A DNA stretch of 64,000 bases from Collybia mongolica (taxonomy: Eukaryota > Basidiomycota > Agaricomycetes > Agaricales > Clitocybaceae): NCBI GenBank assembly GCA_013420905.1, contig JAAXNY010000007.1, positions 293,284 to 357,283 of the forward strand, in the 5' to 3' direction. A program made the position numbers and the translations under genes. This document shows, piece after piece, positions 1 to 64,000 of this stretch. The notes below the pieces were generated by a model, which was given only the letters and a program-made list of their open reading frames with translations, did no database searches and was not told the origin of the DNA. The first letter of the stretch is position 1, and every line of letters begins with the position of its first letter.

Positions 1-2843
1 AGTACTTGCATCCGCACTGCGCGCAATCTCAACTGCCTTGGCTGCCTCCCGGTACGACACCGACAACGTATATTCTGCAAGGCTGCGAACCGATGTTTCG
101 GGCTCGTCGGAGCCCTCATCTGACCCCATGTCAATAGGGCTCAAGGACGATGGTCCGAGCATAGGCCCATCTGCGTTGTCGTTCAGTTTATCCTGAATTG
201 GCAGCGGCGTTTCGCCGGAGGGTTCTGCACTTGCAGCACTATCCTTGTCAGCTAGCTTATGGGCGATATTGGCCGCTGCTGCTTCGCCATCCGACCTCTC
301 AGGTTCAGCTTCATCTGTTCCAAGAGGGGGGGCGCATGGCTCCGAAGTCATCAACTCGTCTAGCTCGTCCTCTTCCTCTTCCTCTTCTTCCTCATCATCA
401 TCTTGCGGTGCGTGCGTCACCTGACTCCCAATCCTCGCAAACCCAACGAGCCGACTCCTTAGTTGCCCCCGTACATCTCTCGCCATGCTCTTGTCCGACG
501 ACATCCTCTTCCTTTTCAGCGTCCCCACACCTTCCCCCCCCGAGGCCATCCGGGGCTGACTTCTGCTGCCCGATCCACCCCCCTCTCGGCCCCCAAGCAG
601 CGTCCCAATCTCAGACTTTCGTTTCTTCCGTGCGGGACCTTCATCTTCCCTCTCTTCCTCTTCCTCTTCCGCGTCCTCCTCCCCACGATGGCCACCGCCC
701 GAGTCAGATAGTCGCGTAGGACGATTCCACGTAGCGGCAGTGGTATCAATAGTCACTGTAACAGCCTGACTTTCACCGGCAGATTGCGTTCCCAAGCCTG
801 AAGTGTTTGGAGCTGCGGATTGAGATAGGGAAGGACCTGCGTCACTATCGATGTCCATTTGATCTCCAATGTTGTCCGACCCTGCAGGGGGCAGTGCGAC
901 TGGATGGGATGACGAGGTGTAAGGATGAGACTCATCAGAGCTTCGCAGGTAATCAGGCTGCGATGGAGATGATCCTGATACCGGCTTGATCGCTTGGATG
1001 CCAGGTGAAGCATCGGTAGATGATTGCGAATCTGGCCCGAGTTGGACGCCTTGCGATAGTCGTATAGATGATGGGCTCGGCACAGTACTGCTTTTCGAGC
1101 GTTGCTCCATCACGTCCGTATCTACATTTCCCGCAAACGCACTCCCAACCATCAAACCAGCCTTCGCGCTAATTTTACCCTGGGTACTAGCGCGCACAGG
1201 TAACGTGCTCTGAGTCATCCGCTGAGATGTCGACTCAACGTTATAGGTCGATCGCGATGGGGCGAACGATTCCTCGAGCACAGCCTGTTGATAATGAATC
1301 AGTGACCTCAAAAGCCAGTTGATATTGATTTAGAATGTTACTTTTAATTTCGTGATCAAATTTCCCTCGCTATGCACGAATATGGTCCGTTTATCGGGGC
1401 TCACGTTGATATCGCACGAGTCTGAACAAAATATCAGTTGTTAAGTTCGAAACAGACGCTCCGCTTACTAGTAGGGATGATGAAGTCGGCAAGGATGAAC
1501 GGTGCCTGGTTAGCGTTGAACGAACGATACACTTCGTTAAAGGCCTTTTGAATCTAACAAAAGATGTTAGAAAGTCGATGATATGGAAACCGCTAACATA
1601 CCTTAGTCAGATTGCATGGCCTTCCGTTGACGTAGAAAAACTGACGGTCTGTACCCGTCCGACCGCCCCCAACACTGAATTTAGAAATCAGCCCCTTGAC
1701 GAAGATACTTACAGCGTCCAGGTCCTCTGTGGAGCTGGCATGAACATAAGCGCCAAGAATAGAAAGTGAAGAATAGGCTTACCTCGTAGTTCTCTTCAAC
1801 GCGGCCTTATCCCTGTCAACATCGAAACTCAGGTCCAGATCTACTAGGCTATCCAACGCTTTTGGCCCCCACAATGCTGAAACCGCTTCACGAGCCGACG
1901 ATGCCCCAGCCGTCCGCAGCTGGACTGACTTCGGTCTTGGAGTAAACATAATTAGATCATGATAAACCACAAGTGCACACACACACACACCCTTTGTCAA
2001 CTTGGTTGGAAACCGTCAGTCGAACCCCTGCTCCACTACAGCAACATGGCCCTAAGGCGTACGCGTTCAAGAGTGCGAGAGCCTTCCCGTGTTCCCGTTT
2101 TGCGTTGCGGTCGAGCTCCTTGCGTCGCACTGGAAGCGGGAGGAAGAGGTTTGAGACAATAACGGTCGTGCCACGCTGGATGAAGTCTGAACTTCGCATA
2201 GGCGCTAGTCAACGAGCTACACACCTGTCGAGCAACTTTGTTTCTCCTATGTACCTTCCCGCTCGGCTCCATCTCCAGCGACACGCCTAGAGGTGGTGCA
2301 GTCGCAGTCACTACAGTTACCATCTCCGACAGTGCGCAAAGCGACGATAGTGCCTCCCCTCGGAAACCAAATGTGCGCACGGTGGCGAGGTCTTCGAACG
2401 ACGTGAGCTTAGACGTATGGTGTTTGAGCGCTAATGAACTATGTCCTTGAGACGAAACCAGGTTCTAGATGTCGGGCGACATACCTATACTGTCATGGTA
2501 CTCTTCCGCAATTCCACTCCCATTATCGATCACCTCAATGCTCTTTAAGCCGTATTGTTTGAACCGAACCTCTGCAATTTGCGTGTCGTTAGTCACAGCT
2601 AGTTAAAGCACTATCAGAACCGAGACGATGCCTAAACTCCCAGTATATGTGCGGCGGTGAAATACACACCTCCCCCATAGCACCTTCCCAATCACCAGAC
2701 TCACCGATATTCGTAGCGCCCGCGTCTAAACTGTTTTCGACGAGTTCCTTGACAGCCGTCTGAAGATCGATTACGACCTGCCCGGACGTGATACGGTGAA
2801 CAGAGCTTCTGTCTATGGGCTTTATGGCGCCCTTTCCAACCAT
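1..2843 (-). CDS. pms1: DNA mismatch repair protein Pms1 (MutL homologue), 3' part outside the window
   Basis: MutL-family ATPase subunit of the MutL-alpha complex; in eukaryotes Pms1/PMS2 pairs with Mlh1 and nicks DNA during mismatch repair in the nucleus. The ATG at 2843-2841 opens a protein with all the GHKL motifs: [18 protein letters not shown] in exon 1 (2843-2705), [10 protein letters not shown] in exon 2 (2571-2485), [16 protein letters not shown] in exon 3 (2430-2225), then GTTV and LPVRRKEL in exon 4 (from 2175). Further exons hold [20 protein letters not shown] (about 1680-1600) and [18 protein letters not shown] (about 1430-1350), the transducer domain. From about 1290 to the window start is a long Ser/Pro/Glu-rich linker. 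The C-terminal endonuclease domain must lie left of position 1. Exon phases are consistent and no break was seen. The family assignment is firm; the exact 3' splice sites of exons 5-8 are approximate. Confidence 0.95.
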
Positions 2844-3939
2844 AGAGGAAAGAGGAAGAAAATGGACGCTAGAAGCCGCAGCACTAAATTCACTAAACAC
2901 GTGATTCAGGAAATGTCCGCCCCGCGTCGGTTCATAATCACCAAGACTCTCACCTTGTGTAAATTTCGCAATTTTGGAACAGAACTGTAACGGATAGACT
3001 TTACGCATACCTATCCTTTCCTTGAGAAAATGAGAGCCAGAATTCCTCATGGGAAGCCAAATGTAGCGCCCTCGTCCAAAATGGGTTGGAGGAGCCTAAA
3101 GTTCCTGCAAATAATAGCAGATACAAGGCAAACGCGAGGCTTCATCAGTTAAAAGGCAAGATATATTGCTGAAGTACTTTTCTATCTATTCAATGCAGAA
3201 TCCCAAGCTTCCTGAGAGGACAATGGAAGAGGGAGAATGACATCAATGTGGGAAGCATTCTAAATTTAACCTTAGTTTGACGGTATTTGTTAGGCCCTAA
3301 ACTCCGAACAGCATGTGACAAGTCCGTTCCTGCGATTATCTTTTTCTTTTGTTCCCCCTCCTTTGCACCCTCCATAATCACAACAACTATACATCTAGTT
3401 CACCCCCTAAAACTGTAGGAAGGGGTTACAACGACTCCATTCCATCTCTCACACACGATGCAGTGCCCTTGTTCGATTTTCATCAGCTTTTAGGCTCTCT
3501 CGGTCTAGCCTGGACAAAATAGTAGAAACAGACGATGGAGGGGTATATGTATTTTGCATCCTTTTGTTCAACAGAATCATGTTGTTGTTCTATCACGTCT
3601 CCCTGAAGGCTCTAACATCATTACACGCCCACAGCCACATTTGGCGCTTCTGATTGTTCCCTTTCGGGCCAACGCCACAAGGGGGTAATATGACGGCAAC
3701 AAGATTACTCTCTTTGGCAGCCCTTTGTGCCACCTATAAAGGCCTTTGTTCCTCCAGCAGGCTGCTGATCTTTACCGCGTCCAAAAGAAGCTCACTATAG
3801 TATCCACAAACAAAATCCCACAATAGCTAGCTCCCGATCAGCTGACGGCTGCGGGCGCGTATATATCATTCTCCTCGACGCGCCCCGCTTCCTTATATTT
3901 CCATCTATACACCCCTCCACTATTCGCCTCTTTGAAAAA
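2844..3939. promoter_or_regulatory. Divergent intergenic region between pms1 and the small gene at 3940
   Basis: No coding signal was found. Two TATA-like sites face the right-hand gene: TATAAAGG at 3735-3742 and TATATAT at 3860-3866, the latter about 75 bp before the ATG at 3940. A run of C/T lies just before that ATG. The left part is presumably the pms1 promoter and shows no obvious TATA box, as expected for a housekeeping gene. Confidence 0.4.
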
Positions 3940-4574
3940 ATGTCGTCCCCACAATCCGAATTATTTGACGATGTCGACTGGGACATGTTCACCCCCACTG
4001 AATCCGAATTCTCGTACGTATATATTAATCTTTCAAAACGAGATCCCTATCTAATCGCGCCACACAGTACCAACCCCATTGACACCGTCAAAGCTATGCA
4101 CCATGAATTCCTGAAAGCATTGTAAGGCGCCAATCTACTCATACGCCACCCGCTCTGACCTTTCTTTCCAGCCTTGAACTCGATCTCGAGTCAAATCCTC
4201 CGCCTGAGCCACTCACAGACGAAATTCGCCAAAAACGCATGGAAGAGCTATCTATACTCTATCCATTACCCTCTGAGGATCTACCCCTCGAACAGCAGTG
4301 GTGGCTCAACCTTCCCTCGTGCCAACAACAGCCCATGCTGGACGTCTACACCTGCGATCCCGCAAACGAGAACTCGCTATGCAGTTTGGGCATTTGCGCA
4401 GTATGCTGTCCACAGCCAGCTCTGACAGATATGGTTGAAGTCGCAGAAGACGATGCTTCTGATTTCACGGAGATCTTGGCCTCCTTTGGGGTTACAGTGG
4501 TACGGAAACCTAACACGGAAGAGGAGACGGCACCGTGGGACGAAAACCACAGTTGGGGCACGCAGTCTGATTGA
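3940..4574 (+). CDS. Small acidic protein of unknown function, three exons
   Basis: Not recognised. The ATG at 3940 is the first after a TATA-like element and is followed by an acidic start (MSSPQSELFDDVDWDMF). Intron 1 (about 4014-4067, GTACGT...CACAG) and intron 2 (about 4121-4171, GTAAGG...TTCCAG) join three exons in one frame, giving a protein of roughly 175 residues ending at TGA 4572-4574. The last exon holds a tryptophan pair in EQQWWLNLPS and a cysteine-rich stretch, CDPANENSLCSLGICAVCC, then an acidic tail. No signal peptide or TM segment is visible. Intron phases fit and the frame is open, so a real gene is likely; its function cannot be told. Confidence 0.6.
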
Positions 4575-6041
4575 TTCTTGACTGAGGGCGATGTAGTTAA
4601 TTATACCCGGTAGCCTGTATTATTTTCCCTTCATTTGTAGCAAATAGCATAACAGAACCATTCCATCGCTAGAGTAACTTATAAAATACCCCACACCTTC
4701 GGATTCGCTCCATGCCTTACGCATTTCGACTTGTTATCGATTAAAATGAATTTTCCTTACTCCAACCGCTAGGCCGCATTCGCCATTTTACTCACTCCTT
4801 TTACAACCGACGTGCGAAGCTGGGGTAAAATAGGCAATCAATGGAGCGCCTTCGATAAAAATTTTCTAGAGTATATGTTATTTTTATCCGTAACTGCTGC
4901 GGATTTCCGTAGTGGGTAGCTTGCAATCCCACCATTTCCTTTCCAGAACTAAACGACCAGTATTTTTGGTCGAAAAAAGAATCGTTCTGATGTTTCAAGG
5001 TGAATAAAAATAGACTTCTATCGATCTGTCATACATCCAACACGCACGGTTCTAGGACGAATCGGATCATAAAGGTCTCGCTCTTGATGCTGACTGCCAA
5101 AGTTGAGAAATATACCTGAAGATCATAATCAATTACGCAGGAATAACATCATAGACCATGGCCCCACGCGCTCCGAAAAACATGAATAGTTGACCTATCG
5201 CCGATACCCAAACACCAATAACCGAACGTGGAAATACCAACGTAAGCTAGTGTGTCCCGAACAGTCGTATATGGTTAGTTCGCCTTAGAACCTTGTTCCA
5301 GTCAGCTCGCGTTCAGCATAGAAGATGGAGGAGTTACTTATGGATGCACGGGTCGGCATAGTCCGAAGGCGAAATCATCAAGTCAAAAATCACATGACCG
5401 GCATCTTCCTGACAACATTCCTCAAACTTCACCTCAAACGCCAACCAGTCGCAACCCCAGGTACTCCTGGAGTCTTCTAAGTTTGGTACTTACATTTATT
5501 ATCTCGGTATCACTCATGATATCATGAATGTAGTAATTCATGACGATCACAATATAATCACAATCTGCAACACAATCACCTGGTTTTCCCAACATAGGGC
5601 ATTTCCGAGGAGAAATGATGGATCAGCGTAGCTTCGATCTGTCAAGGTCAAACTGTTGGGTTACCGTCATCTCAATGCAGTTACAGCGTTTCAGGATGTT
5701 CTCTCGCGTACTGTTGATGCTCTCAAAACTTCAAAAACTCTGTTGCCCCACCGTCACAAAAAGGCACGATACTATATATTCCCCCTAAATACCCGACACT
5801 TCTTCCGGTATATCGGTTAACTTCGTGGACAGTGCGGCATTTATTTGATGGTCGTAGGGCTCAGGCATGACCATGGGTTTGTACGACGGCCCCGTTTCAT
5901 CATTAACATATAGATGATGGCTTTCTGTCAATCCCCGTCTTTTGTCCGCAACATCTGTTGCACTAGTGCTTCGACCATCCACTATCTTTGCTACTCTCTA
6001 TTTTTACGACTTACGCATCCCTTGTGGACCATTTTTGGAAA
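4575..6041. other. Intergenic region, nothing recognised apart from a short minus-strand ORF
   Basis: AT-rich and without a convincing gene. The region 4735-5780 shows no long open frame, repeat or RNA gene that I can name. The right end contains the promoter of the seven-TM gene at 6042. Confidence 0.35.
5785..5982 (-). pseudogene. Possible 3' remnant of an unknown gene
   Basis: A 65-codon frame reads as a plausible protein tail (for example KLTDIPEEVSGI before the stop at 5785). It has no ATG of its own; the first in-frame residue is from a GTG. It lies head to head with the seven-TM gene at 6042 and overlaps that gene's likely promoter. No upstream exon was found. It could be a leftover terminal exon or chance. 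Confidence 0.22.
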
Positions 6042-7553
6042 ATGACGACTCGTCCTAGCCCGCTGGATGGCACGGCAGTTATTCCCCTTCCACCTGGTAT
6101 GACGCTGGAGCAATTCTTTGCTTTTCAGTCGTCACTTGGTGAGTCTTATGTTCCTGATAGTAACACGTATGACCTTGGCTTATTGGTTGCGTTGATAAGT
6201 TTCTGTATCGATTACCGCTGCGATAGCCTTCGGACTTGTAGTGTGGGACTAGTGAGACAAGACATCATACCGAGTTCCAATTATAACTAACGGCACTATT
6301 GTCAGCTTCTACTTACTACGGCAAGAATACACTCTTTACCGTGTATCCAAAGTAGCCGAATGGAAGACCTTAGCTCCCTGGTCGTACGTTTCGATTGACA
6401 TCCTTTCCTCCTTCCCCTCTGACATTAGAACTAGCTTTGTCGCTTTACGATGCTCTGGAGTCGTATCAATTCTGGCATCCCTCTGCATGTCGAGCTTTCA
6501 GAGCGCCCATTGTCAACTAGGCGCCTCCATCTTCCAAGCTGGAGCGGTAGTCGTCATCGCCTCAACTGGTATCGCCTTTGGATACCGCATAATCAATATT
6601 TGGAACAACCAGAGGGTGGTTTCTATGGTTGTGGGATGCTTATATGTCACGATGGTAACTTCCTGGGTAAGTTAATTACCAATCGAGACAATCAGGTGGC
6701 TTATTACAAGTAGGTTGCTGTAGCTTCGCAATATCGTGCTGTGGACGGTCCCCCCACGCCTTTTGGCTCGAATTGCAGAACGATGCCTTTCATTTCTTGG
6801 GCTCCAATAAGCCATGCAAGCTCAGCTGTTTTCAATATTGCGGTTCTCATTATGGGTACATTAAAATCCGTCGATCAACGTGCCCAACAATCTCGCATCA
6901 ACTACCTCGCTTACCGCAACTCCATGATATACATCGCGATCACAACCGCAACCAGCGTCACAGTCCTCGTGGTCCAGTCCCTAGACTCGGATTATCAGGT
7001 GATAAAGCACGCGATGCTCCCATATTCGACTCTTATTACAGCCACAATGGGCGCCCGGGTTTTCTTGAACTTGAAGTTGGCGAAAGTGATGAGCGGAACG
7101 ATGCGTGATTATCGCCTTGCCGCTGCGCCCTCACGAGGGCAGACGCTCCACGATATAGATAAAGCTGTACACTCCACGCCCTCTGCCAATCAGGATAACA
7201 CCCCGATTGAACTGGATGTCAAATTAGCAGGCAACCCATATACGACGTTCCCCTCCCCACCGTTCCCGACATCAACTCTTGATTCTGCTCCAGAAGTACT
7301 TCCGAAAGTATCGCATGGTAGGCCACCTCAGAACCCATACACCTCGTTCCCCTCTCCACCGCCAAACGATTCTACTTCTGATCTGAGTTTTCCATCTTCG
7401 AAAACATCAGGCACGGAATCTTTACTTTCGGTCGTCTTCGCCGCCCCAGGAAAACACGGCTCGCCTGCATCGTTCAAATCCAGGTTCTCCTTACCTGAAC
7501 TTGGAAGAAAAAGGAAAGATGCGCAATCTGAGCATCAGTCAGGCTGGGTGTGA
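6042..7553 (+). CDS. Seven-transmembrane protein of an agaricomycete-specific family (DUF6533/6534-like)
   Basis: Integral membrane protein; function unknown for the family. The ATG at 6042 starts a hydrophilic N-terminus, and a GTGAGT donor at 6139 ends exon 1. Later exons give TM helices in order: VSITAAIAFGLVVW, then DYFYLLRQEYTLYR (the conserved loop that resembles DUF6533 proteins), RCSGVVSILASLCM, FQAGAVVVIASTGIAFGYR, VVSMVVGCLYVTMVTSW, SSAVFNIAVLIMG, and MIYIAITTATSVTVLVVQSL. The loop AVDGPPTPFGSNC matches the usual extracellular loop of such proteins. A cytoplasmic tail of about 140 residues with two YTTFPSPP/YTSFPSPP repeats follows, ending at the stop 7551-7553. Introns are 50-70 nt and phases agree. 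The same architecture is found at 20441-21705. Domain naming is from memory of the family; topology is read directly. Confidence 0.8.
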
Positions 7554-8484
7554 GCGATATGAGAGATTCTTCTTTGGCTCGGACAATTCCTTTTCATAGC
7601 GGAGATCGGATGGGCTTGAGGTGGATCGAGACTCCTGGTCTCTGAAGCATTGATATTACGACTTCGTATTAATCTATACCTGTCTCAGTTCTATGTAGTC
7701 ATCATGCTCTGGTCTATAATCAGTAGCCGAGCTTGTTCCCACATGACCCCAGAATTTAAACGTCGCTCCGGGGTTAACCGACCATTTCGTCTTTGTCAAC
7801 TTCAGCTCTGTGGTCAGGCGACCTGTACTGAAGTAACGCTTACTAGCTTCACGGTCGTATGGTAACGCGCAAGTCAGCGATGCAGCTCTTTTTACAGCTG
7901 TGCAAAACCTTGAAGTCCAGACGGCCCCAAGATCTGTCATGGCTGTCAGTGTAAAACGACCTGTTCAATCGAATATAGTGCTGAATCGTTGAGAGGCGAG
8001 TGGGCGCTCTTCAGGAATCCCATCACTCATCCATTTTCATCCAGAAGATCTCACGGTATGTACTCGCATGGATAATCCGGAGTAACATTGCAATAGAAAT
8101 CGATATACATGTTATACGTTCAAGTAGGTAAATAGTGAATCAGACTTTGCCATACCCCGCAATTCCGGCATTGTGAATAAAGGGATATCCTCCCGGGCCT
8201 CCCGGATCCCCATACCCACTGTTACAGTGGACACGTGTATTTCGGGCCTTTGATCAACTAGCTGTCTGCCACTCATGTCACACAGCATGCCAGGATACAG
8301 ATGGACTTTCAGTTGTTTCTGACAGCCCCCAATAACTCGATGCCAAGCCCATATGGCCTCGCGTTAAATACAGGTGGGGATGAGGGAACTAAACGTCTGG
8401 CTTTCGCTTTCATTTCCACCACTTTGGCTTTTCATTTCTTTGAATTCACTCATTATTCACCTCTCGTTGACGAGACTTTTCAGA
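7554..8484. other. Intergenic region with a minus-strand ORF of uncertain status
   Basis: Between the seven-TM gene and the lysozyme gene. On the minus strand around 8270-8130 a Gly/Pro/Tyr-rich frame (GYGDPGGPGGYPFIHNAG) ends in a stop and could be a terminal exon, but no upstream exon connects to it. The last 100 bp presumably hold the lysozyme promoter; no clear TATA box was found. Confidence 0.3.
7674..7940 (-). CDS. Uncharacterised ORF, possibly a terminal exon
   Basis: An 88-codon frame from ATG 7940-7938 to the stop at 7674 reads like protein (KTKWSVNPGATFKFWGHVG). No domain is recognised, no signal peptide is present, and no exon partner was identified. It could belong with the Gly-rich frame at 8270-8130 on the same strand. 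Chance cannot be excluded. Confidence 0.28.
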   Translation of the reverse strand: MTDLGAVWTSRFCTAVKRAASLTCALPYDREASKRYFSTGRLTTELKLTKTKWSVNPGATFKFWGHVGTSSATDYRPEHDDYIELRQV

Positions 8485-10206
8485 ATGCTCGTAGCCATCC
8501 CTTTCGTACTTTCTTTATTGACTAATAGCGGTCGTGCTGCTCCTATCGTCAAACCCTGTGTCCCCGGTGATACTTCAATTTGTGCACCCTCCGCCGGTTG
8601 CTCGAGCGAAGGTAGGACCGCTCGCTGATGCCTAGGCCACATGCTTTCTAACATTCAATGTCCATAGGCTTATGTCCTGGTGTCCTTGCTAAACGATCTA
8701 TATATGCCAGACATGATGACTTCGGCGATTTCTTAGGTGGAGGCCACGATTTCAGTGGTGTTCATGAATTTGGTGGGACTGATGACTTCAGCCATATCGG
8801 CAGCAGTAGCGACATCATCACCGTTGACGAGATTGGTGGGTTTGGGAGTAGCGATGACTTCATTAGTCACAGTGGCAGCAGTCATCTCGGTAGTATTGAC
8901 GAGTTTGGCGGGTTTGGTAGTGGCGACCACTTCAGTGGTTTCAGTGGCGGCGAAGGTTCACACTTCGGTGGTATAGATGAATCAAGCCTCGGCAGTTCTG
9001 GCGGCGATTCTGTTGTCGTAGATGGCTCAAGCACCGATGACTCCCTAGACGGGTTTGACAGTAACGTAAACTTGGGTGACGCTGGTGCCAACGCAAGTAG
9101 TGCCACCGACGACGGCACGGACCTCAATGCTGACCCCAGTGATGACATTTCTGACTCCGGCGACGACACAATGGGCGCAGTTGACGATGGTTCTGACGCA
9201 ACCGACTCTGCCGGAGCCGGTATGCCATTTATTCCGTTGCGTATTAAAAATTTCTTATTCCCGTTCCACAGATGATTCAACCGACGGAAGTGACGCTACC
9301 GCAGACCCTACTGCTGTTGCTGACGACGCCTCGGCGTCTAATACAACTACAACAGACCCCACCGCCGTTGCTGACGACGCCTCAGCATCTAATGCAACTA
9401 CCACAGACCCCACTGCTGTTGCTGACAACGCCTCAGCATCTAATACAACTACCGCAGACCCCTCTGCCGTTGCTGACGATGCCTCGGCGTCCAGTAACAC
9501 TACTTCGGACCCCAGTGCTACTGCTGACTATGCCACCACGTCTGATGCACCTGCTGCCGGCAACGCTTCTACATCTGACGCCTCCACCAAAAATGCCCGC
9601 GCTGTTAGTGCCACAGACTCAGCCGCGCCCGCTGCACCCACTCAGAACGGCACCTCTGCAAGTTCTACCGCTGCTGGTGCCCAAGCCCAAACTTTGGTAG
9701 CTGATGGAAGCTGCGCTGCAGGAGGTATCAACTCCGCTACCGTTAATCTTATCAAGGAATTTGAGGGATTCGTCGCCTCTCCTGCACCTGATCCAATAGG
9801 TCTGCCGACCGTCGGATTTGGACATCTCTGCAAAAGCGACGGGTGTACCGAGGTTCCATTCTCCTTCCCCCTTTCTGAAGACAACGCCGCCTCCCTCCTC
9901 CAAACCGACGTCAAACAGTTCGTCTCTTGCGTCAACACAGCGGTCAGCAACTCCGTCACGCTAAACGATAACCAAGTCGGCGCACTCACTGCATTCTCGT
10001 TCAACATCGGCTGTGCGGCATTAAAATCATCGACTTTGGTGACGCGCCTCAACGCAGGAGAGGACCCCAACACCGTTGCCGCTCAGGAACTTCCAAAATT
10101 CAACAAAGCTGGAGGGAAAGTTCTGGGTGGCTTGACTCGCCGTCGTGCCGCCGAGGTTGCTCTCTTCCAGACTGCCTCGTCTGTTGTAGCTCACCCTTGC
10201 ACTTGA
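8485..10206 (+). CDS. Secreted phage-type lysozyme (GH24) with a long low-complexity arm
   Basis: Glycoside hydrolase family 24 hydrolyses the beta-1,4 bond between MurNAc and GlcNAc in bacterial peptidoglycan. Three exons (8485-8611, 8668-9219, 9272-10206; phases agree) encode 537 residues. Residues 1-19 are a signal peptide (MLVAIPFVLSLLTNSGRA), followed by a CVPGDTSICAPSAGC motif and a Kex2-like LAKR site. Residues about 60-225 are Gly/Ser/Asp-rich with FGG and DDF repeats; residues about 230-370 are Ala/Asp/Thr/Ser repeats. The catalytic domain runs from about 374 to 537. The T4-lysozyme triad spacing E-x8-D-x5-T is preserved as Glu391 (KEFEGF), Asp400 and Thr406 (LPTVGFGH), with RRRAAEVALF near the end. 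Fungal GH24 enzymes are generally considered acquired from bacteria or phage. The enzyme call is firm; the role of the arm is unknown. Confidence 0.95.
9304..9507 (+). repeat. 51-bp minisatellite inside the lysozyme gene (four units plus a degenerate fifth)
   Basis: Four consecutive 17-residue units of the type DPTAVADDASASNTTTT, with small changes such as DD to DN and T to A. A degraded fifth unit (DPSATADYATTSD) follows. The 51-bp period keeps the frame, so copy-number change would lengthen the linker without disrupting the enzyme. Confidence 0.9.
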
Positions 10207-10589
10207 GTTCGTCAACGAGGGGAGATCGGACTCTGATTCCTACCAGGGACATCTGAGACTAGATATTCATGTATTGTAAGGCTATGCCGCTATTAATTAA
10301 TTGTATTTGCCAGACAACAACGAGGGCAGTTTCCTATTGCAATTAAGAAGAGTTTCGGAGGGAGAATCAGGGAGTACTACGGCGAGCAAGGGCGGCCGCG
10401 TGTAGTGGGTACCCTTTATGAATCGTGCAGTAATTGGTATTAAGAACCAAGCCGAGGATTAAGTCAGGACAGAAAGATATGTTTTTTTATTCAAATGTAC
10501 TCGAGATACAATTCGAGGCTTATATGGGTGTATATGTATGTAAATCATAGATAGATGGGATGATGATGAGGAGATATGACGGATTGACA

Positions 10590-10641
10590 TTTCTTTCGGC
10601 CTGGCATAGCTCAGCGCTAAGCTATACCAGGCCGAGAGAAA
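10590..10641. repeat. 52-bp palindrome of element A
   Basis: Near-perfect inverted repeat with centre AGCGCT: TTTCTTTCGGCCTGG on the left matches CCAGGCCGAGAGAAA on the right. Equivalent palindromes occur in B (30999-31050) and C (36701-36750), with partly compensating changes. Confidence 0.9.
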
Positions 10642-12091
10642 GGTCAAAGTATAGAATAGGCTAGGAATGGGGGAGATTAAAAGAAAATAGGGTAATGGGT
10701 ATAGAGTATATGGTGGTCAAGATCGAATCGCGACGGATAGAGGAATGTGTAGGGTGGCGGTAAGGATGGAAGCTCGTTGGGCCAATCCGGGGGTTCACGG
10801 TGGTACCGCAAGACGAGCAATTGATAAAGATGAACGATTGAAGGGAGAGAGGCGACTCGAATTTAACGAATTAGCTAGAGTCGTCGAACGTTTGCCGCAG
10901 GAAAGGGGTAAGGTAGAGGATAGCGTAGATGAGGTGAAGGATGGGGCAAGAGAGCAATGGTGTTCATCCAGAGATTCGACTAGACCACTGAATTTTGACC
11001 AGAAAAGCAGGGAAGGGAGGTATTAGCGACGCCAAGGAGGTAAATGAGCGACTCTTGAATTGGCGAAGCATAGAGAAGTGGGCTGAAGTCGGCGGCGTGG
11101 CTAAGGGTCGCAAAGGGGTCCTTCAGGAAGGGGGCGAAGAAGAACTGGCAGACTCGAGGAAGATCAATGAAGGCCTCTCTAGTCGTAAAGGTAGGAAGAG
11201 AGTGGTTGGAGTTTGGCGGTTTGGCAAGGACCACCAAGCTCCGCCCACGGTAAACAGGAAGCGTAAAAAGCGTCGGCGATGTCACGGGAGAAAATGAACA
11301 CTCTTGAGATAGCGACGCACGGGAAAGTGGCTTGGGTTCGGTGGTGTGGCTAGGGCCTCCGAATGCTTGAAATGTCAAACCACCGTCGAAGAAGATGTGG
11401 AACGAGATTAAAAGGATGTAAAGTAGAGGGTATAGGGTTTGGGTATACGATGGTCGAGTCAGGTAAACAAGGGTGAAGGAACGCGTAGGGGGGCGAGAGA
11501 TATGGAAGTTCATTGGGCCTCCGGAGGTTCATGGTGGCACGGGCGGGAAACAAGCAATAGAAGAGTGCAGGGGAGAACGGATGAGAGGACCGGCAGGAAA
11601 CAAACAATAGAAGTGTGCAGGAGAGAAGGGGCAGGAATGATGTGGATCGAGTTTGGCGGGTTGGCTAGGACCGTCAAACGCTTGCCACAGAAGGAGGTGG
11701 ATGATTGCATGTACGAAGCTTGAGCGAAATTGGCTCAGGTTCGGCGGTATGGCTAGGACCGTCGAACACTGGCAATGAGATGTCGGGAGAGAGAAGTTGG
11801 TCGTGTCAAGGCAGATCAGCGAAGAACTCTTGAGAGGGTGTATGCACGGCCAGAATTGTCGAGGTGGATTGGAGGATGATTGCGCGATGGCGAGAATGAT
11901 AATGGAGAAGAAGAGGAAAGGGGGGTTGGAGGTTTGACGGCAGGCGCCTCAATACTTGAATGCGTCCTAACAAGCTGAGATTAACTGGAAGGATTACGGT
12001 CAACTAGAATCTAGTGACCCATAAGGAGCGACGGCTTACATTGAACCCGGTCGACCGTCGACCCTCCATCCAACTCCTCGGGTATTGGGTT

Positions 12092-12910
12092 GCTCTTCAG
12101 TGTCCTGCGGGCTTGAGCTGAGACTCCGCACACTCTATGTTCTGATAATTCACCGAGTTAGAACGACGAGATGTCAAGGCGAAGGGGAAGTATCTGACCA
12201 TGCAAATGGAAAGAGACGGCTCTTCAGTGTACCGCGGGCTTGAGCTGAGGCACCGCACACTCTGTATTCTAAAGATCGCCTAGTCAGAACAACGGGAAGT
12301 GTGAATTATGGCGACTAGGTAGCGATCGTCTTACCTTGGGTATGCAAAGAAACTGCTCTTCAGTGTTCCGCGGGCTTGAGCTGAGTCACCGCACACTCTA
12401 TGTTCTGATCGTCACCAACGGAGATCAATGAAGAACTCATAATGGGCGAGCGATGGAGGATATGGCTTAGGTTCAGCGGTTTGGCTAGGACCGTCGAATG
12501 TTAGCCATGGGGGGTAGGAAGGGGGCGAGTTTTTAGGAATGTGGGGATGGGGGACTGGAAGGGTCTTAGTTTGACGGGGGACGTTCCAAAAGTTATATCA
12601 AGCTTGTACGGGTCCCACAAAGCACTGATTGACTGGAGGGTCAATATCGATTAGAGCGCAACGAAGTGGGGAAGAGGTGATGACTAACATTGGACTGTTA
12701 GACCGTCCACCCTCTGTATGTACAACCCTTCATGAATCGGCGTGCTCTTCAGTGTTCCGCGGGCTTGAGCTGAGACACCGCACACTCTGTGTTCTGAAAA
12801 ATCGCCCAGTCAGAACAGCGAGATAACATACATGTCATGCCGCCTTACCTTTGATAAGAAAAGGAATACTCTTCAGTGTCCCGCGGGCTTGAGCTGAGGC
12901 ACCGCACACT
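12092..12910. repeat. Array of five 54-bp hairpin repeats in element A
   Basis: Copies at 12092-12145, 12219-12272, 12355-12408, 12744-12797 and 12869-12910 share GCTCTTCAGTGT, then CGCGGGCTTGAGCTGAG, then CACCGCACACT. Spacings are about 127, 136, 389 and 125 bp, close to multiples of 130. On the minus strand each unit can fold, with GTGT-GCGG pairing to CCGC-(3-nt bulge)-ACAC around a CTCAGCTCAAG loop. Splice-donor-like GGTAAG (minus strand) lies next to several units. Confidence 0.85.
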
Positions 12911-12997
12911 ATATCTAATCCCCGTTGGAAGTCAGTTCATTCATCTAACAAACAGCGATCAAGTAGCCTTACTGTAGGCATAGTTTGAATAATGGTT

Positions 12998-13030
12998 GGG
13001 AGGAGAGCAGCGCAAAGCCGCCCTCCTCCC
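12998..13030. repeat. GC-rich stem-loop of element A
   Basis: GGGAGGAG (12998-13005) pairs with CTCCTCCC (13023-13030) over a 17-nt loop. It lies about 100-130 bp downstream of the TATA box on the minus strand. Identical in B; one mismatch in C. Confidence 0.7.
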
Positions 13031-13129
13031 GCTAGGATTTGGAGCGTTTAGCGTGTTCCGATGAGAGAAGTGCGATAAGAAGAAGGAATGTGGGGTGTAA
13101 AGTGAAGAGATATTGTGCATTTACCACTC

Positions 13130-13137
13130 CTTTTATA
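13130..13137 (-). promoter_or_regulatory. TATA box of element A (TATAAAAG)
   Basis: TATAAAAG on the minus strand, preceded by CTCTAGAAAGC. Conserved at the same place in B (28712-28719) and in C (39042-39050, TATAAAAAG), which argues for a selected or recently copied promoter. Confidence 0.55.
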
Positions 13138-13454
13138 GCTTTCTAGAGGCATTTCGATCGTTTATGTTTTGGAGAGTTTTGAACAAACATCGCCACACGC
13201 GACCGCGTCTCTTTTACCGTGACAGCGTGTGACAGGTGTGACGGTTCGCGTCACCTCTTGGCGCCCATGCACCCGACAAGGATTCCAATCAAATCTGATG
13301 CGCCTTGAAGAAGGATGAAGCGGCGCGAAAGGCACAACAAACTTCGAAACAGCGTGGCGTGGAGCTCAAAAACCGGTCGAAGCGGGGCTAGAAACTGAAG
13401 GTGGTGGGCGGCGGCGAGGATCACGCTCGTACTTTCGGGGAGGCAGTTACATCC

Positions 13455-13806
13455 AAGGTGATTCGTATGAACCACGCCTAACGACGCTAGCTGGTAAGTT
13501 CCGTCATACATGGTGTTTTGGCGATTACTTTGAACATAAGCCCCTGCAGAATCAATCGGTGGTGCAGTCGCGACGCATGCCTAACCAGCCCCATGGCGAA
13601 GCGAGCCCAAGGATGCAAGATAGTTGAGAAGCCAGATATTCCATCGAAGCATGATAGCACGATAACAAACATCAAGCTCGACAGATTTGCGCCCAAGGTT
13701 ATTTGTATGAAGCGCGCCTAATGACGGCTAGTAAGTTCCGTCATATATGGCTTGTTGGCGATTACTCTGAGCATAAGCCCCTGCGAGGTCAAATCGTGGG
13801 TGCAGG
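13455..13806. repeat. Direct duplication of about 120 bp at the right end of element A
   Basis: The segment 13455-13575 (CCAAGGTGATTCGTATGAA ... CATAAGCCCCTGC) is repeated with divergence at about 13686-13806. Copy B contains only the first, so the second was added or retained only at this locus. Confidence 0.8.
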
Positions 13807-13814
13807 TCGTATAA

Positions 13815-14115
13815 TTAGTAATGGACAAAGGGAATAAACCGCAGACATAGATTGTTTGGCCTCGAGGCCGGGAATATTGGCGTGCATGTGAAGAAGTCCA
13901 AATCAGAGTGAGGTAAATGCAAATTGGTAAGAAACACATACCGAGGTCCCTGCCTCAAGCCCCCCCCCCCCACACACACACTCATACCAAGAGAGGACTC
14001 CCAGTTGGCAACCAGCTCCTTCGTGGACATTGTGCCACACGACATCATAAGCGAAAGCCTACCCAGGACGTCCAATGACATCATAGATCTCCGCGAGGAA
14101 GCACACTCAGCATAC
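13815..14115. repeat. Dispersed repeat E (partner of 32432-32762)
   Basis: Matches 32432-32762 in reverse complement, with substitutions and small indels (shared TAGATTGTTTGG, CTCGAGGCCGGGAA, CCTCCTTCGTGGACAT-like blocks). A C13 run followed by CA repeats sits at about 13960-13981. A possible coding frame, SFVDIVPHDIISESLPR, is conserved with the partner (SFVDMSPNEIVSESLPR), which suggests a captured exon. Confidence 0.7.
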
Positions 14116-16967
14116 CCCGTATAGTTGACACTACCTTAGATATTAAGAAGGAGGCAAATGGCCGTCAAAAGAGCTCAAGAAATATACAGATAGCCCATTT
14201 TGATCACTGTTATAATAAAATGACCATTACTGCTTAGGTTAGGTACTCACAATAACAAAATGTCTGAAAGAACATATATACTTTGTGGACTGTTGATATC
14301 CTAATCGAAGGAATGTCTAGTCCGTGCGCCTAGAGGCCCAAATGGAGGGTCTCAGACACGACGAAATAGACCAAGGCTTTCCTTGCTGAAATCAGCCTTA
14401 CCTTTAAATTTGATCTTGAATCGTGGAGTGAGGGCATGAGAGTATGGTCACGTCCAGACATGAAACAAAATCGAGACTCGCAAAATAGTCACGCATATCT
14501 GCCAGACCTTGAGGAGTTACAGGGCTAAAATACACATGGGCCACAGCCTAGCATTGTAGCTCAAAAAGTGGAAGACAGGGTCAGCATGTAGATGTGCACA
14601 TACCATTGGCTGCAGGTTTTTCTCGACGCAATCTCCGAGTCGTCATAAATTATGATGCGCTCTCAGCTCTCAGATTGAGCGGGCTCGACCATAGGAATAG
14701 ATACGCCTGAGCTTTATGTTCACGGTAATACCTGGTGGGTAGCTTATCCCTATGAATGGGTTTTGAACGCTAATTGAATTGCGGAACGGCCAGTAAGTGA
14801 GTAAAGTAGAGTTTGAGGAAGGATGTCAACCAGCATTCACCCAGCGTGGCCCTCAACGTTGAAGGGGTCTGTGAATTACTATCACCAGTATCACAGACAT
14901 CCGAGTCACCGATGGTGCTTCATCTTCGATACCAGTTTATCGTTGGTTTGTCGATGTAGGACTTTGATAGCATTGCACCTTGATTGAACAGTGCACGAAC
15001 CAAAGGTGAACGCTTAATATGTGTCAAGCTTTTTTAAAGGAGGCTTAACCGAGAAAGCTGGGGCCGGGCCGGAATATTTGCGATTTTTTAATTTCTACCT
15101 GTCAGTGTCACGCCACGGCACGGTCCACTTTGATTGTACATGTTTCCAGTCACTCAGGCCGCCACATCAACGTATATGAGCATTCATTATCTCAGTTATA
15201 GCCGTGACCATTCCTCTCCCAGACGACTCAAGCCACCTCCGTTACCTAACCAAAATGCCGGCTCTGGATTGTACATCTGCCCGTTCCTGGGGCTGAGATC
15301 TTTGTTTATCACTGGAAGGGGCTCGTCGAGCTTCCGACACAAATATAACTAGCATTGAAGTACGTGTATATCCAATGTTTGCTTCATCACGACCCTCTCA
15401 TTATATGTAGTTAAATGGCCGAGACTTCTGCTACACAACTACAGGTATTTTTGGAGGAACCCATAACAAACAAACTTGACAACTTGATTTATGGTGGGCT
15501 TTTCTAAATTCAGCCTTTCTCGCCTCAATCACAAACAGACAACTATTATACGGTTCCTCAAATGATATCCCGAATGACCTGCCAGCGGTCAGGCTAACAT
15601 TAGTAAGGTAACGTACTCATATATCTTCCCCTCTCCAGGCCCATGTCTCACGAGTCATTAGCTGATTGTGACGCACCCAAATCTAGACCTTGTAATCTGA
15701 ATGATTTCATTCAATAGGCAAGCTTCACGGATTGCCTCCATCTAATGCCTGTGAGAGAACCTGTTATCTTTCCTAATTGATGTGCTTCATCTGTCTAGTG
15801 CAACACGAGGCGCCAGCGCGAAATGACCCCAAATTTACATTGAAGTGTGCTGATACCGGCCAAATATAGAAGCATTACTAAATAACACTTATTTGCCTCC
15901 GACGATGAAGGAGCCTTTGATTCTCGTAAGGAACGCCTTGTTCGCCAGACAGAGAAAAACATCGTGGCGTTACTCGTACCCAAATCTTGTTCGCTTCGCG
16001 GTACATCTTATATGGAACGACTTATATACGTTTCTTCCGGTCCCTGCCATAGGGGACCAACAATCAGGGCATAACATTCTACCTTGTCTTTTGTAAGTGC
16101 GATGCGTAAATTGCAGGCTTACAAGTATCATCGGCTACAGATCCAACATATCACCTATGGCTCAAGGACGTATCGACTCTAAAAATGACGCCTGATCTAG
16201 ATATATCGCGGATGTGTGGCAATTGTATTGCTCTTCTCTCGGAAATGAAGCTGCTGACCTGATGGCTTTGTTTCAAGGATGGTGGTCGCTTCTAGCTGAA
16301 GGCTTCCGCCGTGTACAAGCAGGATGTTTGATGGATGTAACGAAATTTGTATCTGATGTGCGTTACTTACACTACCCCTGCTCAAACATCTTATCGCCTA
16401 ACCTAACCACACTTGTTTGAATACAGCAATGGCCAACAAAACATGATACTACCTTGCGACTCCTACGAGTTACAGCCGAACAACCCCAGCCTGCAGACGA
16501 AGCACGAACTTCGCAATATAGTTCCATCCCTTGTGGACATCTCCGGAGGCTCGCGTTCACAAAGATATTATTAAGTTCCACCCAAACCTTCAATGATTTT
16601 CCTCTGACGCGAGTATGGAAGATCGTCCCATTAGTGCAGACGATTACAGTATAGATTTGATATCGCACACACCTCCAGATGGAAAAGTCAATGGTACTTG
16701 ATACTTTGGCGAACCTTTCCGTTTTGGTTCTGCGATAACGGTTCATAACCTACTCCCAAAACAAGCTTACTTCTAGCCTCCTCATTCAATTCCAACCGGA
16801 GTGCTTCGGCCACCACAGGTATAAAGTTCCGTCAGTCTCGAAAATTCTTTTCAGGTGGCCTCACTTCTTTGTCCTCAAATAACAGTTTATCAAAACAGAC
16901 CTCCAAGTATATATCACATGTTACCCTTTCTCGCGTTTCCTAATGTTGTCCCACCCAAGCAGTAACT
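14116..16967. other. Long region with no recognised gene
   Basis: Only short frames on both strands, with no domain, repeat or RNA gene that I can name. The two overlapping frames at 16372-16746 (minus) and 16454-16654 (plus) are not supported by any motif. The last ~100 bp are probably the promoter and 5' UTR of the gene at 16968. Confidence 0.4.
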
Positions 16968-17562
16968 ATGCGCTTATCCTCGCTCATCGTAACAGCCGTC
17001 GCGGCCGTTTGTGTCATTGCCAACCCACTCCCTTACAGCCAGGGTATGCGTACATATATGCATTTTATTGAATTCTAATTCTTATACAAATTCATAGGTT
17101 GAGAATGTGTCCGAAGGAGATCTCGGCCACATGGGTAAAGACGAAATCTTCGCAGTTCCTACGACTGCCGAGATTAAGAAACACATGCATACCCAGGCAA
17201 AGCTGAGGAACACATCCCTCTTTTACTCTGGCCCTGGTGGTTATCGAGATAAGGCATTGGCTCTAGGAAAGAAAATCGGTCGTCATATCCTGACCGATTT
17301 TTTCCTCGACCCGCACTACCCAGATAAGTGGGCTGCCAACAACACGGAGTTCTGGGACCATGCATCCGAAGCGATGGCGCAGCTGTCCTCAGGAACAGCA
17401 TATGTGCTCCTTCCTAGCAATACGACTGGGCATATTTGGTATAAAGGAACATTTTGGGATAGGATTGAATGGCCTACGCTTGTCATGAACCAAGCCGTGG
17501 ATGCTGTTGTTCGCGTTAACCCTGACAATGACAAACACGAGACAATCTTCCTCAGGGGCTGA
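16968..17562 (+). CDS. Secreted protein of unknown function; exon junction does not fit
   Basis: ATG 16968 begins a clear signal peptide (MRLSSLIVTAVAAVCVIANP). After an intron, a frame of about 155 residues runs to the stop at 17560-17562, with conserved-looking blocks FYSGPGGYRDKALALGKK, EFWDHASEAMAQLSSGTAYV and KGTFWDRIEWPTL. I believe similar small secreted proteins occur widely in fungi without known function. The junction is odd: donor GTATGC at 17044 leaves phase 1, but the acceptor TTCATAG at 17097 needs phase 0, and the direct read-through hits a stop. Either a 1-bp change damaged the gene, splicing is non-canonical, or there is a sequence error. Confidence 0.6.
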
Positions 17563-18540
17563 ATGGTGCGCATTCATTTATTTTGGGACGTCCACCCCTC
17601 ACATGCTCACGTTAAGTCACCTTCCGGATACAACCTGCGTAAACACTTCGCCTCAAACTGAACCATCTCTCCTCCCACTATACGTGCAAGTTTCGAGTGT
17701 AAGTATTTGTAATTCTGTCCTGATTTTTTCGTAGCCTATTCGTTCTGGCGCCCTAGCTTGTTGTAAATATTCACATAATTAGACCGTTTCCCTCACTCCA
17801 GGTGCGAAACATACCATACAAGTTTTTCGGTGATGGTGGTCAAGGGAGAACGGAGAAAAGAAATACCAAATATTGGGGTCAATCACTATCAAGCAGTTAT
17901 GCTAGACATTCTCATGGGTTCTTCTGCCCCATTTTATCGCCAGATGCACTTCATTGCTTCTTTCAATTACACATCGTCCCATCTTTACCATTGGAATCCA
18001 TTAGCAAGGCGCACCAAAGTCATGTATACGAATAAGTGGCACCTTCAAGACACTTTTGGCAGTCAAATGCATGATATTTACACTCCGGGCCAATGTTTAC
18101 TATTCAATCTTCAATCTTAATATTCAGAATGGGCTCAGCGCTTCCTACCCAACTAAAATTTAGCGTGATCAAGGACGGCCTACCACGGTCCAACGCCAGT
18201 AAGGATACAAAGATTAACATCGATTTAGGCAATGCACTAGGGGGAGCGTTACAGCCTCCTCACATACCGTAAATATTTACGTCAGTTCCATTCCGTCCCG
18301 ACCCCATTCGACTATAGAAAATTCGACACCAAATATTACGGTTCTATATACCATACAACACCTATATATTACAATGACGTCACAGGGTAAGTAGGTTCCC
18401 AGGTTGTGATATTTTCCCCTGAGCTGAAGTGCTTCCCGAGCTAATCATTACATTCTTAAGTAACCACGCCGAAGGGATAACAGCTACGAGTAAGTGGAGC
18501 AAAGAAGTTTGATGTTAGCCCAATATTCATCAAAGTTCCG
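17563..18540. other. Region without a recognised gene
   Basis: Two overlapping plus-strand frames (17802-18035 and 17830-18120) are open, but neither shows a motif or convincing splice partners. Otherwise AT-rich, with nothing supported. Confidence 0.35.
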
Positions 18541-18555
18541 TCACATACTTCAATT

Positions 18556-19829
18556 TTATCTTGCGTTCATCGTCCCAATACCATCGTCTCTCACAATCAT
18601 TGTACCGCTTGAGCCCCTGGCTTCGACCCTCAATGGATGGCCCATAGCCGATGACTGCGTCCCATATCCCTTTGGGTGGTTCACAGTTTCCACGTTTGAT
18701 GACCATCGATCCACCATCAAATCTAAGGCCACGTTGATAAATGCCGTTCCAAAATGAAATATTTCGAGCTCAGGGACCAGGCTTTTGTCAATAATGGCTC
18801 TGATAATTCTCACAGAGATAGGCGCAAATAATGGTAGTTTGATCTCTCTAAGAGTGGGTACCTCGTGCAACATAGACGCCACGCCTTGGTCATCCATCGG
18901 AAATCCAACCTCAAGAGACTGTAGGGAGCAAGAGGATCGGTGGAGGAAGGAGCGAACTGCATCATGGGGCCAGTTTATCCCGCTGCTCCCGAACACTAAT
19001 AACGATTCCAGTGCAGGAAGGGTGAGGGAAGAGAAGACGGCCTCGAGAATGAATCGTTCATAGATGGTCAGGTGGAATATAATGGCCCTAAGGGATGGGG
19101 CAATGACACATGGTGAAATTGGCTGAGGGAAGCGCCCCTGTACCAAATGGGAAGTTCCGTTTATGAGGGCGGGGCAGTGGTCGGGAAGAGAACAGAGCTG
19201 ATGTGGTGTTATAACCAGATATGTGAGAACAACGTCAGTTAACGGATTGAAACAAATTTGAATAGGGAAAGAATGGAAAGGAAGGTGGTTGCCTATGAAA
19301 ATCTTCTGCTTCTAGCGAGATCAACCTTCGAGATCGCATAAACGTATACGCAAATACGTTTAATCTGTCCCGATGGGCTATTTTATCCCGGTATAAGAGC
19401 TGCGCACGTAACCAGATCTGTGGTTCCGTGAGTACAAGGTGCCTCCAGCTCGAACACACGCGTCCTACAGATCACGGTACGGAATTAGAATCAGGAGGAA
19501 ATGTGACGCCCATAAAGGGAATACATATTGTGAAAATCTTCGTTAAAATTTCTGGAGGAATTTTCTTATGTGGAGCAATAGCAACACGAAATTTCTCCAC
19601 CTGTGCCAAAACATTTGTGTATCATTCCTTGAGACTTGTTGGTACATCAGCATCGGGCGAAGAAAGCTGTGATTCAACCTGGTGTAGTTCTATCAAAGCG
19701 TCGAAAGTAGGCCTCGCGCATGGGGATTTTTAAATCTGAGAGGACCTCGTTGATAAACCCTGGTTTGGCGCCCATGAGAACGCCCAATTTCTCCAGACTC
19801 ATTCTAGTAAGTAAGATCAAGATGCAGTT
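18556..19829 (-). pseudogene. F-box/LRR-like protein pseudogene
   Basis: Agaricomycetes carry very large F-box families; intact members recruit substrates to SCF ubiquitin ligases. Reading leftward from about 19700, the N-terminal part is recognisable: ALIELHQVESQLSSPDADVP, then LAQVEKFRVAIAPHKKIPPE, EILTKIFTICIP, and CSSWRHLVLTEPQIWLRAQL. It carries in-frame TGA codons after SLKE (about 19624) and after DSNSVP (about 19470). A frameshift lies near 19250, after which the LRR-like part (PSLRAIIFHLTIYERF ... LPALESLLVF) continues in another frame. No clean start codon connects to the frame. Several independent lesions make this a dead copy. Confidence 0.75.
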
Positions 19830-20440
19830 CATACATCGAAAGGAGATTTATCACATCACTTATCCTAAGTTTATGTTTCTGATAGACCAAGAGAGGACTG
19901 ACAGGTGAACAGTAAGGCCTTGAGAGCTATTGTACGCAGACCTCGAAAACCCAGGAAAACAACTATCAACATCGGCAATTCTGACGCATGCGCAGCCGGA
20001 GCGCTCAATTTCATGAATCGGTCAATAACAATTGACCGGGGTCTATGCAAGCGTTCGTTATCTTATCTTATCTCTCTCCATTGCTTTATTTCCTCTTCCT
20101 TTGTGCATCGCATATATAGTTCCGTTTCCACGTCCTGCTTCTTTCCCCATCGCTCACATAGAGCTCGTTAGTCTTCTTGACTCGAGTTTCTTTCTTTGTC
20201 AAACATGTGCAGCATGCATGTTGTCTTTGACCATCTCCTATCTGTCTGTTGTGTTAAGCGCGCCTAATGCTCAGAAGAATTTGACGTTTGGCAGTTGGCT
20301 AAAGATGAAAATGATGATACTCGCTCAGCCGATACTTGGCTGACGCAGTAAGACTATGTAGGGGTAATATATTATCGTCAATCACTTGTTCAAGTCAACC
20401 TTTGCCTCTCGTTACGACTTCCATGAGCGAAGATTAAGAA
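19830..20440. other. Intergenic region downstream of the minus-strand seven-TM gene
   Basis: AT-rich; the plus-strand frames at 19905-20343 have no recognisable motif. Probably the 3' flank of the gene at 20441 and leftover sequence next to the F-box pseudogene. Confidence 0.3.
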
Positions 20441-21705
20441 TTAATGCAACCCTTCCCCGAAGGTGCGAGATTTATTTTCGCCGGACTGGGACTTTACAGG
20501 AAATGCTTCTCTGTCTCTGTCGTCTGAGTAAGCTGTTGATTCTGTTACCGGTAACTGGGAGCTCCAAAGTTGGTATGAAGGATGTGTTTCCGATCTGTTA
20601 AAGCGAGGAAAGGAGAATGTCCCAGATGGTCCCGCTTCATTCCAGTCATCTTCTGTGCGGGCTTCTCCTGATGCGACGCGGGATACAATAAGAGTCGGAG
20701 CGATTCCCTAAGGTAAACAATCAGGAAACATTTCATACAGTAATACGATGAGACCTACTGTTATAGATGTCCAAAATGCTGAGGCGAACTCTGAAGCAGG
20801 ACCGCTATGTATGTAGGCAATCAAAGCGAAGAGGGTTGCAATGCAGTAAAGTACAGATGATTCAACTAGAATTTCGATGATGCTGTGATATGAACGAAGA
20901 ACGGCGAAGCCGTGTCGAGATTGCGTTCCGATCTTCATTACCCGGTAGACGATAGCGCTCGTGCAGAATACTGTCGTAACCAAGGACGTAGAGTATAATG
21001 CTGTAGCATAGTCCACCCCAAGTGCTCCGAAGGTCGTTGATACAAAGGTAGCATATATGGCGATGACAGAGAAAGCTGGATTGTGTTAGGTGTTAGTTGA
21101 TTGAGTTGTAGCGTGGAAACTTACCCGTTGTTAATAGCGTGCATATCACAGGAACAGCAATAACCCCCCATGAACGACCCCAGACAACCCAACATCGCCA
21201 AATCTGCAGGCTTGATTCAAGATCGTCCAACTAAGGAGTGAATGTCACTCACGATAACACAGTCAGCAAGGATGGCGTTGGCGTCGGACACCGACGCGAT
21301 CGCGAGATACCAATTTGGGTATTCGTCTAGTGCATCCGCAGTTGATTGACTCGTCTGGCCATGGGTAATGAATGCACGCCGTACATATGCCCAGTAATTA
21401 GCGCTGTGCATCGTGGACATGACAAACAATGCCAATATCAACGCCGTCATCGCATGTTTGGAGGAAGTCTTGCGTCTAGGACCGGTGTCTGGATGGGCAG
21501 TCAAGTCGATGGTGTGCAGATGTATCCGTGAACGCACAAATGTTGGAAAGCGCCGTGCATAGGACGGTGAAATGAATGCCTGAGATCCTGAAGTTTGTTT
21601 AATGTTCAGTGGACACATATGTTGACACGCACCGCGCATCAACTGCTCAAAATTGCAGGCATTGAAGTAGGCCTCATTGATCTCTGGCACAGATGTTGTG
21701 GACAT
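20441..21705 (-). CDS. Seven-transmembrane protein, agaricomycete-specific family
   Basis: Integral membrane protein with no known function. ATG 21705-21703 starts MSTTSVPEINEAYFNACNFE; the frame runs through several short introns to the stop TAA at 20443-20441. Hydrophobic segments include MTALILALFVMSTMHSANYW, WYLAIASVSDANAILADCVI, a segment over the exon near 21170-21060 (VIAVPVICTLLTTAFSVIAI), TALYSTSLVTTVFCTSAIVY, ILVESSVLYCIATLFALIAY and the final exon start GIAPTLIVSRVASGEA, the family's usual junction between the last helix and the cytoplasmic tail. The tail is Ser/Glu-rich. Compared with the copy at 6042 the sequence is very different but the layout is alike. No lesion was seen. Confidence 0.8.
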
Positions 21706-23041
21706 GGAGCTCAGAGAGTGGAGGTGGTCGATGGAATGTGTGGCAAAGGGTTTTCATGGATCCCCCTTTCGAGTTTGTGGCGTAAAATACGTGGGAGTCG
21801 TGCTGTCAATCACGATATGGAAGAACCGCACGGAAATTCAATTGAATGACGGTAGATTGAGGTTTTAGCGCCTCGGCACTGAGATATATTACGGCATTTA
21901 AACCTCCAATCAAACGATCGCTATCAGTGGCAAATATGTACTCACCTGATGTTCCATGTCCGAGAGGAGTTTCGTTGGGACGCGTCAGTATGTTTTGTCT
22001 GTGGTGCTCAGAGGGACTTCTAAAACTAACGAATGACCTATACTCAGTAGTTTCAGGATAACCGTAACTAACCCCTGCAACGTAGCCCAATTTGAATTGG
22101 AACTAAGGAATTAATAGGGTCACCCATGACTAAGATGGCCCTAAGATGGAGTCATACAATTAACTTTTTCGGCGCTCGCCCATGACACGCATGACACTGG
22201 GGCCCACACAGCGCGCCAGGAATCCGAAATTCGATGAAACGCCTTCTGAACATCAAGTTCAAGTATCGCTGGGTAAGGTGAGAAGAGAACCTTAGTGAGG
22301 TGATAGCAGGGTGGTGTGCAGATACGAGGTGTCTGGTTATTTAGAACGTTCGCCGACCTGAAATGCATTATGTTTATCTTGAGCAAAGCTCCGAGTAAAT
22401 ACAAGATCTGTGTCAAAGGTTAAAAGGTCGGGATGTTGTCGTGAGTCGGATGACTTGATTCGCGATAAAAACCTGCCGTCAAATTCTCTATTGACATGTT
22501 CTATAGCTACAACCAGATGTCCGCCTTTGGCGGATGAGTTTAAAAGTGGGCTGGGAGTACTCTAAACCGTACGGTTCTGATTTCAAGCGTCAGAAAATGG
22601 CTATGTCTGTAACGAATTACATGACTTACGCTTGTCCACCTTCTACGGTTCCTACAATTGCGTATCGTTATTATGCCTCGACATATGCTTTATTAAGAAG
22701 ACTGGATGGTGGGGGAAGATAAACGAAACGTTTCGTAGCGACGCGAAGGTAACGAAAGGCTGAGGAATGACGTTGACAGGAGGTGATCCAGAGGCTTGAG
22801 ACTTGATATAAGCTCCCCGTACACTGGTGAGGAATATTTCACTATTTTTCGTTACAATCCTAGTGCGAGCCTCAAGAATTCGGAGAAGAAATATCCAAAT
22901 CTGAAATCCCAAGGGGTTAGCTCACATATGACTCTGATAAACCGCGACGAACATTACTGTGAGGCCGTTATATCCTCGAACAAGAACCGCCATTCAAAAG
23001 CGTTTTTTATGCTCTCCACCGTCGTGCAACGCCTTCCTATA

Positions 23042-23327
23042 AAAGACCATCACCATCCCATGCCGGTATCGTCGTCTCTTAGAATACGTGTCGCTTCTTC
23101 GTGTAGTTCTTTCTTCTTGAGGAAAGCTTGAAGCGTGGCTTTGAAATCCTCCGAAAGTGTCCTGGGCCGTATTGGGGAAAACAAATGTGTCTGTTCATCC
23201 TGTTTCATATCAGCCGATGGTAAGAGGAATGGCGTAGACGATGTGCCTAATGGTGTACTGGGCAGATGTCGATAAGGTAAACAATGCTTATAGTTCGCAG
23301 GACTTTGGATGTATGGCAGAAAATGTC
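23042..23327 (-). CDS. Unassigned open frame, possibly an exon
   Basis: An open frame of about 95 codons on the minus strand has a basic/acidic helix-rich end (LSEDFKATLQAFLKKKELHE, then EEATRILRDDD) before its stop. It has an internal ATG at about 23207 and no recognised domain. No neighbouring exon was found. Confidence 0.22.
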
Positions 23328-23703
23328 AGTCGCATCTCGACGGCATGAATACGTTGTCCAGGGCGTCCGAGAGGACTTGAGAATCCGAAAGTCTACGGTC
23401 ATTGTTCGGTTAAGATATTTGTATACAAGGCTGAGTTAAAAGAATAGCATGCCTGAGATTCATTTCGAGGTGCATGCGTGTTCGTCATGTTGTCATCGTG
23501 CAGAGACAGACCCTTGAATGATGTTCGGCTTCAAACGATTGTTGTCCACGGCCCCTCAGATTTCGCAACATATAAGACGACTTTAAAAAAAAAAAAAGAG
23601 ACCGTCAAGCGCGCAAAGGCAGTACCGGTTCAAAATGTGAACGAAGTTTGGTCGTTAAGGAGGTATCGATCTGATATCAAACTCCGCCTACTTAAGTTGA
23701 CCC

Positions 23704-23861
23704 CTCAGTAAAAAATAAAGTCAAACTTTAGTCGCGAGTTTTGACATCACGCAAATGTAATGGTCAAGAGCCAGCCCAAAGTAGTCAAACTTGTATGACT
23801 TTTTTTGACTCTGTCGTTACTGAATTTACACTGACTGAGCATGACTTTATTTTTTACTGAG
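23704..23861. mobile_element. 158-bp miniature inverted-repeat element
   Basis: A perfect 20-bp terminal inverted repeat, CTCAGTAAAAAATAAAGTCA at 23704-23723, is mirrored at 23842-23861. Internal GTCAAACTT and TGACTTT repeats occur. No coding capacity. A target duplication is unclear: the flanks TTGACCC and TGTCACC may extend the inverted repeat. Superfamily unknown. Confidence 0.75.
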
Positions 23862-25482
23862 TGTCACCGCCACTAAACATGACCATGTGCATGCAAGCTT
23901 TTGGTTGAAATAAAGTTCAGGCACGGGGACTGCAGCCTCTACTCTATACTTAGCTTGTGCTTGTTATGTGCGGAGCATGGACCCCAGAACTGAAGGGCTG
24001 ATGACGTGATAGATATTTTTCTTTCATCACACACATCTCCAATCTCGTTAACCTTCCATCACTAACTTTGCAGGTCTGTCGAGGCATTCTTACACATAGG
24101 AAAGTGCTAGATATGTACGTACGATGTCCATATCCGCGTGTAAAGTTACTTTTAACTAGGTAATCACTTGTTGCGAGAATTGCAAATCTACCTCACGGAG
24201 AGAAATATAAACAATCGAAACTCTATTCACACATAAAATGGCCGTTTCGTCGAACGCGTTCATAATAAATGTTAAGAAATACCTCAAAGTTAGTCAGAGC
24301 CTTTTATACGTTTCCGAACTGCTCGGATGGCGAATGCCGTCTAAAAAAACAGTGCTTGGATAAGAAGTAGCACAAGTTATCGCAAGAACATGTTGAGATT
24401 CTGCGCGGCCCGGAACGCCGCTATCACACTTACGAAGCCCGCTAAATACTTTCGGCGGTGCACAAACTGCGTGATACCGAAGGCTATACGACCCAAATCT
24501 TTGATTGTCATTTTTGATTGAATGATCGGCACCACATGGACACGCCCTCTCCAGCAAAACTGTGCAAAGGTGCCACCCCTAGAAATCGTAGTCATTGATG
24601 ATCGCGGGGATGCGTAATTAACCTTGAAACCAACGGCATATCTATCCGCCAGAACAGCCGGATGGCCCCAGTTTGAACTGGACAGGAAACTTCTCTCTTC
24701 GTTCTCGAGACAGCTATCAACCTAAAGAACTCACTCCTAGCTCCCTGGTGAGCAATGGTCTCAAGGCCTTTTTCCATTTTTTATCGACTCAACCACCCAG
24801 GTGTCAAGGTGCACGTCGTTGCCGTCTCCAAGGTCTTCGCCTCGGTCAGGTGATTCGCCGAGTTTTATCCACTCACTTGTTGTTCCGAGCCTACCTCACG
24901 GAACAATATCACAAGGAACGATAGCCGCAGTGCCAAGCTGGACACTTTGTAGAGCGCCTCTCCATTACAAGTCTGGCTTGGCCTCTGGTGCGCAGGTGTT
25001 TCATCTTGTCCTTCTCTGACCTGGGATGCACCTACCAGAGGTCGCGTCCACGTTCTTTGGCCTTTGTCGTGACCACCTTTAACTATTGCTTTGTATCTCT
25101 TTATGAAATCAAACGCGCCTTCCCCCGGACGGCACAAGAGAATATCCTGATCTAAACCGAAAATAGACGATAGCGAAGATTAGTCTATCAAACCGCATTT
25201 TTCTGCACGAATATTCGAATGATCTATATAGCGTTCGGTCGTGAACACTACCAGGCCAGGGGTAGAGATTTCTTCGGGCATCCTCCGCCGAAAGCACACC
25301 CCCTTGTTTCCGCTGAGAAAGGGCCAATCATTGCTGCTAACCCTGGCCTACACTGACCTTGTGGACGGGCGCGAAGCCAAGCATCTCGTTGACCGTGAAA
25401 GGCGGGGGATCAATGCTATAAAGAGGTATGTTCTCATTTTGAATTCCCTAACCAACTGCCCGCCTGTTGTCCAGTTTGTCCA

Positions 25483-26801
25483 ATGTTCTCATTCGTCGTC
25501 CTCGCTCTATTTGCCCGTCTTATTGTCGCTGCTCCGGCCAATGGGGGACCATCCATCCAGGTGGGCCTCGCTTCCGGAAACAATGCCCTTAATGTTGTCT
25601 CTACCGTTTCCAACACCGGAAACGGTGATGTTTCTGTTATGAAGTTTGCGCCCCTCCTCGCATCTACTCCCATCCAGCACTTCCGTGTTTTTGATGCTGC
25701 AGGTATTGAAATTTTATCTTGACGCACGTCGTAAACTAATTGTCTCTTAGGCGCTGAGCTTCAGTTCGGTGGTATCTCTGCCTTCTTTGACGTTGCGCGC
25801 GTCGGTGGAGAGGCCTGGGAGGCAATTACTGCGGGCCAATCCATTAGCCGCACTATAGACCTCGCAGAATCGTACAAATTCCCGGCCGCTGGTGAATACA
25901 CCATCGCCGCTGCTGGAGCTTTCCAAGTACTTGAAGGTACATACTCCGCTGATGCAGTCAAAACGTCAGAAGTCGTCGAGTACGCCCAGAACTTGACGAT
26001 TTCAGTCACGGAGGATGAAGTTGCTGCTTCTGCCGCCAAACGTTCGCTTTTCCAGAAGCGTCTCGCTATCGGGACTTGCACCTCCAGCCAAGCTCCCATC
26101 TACCGCGAAGACTTTGCTGGAGCAAAACGACTCGCCACTCGCGCCATTGAACGCACTCGTGCGAGGGATGGCCTGTGAGTGCTTCATTTTACAAGTCTTT
26201 TAACGCGTCTAATCCCCGTTTCAGCTTTGCTACCTGGTTCCGTACTACTGAGACCCACTACTATGACTTTGTCGCCAATACTTTCCAGAAGATTGAAGAC
26301 GCGTCTACCGTATCTACCACCTCCAACATTATCGCCAACTGCAATGACCCATCCAACCATTGCTCTGGGTGAGCGGAATATGCCGAATCTTGATGAACGT
26401 TATGATTCATTTTCCTTTCCTTCTGTAGTGGAATTGTCGCTTACGCTGTACATCTCGTCGGTGTCGAGGGGCGTGGCCAAATTTATACCTGTCCTAGCTA
26501 CTGGACTCTCCCTCCCTACCCTACATCATGCAGTGGCTATGGTCGGGCCGATGTAATGCTTCACGAGCTTTCTCATTTCTACGGTACCACTGTGAGTCTT
26601 CTCCCCCTTGACTTTGACAACGATCCATTAAGGCGACGAACAAATAGGACCACGCATATGGATTCGACGCCGCCAAGAAACTCACACCAGCTCTCGCAGC
26701 CCATAATGCTGACACTTACATGTTCTACGCTCGCTGTGAGTAATTTGTTATGATTGACTCTTATCTTACTTACACCTCTTTGTGAAGCTCTTAACTGTTA
26801 A
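25483..26801 (+). CDS. Secreted M35 zinc metallopeptidase (deuterolysin/peptidyl-Lys type)
   Basis: Aspzincin-family zinc endopeptidase, secreted as a proenzyme; agaricomycete members of this type cut on the N-terminal side of lysine. Six exons (25483-25702, 25751-26174, 26225-26368, 26429-26591, 26648-26735, 26788-26801), all in phase, encode 350 residues. Residues 1-17 are a signal peptide (MFSFVVLALFARLIVAA). A propeptide follows with Kex2-like KR at 170-171 and 176-177, so the mature enzyme would be about residues 178-350 (173 aa, close to known family sizes). The active site HELSH is at 308-312 and the aspzincin motif GTTDHAYG at 315-322. Cysteines at CTSS, NCND/HCSG, CPSYW, SCSG and the final SLNC fit disulfides. 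No lesion seen. Lys specificity is inferred from family resemblance. Confidence 0.95.
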
Positions 26802-28164
26802 ACTTTGGACTTTTGAGGTCTTATTTTATACAAGGGGTCCATTAGATATTTGATAGAGTCGCTGATTTAGAGTACTCCTTAAGAAAGTAAAAACAATGCA
26901 ACTTAGAGTATAAATATTATGGCCGCACCATTTCGAACAGCCTTTTGCCTTTCGTTATATTAGTGGAGTCTCGGCGTGTGAATGGAGTTTGCACTGCGCC
27001 AGCGGCGTCGTTTCCCCTTAAGAAAACGTGATGAAAGCGAGGCAGAAAAGAGCAGACGCTATGGCAATGCACCTTTCTATTTCCTTACACAAGCCTTTTG
27101 ACCGCAAAAGAAAGGCCAGTACCGCCACAGTATTGGTAGTGCATCGCGATTTCTGAATCACGTGGACATCATGCGGCAGTCACGCGGTCATGCTCGTTCA
27201 AGAAAAATTTCGCTTTCTCACCAACTCCCTTGCCTTCGTTCAAAGCTAGTTCCCCGACCCACATCGCTTTTTCTTCTGTAACTGCTCCCGTCATATGGCA
27301 CGCTTTACAGTTAGAAGTCGCCAAGCCAACCACCACGGATCTGGGAAATATGAGCGCGCGTTGTAATACTCTGATCGTCTCGATTGTCGACGGTGTATGC
27401 ATTAATTCGGGATGAATGGCACTGAGACGGCATTATTACGGTAAAAGTCAATTTACGCCCCATCCTTGCTCCCACTTTATGAAGATACGTTGATCCAGGG
27501 GTCCACGGTCTCTTCATGCTCAATCGATGATATAGTCCCATTGCAGCAGTTATAGGCTGGATCATGTGTGTGTGATCTGTCCAATTTCCTCCCATTACGT
27601 AGGTTGAACCACTGTCATGCAGTGGTGGAGCGCCGAAAATCGAACGTATGGAGCCCTAGGTGATACCTGAGTAAGTTATCTGTATCATATTCTCTAGTCT
27701 TAACTGACCATGTGTAGGGAGTCGCTTGTCTGGGTCGCATTCAACATACACTGTATGCATCTGTCAGTATATGCTGCGTCACGATCCAATAGCGTAATAA
27801 TAAACCCGCTTATTCCATCCTGGGTGGATGGTCCGTTCCACGAACTCACAGAGGATCCGTTATAATGATAGGCAAACACTGAAAGGGAAACGAGGTCTAT
27901 CCTTTGGGTGTTGTACAGACCCATGTCGGCCGCTTGAATCGTTCAAGATGGAAAGAATCGTCAAACTTGTATCAGACCTCGATCAGGGAGGTGACCATTA
28001 CTTCATCCTTTTTACTCGGGCTACGAGTTGTGCTCGAGTATGGAAAATACCAAGCTTGTTCACAATCAACAAAAGTCCACGAATAGTTCGGTACTCTAGG
28101 GGAACTTAGACGAGCATAAGACGAACTAGACTCATTTCCAAGGATAGGGACCATCACACACCGA
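26802..28164. other. Region without a recognised gene between the M35 gene and element B
   Basis: Short frames only; nothing with motif or splice support. Sequence near 27000-27200 is mixed and moderately CpG-rich, the rest AT-rich. Confidence 0.35.
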
Positions 28165-28711
28165 CTGTCGAGCTTGATGTTTGTTATCGTGCTATCATGC
28201 TTCGATGGAATATCTGGCTTCTCGACTATCTTGCATCCTTGGGCTCGCTTCGCCATGGGGCTGGTTAGGCATGCGTCGCGACTGCACCACCGATTGATTC
28301 TGCAGGGGCTTATGTTCAAAGTAATCGCCAAAACACCATGTATGACGGAACTTACCAGCTAGCGTCGTTAGGCGTGGTTCATACGAATCACCTTGGATGT
28401 AACTGCCTCCCCGAAAGTACGAGCGTGATCCTCGCCGCCGCCCACCACCTTCAGTTTCTAGCCCCGCTTCGACCGGTTTTTGAGCTCCACGCCACGCTGT
28501 TTCGAAGTTTGTTGTGCCTTTCGCGCCGCTTCATCCTTCTTCAAGGCGCATCAGATTTGATTGGAATCCTTGTCGGGTGCATGGGCGCCAAGAGGTGACG
28601 CGAACCGTCACACCTGTCACACGCTGTCACGGTAAAAGAGACGCGGTCGCGTGTGGCGATGTTTGTTCAAAACTCTCCAAAACATAAACGATCGAAATGC
28701 CTCTAGAAAGC

Positions 28712-28719
28712 TATAAAAG
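28712..28719 (+). promoter_or_regulatory. TATA box of element B (TATAAAAG)
   Basis: TATAAAAG, about 30 bp before CACAATATCTCTTCAC, a plausible start region; conserved in copies A and C. Confidence 0.5.
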
Positions 28720-30998
28720 GAGTGGTAAATGCACAATATCTCTTCACTTTACACCCCACATTCCTTCTTCTTATCGCACTTCTCTCATCGGAACACGCTA
28801 AACGCTCCAAATCCTAGCGGGAGGAGGGCGGCTTTGCGCTGCTCTCCTCCCAACCATTATTCAAACTATGCCTACAGTAAGGCTACTTGATCGCTGTTTG
28901 TTAGATGAATGAACTGACTTCCAACGGGGATTAGATATAGTGTGCGGTGCCTCAGCTCAAGCCCGCGGGACACTGAAGAGTATTCCTTTTCTTATCAAAG
29001 GTAAGGCGGCATGACATGTATGTTATCTCGCTGTTCTGACTGGGCGATTTTTCAGAACACAGAGTGTGCGGTGTCTCAGCTCAAGCCCGCGGAACACTGA
29101 AGAGCACGCCGATTCATGAAGGGTTGTACATACAGAGGGTGGACGGTCTAACAGTCCAATGTTAGTCATCACCTCTTCCCCACTTCGTTGCGCTCTAATC
29201 GATATTGACCCTCCAGTCAATCAGTGCTTTGTGGGACCCGTACAAGCTTGATATAACTTTTGGAACGTCCCCCGTCAAACTAAGACCCTTCCAGTCCCCC
29301 ATCCCCACATTCCTAAAAACTCGCCCCCTTCCTACCCCCCATGGCTAACATTCGACGGTCCTAGCCAAACCGCTGAACCTAAGCCATATCCTCCATCGCT
29401 CGCCCATTATGAGTTCTTCATTGATCTCCGTTGGTGACGATCAGAACATAGAGTGTGCGGTGACTCAGCTCAAGCCCGCGGTACACTGAAGAGCCGTCTC
29501 TTTCCATTTGCATGGTCAGATACTTCCCCTTCGCCTTGACATCTCGTCGTTCTAACTCGGTGAATTATCAGAACATAGAGTGTGCGGAGTCTCAGCTCAA
29601 GCCCGCAGGACACTGAAGAGCAACCCAATACCCGAGGAGTTGGATGGAGGGTCGACGGTCGACCGGGTTCAATGTAAGCCGTCGCTCCTTATGGGTCACT
29701 AGATTCTAGTTGACCGTAATTCTTCCAGTTAATCTCAGCTTGTTTGGACGCATTCAAGTATTGAGGCGCCTGCCGTCAAACCTCCAACCCCCTTTCTTTT
29801 CTTCCCCATTATCATTCTCGCCATCGCGCAATCATCCTCCCACCCACCTCGACAATTCTTGCCGTGTATACACCCTCTCAAGAGTTCTTCGCTGATCTGC
29901 CTTGACACGGCCAACTTCTCTCTCCCGACGTCTCATTGCTAGTGTTTGACGGTCCTAGCCATACCGCCGGACCTGAGCTAATTTCGCTCAAGCTTCGTAC
30001 ATGCAATCACCCACCCCCTTTTGTGGCAAGCGTTTGACAGTCCTATGCGACCCGCCAAACCCGATCCATATCGTTCTCGCCCGTTCTCCCCTGCACATTT
30101 CTATTGCTTGTTTCCCGCCAGCGCCACCATAAACCTCTGGATAGGCCCAATAATCTTCCATATCTCTCGCCCCCCCACGCGTCCCCTCACCCGTCGTTCA
30201 CCTGACTCGACCATCGTATACCCAAACCCTATACCCTCTACTTTACATCCTTTTAATCTCGTTCCACATCTTCTTCGACGGTGGTTTGACATTAAGCATT
30301 CGGCGGTCCTAGCCACACCACCGAACCCAAGCCGCTTTCCCATGCGTCACTATCTCAAGAGTGTTCATTTTCTCCCGTGACATCGCCGACGCTTTTTACG
30401 CTTCCTGTTCACCGTGGGCGGAGCTTGACAGTCCTTGCCAAACCGCCAAACTCTTACCACCCTCTTCCTACCTTTCCGACTAGAGAGCTCTTCATTGATC
30501 TTCCTTGAATTTTCAAGTTCTTCTTCGCCTCCTTCCCAAGGCCCCTTTGCGGCCCTTAGCCATGCCGCCCACTTCGACCCACTTCTCTCATGCTTCGCCA
30601 ACTCAAGAGTCGCCCATTTTCCTCCTTGGCGTCGCTAATACCTCCCTTCCCTGCTTTTCTGGTCAAAATTCAGTGGTCTAGCCGAATCTCTGGATGGACA
30701 CCATTGCTCTCTTGCCCCATCCCTCACCTCATCCACCCTATCCTCCACCCTACCCCTTTCCTGCGGCAAACGTTCGACGACTCTAGCCAAATCGTCAAAT
30801 TCGAGTCGCCTCCCTCCCTTCAATCGTCCATCTTTACCACCGTGAACCCCCGGATTGGCCCAACGAGCTTCCATCCTTACCGGCACCCTACACATTCCTC
30901 TATCCGTTGCGATCCGGTCTTGACCACCATATACTCTATACCCATTACCCTATTTTCTTTTAATCTCCCCCATTCCTAGCCTATTCGATACTTTGACC

Positions 30999-31050
30999 TT
31001 TCTTTCGGCCTGGTATAGCTTAGCGCTGAGCTATGCTAGGCCGAAAGAAA
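30999..31050. repeat. 52-bp palindrome of element B
   Basis: TTTCTTTCGGCCTGGTATAG pairs with CTATGCTAGGCCGAAAGAAA around an AGCGCT centre; nearly perfect. Confidence 0.9.
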
Positions 31051-31333
31051 TGCCAATCCATCATATCTTATCATCATCATCTCATCTATCTATGAATTAC
31101 ATACATATACGCCCATATAAGCCTGAATTGTATCTCGAGTACATTCGAATGAAAAGTAATATTTTCTACCTTCATTTAATCATCGGCTTGAATCTTAATA
31201 CGAATTACTGTAGTCAACAACCCGACTAATTTATAGAGGGTGCACACTCGACGCGACCGCCCTTGCTCGTCGTAGTCCTCCCTGTCGCCCACTCCGAAAC
31301 TCTTCATAGTCAAAGATGCTGTTGTTGGCAACG

Positions 31334-32044
31334 TCAGCTTTTGCATTGTATTCGATTTAGTGACATTCCAAGTGCTTTGCCGTCATTCCGGGCCAGTTTC
31401 AAACTGTGGTGACCAAGAGTGACAAGATGGCTGACCGGTATTTCAGAAAGGTGATGTCTTCGACCGACTCTCCTCGAAATTACAGGGGTTTTTCTTTGAC
31501 TGCGGGTCAGCCTCCTAATTGGGGTTCAAAATAGGCCGCTTTCTGCTATTTTGCTCCTCCTTCTATCCCTTACTTCCGTCTTCTCCCCTCTCCTCCTCTA
31601 CTTGACCTCTCTATATCTATACCACCTTCTATCGGTAGTCTTCTCCCTCGTCCTCTCCTCCCTGCTTGCGCGCATGGCCCCGCCCATAGGCGGTCACTGT
31701 ACAACTCCAGTCTCCATCTCTATGTTGAGCATCATGTCTATACCACGTTTGTGCTTATTGCGATGCTGGACGTTCGCGCTCGGATTGAGCAGCTGCGGTG
31801 TAGTGATGCGTGCGCCAGTCTCGCAGCACCCTTCATCAGCGTAACTCCCACCGAGGTGCTTCGGGATTGAGATTCTTGGTGAGGGCACCGATCGTATCGA
31901 AGAATCCTCTTGAGTAAGGATTCTGCTGGAGCTGGAAGACCTGTTTGGTCGTTCATAGGGCTCTAAGTTTTTTCTTCATCGTTAAGGTTGTAAATGAAGC
32001 TGACATTTAATGTTAGTTGTAAATATCGGCAATCCCCGGTCGGC
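31334..32044 (+). repeat. Dispersed repeat D (inverted partner at 35313-36047)
   Basis: About 710 bp matching 35313-36047 in reverse complement with many substitutions. Shared blocks include CATTCCGGGYCAGTTTC, TTTGACTGCGGGTCAGCCTC, GGCGGTCAC and GGCAATCCCCGGTC. A C/T-rich tract lies at about 31540-31670. No protein is recognised; short frames at 31551-31956 are not conserved. Confidence 0.75.
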
Positions 32045-32431
32045 CTTCAAGCTTCAAGGTTCGAAACGAAGGTTAGATAGCACAACGGTGGCGCATGCGC
32101 TGATGTTCATGTTCTTCAGGAATTTGTTGGGATTCTCGTCGTCAGGATAGATGGCCCCAAGGTACAGGCGAACATATGGCATGCCATCAGCGACAACCCT
32201 GTATGTGACCTCTATCGGGGCTAATGATCCCATCGGAACTACTGGTGTGACTGCTCGCCAGTGATGCCTTGCTGAGCTAGGCGACCTCTTTTGGCATACC
32301 AGCAGCCCCACTCTCCTTGCTCTCTCCTTGCTTGTTCCATTTTCTACCGACCATGGTTATCATCGAGGTGCAAAAATGTGGGATATTAATCTGTCATCGT
32401 GATAGGCAACGCAAGGTAGCGACGACAACAT
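32045..32431 (-). pseudogene. Possible gene fragment next to repeat E'
   Basis: On the minus strand a frame at 32311-32054 reads like protein (VADGMPYVRLYLGAIYPDDE) and sits directly downstream of the conserved frame in repeat E'. Together they could be two exons of a captured gene. No domain is recognised and no full structure could be built. Confidence 0.22.
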
Positions 32432-32762
32432 GAAGTGCGCTCTGTGTGCTGCCTCGCAGAGATCGGTGATGTCATTTGACCTCCTGGGTAGGCTTTCGCT
32501 TACAATCTCGTTTGGACTCATGTCCACGAAGGAGGTGATTGCCATCTGGGAGTTCTCTCTTGAAATTTCGCGGATTCTACTTTATTTTACTCTCGATGCA
32601 GTGGTGGGGAGTTATTGGTTCGTGTAAGTGGGGGGGCCTCGGTATGTATTTCTTACCAAATTGCATTGTTCTATTCTGATTTGGTGTTCTTCACATGCAC
32701 GCCAACGTTCCCGGCCTCGAGCCCAAACAATCTATATCTGCTGTTTGTTTCCTTACTAATTA
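32432..32762 (-). repeat. Dispersed repeat E' (partner of 13815-14115)
   Basis: Reverse-complement match of 13815-14115. Contains a minus-strand frame starting MAITSFVDMSPNEIVSESLP whose homologue in E keeps the same reading frame over about 35 codons. Ends near TAATTATATGG. Confidence 0.7.
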
Positions 32763-33832
32763 TATGGAGTGTATGGGGTATGGGACCCTAATAAGTATCC
32801 CACCACTTCCCGCGTCTTGATGGCATTCAATAGAGACCTGCAATCATTGACGCCTCGAGGTATGGATACAACTTCGGTGTCTGCAATAAGTTTATTTTCC
32901 TTCCTTCATACTAATTTAACCTTGAGCTCCACACAATTACGAAGTAAGGTATTGTACATGCAACCCTGGAGAGCCCATTCGCTTAACCCACCAGGCATCG
33001 AACGCCTGCTCCCCCCAAGAATACAATAAAGCATGTGATCTATGCTCTGAAAGTAGAAAAATTTACAGCCCATGTGACCTTGTACAACACTGTGCAGACA
33101 TGTAAGTGGAGTCCCACCCTTGTCCCTGCGTACTGCTTATTTTACTCTCATTGAAATTGTGACCGCAATGCGCATACAGGCAAGTAAAAATAACCTTGTT
33201 ACTAAAATAGCTGATACGTCCTATAAGGTTCTCAAGATTCTGTCTTCTTCAATCGTACTCAAAATCCAGCGTCGACGCTCCATTTAATCGGTTCTGGGGG
33301 CGAAGATCATTGCAAAGGAGTGGCGGAGGTGACGCAACCCGACGCGTTTCAAGTTTGGAAAAATTCTTGAATTTTCGGACAGGGCATAGCGTGAAAGCCG
33401 TCAATCTGAGATATAAATTCAATGCTATGTCTTGTGTTTGGGTGTAGCGTGTCAACAAGGAGAAATTGAATTCGGACGAATACTGTTATCGCTGCTCACT
33501 CGGCTAGGTGTATGCATATTTCATCCACTGATGCCTCGTAGGGGTCTGAGCTAGAGGGAGTGCATAGACGGGTTCTTGATCGTCAGCCTTAATGTAAAAA
33601 TTATATCGAATATAACTAATGGGTGATGTGAAATTCTCCCGTTCGATAATATCCTCATAGGCTGTTGGTCGTTGTATCAAAGTTAGTGTATAATTCACTC
33701 CAAAGTATTTTGAGTATAACCCAATGAGTTTGCGGCGTAGCACCATGCATGAAAAACATAGCAAACGTCCCCCTCCTACCGTCCAACCAAACGATCTCTT
33801 CATATCCTTTTTTTTTATGTAACACTCCGCAT
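32763..33832. other. Region without a confident gene
   Basis: A minus-strand frame at 33803-33504 (about 99 codons; SPISYIRYNFYIKADDQEPV near its end) is open but lacks motif support. The rest shows nothing recognisable. Confidence 0.3.
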
Positions 33833-34542
33833 TCAGGGTTTTCCAAGCATCTTTTCAACTGCTTTTGGATTTATTGACTCAACCGCATGCATCAGAGTCT
33901 GTGCCCACTGGGACTTTGGACTGTCTCCACCGAGCTTAGCACTGGTCACCTTGTCTATCTTTCGCCACTCGTCGATATTACGCTCATTCCATTGGAGAAG
34001 ACGCAATCTCCTCGCTTCGCCTTCATGATTGACTAATATGACCACGAACCGGAGACGTGAGAAATCTGTGGGATCGATCGAGAGTTCTAAGGTCGGGTGG
34101 TCGGCCTGTACTTTGGTTGCTGAAACAACAGAGGCTTCGAGGACCTATGATGGGAGCGATCAGCTAGAGCGAACGAGTCGAAAATAGGTTATACTGACGC
34201 TGTATTGCTTTGCGGGGTCACCTTCGAGGTCACGGGGCTCAACGACAAGCTGCATACTAATCAGATAACCAATCAGCATGGCTCCGCATATGTGTAGGTA
34301 ATCACGTACCAATGTGTCATAACTCTCTCAGGCGGGTGATTTGCGAGATCAAGACAGATTTTCGCCCATGTCTGGAAGCAGGAGCGCCAAACCTGCATCC
34401 AACGTGAAAGCGCCCGATCGACCTCCAATTCAACCCACTCTGTAGTAAATTTCTTGGGTCTCTCCGCCTTCGATACTGGTTTGTCTGGATCTGTTGAGGA
34501 TGCGATGGACGGGTGGATCTTGCAGCTCTGCTTGTGGCTCAT
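33833..34542 (-). CDS. Small protein of unknown function, three exons
   Basis: Not recognised. ATG 34542-34540 begins MSHKQSCKIHPSIASS. Exon 1 ends at 34310 before GTACGT; a short middle exon (MQLVVEPRDLEGDPAKQYS) and a third exon starting at about 34144 (VLEASVVSATKVQADHP) all join in frame to the stop at 33835-33833. The protein of about 200 residues has a Trp-rich amphipathic segment in exon 1 (SRWMQVWRSCFQTWAK), a central beta-rich part (TDFSRLRFVVILVNHEG) and a basic end (NPKAVEKMLGKP). No signal peptide or TM helix. The consistent phases make it a likely gene. Confidence 0.6.
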
Positions 34543-35312
34543 TTTCCAAGAGTACGTCTGACATTCCTTTGACTGTCATTTTTACAAGTCAGTGCTCAAC
34601 TAAGAAGACTCGAAACAACCTAACGGCTCACGCAATAGGTTACGAGACTGGTAGAGAAGTTCAGTTAAATGACATGAAGGTTCAAAACAATGTCGGACTC
34701 GGAACTCACAGACATCGTGAACAGCGCTTCATCTGTCCACTAGGAAAGTCTTTGTTGCAGAAGTAGCAAGTCACTGTCATGGCTCTTGCAGTGTGAAAGT
34801 GAGTTCAATGAGCAGCTGCAAGAGACGCGACGTCCAGTTGAGATCTGACAACGCTCCTGCAACACGTGTTGATTGCCACTATTTTGCCATTGATTTTGTA
34901 CGTAATTATAACGTTTTTCAAGTTGTCCGCCTTCGCCCTTCCAAATGAACATCGTGATGACCTTGAGGCCTTGGGGCGACGCAGTTGAGGAGATCAAACA
35001 AAGAATAATTATGTATTACTAATACCTCGGGGCACGATATAACATTTGGCGTTCCCCATACTCTTCCCATTTACAATTAGCACAAGGCAGACCCGCCAAA
35101 CACGAGGTAATACATAAATATTAGGCTTGGAGAGAGCATGAAGGGGGTAAACGTCCAGGGGAGTACACTGCCAAGAAAAGGCTAAGGAGAATGTAGCGGC
35201 GGTAAGAGAAAGAAGATATAAAGAATGTAGATATCGTTGGGGGCGTACTGAGGGTGACGCCCGGCGTCACCGTGTCACCATTGCGCTATTTAAGCTTCAG
35301 ATCAAATTTTGG
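34543..35312. other. Intergenic region between the small minus-strand gene and repeat D'
   Basis: Contains the promoter side of the gene at 33833-34542. Frames at 34494-34997 are unsupported. Nothing else recognised. Confidence 0.3.
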
Positions 35313-36047
35313 AGGCTGACCGGGGATTGCCGAGATTTATTATCAGCTGTCAGCCTCATTTGCAACCTTAAACGTTGAAGAAAGGAACTTAGGGCCCTAT
35401 GAACAATCAGACAGGACTTCCAGCTCCAGCGGAACCCTTCCTCAAGCGGTTTATTTGATACGATCGATGCTCTGGACCAGAGCCCCAAATACACCCCAAA
35501 GCACCTCAGCGAAGGCTAGGCCGGCAGAGTGATGAAGGTCGCTGCAAGGTGTAGGCGTCATTACCGTGCAGCCGCTAATGCACACAGCGAACGTTCAGCA
35601 TGCAGTACAGACTAAGCACAAACATGCTATCGACATGTTGCTCAACATAGAGATGGGGTCGCACGGTGACCGGTGACCGCCTATGGACGGGGCGGTGTGC
35701 CCAAGCAGGGAGGGGAGGGCAAGGGAGAAGACCACCAATAAAAGGTGGTACAGATATAGAGAGGTAATTAGGTAGAGGAAGGGAGAGGGAAGATGGAAGG
35801 AAGGGGAAGAGGGGGGTGAGGAGCGAAGGAGCTGAAAGCGGCCTAATTAAGCCCCGATTAGGAGGCTGACCCGCAGTCAAAGGAAAAGCCTAGGCCGTAC
35901 CTTCGAGGAGAGTCAGGCAAAGGGGAGCGCATTTCTGGCAGTCAGGTCAGCCGTCTTGCCACTTTCGGTCACCACAGTTAGAAACTGACCCGGAATGACG
36001 GCAAAATGTATAGAATTTCACTAAATCGAACGCAATCCGAAAGCCGT
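35313..36047 (-). repeat. Dispersed repeat D' (inverted partner of 31334-32044)
   Basis: About 735 bp matching D on the opposite strand. GGAGGCTGACC occurs both at its left edge (about 35312) and internally (about 35860). A purine-rich tract at 35700-35830 corresponds to the C/T tract of D. Confidence 0.75.
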
Positions 36048-36592
36048 CGGTGTTCAGACGTCCCTGAGCACGCGCGGCTCCACGAATACCCGAGAGAGGG
36101 CGTCCATGACGAACATAATCCACTGTGATGTGCGCAAGGAGGTGCGCTGTGTGCTCACTTGTGGTGGGAATAAGCTAGCTTGATCCTAGTCTTATAGATT
36201 GTTGGTTCTGAGAGTCACAGATGTCGTCCTCGATTACCCAGATATTGTAAGCGGACCATAATAATCCCAACGCAAAAGTTAGATTCTCCTCCAGTTGTTG
36301 GATCATGCAATCATGGGTGTGCGATTGATGTTCCTGTTCCTGCATTAGGTGAACGAGGTCTTAATCGTTGTAAAAATAGCCTGACTCATATCCCTCATAG
36401 GATCCTCGTTCATATAACTTCGAAAATGCAGGGGGCATTCTATCTATACCTTTGTTGTAGATCCCCACTATTACCACATATGTATTCTTGACAATTGACA
36501 AGTCATATATTGAAATACCTTAGGATTACGCAGCGTTCCCTGGATTTTACGAGTGTATTCCTCATTCATCAATTAGTTCGCAGATTTGTAGG
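36048..36592. other. Spacer between repeat D' and element C
   Basis: No open frame, repeat or RNA gene that I can support. Confidence 0.3.
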
Positions 36593-39213
36593 CTATTTCT
36601 TTCATTCGAATGTACTCGAGATACAAGTCGAGGTTTATATGTATATGTATATATAAATAGAGGATAGATAGGATGGTGATGAGGAGACGATAGATTGGCA
36701 TTTTCTTCGGCCCAGTATAATTCAGCGCTAAGTTATACCAGGCCGAACAAGACAAGCCAGTGTCGAAGGAAATGGGCAAGACGACTGAAAAAAATGGTAA
36801 TGTAGAGTGTATAGAGATCGATTATACGATGGTCAAATCCGGATCACAACTAGTGGAGGAATGTGCAGGAGGGCGGGAGATATGGACGCTTTCCCGGTTC
36901 GGGGGTTCACGGCGGCACCGCGGGAAATAAAAGCGATGGTAGAGACGAACAATTGGGAGAGATGAGGCTTGCGTTGGACGGATTGACTAGAACCGTCAAA
37001 CATTTACCACATGAAGGGCGTGGGGCGGAGGATTAGGTGGATAGGGTGAGAAAGCAGTGGTTCGCATCCAGAGATTTAGCTAGGATTGCCGAATGAAGTC
37101 CACAAAAGCAGGGGAAGGAATAATTGGCAACGCCAAGGGAGTAAATGAGCGACTCTTGAGTTGGCGAAGCATAGAGAAGTAGGTTGAAGTCGGCGGCGTG
37201 GCTAAGGGCCGCAAAAGGGTCCTTGGAGAAGGAGGCGAAGAAGAACTGGCAGACTCAAGGAAGGTCAATGAAGACCTTAGTCGGAAAAGTAGGAAGGGGG
37301 TGGTTAGAGTTTGGCAGTTTGGCTAGGACCGTCAAACTTCGCCCACGGTAAACAGGAAGCGCAAAAAGCATTGGCGATATCACGGGAGGAAATGAACACT
37401 CTTGTGAAGCGACGCATGGGGAAAGTGGCTTGGGTTCGGTGGTGTGGCTAGGACCGCCAAATGCTTGAAATGTCAAGCCACTGTCGAAGAGAATATGGAA
37501 AGAGATTAAAAGGATGTAAAGTAGAGGGTATAGGGTTTGGATATACAATGGTCGAGTCGGGTAAACAACGGGCGAAGGAATGCGTGGGGGGGGCGAGAGA
37601 TATGGAAGTTTATTGGGCCTATCCCGGAGGTTCATGGTGGTACCGGCGGGAAACAAGCAATAGAAGTGTGCAGGGGAGAAAGGGCAAGAATGATGTAGAT
37701 CGAGTTTGGCGGGTTGGCTAGGACCGTCAAACGCTTGCCACAGGAGGGGGTGGAGTAGGGGTGGCAACTACAAGGCTTGAGCGGAAATTGGCTCGGGTTC
37801 GGCGGTGTGGCTAGGACCGTCGAGTACTGGCTACAGGACGTCAGGAAGAAGTTGGCCGTGTCAAGGCAGATCAGCGAAGAACTCTTGAGTGGGTGTGTGC
37901 ACGGCGAGAATCATTGGGGTGAATTGGAGGATGATTACGCAATAATGAGAACGGTGATAGAGAAGGAGAAAGGGGGTTGGAGGTTTTTGACGGCAGGCGC
38001 CTCAATGCTTGAATGCGTCCAAACAAGCTGAGATTAAGTGGAAGAATTACGGTCAACTAGAATCTAGTGGCCCATAAGAAGCGACATCTCACATTAAACC
38101 GTTCGACCGTCGACCCTCCATACAATTCCTCAGACTTCGGGTTGCTCTTCAGTGTCCTGCGGGCTTGAGCTGAGACACCGCACACTTTATGTTCTAATGA
38201 AGTACTGAGTCAGAATATCGAATCAAAACGACAAGAAACCGCCTTACCATGCAAGTAGAGACGAACTGCTTTTCAGTGTACTGCGGGCTTGAGCTGAATC
38301 ACCGCACACTATTTGTTCCAATAGCCAACAACAGAGATCAACGAAGAACTCATGGTTGGCGGGAAATGGGAGGAGTGGCTTAGGTTCGGCGGTCTGGCTA
38401 GGACCGTCGAACGTTGGCCATGGAAAAGTAGGAGGGGGGGGGGCGAATGTCATGAAATGGAAGGGATGAGTGCATGGAAGGGTCGTGAGTTTGGCGGGGA
38501 TGTTTAAAGTTGCATTCAGCTTGTGCGGGATCTGCGAAGCAGCTTTTAACTAGAGAATTTATGAAGATTAGAGCGCAGCGAAGTGGGAAAGAGGTAAAGA
38601 CTTACGTTGAGCTGTTAGACTGCCCGTCCTCTGATACACAACCCTTCATGAATTGGCGTGCTCTTCAGTGTACCGCGGGATTGAGCTGAGACACCGCATA
38701 CTCTGTGTTCTGATCAATCGCCCAGTCAGAACAGCGAGATAACAAACATGTCGTGTCGTCTTACCTTTGATATGAAAAAGGAAGCTCTTCAGTGTTCCGC
38801 GGGCTTGAGCTGAGGCACTGCACACTATATCTAATGCCGTTTGGAAGTAAGTCAATTGATCGAACAAACAGCGAACAAGCAAGCTTACTGTAGGCATAGA
38901 TTGAACGACGGTTGAGAGGAGAGCAGCACGAAGCCGCCCTCCTCCCGCTAGGACTTCGAGCGTTTAGCGTGTTCCGATGAGAGAAGCGCGATAAGAAGGA
39001 ATGCGGGGTGTAAACTGAAGAGATATGGTGCGTTTACCACTCTTTTTATAGCTTTCTAGAGGCATTTCGATCGTTTATGTTTTGGAAAGTTTTGCACAAA
39101 GGCATCGCCACACGCGACCGCATCTCTTTTACTGTGACAGAGTGTGACGGGTGTGACGGTTCGCGTCACCATGCACCCGACAAGGATTCCAATCAATTTT
39201 GATGTGCCTTGAA
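36593..39213 (-). mobile_element. Hairpin-array repeat element, copy C (same orientation as A, truncated)
   Basis: Homologous to A from CATTCGAATGTACTCGAGATAC to ATGTGCCTTGAA, but more divergent and missing the outer ends of A and B (about 240 bp at the left, and the segment right of the 13300 equivalent). It keeps the palindrome (36701-36750), the repeated GGCTAGGACCGTC motif, four 54-bp hairpin repeats (about 38142, 38269, 38658, 38784), the GC-rich stem-loop and the TATA box at 39042-39050. A long frame at 37255-37767 resembles one in A but is broken in B, so it is not treated as a gene. Confidence 0.75.
39042..39050 (-). promoter_or_regulatory. TATA box of element C (TATAAAAAG)
   Basis: Minus-strand TATAAAAAG in the same context (CTCTAGAAAGC upstream) as in copies A and B. 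Confidence 0.45.
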
Positions 39214-41743
39214 TAGCAAAGACCCAACGTTAAAACCGCCAAGAGTCAAACCCAGGGACTTGCAGGATGAAGCCGAGAAATCCGCTTGGAGAGTTTCGAG
39301 AGTCGGGCCTGGGTAATCACCACTGGTAGGTGGGAGAGCTACGCCCACGCACACTTGCCTATCTCGCTCGTGAGTAGCCAAGTATGACCCTAAATCTCAT
39401 TAAAATTAATGATTCATGTGCAGAATTACTGTCGATGTGCTTCCATTCGGAACACCTGAGGTATTAGTATAAACCATGGCCCCTTGGCGAGGCCAGAACA
39501 AGGCTGGGGGAAATAATGACACGGGCCGAGACAAACCCAGAGAGCAGGGTACGATTGTCAAGGGTTAAGCCTTGAGCCTCGCTACCCTGTAACCTTTGAT
39601 GGCGTTTCCTGTACATTAACATTAAACGCATATATCATTAGATTGGCCTATATAGCATACCATCCAGGCTGGAAGATATTGCGCGCCACCTGATTCATTT
39701 GAACAAATTAAAATAAACATTCGATGTCCCGAGAGGTTACAACCGTGTCCGCAAATGCATTTACAATCACCCATAATCTCTGAGAGCTGTGATGGTGGTG
39801 AGCGAGGATACTCTGATGCACGCTCAGCTCCACCGTTTTTCCATCATACCAAATACGAATTTTCTAATGTGATTAAAGCACAATGAGCAGTTAGAGTGTC
39901 TGCAGACGATAGGGAGGGTGGCAAATATATCGCAACCGCTGGTCGGGCGAACGGCCGGGCCGCCGGTGTATTTGTTATAGTTTGGATCAAAACGGATGAG
40001 TATGACATCTAGGCTAGGCCGTCTGGTACTGATAGAAAGGGTCATTTTTTGCCCTTGGTGCGATGCTTTTTGGAGGGCATAAACCAGTATGAAGCTTAGC
40101 CTTTACAGACACGGATTTCGAGAATCACAGATGCCGTTATTGGAATATCTTTTGAATGGGGTAATGGCACTGGCATAAAACATTGGCCAGGTTATCGCTT
40201 GCGTAGTACTGATGGCACCACAAGGTAAGCACTATACAGGACTTTTTTCATTACGACGATTACGCATGTCGTTCTCTATCAAGTCCTTCATGCTAATATA
40301 GGAAATACAGAGACACTACCCCACACCGCCCACCCGGTGCAGTGCTCACTGGTAGCAGTGTATTTTCTGATCTTTGATAAGCGGCGTATTGATCTCAAGC
40401 TTTAGCAGATGGGCCCAGGTCTCATGATGTTGTCGATAAATTTGCAAATTCGTGGACACCCCTAAGGTGTCTCAACTCTGTCAATCATTATCTCAACCCA
40501 AAACAACCCGATCGTTATGCTAGGGCAATTCCCAACCTCTGTACTGGGCGCAGCCGGTTATTGGTACAGAATATTCCGAAATGCTTAATTTGGGGTGACC
40601 TTCGTTCGCTCTAACGCCCTATTTTTGACTTAAGGTACGAACGCAAATCACCTTTAGTTATCTGGAACAGCTGTGTACTTTAAAATTAACCCGCAATAGG
40701 TGTCGCTTCGTCCATAGAAGCGGGATCTGATGATACCATCCACGCTTTATCGCACCACCGTCCCGCCAGCGTTGCACATCGCTTAACCTCAAAAATACGG
40801 CTCGTCCCATCGCCGTCGGCAGTTTGATGTTTAGGCTCCATAATACGTCGTTTAACCGTGTATACACTCCCAATTAACATATAATCTTTTACCGAGAACA
40901 ATAATAAGGGGATGATCTGTGGACAAGCAATACATTTACACCTTCTACCCCTCAAGCTTCAATGAAGATGGGGTTGATGATCGTCGTAGGTAAGGTTCTA
41001 TTTGGGTTCTATTATTCCGCAAATCACGGATGGAATTGATTGAATAGCCGGGCGGAGTTCAAACGTACATTGCCTTTTCTGACACGAAAAACGTTGGAAG
41101 AAAGTTGAACTTGAACTCGACCACTGCACAATGCTTCTGAGACTCTAATTTACGAATGTTACCCTTATATCTCTGGTAATGCCACACACTTTCAACCTGG
41201 ACTATACCGTTTCTCGTCGGCGCCTCTGCTGGTCGAATACATGTTCCGGATCTCTGTGAGGGTATCACATTCAGGCTTGTGAGTTAAACAATACATCTTT
41301 GCTCGCATATGACTTGTAGTTCCACTTCCATTTTCCATTACTCGGTTCCTTGGTAGAAACTCCACTTAGTATGTCGTACATTTTCCCGCTAAGTCTATTT
41401 CTGAGAGGCAAGGCGGTGGGAAACACCTACAAGCATTTCCTGTATTGAAGAACATGGCAATTCGTGAAAGTAGATTATCAGACTCATCATTTGCGTAACC
41501 ATACATGTTGTCTCCGAATAATATGACGGAATGATATGAACGTTAAAACAGTGCAAGGCGTTGAGCTGTAGTGAACCTGAAAAAAGAGCGAAGATCCTAC
41601 AGGCAACCTAAAAACCATAGCTAGTTCCAGTGTGCCATATCCAAACCATAAGGTCGGTATAAAAGTCCATCCAATTTTATCCATTGGCTAGTGCGAGCAA
41701 GGCATAAGGTCATAGCTCTGCCTCTCTCTGATACCTGTAGCGG
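39214..41743. other. Gene-poor region with ambiguous frames
   Basis: Minus-strand frames at 40658-40955 overlap each other in two phases, and one at 41059-41268 is isolated. None shows a motif. Position 39718-39770 has a short motif (TTCGATGTCCCGAGAGGTTA) that recurs at about 46085 and 46587, suggesting an old dispersed repeat. The original 3' end of the F-box gene (stop at 41622-41624) lies at the right edge. Confidence 0.35.
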
Positions 41744-41751
41744 GTCCCAAG
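41744..41751. repeat. Target-site duplication, left copy (GTCCCAAG)
   Basis: Eight bases directly before the TAGGGCTGCAC terminus, identical to 42544-42551 on the other side of the element. Confidence 0.95.
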
Positions 41752-42543
41752 TAGGGCTGCACACCGTACCGTATACGGCATACGGCCGTATAGTTTACGG
41801 TTCTGACGGCGACGGGTTTGCCGTAACCGTAACCGTACACCCTTCGGCGGCAAGCCCGACGGCACGGTACGGGTGCCAATACGGCCGTTGACGGGCTAAT
41901 ACGGGCATACGGCTAATAGATCTTACAATAACTTTGTGAGTATTGGATGTATGCCCTCTCGTTGTGTTGTGATTGCACTTCTTGCCTCAAGGGACTGTTT
42001 TTGACAGCGGAATATCTGTAATATGCAAGAGTACAGCTGTTATTGATGATCTCACCAGGTACGTGAATCAGAACACATACCTCTGCACTAAATTTATGAT
42101 TTGGCAGGAAGCGCGCCGTTCCCATCAAATGTTTACAGGCCGTAAACTAACCTTAGTGTTGTATCTTATATCCCTCCGCCCTGATATGTCGCTCCCCTTC
42201 GAGCATCCATCACCAATGGGAAGAGGACGTGATACAGAGTGCAATCCCAGCACACAAAGTAGAGGGGTTGATGCTACAACCCTTCTTCTGTCATCTGGGG
42301 AGGTAAATGCATCATCACACCAGTCTTTTGTGCAAATGCATCGATGAGGCGCATTTTCGAAGTCACGTGGGCCGTATACCCGTATCGAGCCGTCAACGGC
42401 CGTCAATTGACGGGCCGGACGGCGGATACCCGTACCGTACACCGTACCGTCAAAGGGGTGCGTTTGGGTGACGACGGGACGGATACGGCCACCGTAATAC
42501 GGCTACCGTATCGCCGTTAATACGGATACGGCGTGCAGCCCTA
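41752..42543. mobile_element. 792-bp non-autonomous hAT transposon (MITE)
   Basis: Terminal inverted repeats TAGGGCTGCAC (41752-41762) and GTGCAGCCCTA (42533-42543) are flanked by a perfect 8-bp duplication GTCCCAAG, as hAT transposases produce. Both subterminal regions (about 41763-41910 and 42365-42532) are packed with short palindromic CCGTA/TACGG units, the kind of repeats that hAT transposases bind. The core (about 41930-42350) is different sequence with no transposase, so the element must be mobilised in trans. It is inserted in the 3' coding end of the F-box gene. Confidence 0.93.
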
Positions 42544-44037
42544 GTCCCAAGCCATACCGCTCAAAATCGTACATTGTACATTCGAGGGGAAGACCTCTCG
42601 GAGACATTGGGTAACCGATACCTCGTCTTCGATCATGGATAGTCCAACGTCAAGGGCTTCCAAACGTTGGAAATGAATGTGCTTGGACATCGACAGCCCC
42701 CTGAGATGTGAGGCGTTCATGAACAGCCCAAGTAAGCGGAGGTTCGGGCAGTTCTGGGCGAATGGGACGAGTGCCTCAAGGGTGAGTTTGGAGGTCATGA
42801 AGTATCCTGGTGCGGAGTTGAGCCGGAGCGTATGGATCGTGGGCCAGGTCAGTGAGATCTCCTCAAGGTCGAAGCCGTTGAGGTCGATAGGGTGTTGGTG
42901 AATGAGGGTCAGGGAGGTGAGGCTTTTGTTGTGCAGGAGTGGTTTTAATGTACGAAGATTGATTGCCTCGCTCCTTTCTAACATTACTGAGAGGCGTGGG
43001 TCAATGGATGAAGACAGGTAAAGGTCCTCAATGTTTGGACACTCTTGCGCGATGCAGGAAACAAGATCTTTGACGGCTTCTTGTGTCTCGAACTCTGGAG
43101 ATTTCACCCGGAGTATCTTAAGCCTGGATGACGCGGGGAGAGCCGTTAAGAATCGTTGGGCATCGTGGAAGCGGGCAACGAACAGGAGTGTGGTTAACTC
43201 AAGGAATGCGCTTTCGTGAAGGGTGGGGCTGAAACTGCAGATGTCCTGCAACATTCCACGCAGATAATCGCACTCCACGTTGATGATGCTAGCGTCCGGA
43301 AGTTTCGACAGGCACTCAGCAATAGCAGTGGTAAATTGATATTGCCCAAGGGTAACGCTCTTCAACCTTGGAAGCCCCTTAAACAGGTCCACCATCTCCG
43401 GCTCCATATTCGCCGTCGCGGCGTCAATGCGTATATCGAGGTGGGTGATGTTGGGCACAAGGTCACGCACTTTCGGAAACAGCGATCTCACCGTCGAGAT
43501 TGGTGGTAAGTTTTCGGGAATACTAAGTGCGAGGTTGGTAACGCGACTGTGCATGAATAATACAGCGAATTCGGGGTTGTGGTCCCATGCCAGCGTGTGC
43601 ATGTTGGGGAAGATGTCTTGGTTTCGGGGGCATGTCCTTGCGATATCTAGGAAGGCGCATCTCTGGAGCTGTATGAGGTGGAACCTGTAGTAACTAAGGT
43701 GGCGAACGCGCTGCGCATATTTACTGAAGCTTTTCCAAGATTGAGAATCTGGTACCACTGAAAACGCCTAATAGATGACGTTGGGATGTGAGTAGAATTC
43801 TTGGTTCTCAAATATGGGCCGACTCACTGAGAGACCCTCGTCTTCTTCCATAGGTGAAGGGCGATTGAAGAGGTGGTATAATCCTTCAACGTGACTCCAC
43901 AGTGAATCAAGGGCGATCTCGTACCACTGCATGCAGACACGGGCATTTCTTGCATTTGATCCGTTGCTGAGGCAGCTGAAGATTTCGTGGAGGAGCTCCG
44001 GGATACTAAGGACCTTACGAGCACTTTCCATAGACAT
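42541..44037 (-). CDS. F-box/LRR-like protein, C-terminus cut by a hAT MITE
   Basis: Probable substrate adaptor of an SCF ubiquitin ligase. ATG 44037-44035 begins MSMESARKVLSIPELLHEIF, an F-box (IPELLHEIFSCLSNGSNARN ... CMQWYEIALDSLW) typical of agaricomycete proteins. One intron (43827-43768, GTGAGT...TATTAG) removes an in-frame stop; exon 1 is 210 nt and exon 2 runs 43767-42541, giving 478 residues. The second exon holds leucine-rich repeat-like segments (FPKVRDLVPNITHLDIRI, LPRLKSVTLGQYQF, CPNIEDLYLSSSI, LTSLTLIHQHPIDL, CPNLRLLGLFMNASHL, FQRLEALDVGLS). The stop TAG (42543-42541) is the first three bases of the hAT terminus. Beyond the element the original frame continues for 37 codons to a TAG at 41624-41622. 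An upstream TTG (44064) is in frame but not used. Confidence 0.8.
42544..42551. repeat. Target-site duplication, right copy (GTCCCAAG)
   Basis: Identical to 41744-41751. On the minus strand these bases encode the last residues (Ala)-Trp-Asp of the F-box protein before the transposon-supplied stop. Confidence 0.95.
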
Positions 44038-44404
44038 TCTGGAGAGCTCTAAGCGAATGGCCAAGGGTGGGCATCCTATATATACACGCTATGATTGATG
44101 GGGAGATTAAGCGAGCCACCATATTTTGATCGGATTCGGCTCTTTTCCTTTCGAAGGGCATTGTGAGCGTTGGCCATAGAACACATTCTTGGGGCCTTTG
44201 CTGTAGTCTGGGGAACAACAGTCTTTTATGGCCACTGCCCACTGATTCAGCGGTGGCAGCAATAGATCTAGATTAGCAATTATCAAAAAGTGTGAACAAT
44301 GAGTCGCAAAGATCGAGAAGAATATATAACTTCGTTGACAACGTCACAAAATGTACTTCTCTCCCCTCTCACTTTCACTATCTCACCAAAATAATCCCTA
44401 ATCT

Positions 44405-44990
44405 ATGGCTCGGACTCGAATCTTCCCGGACCGCCGCAACCAGAACAGCGGTACGTCAAAACTCCCAGAAGTCCAGCGATTGAATACCGAAATATATGAT
44501 ACTATTCCAACGTGAGACTTCGTGTAAACCAATAATGGTGTTTCGATCTAATTCTTTTGAATAGGCCGGAGAAAAAACTGACTAGGAGGCCCAAGGGAAG
44601 AAAGAACAAGACTGTAGAGGAGCGAAAAATAATTTTCGAGATGGATAGATGGGCTTTAGATGTTACCGCGCGCAGTGTCACCTGCGCGGGTTGTGGATAT
44701 GTTATATTACTCGACAAACGCACGGCGTTCAGCTACGAGAACTTCGAGAAGCACAAAGGCCGATGTACGGGCATACAAAGGAAACAACAGGACGAACTTG
44801 ACCAAAATGTGAGCATCTACGCTTTATGTTTGGCGTCCCCTGACAGTTCGTACTCCAGGCAGTTGAGAAAGATGTACACTCACTTCGATATCCATTTGCC
44901 CTTGGAACGCGGGATAGTGATGTCGAAGGGACACAAGGAGTCTGGGAAACATATTACTCAGTAGATGTCCTCGGTAGGTTATCGCTGTAG
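44405..44990 (+). CDS. Small basic protein with a C2HC-type zinc-binding pattern
   Basis: ATG 44405 starts MARTRIFPDRRNQNSGTSKL. Exon 1 ends at the GTGAGA donor near 44513. Exon 2 (from about 44565) encodes TPEKKLTRRPKGRKNKTVEE and a possible zinc site with CAGC (Cys-x2-Cys), followed after ~20 residues by HKGRC (His-x3-Cys). A third intron (GTGAGC 44810 to TCCAG 44858) leads to the last exon (AVEKDVHSLRYPFALGTRDS ... VLGRLSL) and the stop at 44988-44990. The protein is about 160 residues with a basic N-terminal half. A C2HC finger could bind nucleic acid, but the family is not recognised. It is divergently placed to the F-box gene. Confidence 0.55.
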
Positions 44991-47006
44991 GCTCGAAATA
45001 GCCGTATAGACGAACTCACTTCTGGTCTACAGACCTTGAAGCCGCTACAGCCTTACTTATGCTCGCGCGTGGTGGCTAATTAGAGGCTGGACAATCATAG
45101 CGTTGTTTTCCATTTGAATTACTAATTTAAAATATTGAGAACGGGCGCTACGTTCAAATGACTGACCATTGCATCGCCATTTTATTACTTTTATAACATC
45201 TTGAAGTCATATCTTCATCGGTTATTACTCTGTGAACTATAGTATCTTGTAGCCTACTTATATACACTCATTACTATTATCTCTATTTTGGCCAAAGTTT
45301 GGCCAGGACACCCCTTCTCCAGATCCACACCAGAATTATGGATGTACATCGTTTATTTCATACTTTTATATACTATGGACACGCACTGAGCCTGCCAATA
45401 TAAATCGTGACTTTAGCGTTAATATACACGGAAATAAGCCCGAGGAAAGTCAATGTATCAACGCGATTAGATACGATGATTCCCCGACACTTCGCACTGC
45501 TTCCTAGCTTTTCCTAATCAGTCTCTATGCGGCTATCCGATCGCCGCATCTCAGCAAATAGCCCATTGAACCCTGGTTATGAAACGACATCTCATCTCGA
45601 TATAAAGAACGTTTTCTGCATTTACATGCGGCTTAATCACGTTGAAGGGACATGGTCCCGGAACGATAGGATACGTGAGGTGACTTACCATACAGTCCAT
45701 GCATGCTTCGCTTTGTCAAGCCTACACACTCTCGAATCGGATTGATTGATTAAGCGATGCGTTGGTTGCGATGTTTGATTGTTCTCTCCACTGCGCACTT
45801 GCTCTAGTCAGCCTGAATGGTTCAACATCAATCAAATGTCTATAACGGGCAAATGCTCATCTGCACATCTTTCTCAACACCTCTGGGTGTTAAAGTAGCA
45901 ACAATAATATCATGAATCATGGTCGAGATTGGACGGAGTAACCAACAACCCATAATTAAAACATATAATCGACACCCCAACAACGGTCAATACCTAACAC
46001 CTCCATTATTCAATCAGAACATACACAATACTTTCCAAATGAATAATCCAAAAAAATACTATACCATATAATTCATTCAAGATTACAATTCGACACTCAG
46101 TGTCACGAACGGCTACAACTGTATCTGAAAATGAGCTTATATTGTACGATCCCGTAATTTCTGCTGACTTAGATACTCGTGCCCGTGATCGATTTGAAAC
46201 CTGGAAGTCATTAGTGGCATCAGTAATTATGAAGGAAATAACAGGTTTATCGCGGCTTGCGAAGGAGTTTGTGGAATAAATGGTGGTGCTGTGAGAGCGG
46301 AATTATAATCAGCCACGTTATCTAGAAAATACAATGAAGCTTGCACAAAAATCGCAAATACCAGAGCAATGGCCAGACAAGTTTTCTGCCGCAGCCTTTA
46401 CCAATACATGCGGTATATCCACAGCACAGAATAATCGCGGAACCAGGAAGTTCTACATTCAGTAAACGGCCTCCATGGTAAATGTCGAAAGGGTCTTAAA
46501 AAGGGTACTATACACAACTGCAGTGGATATCGTTGCGCATGCTCTATGGCACCCAGAAAAGGGAAAGCAGGCAATATTGGAGAATTAACATTCAATGTCA
46601 CTAGGGGTTACAACAAGGTCTGCAGATGTATGTATGTTTTTTTGTCTATTATCTTCCTCCATCTTCAAGGGCTGATTTATTCCATTCCGCTTTATGAATG
46701 GCTGGAGAAAGTATGAGAATCTTAATATGCCACTAAAGCGCTCCACTCGCTTTCCTACTCTTGCTGACTCACAGAGTGGCTTCCTGTTCTGCTTAGGCTA
46801 GGCTAGGTGCATTGGTTCTTTTGAACAAAACATCAAAATGAAATCTTTCACATTAAAAGGTGTAACATACCTTGTAACACCAGCCAGAACAGCATTCAGA
46901 ATGAAATATGCAGCCCTCGTCCTGAGGAATGCGACTGAGTCGGGTGCACGAAATTGGTTAGGGCTAATGCATCGGTGATGATAAAGCAGAACACTAATTA
47001 GCTGTG

Positions 47007-47303
47007 TCAAACAGAAATTATGGCAAAGCTTTCCTGGAAATTGCAAATACTTGAGTAGCAGTCAGAGGACCTCCTGCAGCCACCGTTGTTGGCTAAGCAT
47101 GCAGAACTTTCAAATGGCTCATAGGAAGGCTCAAGTGCGGCAAACACGGTGGTGCATGCACCGAGTATGAGGATAGAAAGGGTTGCAACGTTAAGCTGCG
47201 TCGTTGTTATGTATGTGTAGAGTGGCTCTGGGAGTAGTCCTATGCTCCTTACATCATTTATATACTTAAAGATGTTGGAGACAATGATTACATGAGGTGT
47301 CAT
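47007..47303 (-). pseudogene. Possible remnant of a cysteine-rich secreted protein
   Basis: Minus-strand frame with a hydrophobic stretch (NVATLSILILGACTTVFAAL) followed by SYEPFESSACLANNGGCRRS and DCYSSICN. The hydrophobic stretch would be a signal peptide if it followed a Met, but the codon in front is CTT. The frame starts 40 residues earlier at an unlikely ATG. Probably a decayed copy. Confidence 0.25.
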
Positions 47304-48423
47304 AGTTCAGATATTTTCAGAGATCTTATTCTCTCCAAAATGCCTATGAAGCTGTCCTGGTGCCTTGATCTTCTGAGAATTAATCATTTGTGACAAATAT
47401 GAATGCCTCAATTTTGGAGGGCCCCATCATGATATTGCAACACTCAGCTAGGTAAGATGTGCACATACAACTGTGCTCCTCATGACATTCAATCTATGGG
47501 TAGGTGCAAAACTTGCTTGGTGTTCACATTTGTAGTGCTTGTAGTGCATTAGGAATTATTTACCATTACAACAAGCTTGTAAGGGGATTACTTGTTTATC
47601 CATACTGTATCTAACCATTAGGATCACTATTGCACATCTTGCATAGCATTGCTGTTACATCTATCATCCTGACACACACTTCCTTTACCCCCCCAACAGA
47701 TAGTAGTTTACTCTGGAGAGACATATCACAGATGGATTGTTGCATTGGTATAGTTACTGATATCAGATTCTGTTGTTACTTGAGATTTACCCATGATGTA
47801 CTGTAAATAAGGTGCCCCTTCCCCTCCACAGAAGGGCACCTTTGCAATAGACTTGGATTTGGTTCTCTCCTTGTCATTAAGCCTCTAGTACCCTATACTC
47901 ATCCCTTCCCTGAATGGTTGGCCTTACTGTATATATTGTTCCCTCCTGAGCCTCTTGGAAACACCGTCTGGTCACTTGCTTCCATACCACAGTACAGGTG
48001 AAAATCATTTATTTGTTGGAATGATATCTTGATTGTGATGTTCTTTTGCCCCCTCAGCAGCGTGATTGCCCTAGACAGTATGATCATTCCAATATCAATC
48101 AAGTGTCTATGATTAGTAAACCTTTTTAGTTACATGTGTATATCTTCTTCACCACCCCAGGAATTTCTTGGCCATATTCCACAACTAATTTACCTATGGT
48201 AAATCATGTAAATGTTTCATTCACTTGAACTGAACCCCAAATCTCCCATTTTCCAGAGTAACACTGTCACTCAACAGCACTGCAAGTCATGCTCACCACA
48301 CTAGCTCTGCTTGCCATCATTCGAATCACAGGAGCTCTCATCATCCATGATTTATCACATGACTCTCCAACTACCCAGTGCAATAAGGGCCAAAGATAGG
48401 AGGTCTTTACACTCCCCCACATC

Positions 48424-48640
48424 TTCCAGCGGATTCTGAGCGGAATCCGCTCGGATTCCTGTCGGAATTTCGGCTGCAGAAGTAATAGAAAATGGCTGTA
48501 AAAATTGATAAAAATTCCGAACGGATTCTGCTCGGAATCCAAGCGGAATGAAATTCCACAGGAATTTTGGCTTCAGAACACTGAAATTCTGACAGAGTCC
48601 ACAGGAATTCTATTGGAATTCCTGGACGGAATTCCGGAGC
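48424..48640. repeat. Cluster of GGAATTCC-like palindromic units
   Basis: Multiple imperfect copies of GGATTCYGCTCGGAATCC and GGAATTCC arranged in both orientations within about 220 bp. A short possible terminal pair is TTACACTCC (left) and GGAGCGTTGTAAC (right). Could be a small inverted-repeat transposon. Confidence 0.45.
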
Positions 48641-49491
48641 GTTGTAACATGTAATAGACGCGTTGTGGTCACGTGTTTAGTCACGTGACTTATCAGCCAC
48701 CTCATCAATCAACAATGGGCACATTGTCAACCTCAACCACACCGAGGCCCAGCAACCCAGCACCCAGCAACCCAGCAAGATTTCTGCAAAAACATGATGT
48801 CAACCCGCAAATCCGCTGCCACCGCTGCTGCTGCTGAAGCAGCCGAATGCCCGACAACGAGGAGCGGCCACGTCCGCATGACGCCCCTGCCTTCCACCCA
48901 TGGTTGCAAGTGTGCCACCTCAGCAACCGACAAGGACGACGAAGCCCGCAAGCGCACGAAAGCTGCCACCACTGTCAAGGCAAGTGCTGCCAAGCTGAAG
49001 GCAGGGTGCGTACCTGGCCACCTCTTATGTTCATTCTTACTCACACCGCCTGCAGCACCAGAAAGGCCACCACCCCCAGTAGGAAGGCCACCACCCACGG
49101 TAAAACAGGCGTCAAGGGCAAGGCCAGCCCTGCCTTACCTCACCTCACAAAGTGAGTTTTTTGTTCATATTCATTTCTTGTTCTCACAAAAATGGCCTCC
49201 CCCCAGGACTGAGCGCATGCTTGAAGAAAGTGGCATGCCAATTGTGCTGCCCCCACGCGCAGCCGCTGCCATCTCCTGGGGGCCTCAAGCCTCAAAGCCG
49301 GGGGGCACTGGTCATGCCTGCCAGGTGGCACCCCCGACTACCAGTGACAGTGAACCGGAGGAGCACGAGGGGAAAAAGGAGGGAGGAGCGGAGGATGGAG
49401 ATGAGGACGGGAGCGGAGACAAGGTGAGCAGGGACAAGGTGTGTGGGGACAAGGCGAGCAGGGACAAGGAGGATGGGAACAAGGAGGATGG

Positions 49492-50715
49492 TGATAGGGC
49501 CCGAAATTGTTTGCACTTGTAAAGTCGACAAGTAAGGCTATTAGTATCATTTCTAATAACCAAGTAAACGGTAATAAAGGATTAGAGTCGAGCTCCAAGA
49601 CGGCTAATCAGAGTGAACTAGTCTAATGGATAATACACTATCAGTACAGAGGACTATGAGTACGGTCTATTATTAGTCCTATTCACCATGCCCGGTTACA
49701 ACCTCGGTGTCTTAGTTCATAAGTAACCGTTGTAGTATGATATCATTAGTCCGGGGATCATCATTAATAGGAGAAGTAATTGTAAATTCGGGACTTGCAC
49801 AACCCGATCCTAGTCAGGGGTACTTGGTGTTAACTACCGGAAGTGACGGGACACCGTGAATAACAACAGGGACAATCAGGGGGAGTAAACGACAGTGCCG
49901 CGCTGTTTTAAATAACAAAGCGCGCGGTCGGGACTTGATAAGAGTTTAGCCCGCTCTTTCAATATTTGATAAGTAACCAGTAAACGGCATAATTGGCATG
50001 CATGGCGCACGCGCCAAGTAGTAGAGGACGCATCAGCATTGAATACAGATCCTTGGCGCGCGGGAGCGCGGTTCCGTGTAAAATTTACAATTCCGTATGA
50101 TATTTAGTTTGTACACTATAAATAGACTGTAGATAAGTAGCGCTAAGAAAAAGGAATCTTGCCCCCACTTTGCGCGACTATAGAGTATACAAATCACATT
50201 TGTTAAAACACTATTGCGTGCCCGAATTAAGGATCAGATTGCTTCAACGTGTCTTGATTGGAATTGATTGGAGAACCACAGAATTAAAGAAACTTAGTTC
50301 ACTTGGAACTTAGTACCGTATTGTCCGTTGGAATTACTAGGCACTTGGCCTAAGTGCACTTGCCACTGTATTGTTTGATAAGTCGCTTGGACTTATAGAT
50401 CCGCTTGGGATCACTAATAATTGAACGTACACTTGGTACTCAGTCTATTGGATCGAGAGATTTTATAAATATACCTAGCAGGTTTTTGAACCTGTGTTGA
50501 AGCTTTTGTCTAAATCGAACCTGTTGAGAGATCATTGGAAAGGGCTTTGGCTAGTACTATTCAAAGCTTAGTGCTTCTAAGCACTTGAATCCGAACTCAA
50601 AACAGGCGATTCCTACTGTTCGTGTGTTGATTGTTAGGTTTGGTGTGTGTGTGTGTGAAGGATTACAGTACATTACATAGCATCAGCGCACTTATAGCCC
50701 AGGAGCCCCCTTTCA
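49492..50715 (+). mobile_element. Solo LTR 1 (1224 bp)
   Basis: Starts TGATAGGGCCCGAAATTG and ends CCCCCTTTCA, homologous to 50975-52190 and, in reverse, to 54460-55675. It is flanked by ATGG (49488-49491) and ACGG (50716-50719), best read as a 4-bp duplication ACGG whose left copy lost its CpG by C-to-T change. Contains CTATAAATAG near 50118 as probable promoter and a GT microsatellite near 50644. No internal element sequence flanks it, so it is a solo LTR. Confidence 0.88.
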
Positions 50716-50974
50716 ACGGGAACGAGGCCAGTGGGGATGAGGAAGACAGGGACAAGGCCAGCGGGGATGAGGAAGATGGGGACAAGGAAGATGGGGATGA
50801 GGAAGATGGGGACGAGGAAGATGGGGATGAGGAAGATGGGGATGAGGAGGATGCCAAGGAAGACCAGGACGACAACAAGAACACCCAGGGTGGCAACAAC
50901 GGCGCTCATGCCCCCTCCACCTCCTGTGCCCCCCCTGGCCTCTCCACCACGGCCTCTTGTGCCTCCTCCCGCGC

Positions 50975-52190
50975 TGATAGGGCCCGAAATTGTTTGCACT
51001 TATAAAGTCAACAAGTAAGGCTATTAGTATCATTTCTAATAACCAAGTAAACAGTAATAAAGGGTTAGAGTCGAGCTCCAAGACGGCTAATCAGAGTGAA
51101 CTAGTCTAATGGATAGTACACTGTCAGTACAGAGGACTATGAGTATGGTCTATTATTAGTCCTATTCACCATGCCCGGTTACAACCTCGGTATCTTAATT
51201 CATAAGTAACTGTTGTAGTATGATATCATTAGTCCGGGGATCATCATTAATAGGAGAAGTAATTGTAAATTCAGGACTTGCACAACCCGATCCTAGTCAG
51301 GGGCACTTGGTGTTAACTACTGGAAGAGATGGGACACCATGAATAACAACCGGGACAATCAGGAGAAGTAAATGACAGTGCCGCACTGTTTTAAATAACA
51401 AAGCGCACAGTTGGGACTTGACAAGAGTTTAGCCAGCTCTTTCAATATTTGATAAGTAACCAGTAACAACATAATTGGCACGTATGGCATGCACACCAAG
51501 TCATAGAGGATGTGTCAGCATTAAATACAGATCTTTGGTGTGGGGGAGTGCGGTTCTGTATAAAATTTACAATTTCGTATGATATTTAGTTTGTACACTA
51601 TAAATAGACTGTAGATGAGTAGCGCAAAGGTAAGGAATCTTGCCCCCACTTTGCGCTACTATAGAGTATACAAATCACATTTGTTAAAACACTATTGCGT
51701 GCCTGAATTAAGGCTCAGATTGCTTCAAAGTTGTCTTGATTGGAATTGTTTGAAGAGATCACAGAATTGAAGAGTCTTAGTTCACTTGGAACTTAGTACC
51801 GCATTGTCTGTTGGAATTACTAGGCACTTGGCCTTAGTGCACTTGGCATTGTTTGTTTAATAAGTCGCTTGGACTTATAGATCCGCTTGGGATCATTAAT
51901 AATTGAACATACACTTGGTACTCAGTCTATTGGATCGAGAGATATTATAAATATACCTAGCAAGCTTTAAACTTGTGTTGAAGCTTTGTCTGAATCAAAC
52001 CTGTCGAGAGATCATTGGAAAGGGCCTTGACTAGTATTATTCAAAGCTTAGTGCTTCTAAGCACTTGAACCCGAACTTAAAACAGGCAATTCCTACTGTT
52101 TGTGTGTTGATTGTTAGGTTTGGTGTGTGTGTGTGTAAGAGATTACATTTCATAGCATCAGCACACTTATAGCCCAGGAACCCCCTTTCA
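50975..52190 (+). mobile_element. Solo LTR 2 (1216 bp), CpG-decayed
   Basis: Same ends as LTR 1. Flanked by a perfect 4-bp duplication GCGC (50971-50974 and 52191-52194). Compared with LTR 1 and LTR 3 most CpG sites have become TpG or CpA, for example GCGCGCGGTCGGGAC versus GCGCACAGTTGGGAC, marking it as the older, methylation-decayed copy. The TATA box (CTATAAATAG) near 51598 is retained. Confidence 0.88.
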
Positions 52191-54459
52191 GCGCCCCCTC
52201 CACCTCTTGTGCCCCCTCCACCTCCTGCGCCGCCTCTGCCCATGGCCCTCCCTCCCATGGTGTCTCTCACGTTTTGTCGGCTGCCCCATCCTGCGCTGTC
52301 TCCCGTGTGCTGTTGCCTGCTGGTACTAACAGTAAGATTTTATTTTATAACACCTGTTAAACTTATTCTGATTTTACAAATCATACATTTAGTTTCTATT
52401 TCTTTAGATCAATCTTTTGTGGCTTTGCCCCCATATTCTGGTCTTGGGGAGGCTCTACCCCCATCTTCTGGTCTCGGGGAGGCTGTGCCCCCAGTTTCTG
52501 TGTCTGGGGATGTTCTACCCCCATCATCTGAGAATGTAGAACCACGTACCCCACCTAAGCATAGTGAGGTGGTGTTGAGCCCCAGGATATTGATATATCT
52601 CCTTGTGGTGCAGATTTGAGTTCATCTTACACTGTAGGTGGAGACTTGAATTCTCTGCAGGGTGCATCTCGCACTGTGGGTGGTTTCATTCGTGGTCAGG
52701 CATTGGGGAATGCTATGAACCATGCTGATTTTGAATATAACCAACCTGTTGCACCACCCAATGTCAAGGGTGTTGTTCATGTGTATAAGTCTATGGAATC
52801 TGAGCGTAGTAATCCAAGGGCTATGAAGTCTTCTATGACCATCCAGATTCCAGTTAACAGTTCCCTTGGTCCTGTTCTTTACAAATTGGGCAATCTATAC
52901 TTGCCTATTAAGAATGACAATCACCAGATTTATGTATACACAAATCAAGAAACTTGGGACATTAAGGGTCACTACAGTGCTGCAATTTCAGATAATGATA
53001 TGGTGGATTGGAAGTATGATGATCATGGATATGTTTTGCATTTATTTGTAAGTTTTACTACTTTTATTTATTGAAGTATATCTCTGATAAAAATACTTTT
53101 AGACTGAATCATCTGAATCCTCAACTTTCACACAAGTTCCAACTTCTTCTGTTCCAACTGTTTCTGTGCCTTCTAAAACTGAACCGTCTACATCAAACAA
53201 CACATCTGAGTCTGACATAGTTGCTTGCTTCACATCTGTTCAGCAATCTATGATTATGCAGTTGGAGATTGAACACTTCTATCTGGATCGTGGCAACCAT
53301 ACTTTGCATTATGCATATGCAAAATACAAAGAATTCTGTCATGCTAATACAGTGATGAAGAAAATGAAGGATGCTCTCACCTGGAAAGGTGCTGCCAAAC
53401 TGGCTGATTTGAAAGGAATCTTTGCTTCAACCTCTTATTTCTATTCAAATTATGAACCATTCAAGTTTGTTGAGAAATATCCAGCTCTGATAGGCTGGTT
53501 GGAAATTACTGAAGACTGTCTTTCTGATGAAGAAACTTGGGGATTTTCTGCAGATGATTATAACCTTGGATCACTGCACAAGTTTTTGCGTGGGCAGGGG
53601 GAGGATTTGAAAAAGTCCAAGGATGATGAAAAGGTTGAAGAAGTGCAGAAACAGTTTAGCAAAAGAAGGGCAAGTCTAAGGCTGTGGAACCAAGTTCTGG
53701 AGGGTGTGATGCAGAGAACAAGCCTAAAGTGGGGAAGAAGGGTCAAAGTTCAAAAGCTGTGAAACCAAAGAAGTAGTAAGTTGATACAATTTGATAAACT
53801 TTTGTTTGTATTTTTGTTTAACTTTTAGTAGTATATTACAGGCCTTGTATGCATTCTGTTCTTCATGGCTAGCTGTGGCATTCTTTTGGCTCTGGACTGA
53901 GATTTATGCTTGCATTTTGATTTTGGATCAATTCAAATCTCTTTGGATCATTTATAATCCTGAACAAAGGTTTCCTGATATTTCATTTCAGGAATTCAGT
54001 ATCTTTGTATCAGGGAATTTCAATTCTGAAATTCCACTGAGTACTGTACTCATGGCTTTGCTCACACTGACCAACAACACAGATTTGCTTAGTCTTCATG
54101 CTAAAGATATGACATCTGGTTGTTTATCTTTCACTGGTTGGATGACTTCTCTTGCCTTTATCATGATACAATTGCTAGGCAATGATGCATTATTGTTTTT
54201 TCCTGAAACAAGCATGTTTAAAGAAAAAAATGAACAAAGCAGAATTAATGCCTTGAGCAAACAACTTGATGGATTTGCTCAAATGTTACACTTGTATCCT
54301 GTGCGGAAAAATAATGAATTCAAAGGCAAACTCAAATCTGTTTCTCATACTGCTATTGAACCAATATATATATTGGCTCCAAATACACCTGTGTGCTTGA
54401 CAATATCTTGCAATTTTCATGTACTCAAACGTGAAACTCGGAACATTGATATTCCTCGT

Positions 54460-55675
54460 TGAAAGGGGGCTCCTGGGCTATAAGTGCGCTGATGCTATGA
54501 AATGTAATCTCTCTCACACACACACCAAACCTAACAATCAACACACGAACAGTAGGAATCGCCTGTTTTGAGTTCGGGTTCAAGTGCTTAGAAGCACTAA
54601 GCTTTGAATAGTACTAGCCAAAGCCCTTTCCAATGATCTCTCGACGGGTTCGATTTAGACAAAAGCTTCAACACAGGTTCAAAAACCTGCTAGGTATATT
54701 TATAATATCTCTCGATCCAATAGACTGAGTACCAAGTGTACGTTCAATTATTAGTGATCCCAAGCGGATCTATAAGTCCAAGCGACTTATCAAACAATAC
54801 AGTGCCAAGTGCACTAAGGCCAAGTGCCTAGTAATTCCAACGGACAATACGGTACTAAGTTCCAAGTGAACTAAGTTTCTTTAATTCTGTGGTTCTCCAA
54901 TCAATTCCAATCAAGACACGTTGAAGCAATCTGATCCTTAATTCGGGCACACAATAGTGTTTTAACAAATGTGATTTGTATACTCTATAGTCGCGCAAAG
55001 TGGGGGCAAGATTCCTTGCCTTAGCGCTACTCATCTACAGTCTATTTATAATGTACAAACTAAATATCATACGGAATTGTAAATTTTACACGGAACCGCG
55101 CTCCCGCGCGCCAAGGATCTGTATTCAATACCGACGCGTCTACTACAGCTTGGCGCGCGCGCCACGCGTGCCAATTATGTCGTTTACTGGTTACTTATCA
55201 AATATTGAAAGAGCGGGCTAAACTCTTATCAAGTCCCGACCGCGCGCTTTGTTATTTAAAACAGCGCGGCACTGTCGTTTACTCCCCCTGATTGTCCCTG
55301 TTGTTATTCACGGTGTCCCGTCGCTTCCGGTAGTTAACACCAAGTACCCCTGACTAGGATCGGGTTGTGCAAGTCCCGAATTTACAATTACTTCTCCTAT
55401 TAATGATGATCCCCGGACTAATGATATCATACTACAACGGTTACTTATGAACTAAGACACCGAGGTTGTAACCGGGCATGGTGAATAGGACTAATAATAG
55501 ACCGTACTCATAGTCCTCTGTACTGATAGTGTATTATCCATTAGACTAGTTCACTCTGATTAGCCGTCTTGGAGCTCGACTCTAATCCTTTATCACCGCT
55601 TACTTGGTTATTAGAAATGACACTAATAGCCTTACTTGTCGACTTTATAAGTGCAAACAATTTCGGGCCCTATCA
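54460..55675 (-). repeat. 3' LTR of the Gypsy element (1216 bp)
   Basis: On the minus strand begins TGATAGGGCCCGAAATTG (55675 leftward) and ends CCCCCTTTCA (54460). Retains CpG sites and is close to LTR 1. It has a TATAAATAG promoter sequence (minus strand, near 55040). Its first bases on the plus strand, TTGA, give the TGA stop to the interrupted gene to the left. Confidence 0.92.
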
Positions 55676-55684
55676 TCTCCCCCA
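55676..55684 (-). promoter_or_regulatory. Polypurine tract of the Gypsy element
   Basis: Minus strand TGGGGGAGA directly adjoins the TG of the LTR. A purine run immediately before the 3' LTR is the primer site for plus-strand DNA synthesis in LTR elements; its position and strand show that this LTR is the 3' LTR of a minus-strand element. Confidence 0.8.
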
Positions 55685-56127
55685 TACCACAAATGTAGAC
55701 TGTCCTCAGTCTCTCTTTGCCGGCATGTTGGTCCAATACTTCGGGTCTGCACGCGTCTGATCTTTCAGTACAATGTTACAACGGTTCCGCTTTTAGACAG
55801 GTAGGCGCGCGATGTTGGGATCGAGCCCAGAGGTTTTACTTCCCATCAGGATCGTGACAGCTATATACGTCTCCTGAGAGAGTACTTGACATTCGGACAT
55901 CGCTTTACAGATATTTCAGTCATCTGGACATTTTTCTCGTTATGTTTCTGACACTTCAGCAAGAGATCGGTACTCCTGTTTGTCTTTCAGAGCTTCGCAA
56001 TGCAGGGTTGTGCGTTTTAAAAAGCTCGCGTCCTTGCTAAGTTTTAGACAATTTGGACTTTATAGCCCATTTCTAAATCTCTTTGCTATCTGCATTGCTC
56101 AAACGCTCCAACTCTTTTCAAACAGAA

Positions 56128-58074
56128 ATGTCTTCCACTTCCACTTCCGCCATGGCTCGTGCTCTGCGCTCACCTTCCGCGCTGTCCCTCTCGCTTTCTG
56201 CCGCGATTCTGCCGACTGAGGGCCGTTCCCCCACCATGGTCTATGTGGACCAGCCGATCCCTTCCTTCTCGGACCTCCTCGAAGATGCCGAGGGCGACGT
56301 CTTCGTCGCTATGGAGCAAGGGTGGATTATCATGGCCGAGGAGCTCGCGCCCCGTATGGACCACCAAGGTCCCCTTGACCTTGATGACTTGATCGACTTT
56401 GTCGATCACTGCTCCATGCTCATCGTACGCCCATCTTTTACTTGTTAACTCCTTTTACTTATTTACTGGTCTCAGGATGCCATCACTGGCGTGGTCCGTG
56501 GCGCGCGTTTCTCGCTGCCATATCCGGCTATCCTCCTCCTGCGCGCGCTTCACCTTCAAGTGATGCGCCTCCCAGTTGACGCGCGCGAGGCTTCGTGGTC
56601 ATCCTGGTGTACGGTCATATCGACTGACCTGGGCGCCAACTCCATTCTTCTGGTAAATAAATTGTTTACTTCTTTACTCTGCCTCCCCTTGTCAAGCTGA
56701 CTACCTTGTTCTTTTAGGGCCAGGCTCCCACTGTGGAGCAAGTCCTTGACCAGGTGGGGTCGCGCTTCGAGCGCGACAATGGTGACAGTATCTTTCGAGA
56801 TACTTTCCTCGTCCCGCCTCGCATGGTTGGCGCGCCGCGCCGTTACCATCAGTACCGGGACAATTGGTCCGCCGCGCCCTTGCCGGCGCGCTCCCCGGTC
56901 TTGGTACCTGCGGTTCGTTTATCACTGCTTTTTATTACTTTCCTTCAGTGGTTGACTTATTTTAATAGCCCCTCAAGCGGAAGCGTAATGCTGGGTCCAA
57001 GGGAAAAGGCCGTGCGGTTCCCCAGGTATATCCTTTACTTTACGAGTTTCACATTATTGCTGACTTGATTTCAAAAATTCTAGTCCGACATGTCGCGCGC
57101 CCAGGGGACTGGCAGTGCTTCTGCGCTGCGTCCCTCGGAAGCAGGCCCGGTATGTCTCTTTCTGAAGTCATTTACGTTTACTCATCTTTATCTCCTTAGT
57201 CCTCTGGGCAGCCCCCGGTGAAGGTTGAAGTCCCTGAGCTTCGGCTCTTCGATGATGAGATCGCACGCCAGTTGGCTCAAGAGGGGTTCGCGGAGTTGTT
57301 GCCTCCCGCGGCCCCTTCTCCTTGTCGGTCGCGTAAGACCACCCGTTCTAGGGATAGGGCTCAGGCGACACGCCGCAAGCACGCGCTGGTTCCCAACCGG
57401 GAGCTGACGCCGCTACAGTCCCCTATTACCTCCCTGCTGGCTGACCTTGCGCCGCGGCGCTCTTCCGTATGTTTATTACTACTTTATTTCTTGTTACTGA
57501 TCATTTTTTACTAGGTGGGCTATCCTTGCACGATGTGCGCCACCCGCAGCGACATTGAGTGCACCTTCAACGGTTGGGGTAAACCGTGCATTGAATGCGC
57601 CACCGCCAAGAAGGGGAAGTGCAGCTTCAGCCTCACTCCCCAGAAGCGCGCTAGGCTTCGTGAGGATCTGGGGCCGATGCTTGGTGCGGGCATTTCTAGT
57701 AAGCCATTTTCTTTCTGTCTTTTTGTTTACTAATGATTTTACTTATTCTACTAGCGGTTGCTGAAGCCTATGCTCAGCTAGGCGACGCGGACTCTCTTGC
57801 CGCGGAGGTCATTCAGGCCGCTAACCGCGCGCTTGAAATGCGCAACTCCTTGTTGGCGCGCATAGTTGGCACCATCGGTAAGTTGTACGAGGAGGAAGGC
57901 CTGGAGGGCCTTCAAAACCTCTTGCTGACTACGCCAGCCACGGAGAGCGCTCTCCTCTTCTACGCGGATTTCCAGAACCTCCCTTGGCCGCCCTTGGAGG
58001 AAGAAGCAGAGGTTGATGACGGTTCTTCGTCGTCAAGTTCCTCTTCGTCCGTGCCTGACAGCGAGGAGGAGTAG
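56128..58074 (+). CDS. Antisense gene 1 of the Gypsy element: nuclear-type protein with Zn2Cys6-like cluster
   Basis: Unknown function. Eight exons (56128-56424, 56476-56652, 56718-56912, 56969-57025, 57084-57149, 57200-57466, 57515-57698, 57755-58074), all in phase, encode 520 residues. The start MSSTSTSAMARALRSPSALS follows a TTTAAAAAG sequence about 110 bp upstream. Residues about 30-160 look globular (VYVDQPIPSFSDLLEDAEGD). Exon 4 has an NLS-like PLKRKR. Exon 7 carries Cys-x2-Cys-x7-Cys-x8-Cys-x2-Cys-x7-Cys (CTMC ... C ... CIEC ... KGKC), close to the fungal Zn2Cys6 binuclear cluster. The end is acidic with a Ser run ([16 protein letters not shown]). It lies between pol and the 3' LTR, antisense to pol, where introns escape removal from the genomic RNA. 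Could regulate the element or be captured cargo. Confidence 0.75.
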
Positions 58075-58764
58075 CCGCGCCGCGCCCCCCCCCCTATATT
58101 TTTTTTTATCTACTTGTGTTTTCCCGGGCCCCTGTGCCCTTACATATTACTTATTCCCCCGCCTTTCGTTGGGCTTCAATTTTATTAATTGAAGTCCAAC
58201 ACATGTTTCTACATACAGTCCCCTGGACTATAAACAATACAATTGGTTTACCTGTTGTTCTATTGTCTTCATAAGAAAGCTTCTGCCCTTGCACCGGCTA
58301 CTTAAGTTATAAATAGTACAGTTTAATTCTGGTGCAATTCTCTCGATCATTAAGACCGTGGTGCGATCACTGACTTTTTATAGACAATCTATTTCAATCC
58401 TTGTAACCTTGGTAGGTTTTTCCAAATCGATTTTGCTTATACCCATCTCCCCCTCAACACTGACAACAACTGTCCCAGTTGTCATGCGGACACTGCCGCG
58501 CTCCACATGAATTTTTACGGAGCTCCTTTTTCAATTGGGCCCAGCATTTCAATTAGGCACGCGTCTCGGACCTGTTCAGTTGAAATGTATAGATTTTTCT
58601 GGGGATAGAACGCGCGCAACGAATGAGAGACTGGGTAGCGCTTCTCTAGTCGTAGAGGTATAAAAAGGGCACTGGCTGTGCTTTTTGTCCCAAGACATCG
58701 CCCGACTCTATTATACTCTCTTTACAACATTCTGGTTCGAAGAATCAATTTCCTCTGCATTATT
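58075..58764. promoter_or_regulatory. Spacer between the two antisense genes, with TATA box
   Basis: Holds the 3' flank of antisense gene 1 (C9 and T9 runs just after the stop) and the promoter of gene 2, with TATAAAAAGG at 58659-58668, about 100 bp before the ATG at 58765. Confidence 0.6.
58659..58668 (+). promoter_or_regulatory. TATA box of antisense gene 2 (TATAAAAAGG)
   Basis: Good TATA consensus about 97-106 bp upstream of the ATG; a weaker TTTAAAAAG at about 56017 has the same spacing to antisense gene 1. Confidence 0.6.
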
Positions 58765-60143
58765 ATGACTAGCCCCCCCAACTATCAAGACATTGAGAAC
58801 TTCAAGATGGTCCAAGCTCAGTGGCACACCTTTCAAGCTCGATTATCGATGGACACCCTTGTTGAACAAAGGGTCAGCGTCCGGAAGTTAGGCGAAACCG
58901 CGGTACACTTTTTACCAATTACACTTTTTAAAACGCCGTTTTTGTAACCAGGTTTTACAATTTACAGCTACTCCTGACTGAGTCCAAATTGGTTTTGACG
59001 GAGCGGTCCTGGCAGAATGTTATTTTTGGCGTCCGTAAGGCATTCCAGGGACTACAACATGTATACCCCGAGTTACTTCAAGAGCCTGTTTACCGTAATA
59101 TTGTGACTCTGACTGCCGCTATTCACCGTCACCGTGAAAAGGTCCGCACTGAGCACCTGTCTCAAACCGCGGTGCGTGCTTTTTACCCCATCTTGTACTG
59201 TACTGTTCTTTTTAAACCATGGTTTTCTGGTACTAGGTCCCTGCTACTGGTGGTGAAGCGGATGGTACCACTATTCCAGGCGAGGTCATTGCTGGCGGTG
59301 AATATGACGGTGACATTGAAATGTCTGGTACTGACTCGGTATGTTTCTTTTTAGCTACCGCGCTGTCAGTGCGCGACATACTCAATGGCGTCTCTTCTTT
59401 ACTCAAGAATATGGTCATTGATGCTACGGCTAGTGCTGCTGTCTCTGGATCAGTGACTAGTCGTCTCCTTAGTGAAGGACCAATCACCCGTAGCCGCAAG
59501 GAGAAGGAGAACATTAAGGTTCCCCGTGTCAAAAGGACTAAGGCTGAAAAGGCTGCCATCAAGGTACCCATTCTTGTTTTTGCTCTGTCTATTACTTTGT
59601 TTCTTATTCCTACAGGACGGTAAGCGTTCCGAGCTCAATCGCGGCAGCACTCTTCGTCCCAAAAAGCGTACAAGGCAGGACACCCCGGATGAAGATCCAA
59701 AGGCATCTGCTGAGGGTACGTTTTCTAATAATAGATGGTTCTAAATTTATACCGACTGTGCATCAGATACTCGTGTCTTTATTGACTTCCGTCCCTCCAA
59801 GGAGCACGATGTAGTCTTAGCGCGGGCGCGCTTGATTGCAGACGCGGGCGATCCCATGTTGCACACCAAGCAAGCCCTCGGTAGGATGCTTTTAAACTAC
59901 CGCGCTGAGTTGGAGGAGATCAGTCATACAGTGTCCTTCTTATTGAAGCGTCGTGATGCCACTATGGACGAGGTTACTCGCCTCAACGGTCTAATGAACG
60001 AGGCCGCTCTGGAGGGAGGCTCTGACGAGGCTGCCACTGCGAGCGCTACGGAAGTCCATGACCAGGATGACAATGATAAGGAGGAGGTAGCTCCGGCTGA
60101 CTTGCCCTTGCCCGAGGTTGAAGACGACTTCATATCTGCTTGA
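58765..60143 (+). CDS. Antisense gene 2 of the Gypsy element: helical, basic protein of unknown function
   Basis: Five exons (58765-58902, 58968-59171, 59237-59563, 59616-59715, 59767-60143), all in phase, encode 381 residues. It starts MTSPPNYQDIENFKMVQAQW and has a helical N-terminal part (LTERSWQNVIFGVRKAFQGL). The middle region is basic (RSRKEKENIKVPRVKRTKAE, and RPKKRTRQD near exon 4), possibly nuclear-targeting. The C-terminal helix-rich part (DPMLHTKQALGRMLLNYRAE) ends in an acidic tail (EVEDDFISA). No catalytic motif is seen. It ends 147 bp from the pol stop, convergent with it. Intact frames and splice sites argue that it is functional or recently so; the role is unknown. Confidence 0.72.
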
Positions 60144-60289
60144 GGACAGTCCAATTAACTTCCTCCTGAGTTATGGTGTCCCTCCCCACGCTCCTTTGTA
60201 TTACTGTCTTTACTCGGCTTAACACTGTCCTTACTACTTCGCTTAGTTGCTTATACTTTCTTTACTGCTTCTGTTTCCATACTGATTTA

Positions 60290-63200
60290 TCACCTATGCA
60301 ACTTCCGGTGTGACATAGTAGTTTGTGGTAGCGCCGGCGCTATCCCCTCCTCAGTGTTCTCACTAGAGCTTGACTCTGAATCGGACTGATCCAATTGGAC
60401 TCTGTCAAACGTATAGTCACGCTCCTTGTAAACTTGCCTATTAGCGGGATCTTTCGATTCCACTAAAGCATTTAGTGTTTCGCTAGAGATGTCTATTAGA
60501 TCTTGCAGATTATCCGGCAGTTCAATTGTACTCCTAGCAAAATAGGGAATAACCCTAAACGCCCCCACTTTATGTTGCCACACCGATCCATCCATTTCGC
60601 AAACAATATAGGCTCCCCCGCGGTTTCGTCTAAGGACTATCATTGGTCCCAGGTACCGTGGCTTCAGCTTTTTATCGAGCGAACTTTCGACCTCGGTATT
60701 TCTAACTAGTACTAAACTTCCTGGTTTGAAATCATAGTCTCTGATGGTCGCGCTGTGATCCTTCTCATACTGTAATAGTCTCCTTTGTTTTTCTATATTG
60801 ATACGTTTCCTCATATCGGCCACATGCTGGACGTGCTTAGCTAGAGCCTGCGCTCTAAATCCAATGAGTTCCTCTGTAGTCAATATTTTTCCTGGTAACT
60901 TTACTAACCAAGTGGCTTCGATAATATCTAACGGTAAGGTTGGGTGCGCGCCCGTAATCATAAAATAGGGGGAGCAACCCGTCCCTTTCCGTATAGTAAT
61001 TCTGTCAGCCCACATTACATGGTGGAAGAAGTAGTACCACTTCTTTACATCACCACCTGTAGCTTTGAAGACAGCTTGACGCACATCCCAATGTGCGCGC
61101 TCGGCGATCCCATTTCCTTTGGAATTGTATGGTGATATACTTATTCCTGTAATACCATACTTGGATTCCAGCCACGCTTTGGCCGCGACAAAGGCAGGAC
61201 CATTATCCGTTACAATTTCCGTTAGGGAACCCCATCTACAAATTACTTCTTCGAACAGCCACCTTCCCAAGGTCTTGCCATCCTCAGATTTGAGGGGCGC
61301 GCCTTCCATCCACGAAGACAGCGCACATCTTCCTTGGACAATGTATTTATAACCGTTAGACGATGGGCTCATATACATGGTGTCCGCATGCAATACTTGG
61401 AATATAGACGGCGTGTGGGTTATGACAGGAGGGATTCTCAACAAAGTTAAGAGCCTTGTCTGACAGATGTGACATGACTTCACATACCATGATACATCGC
61501 GTTCCATTTCTGGCCACCAAAATCTTTTATCTATTAAGGATTTTGTTGCATAGAAACCCCTATGTCCAACAGAATCGTGAGATGCCTTCATCATATATGT
61601 TCGGTGATTTTTATCAACAACAAGCTGGTGCGCGCTATCGATATTTTTCCTATACATCCTGCCTTCTGGATCCAAAAAGAAATTAGACGCCTGCCTTGCA
61701 AACTTTAGGTAGGCGCGATCTGTCATTCCTTTTGGTCTCTTTTGTGGTCTTTTTAACCATTCTTTTATTAAAGGTAGGTTTTTATCCTGTTCCTGCGCCG
61801 TAGGTGTTCGTTTAGACTCATCATATACTTCCCTTACATTAGGGTCATATTTAAACTTTTCATCGGGTATGACAGTAGTATTTACAAGTTGCTTTAGATA
61901 AGCTTCTCTTTGAATACCGAACCGTCCTAAACCTAAGTGCTGTTTTACTTCTCCAATAAATGCTGCTTCACCAGCCCAGGCATTGTTTACTTCAACTTCA
62001 AAATCAGAGATTTCCTTCGCAAGTTGGAATAAATATCCGCTGCGCGTGTCGATCTCCTCTTTAAAATCTGACAGCTCCAAAGGGTCATCCAATCCTTCCG
62101 TTGGGTTGATAAACCTTAAAGGACCTGAGGGTTCGTCGTAACCATCGTCTGGGTCCGGGTAGACAGGATCCCCTAGCCGCGCGTCTCGTCTTGACAGACC
62201 ATCTGGGCCAAAGCCTTTACCAGCTTTATGAACCAGAGTAAAGTGGAACATAAGTATCCTATCAATCCACCTATTTACCGTTGCATTAGGTCCTAGACTT
62301 GGGTTTGATAACATCCCCTTAATGTACTTTGCATCCGTTTCCACTACCAAATTTCGTACTCCAATAAACCAATAATAACATGCCATTAGAACTCTCATCA
62401 ATCCGAATAGCTCTCGTTTGGGTTGTGAGAAGCGCGCTTCGCGCTCATTCAGAGTTATCGAGTCAAATCTAGCATAGTGCTTTCTTCCAGGTATATCAGG
62501 GTCTTCCTGATAGATATAGTAGCCTACGGCTTTCCATGACGTATCTACTGACAATACCACTGGCGTATTCCAGGTGTAATTAATTGGACGGAGCGCGGGG
62601 CTATTTTTAAGTGCGTCTAACAATAGCTGCTGCGCTTCTTCTTGCTCAGGCCCCCATATCCAAGGTTCACTACTTCTAGTTAACTTTTGAATTGGTTGGC
62701 CTATACGGGCGAAGTCTTTAATGAAATTCCTGCATACACCAATAGTTCCCATGTAAGCGCGTACTTCACTGACATCTTTGCATGGTCCCCATCTTTCAAC
62801 TACACCGATTCTATCTGTAGTAGGTTTTCGTCCTTCATAGGTACATCTATGTCCTACCACTAGAATTTCACTTGCGCATAACATAGACTTATATCCTGAA
62901 AACGTTCCTCCAGAATACTTCATTCTCTGTACGACGCGATTTACATTTTGCATATGTTCCCAGAAGAAGCGCCTAACACCTGGAGCACCAGGTAGCTCTT
63001 CTTCTGTTCCGTCCGGCAGTTCGTAGCGCGTTGCTGGACCGCGCACGGGTACATCATCAATGTAGGGTATTGTGACATGTGGTACCTCATCCTGTAGGAT
63101 GTATGTGACATCATCATGAAATATTGGAACTGAATTCGTCCATCCCATAGGAAGTGTTACTAGTCTCAGCGCGCCAAACGGTGTTTGGAACGTGGTTAGA

Positions 63201-63985
63201 TCGCGCGAGGTTTCTGCTAAAGGCCTCTCATCGTATCCTACATATAGATCCATCATTCCGCCACAAGCGCGCCCTGCGAAGTGTTCTGCTAGTTCTTCGG
63301 TAGCGGGTGGTAAGCCCGAGTGCGCTATTGTGACTGCATTCAGCGGTTCTAGACTATGTACAATTCTAAGCTTCTTTCCTGGGCCTTTCTTTAATACGGT
63401 AAACCATCTAGACCTATATGATGAATTGGATCTCTCATAGACTCCTGCATCAATTTTAGTTTTGATGATTTTACAAACATCTTCATAGATCCCTGGTGGG
63501 ATTCTAATGTTCCTTTCTGTCCACGGCGTATGTGGGACTACTGGTATCTCGACGGGAGGAAAATATTCCTTCTTAAAGCTACCGCGCTCACTATCATTCC
63601 AGGCAAAACCATCATTATGTTTGCACATAAAGTCGTGAATTATATCCATCTCTTTAGGTTTTAAGAAGCTCTCTTCTTCGTGTACCCTTTGGAATTCCGC
63701 GCGCCTTTCCTCAGTATACCTTCCAGTTGGTTTAAACGGAGGTGGGTTAGGCGTTAGAACGGGTAGGGCCGCTAAAGGGTCACCCTTTATATCTCTGATA
63801 ATTCTAAATTTATCAGGCAGGTCCGCCAGTGTTGGTTTTGTTTTCAAATGTACTGGTTTATACTTCTTTCCTACTAACTGATCCATGGGCTCAATATTAC
63901 ACTTTTCACTTGTTGCAGTTCCAAGACCGCGCTCGTTGGTGCCAATTTGCCACCGCTTTAATTTACTTAAAGCTTTATCGATCAT
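60290..63985 (-). CDS. pol: Ty3/Gypsy Pol polyprotein (RT, RNase H, integrase), 5' end open
   Basis: Copies element RNA into DNA and integrates it. The frame of 1231 codons from ATG 63985 is open upstream to the window edge (GCT CAA GAA CAG CCC), so gag/protease may be fused or lie beyond. RT is at about residues 160-380 with catalytic Asp246 ([10 protein letters not shown]) and YIDD at 308-311 (the family's YxDD box). RNase H at about 470-600 has Asp481 (LSVDTSW), Glu525 (KRELFG) and Asp551 (VETD). Integrase has the zinc HHCC (His803, His808, Cys838, Cys841) and the DDE triad Asp868 (HADTM), Asp927 (VTDNGPAF) and Glu962 (GIAERAH). A GPY/F-like segment ([19 protein letters not shown]) follows at about 1110-1128, then a Ser/Glu-rich tail without a chromodomain. 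No stop or frameshift is seen, so this copy may be active or recently inserted. Confidence 0.96.
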
Positions 63986-64000
63986 GGGCTGTTCTTGAGC

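Follow-up and report, generated by a model that had tools for sequence, protein, structure and literature searches.

Open reading frames lying antisense to the element genes between pol and the 3' LTR (aORFs) are known in plant retrotransposons such as Grande (gene23), RIRE2, Retand and PvRetro13, and gene23 has its own promoter and a nuclear product (PMC7264820). The sequence-only reading of the window (the whole 64,000-nucleotide stretch analyzed here) had pointed to such plant cases. In the available text of this review, the word intron has 0 occurrences, the account of these plant-hosted elements includes no cysteine cluster like that of the family described below (family A), and a search for antisense and spliced transcripts is called for (PMC7264820). 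Among fungi, the Ty3/Gypsy element Boty (BcGypsy1) of Botrytis cinerea and Sclerotinia carries an antisense gene, brtn (PMC7264820, PMC8365987). Family A resembles Boty in being a fungal Ty3/Gypsy element with extra antisense coding sequence between pol and the 3' LTR, but while Boty, as far as these sources describe it, has one antisense gene, family A has two multi-intron genes, evidence of selection across copies and a cysteine-cluster gene that recurs in several families. Since Boty already provides a fungal element with one antisense gene, the new features are the spliced pair and the recurrence across families. The original remark was that no described fungal case with two spliced genes was known; a literature search covering top-ranked titles and abstract openings, mostly outside subscription journals, found no description of such a pair.

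Two further systems are relevant. The HTLV-1 HBZ transcript starts in the 3' LTR and encodes a bZIP protein that regulates viral transcription, while VANDALs are Mutator-type DNA transposons. HBZ is produced from a spliced antisense transcript of a retroelement (PMC10974842). The two family A genes are likewise antisense, spliced (as predicted from their structures) and carried by a retroelement; HBZ, however, comes from a retrovirus, and no homology with it is claimed. VANC of the Arabidopsis VANDAL elements is an element-encoded, intron-bearing anti-silencing protein; the short motifs that go with it are specific to the family, dense, uniformly oriented and located mainly in non-coding regions, and both its binding to the motif and the resulting methylation loss have been demonstrated (PMC5735166).

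The window ends where the contig ends (C7:357283), inside a Ty3/Gypsy-type element of approximately 14 kb. Because of this contig end, the 5' half of the window copy is invisible; the full anatomy was derived from complete copies elsewhere in the genome, in which the order is 5' LTR, gag, protease-like ORF, pol, antisense gene 2, antisense gene 1, polypurine tract (PPT) and 3' LTR. The minus-strand Gypsy pol, PPT and 3' LTR proposed for the window copy were all recovered. The 3' LTR (54460..55675, minus strand; 1216 bp, TG...CA) matches 39 other near-full-length places at 98-100% identity (40 of 522 candidates scored) and is abutted by the PPT (55676..55690, minus strand; GGGGGAGA in the element sense), which lies in a 25-nt sequence identical in all five complete elements. 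On the outer side of the LTR, TCGT at 54456..54459 presumably represents one half of a 4-bp target-site duplication (TSD) whose other half is off the contig; it has the NCGN form seen in the TSDs of four complete copies. The pol frame (60290..64000, minus strand; RNase H and integrase) is open to the window end, where it runs off the contig. Profiles for RT_RNaseH_2, RT_RNaseH and Integrase_H2C2 scored above cut-off in that order, and RVT_1 and rve were detected below it. The order RT-RNase H-integrase, together with TG..CA LTR ends in five of five complete copies and a 4-bp TSD in four of the five, identifies the element as Ty3/Gypsy-type. As a candidate tRNA primer site, each of the five has a stretch starting with TGG 2 nt inside the 5' LTR; one exact pattern search returned no matching tRNA gene. 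Further LTRs of the family lie at 49492-52189, such that insertions cluster nearby.

The two plus-strand genes first noted between pol and the PPT are confirmed. Gene 1 (56128..58074; 520 aa) has eight exons (56128-56424, 56476-56652, 56718-56912, 56969-57025, 57084-57149, 57200-57466, 57515-57698 and 57755-58074) separated by seven introns of 48-65 nt, and gene 2 (58765..60143; 381 aa) has five exons (58765-58902, 58968-59171, 59237-59563, 59616-59715 and 59767-60143) separated by four introns of 51-65 nt. All of these introns are GT-AG. The initial observation that the 13 exons (8 + 5) all join in phase is backed by frame, selection and indel tests. A separate TATA-like element had been proposed for each gene: that of gene 2 (TATAAAAAG, 58659..58667, plus strand, 106 nt before the ATG) occurs in 17 of the 18 copies aligned, while ahead of gene 1 the sole candidate is a weak TTTATAG.

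The gene block occupies a fixed position in the family. Gene 2 lies antisense within 700 bp of at least 75 of the 101 family A pol 3' ends scored (a lower bound), and at an identical distance past pol in 71 of the 101; this position fits the aORF-3R class, in which an antisense aORF separates pol from the 3' LTR, and two other families, X and Y, also have their antisense genes past pol. Five elements with both LTRs, four of them with matching 4-bp TSDs, contain the block. The predicted recurrence of the genes with pol and LTR is thus confirmed, apart from two copies considered below. One alternative is that the genes belong to another, nested element or are chance ORFs, for which the clustering of family LTRs at 49492-52189 might be cited. 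The uniform spacing in 71 copies, the five complete elements, whose LTRs both lie beyond the block, and the selection and indel patterns given below already contradict this reading, which we regard as scarcely credible. The window has 36 families of direct repeats, and among the largest 20 of them no repeat pair bracketing the two genes was seen. A second alternative is that one element took up two host genes by transduction and that these have since been carried along neutrally. Many exons and short introns are typical of host genes, and the sole database relative found (see below) is an annotated fungal protein, but no separate host locus of gene 2 was found among the 82 last-exon places listed, since 75 of these adjoin a pol end. 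Selection across copies and the comparable antisense genes past pol in families X and Y also oppose host capture, and we consider it very unlikely. The two genes probably belong to the element itself, as control genes, and are not there as chance passengers.

Retrotransposition normally strips introns, yet a set of 11 rides through in family A. A GT-AG intron of these genes reads CT-AC in the genomic RNA and hence would be unspliced there, so that the introns would stay and the genes would be copied with them intact at each transposition. This outcome, as proposed from the window alone, is demonstrated by the predicted gene structures of a young copy at C1:4.28M, whose LTRs have 0 differences in 1216 positions (TSD ACGC) and in which both antisense genes are intact, with open frames and all 11 introns kept. 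Antisense introns can persist in retrotransposons.

Selection was assessed in 15 young copies, with omega medians based on those pairs (97 of 105) in which gene 1 dS exceeded 0.03. As anticipated, dN/dS between copies is below 1, with purifying selection on the exons of the two genes (median omega 0.20 and 0.25), although the median dS of gene 1 (0.146) exceeds intron (0.052) and intergenic (0.048) divergence and omega therefore overstates constraint; the ratio of dN to intron divergence is approximately 0.5 in gene 1 and 0.3 in gene 2. Shared non-synonymous variants numbered 61 versus 102.8±5.5 and 27 versus 42.1±3.5 under a context-matched null; for neither gene did any of the 2000 simulations give so low a count. 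Exons had three distinct indels in 2709 bp, whereas introns and intergenic DNA together had 44 in 1307 bp. These comparisons show that selection has kept both predicted proteins working in transposing lineages. They also bear on the possibility that antisense transcription itself matters, rather than the proteins, through double-stranded RNA or read-through control of gag-pol. The layout would yield complementary transcripts, and antisense RNA control has been discussed for other elements in the available text of PMC7264820 and of a Blumeria paper; however, constraint at the codon and frame levels and the conservation of splice sites and of six cysteines make this explanation improbable.

These six cysteines form a cluster (CX2CX7CX8CX2CX7C) in exon 7 of gene 1 (57515..57698, plus strand), preceded by a phase-0 intron 4 codons ahead of the first cysteine, and all six are kept in 18 of 18 copies. 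Exon 4 (56969..57025, plus strand) encodes a basic stretch, PLKRKRNAGSKGKGR, judged by eye to be NLS-like. Fungal Zn2Cys6 binuclear clusters (PF00172) have the spacing CX2CX6C...CX2CX6-8C. Accordingly, of the NLS-like stretch and Zn2Cys6-like cluster first noted, the basic stretch and the six cysteines stand, while classical Zn2Cys6 membership is rejected given the spacing and the absence of a profile match: no Pfam model matched the gene 1 protein or exon 7 even at E 10. Database searches gave no relative of gene 1 at E 0.001 (7999 scored candidates) and none of residues 350-480 at E 0.1 (379 candidates), and the two matches to exon 7 in a PDB sequence search were both insignificant. From the basic stretch and the cysteine cluster we infer that the gene 1 product is a zinc-binding regulator that acts in the nucleus and probably binds DNA. 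Gene 2 has one database relative, the annotated Collybia nuda protein P0001 (63% identical over 100%). Pfam gave nothing of note for either protein, a PDB sequence search with P0001 gave nothing, and none of 9 pattern matches in viral contigs was confirmed. The predicted structure of P0001 (pLDDT 40) is uninformative, being helix-rich at very low confidence.

Families X and Y, found in the same genome, have pol proteins 37-47% identical by matched piece, and each has one antisense spliced gene past pol. This gene lies on the opposite strand, at most 600 bp past the pol match, at seven of seven X loci and six of six full-length Y loci. A, X and Y share a closely similar six-cysteine pattern, with a phase-0 intron 4-5 codons upstream. 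The X and Y antisense proteins are homologs (E 4e-9), and the first introns of their genes coincide in the alignment; though the two proteins are only 32% identical over the 101 best-aligning residues, the introns of their genes occupy equivalent places. Beyond its cysteine cluster, gene 1 resembles neither the X nor the Y protein significantly (best E 1.1), and common descent of A with X and Y thus rests on the cysteine pattern, intron place and position. With 11 introns kept in A and others at equivalent places in X and Y, antisense orientation thus shelters complex genes and lets them retain their introns.

Short motifs were counted in families A, X and Y. In family A, GCGC occurs 37 times in pol versus 13.1 expected and 16 times in gag versus 5.0 expected (synonymous shuffling), ranking first of 256 4-mers in both. 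The excess in gene 2 is marginal (p 0.038; GCGCGC, p 0.16). Five control coding sequences, few in number and with no host gene among them, had no GCGC excess and so do not support a general coding bias of the genome. In family X, TACTTCGC occurs nine times in non-coding DNA in one orientation (null about 0.08). Family Y has no GCGC excess, its top k-mers resembling simple or coding repeats. The excesses in A and X are candidates for a dense family-specific motif of the VANC kind, but that of A also fills coding DNA and none in Y is convincing. CpG sites within GCGC carried shared variants less often (12/49 versus 96/215, p 0.01) in a single weak test with sites set on the majority base and hence possible bias; counting any variant, there was no difference. 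An excess of TTTACT in gene 1 introns (10 versus 2.0) was discounted, as it may be due to intron composition or branch sites.

The GCGC sites of family A and the different motif of family X are candidate binding sites of the respective antisense proteins. VANC, as described in PMC5735166, pairs an element-encoded, intron-bearing protein with a family-specific short motif, and family A may do likewise; GCGC differs from the VANC motif in being palindromic and in also filling coding DNA. It is a tentative idea, more doubtful than not, that fungal Gypsy elements have long carried an antisense, self-specific DNA-binding regulator or anti-silencing factor with stable introns, preserved because the gene runs backwards, and that their own DNA, coding parts included, is seeded with a matching motif (GCGC in A, TTACTTCGC in X), as a retrotransposon counterpart of VANC.

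Our broader proposal, an element-encoded antisense pair acting in trans, with gene 1 a nuclear element-binding regulator and gene 2 its partner, is held with moderate confidence. A Ty3/Gypsy-type family would use the strand complementary to gag-pol, in the interval from pol to the 3' LTR, to encode two trans-acting proteins, each from its own spliced plus-strand mRNA. The gene 1 product would most likely enter the nucleus and bind DNA or chromatin of the element itself, promoting or protecting its expression, and the gene 2 product would act as partner of the gene 1 protein. Alternatively, the antisense proteins could be structural or transport helpers of the particle, since cysteine clusters bind RNA or protein too and the low-confidence model of the gene 2 homologue is helix-rich. 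Separate antisense units with introns, which fit a separately timed nuclear product, the basic stretch in gene 1 and the element-wide DNA motif all argue, if indirectly, for regulators instead, and we judge particle helpers unlikely. With its many copies, apparently recent spread, defined cysteine cluster and candidate target motifs, family A makes the function of antisense ORFs in LTR elements testable. In some recent copies the genes are incomplete: copy L017 has lost part of gene 1, and copy L020 lacks gene 2 as well as the end of gene 1. The proteins are therefore not needed in cis by every copy.

The genome that carries the window spans 46 Mb in 26 contigs, and the window (C7:293284-357283, where C denotes contigs of this genome) ends at a contig end. 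Its final 9.5 kb are the 3' portion of a minus-strand LTR retrotransposon, here called family A. An open pol frame (60290 onward, minus strand) is followed by antisense gene 2 (five exons, 58765-60143), antisense gene 1 (eight exons, 56128-58074), a polypurine tract (PPT) and the 3' LTR (54460-55675, minus strand). All 11 introns of the two genes are GT-AG introns of 48-65 nt and, as the sequence-only reading held, all 13 exons join in phase on splicing; spliced expression is predicted. To the left of the element are two further family A LTRs (49492-50714 and 50975-52189; 97% and 92% identical), in opposite orientation. Between the second of these LTRs and the element are ORFs (52568-54462) that resemble a spliced gene, and short tandem repeats are found at 50718-50867 (15 bp) and 52421-52530 (30 bp).

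Besides those of the window, the genome contains at least 39 near-full-length LTRs at 98-100% (40 of 522 candidates scored), and the gene block recurs in full or nearly so (3720 bp or more of its 4016 bp) at least 34 times (38 of 152 candidates scored). Searching at the protein level with the pol end gave 132 matches, which also included more distant pol relatives (families X and Y). For the position count, 103 family A matches reaching or nearly reaching the pol end were taken, 101 of which include the end. Antisense gene 2 was found within 700 bp of 75 of these 101 ends, with exactly 153 bp between the matched ends of pol and gene 2 in 71/101. At least four of the 26 pol ends counted as lacking gene 2 do have it by DNA search (C6:143092, C24:10563, C10:1538680 and C6:1602, the last with a cut end). 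Among the matches listed, a pol end adjoins 75 of the 82 places with the last exon of gene 2.

Five more loci with both LTRs were retrieved, each as two halves. Their LTRs start with TG and end with CA, and the two LTRs of a copy differ at 0, 13, 2, 1 and 5 positions per about 1216 bp. Four of the five have matching 4-bp target site duplications (TSDs: ACGC, CCGT, GCGG and TCGG), while the flanks of the fifth, at C1:1.69M, are unmatched (ACGA and GCGC). With 13 differences between its LTRs and mismatched flanks, this copy (C1:1694212-1708700; loci L013 and L014) is perhaps a recombinant. The form NCGN is common to all four matching TSDs and to the TCGT/ACGA of the window's element, which suggests that family A inserts at CpG. 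Frames were examined in two copies: between the 5' LTR and pol, these have a gag frame of 619 codons with a zinc knuckle (slightly below cut-off) and a second frame of 409 codons with weak protease-like similarity (below cut-off). The sequence-only reading expected both genes always to lie between pol and the 3' LTR. For gene 2, the position is supported by the 75/101 pol ends. Both genes are present in four of the five complete copies, although gene 1 of L016 is frameshifted. In the C12 copy, gene 1 is missing its first 1413 bp; in a sixth, partial copy (L020), gene 2 is absent and gene 1 has lost its end. In a rearranged element at L019:1348-3009, a 5' LTR and its primer site are attached some 445 bp ahead of gene 1. 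Beside or inside the elements at L028, L038 and L039 are a LINE-type reverse transcriptase, a Copia-type gag and another Gypsy polyprotein (named by eye).

The proposal that the introns pass through retrotransposition was borne out. The copy at C1:4.28M, which has identical LTRs and a TSD, keeps 11/11 introns with both genes intact, and intron loss was observed in none of 15 young copies. The introns survive because the antisense orientation puts them reversed in the genomic RNA.

The gene block was aligned across eighteen copies, from which the old, degraded L025, L026 and L029 (gene 1 broken in all three, gene 2 open in one) were dropped before selection tests. In the 15 kept copies, one of which is the window's, the gene 1 frame is open in all except L016 (14/15), and in 12 it is open with every splice site canonical; gene 2 is open in 15/15 with canonical splice sites in 14; as the copies were picked from good matches, these fractions are biased toward intact ones. 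Median omega (Nei-Gojobori; 97 of 105 pairs, gene 1 dS >0.03) was 0.20 for gene 1 and 0.25 for gene 2, in agreement with the earlier prediction of dN/dS below 1 between copies. Median dS was 0.146 and 0.071, and median dN 0.026 and 0.016, respectively; median divergence was 0.052 in introns and 0.048 in intergenic DNA, and the figure for pol (window vs L011) was 0.034. With the dS of gene 1 inflated above the divergence of non-coding DNA, omega by itself overstates constraint. A context-matched null, in which each change is moved to a site with the same triplet context (2000 simulations), sidesteps this inflation. Shared non-synonymous variants numbered 61 in gene 1 (102.8±5.5 under the null) and 27 in gene 2 (42.1±3.5), with 0/2000 simulations as low for either gene. 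The deficit was weaker for singletons (gene 1: 75 vs 87.5, p 0.017; gene 2: 36 vs 43.8, p 0.025), the pattern to be expected when lineages that transpose are under selection and their copies decay afterwards. Over the 2709 bp of exons there are 3 distinct indels, of which 1 is out of frame; the 1307 bp of introns and intergenic DNA have 44, of which 37 are out of frame. CpG transitions dominate the singletons of the 15 young copies (95/133 in gene 1, 47/65 in gene 2) and old copies (L028, L029) look CpG-decayed by eye, suggesting that the element is methylated.

Families X and Y each carry one antisense spliced gene past pol. In family X (L038 and L041; pol 45%), this gene has 3 exons and encodes 506 aa, with a PPT and LTR start (chosen by eye) beyond it; the family X end, judged by eye, is apparently at ACGC. 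In family Y (L039 and L040; pol 37-47% by matched piece), it has 3 exons and encodes 677 aa. By coordinates, 7/7 X antisense loci (one with an in-frame stop, one frameshifted) lie 425-432 bp past the pol match, and for the full-length Y loci (6/6) the distance is 288-594 bp; for a Y-like pol at C16:23088, no antisense gene was among the matches listed. The antisense gene search gave two weak further matches, C4:2252699 and L042 on C9; the latter, beside a 36% pol, is a decayed Y relative with five of six cysteines kept (E-value: 4e-9). The X and Y proteins are similar (E-value: 4e-9; 32% identical across 101 residues, together with a piece at the C-terminus). Their first introns are at the same aligned position and their second introns are 5 codons before the first cysteine in both, with second-intron donor sites picked from several candidates. 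BLAST similarity of gene 1 to the X and Y proteins was not significant; the three share only the spacing CX2CX7CX7-8CX2CX6-7C and, 4-5 codons upstream of it, an intron in phase 0, and on these features gene 1 is probably homologous to the X and Y genes. No counterpart of gene 2 was seen in X or Y. Because a 63% identical relative occurs in Collybia nuda, gene 2 is not confined to the C. mongolica genome.

Antisense ORFs between pol and the 3' LTR, which the sequence-only reading noted for plants, are described for plant elements in a review (PMC7264820) that also covers Grande gene23, with a nuclear product and its own promoter, and the antisense gene brtn of the fungal element Boty; brtn is also mentioned for BcGypsy1 of Botrytis (PMC8365987). 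Because of these descriptions, the antisense position is already known from plant elements and Boty. What is new here is the spliced pair, the evidence of selection, and the persistent introns and cysteine cluster across families. The sequence comparisons establish the structure of the genes, their position, the selection on them, the survival of their introns and their recurrence across families; the antisense gene products are inferred to bind zinc, act in the nucleus, recognize DNA and control the element.

Short motifs are enriched in the element DNA. Compared with synonymous shuffles of coding DNA, GCGC is in excess in family A pol (37 vs 13.1 expected), gag (16 vs 5.0), ORF2 (7 vs 2.0), gene 1 (37 vs 23.5) and gene 2 (8 vs 4.4, p 0.038). 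Of the 256 possible 4-mers, it takes the top rank in both pol and gag and the third rank in ORF2. GCGC was at expectation in five controls (another Gypsy pol, a Copia-type gag, the X and Y antisense coding sequences and a LINE ORF). GCGCGC occurs 5 times in the family A LTR (0.14 in dinucleotide shuffles), and TACTTCGC occurs 9 times, in one orientation, in non-coding parts of family X (about 0.08 expected). These motifs resemble the targets of VANC, the anti-silencing proteins of Arabidopsis VANDAL elements, which are described as dense, in one orientation and family-specific (PMC5735166); the resemblance is a clue, short of proof. TTTACT is present 10 times in one orientation in the introns of gene 1 (56425-57754; null 2.0).
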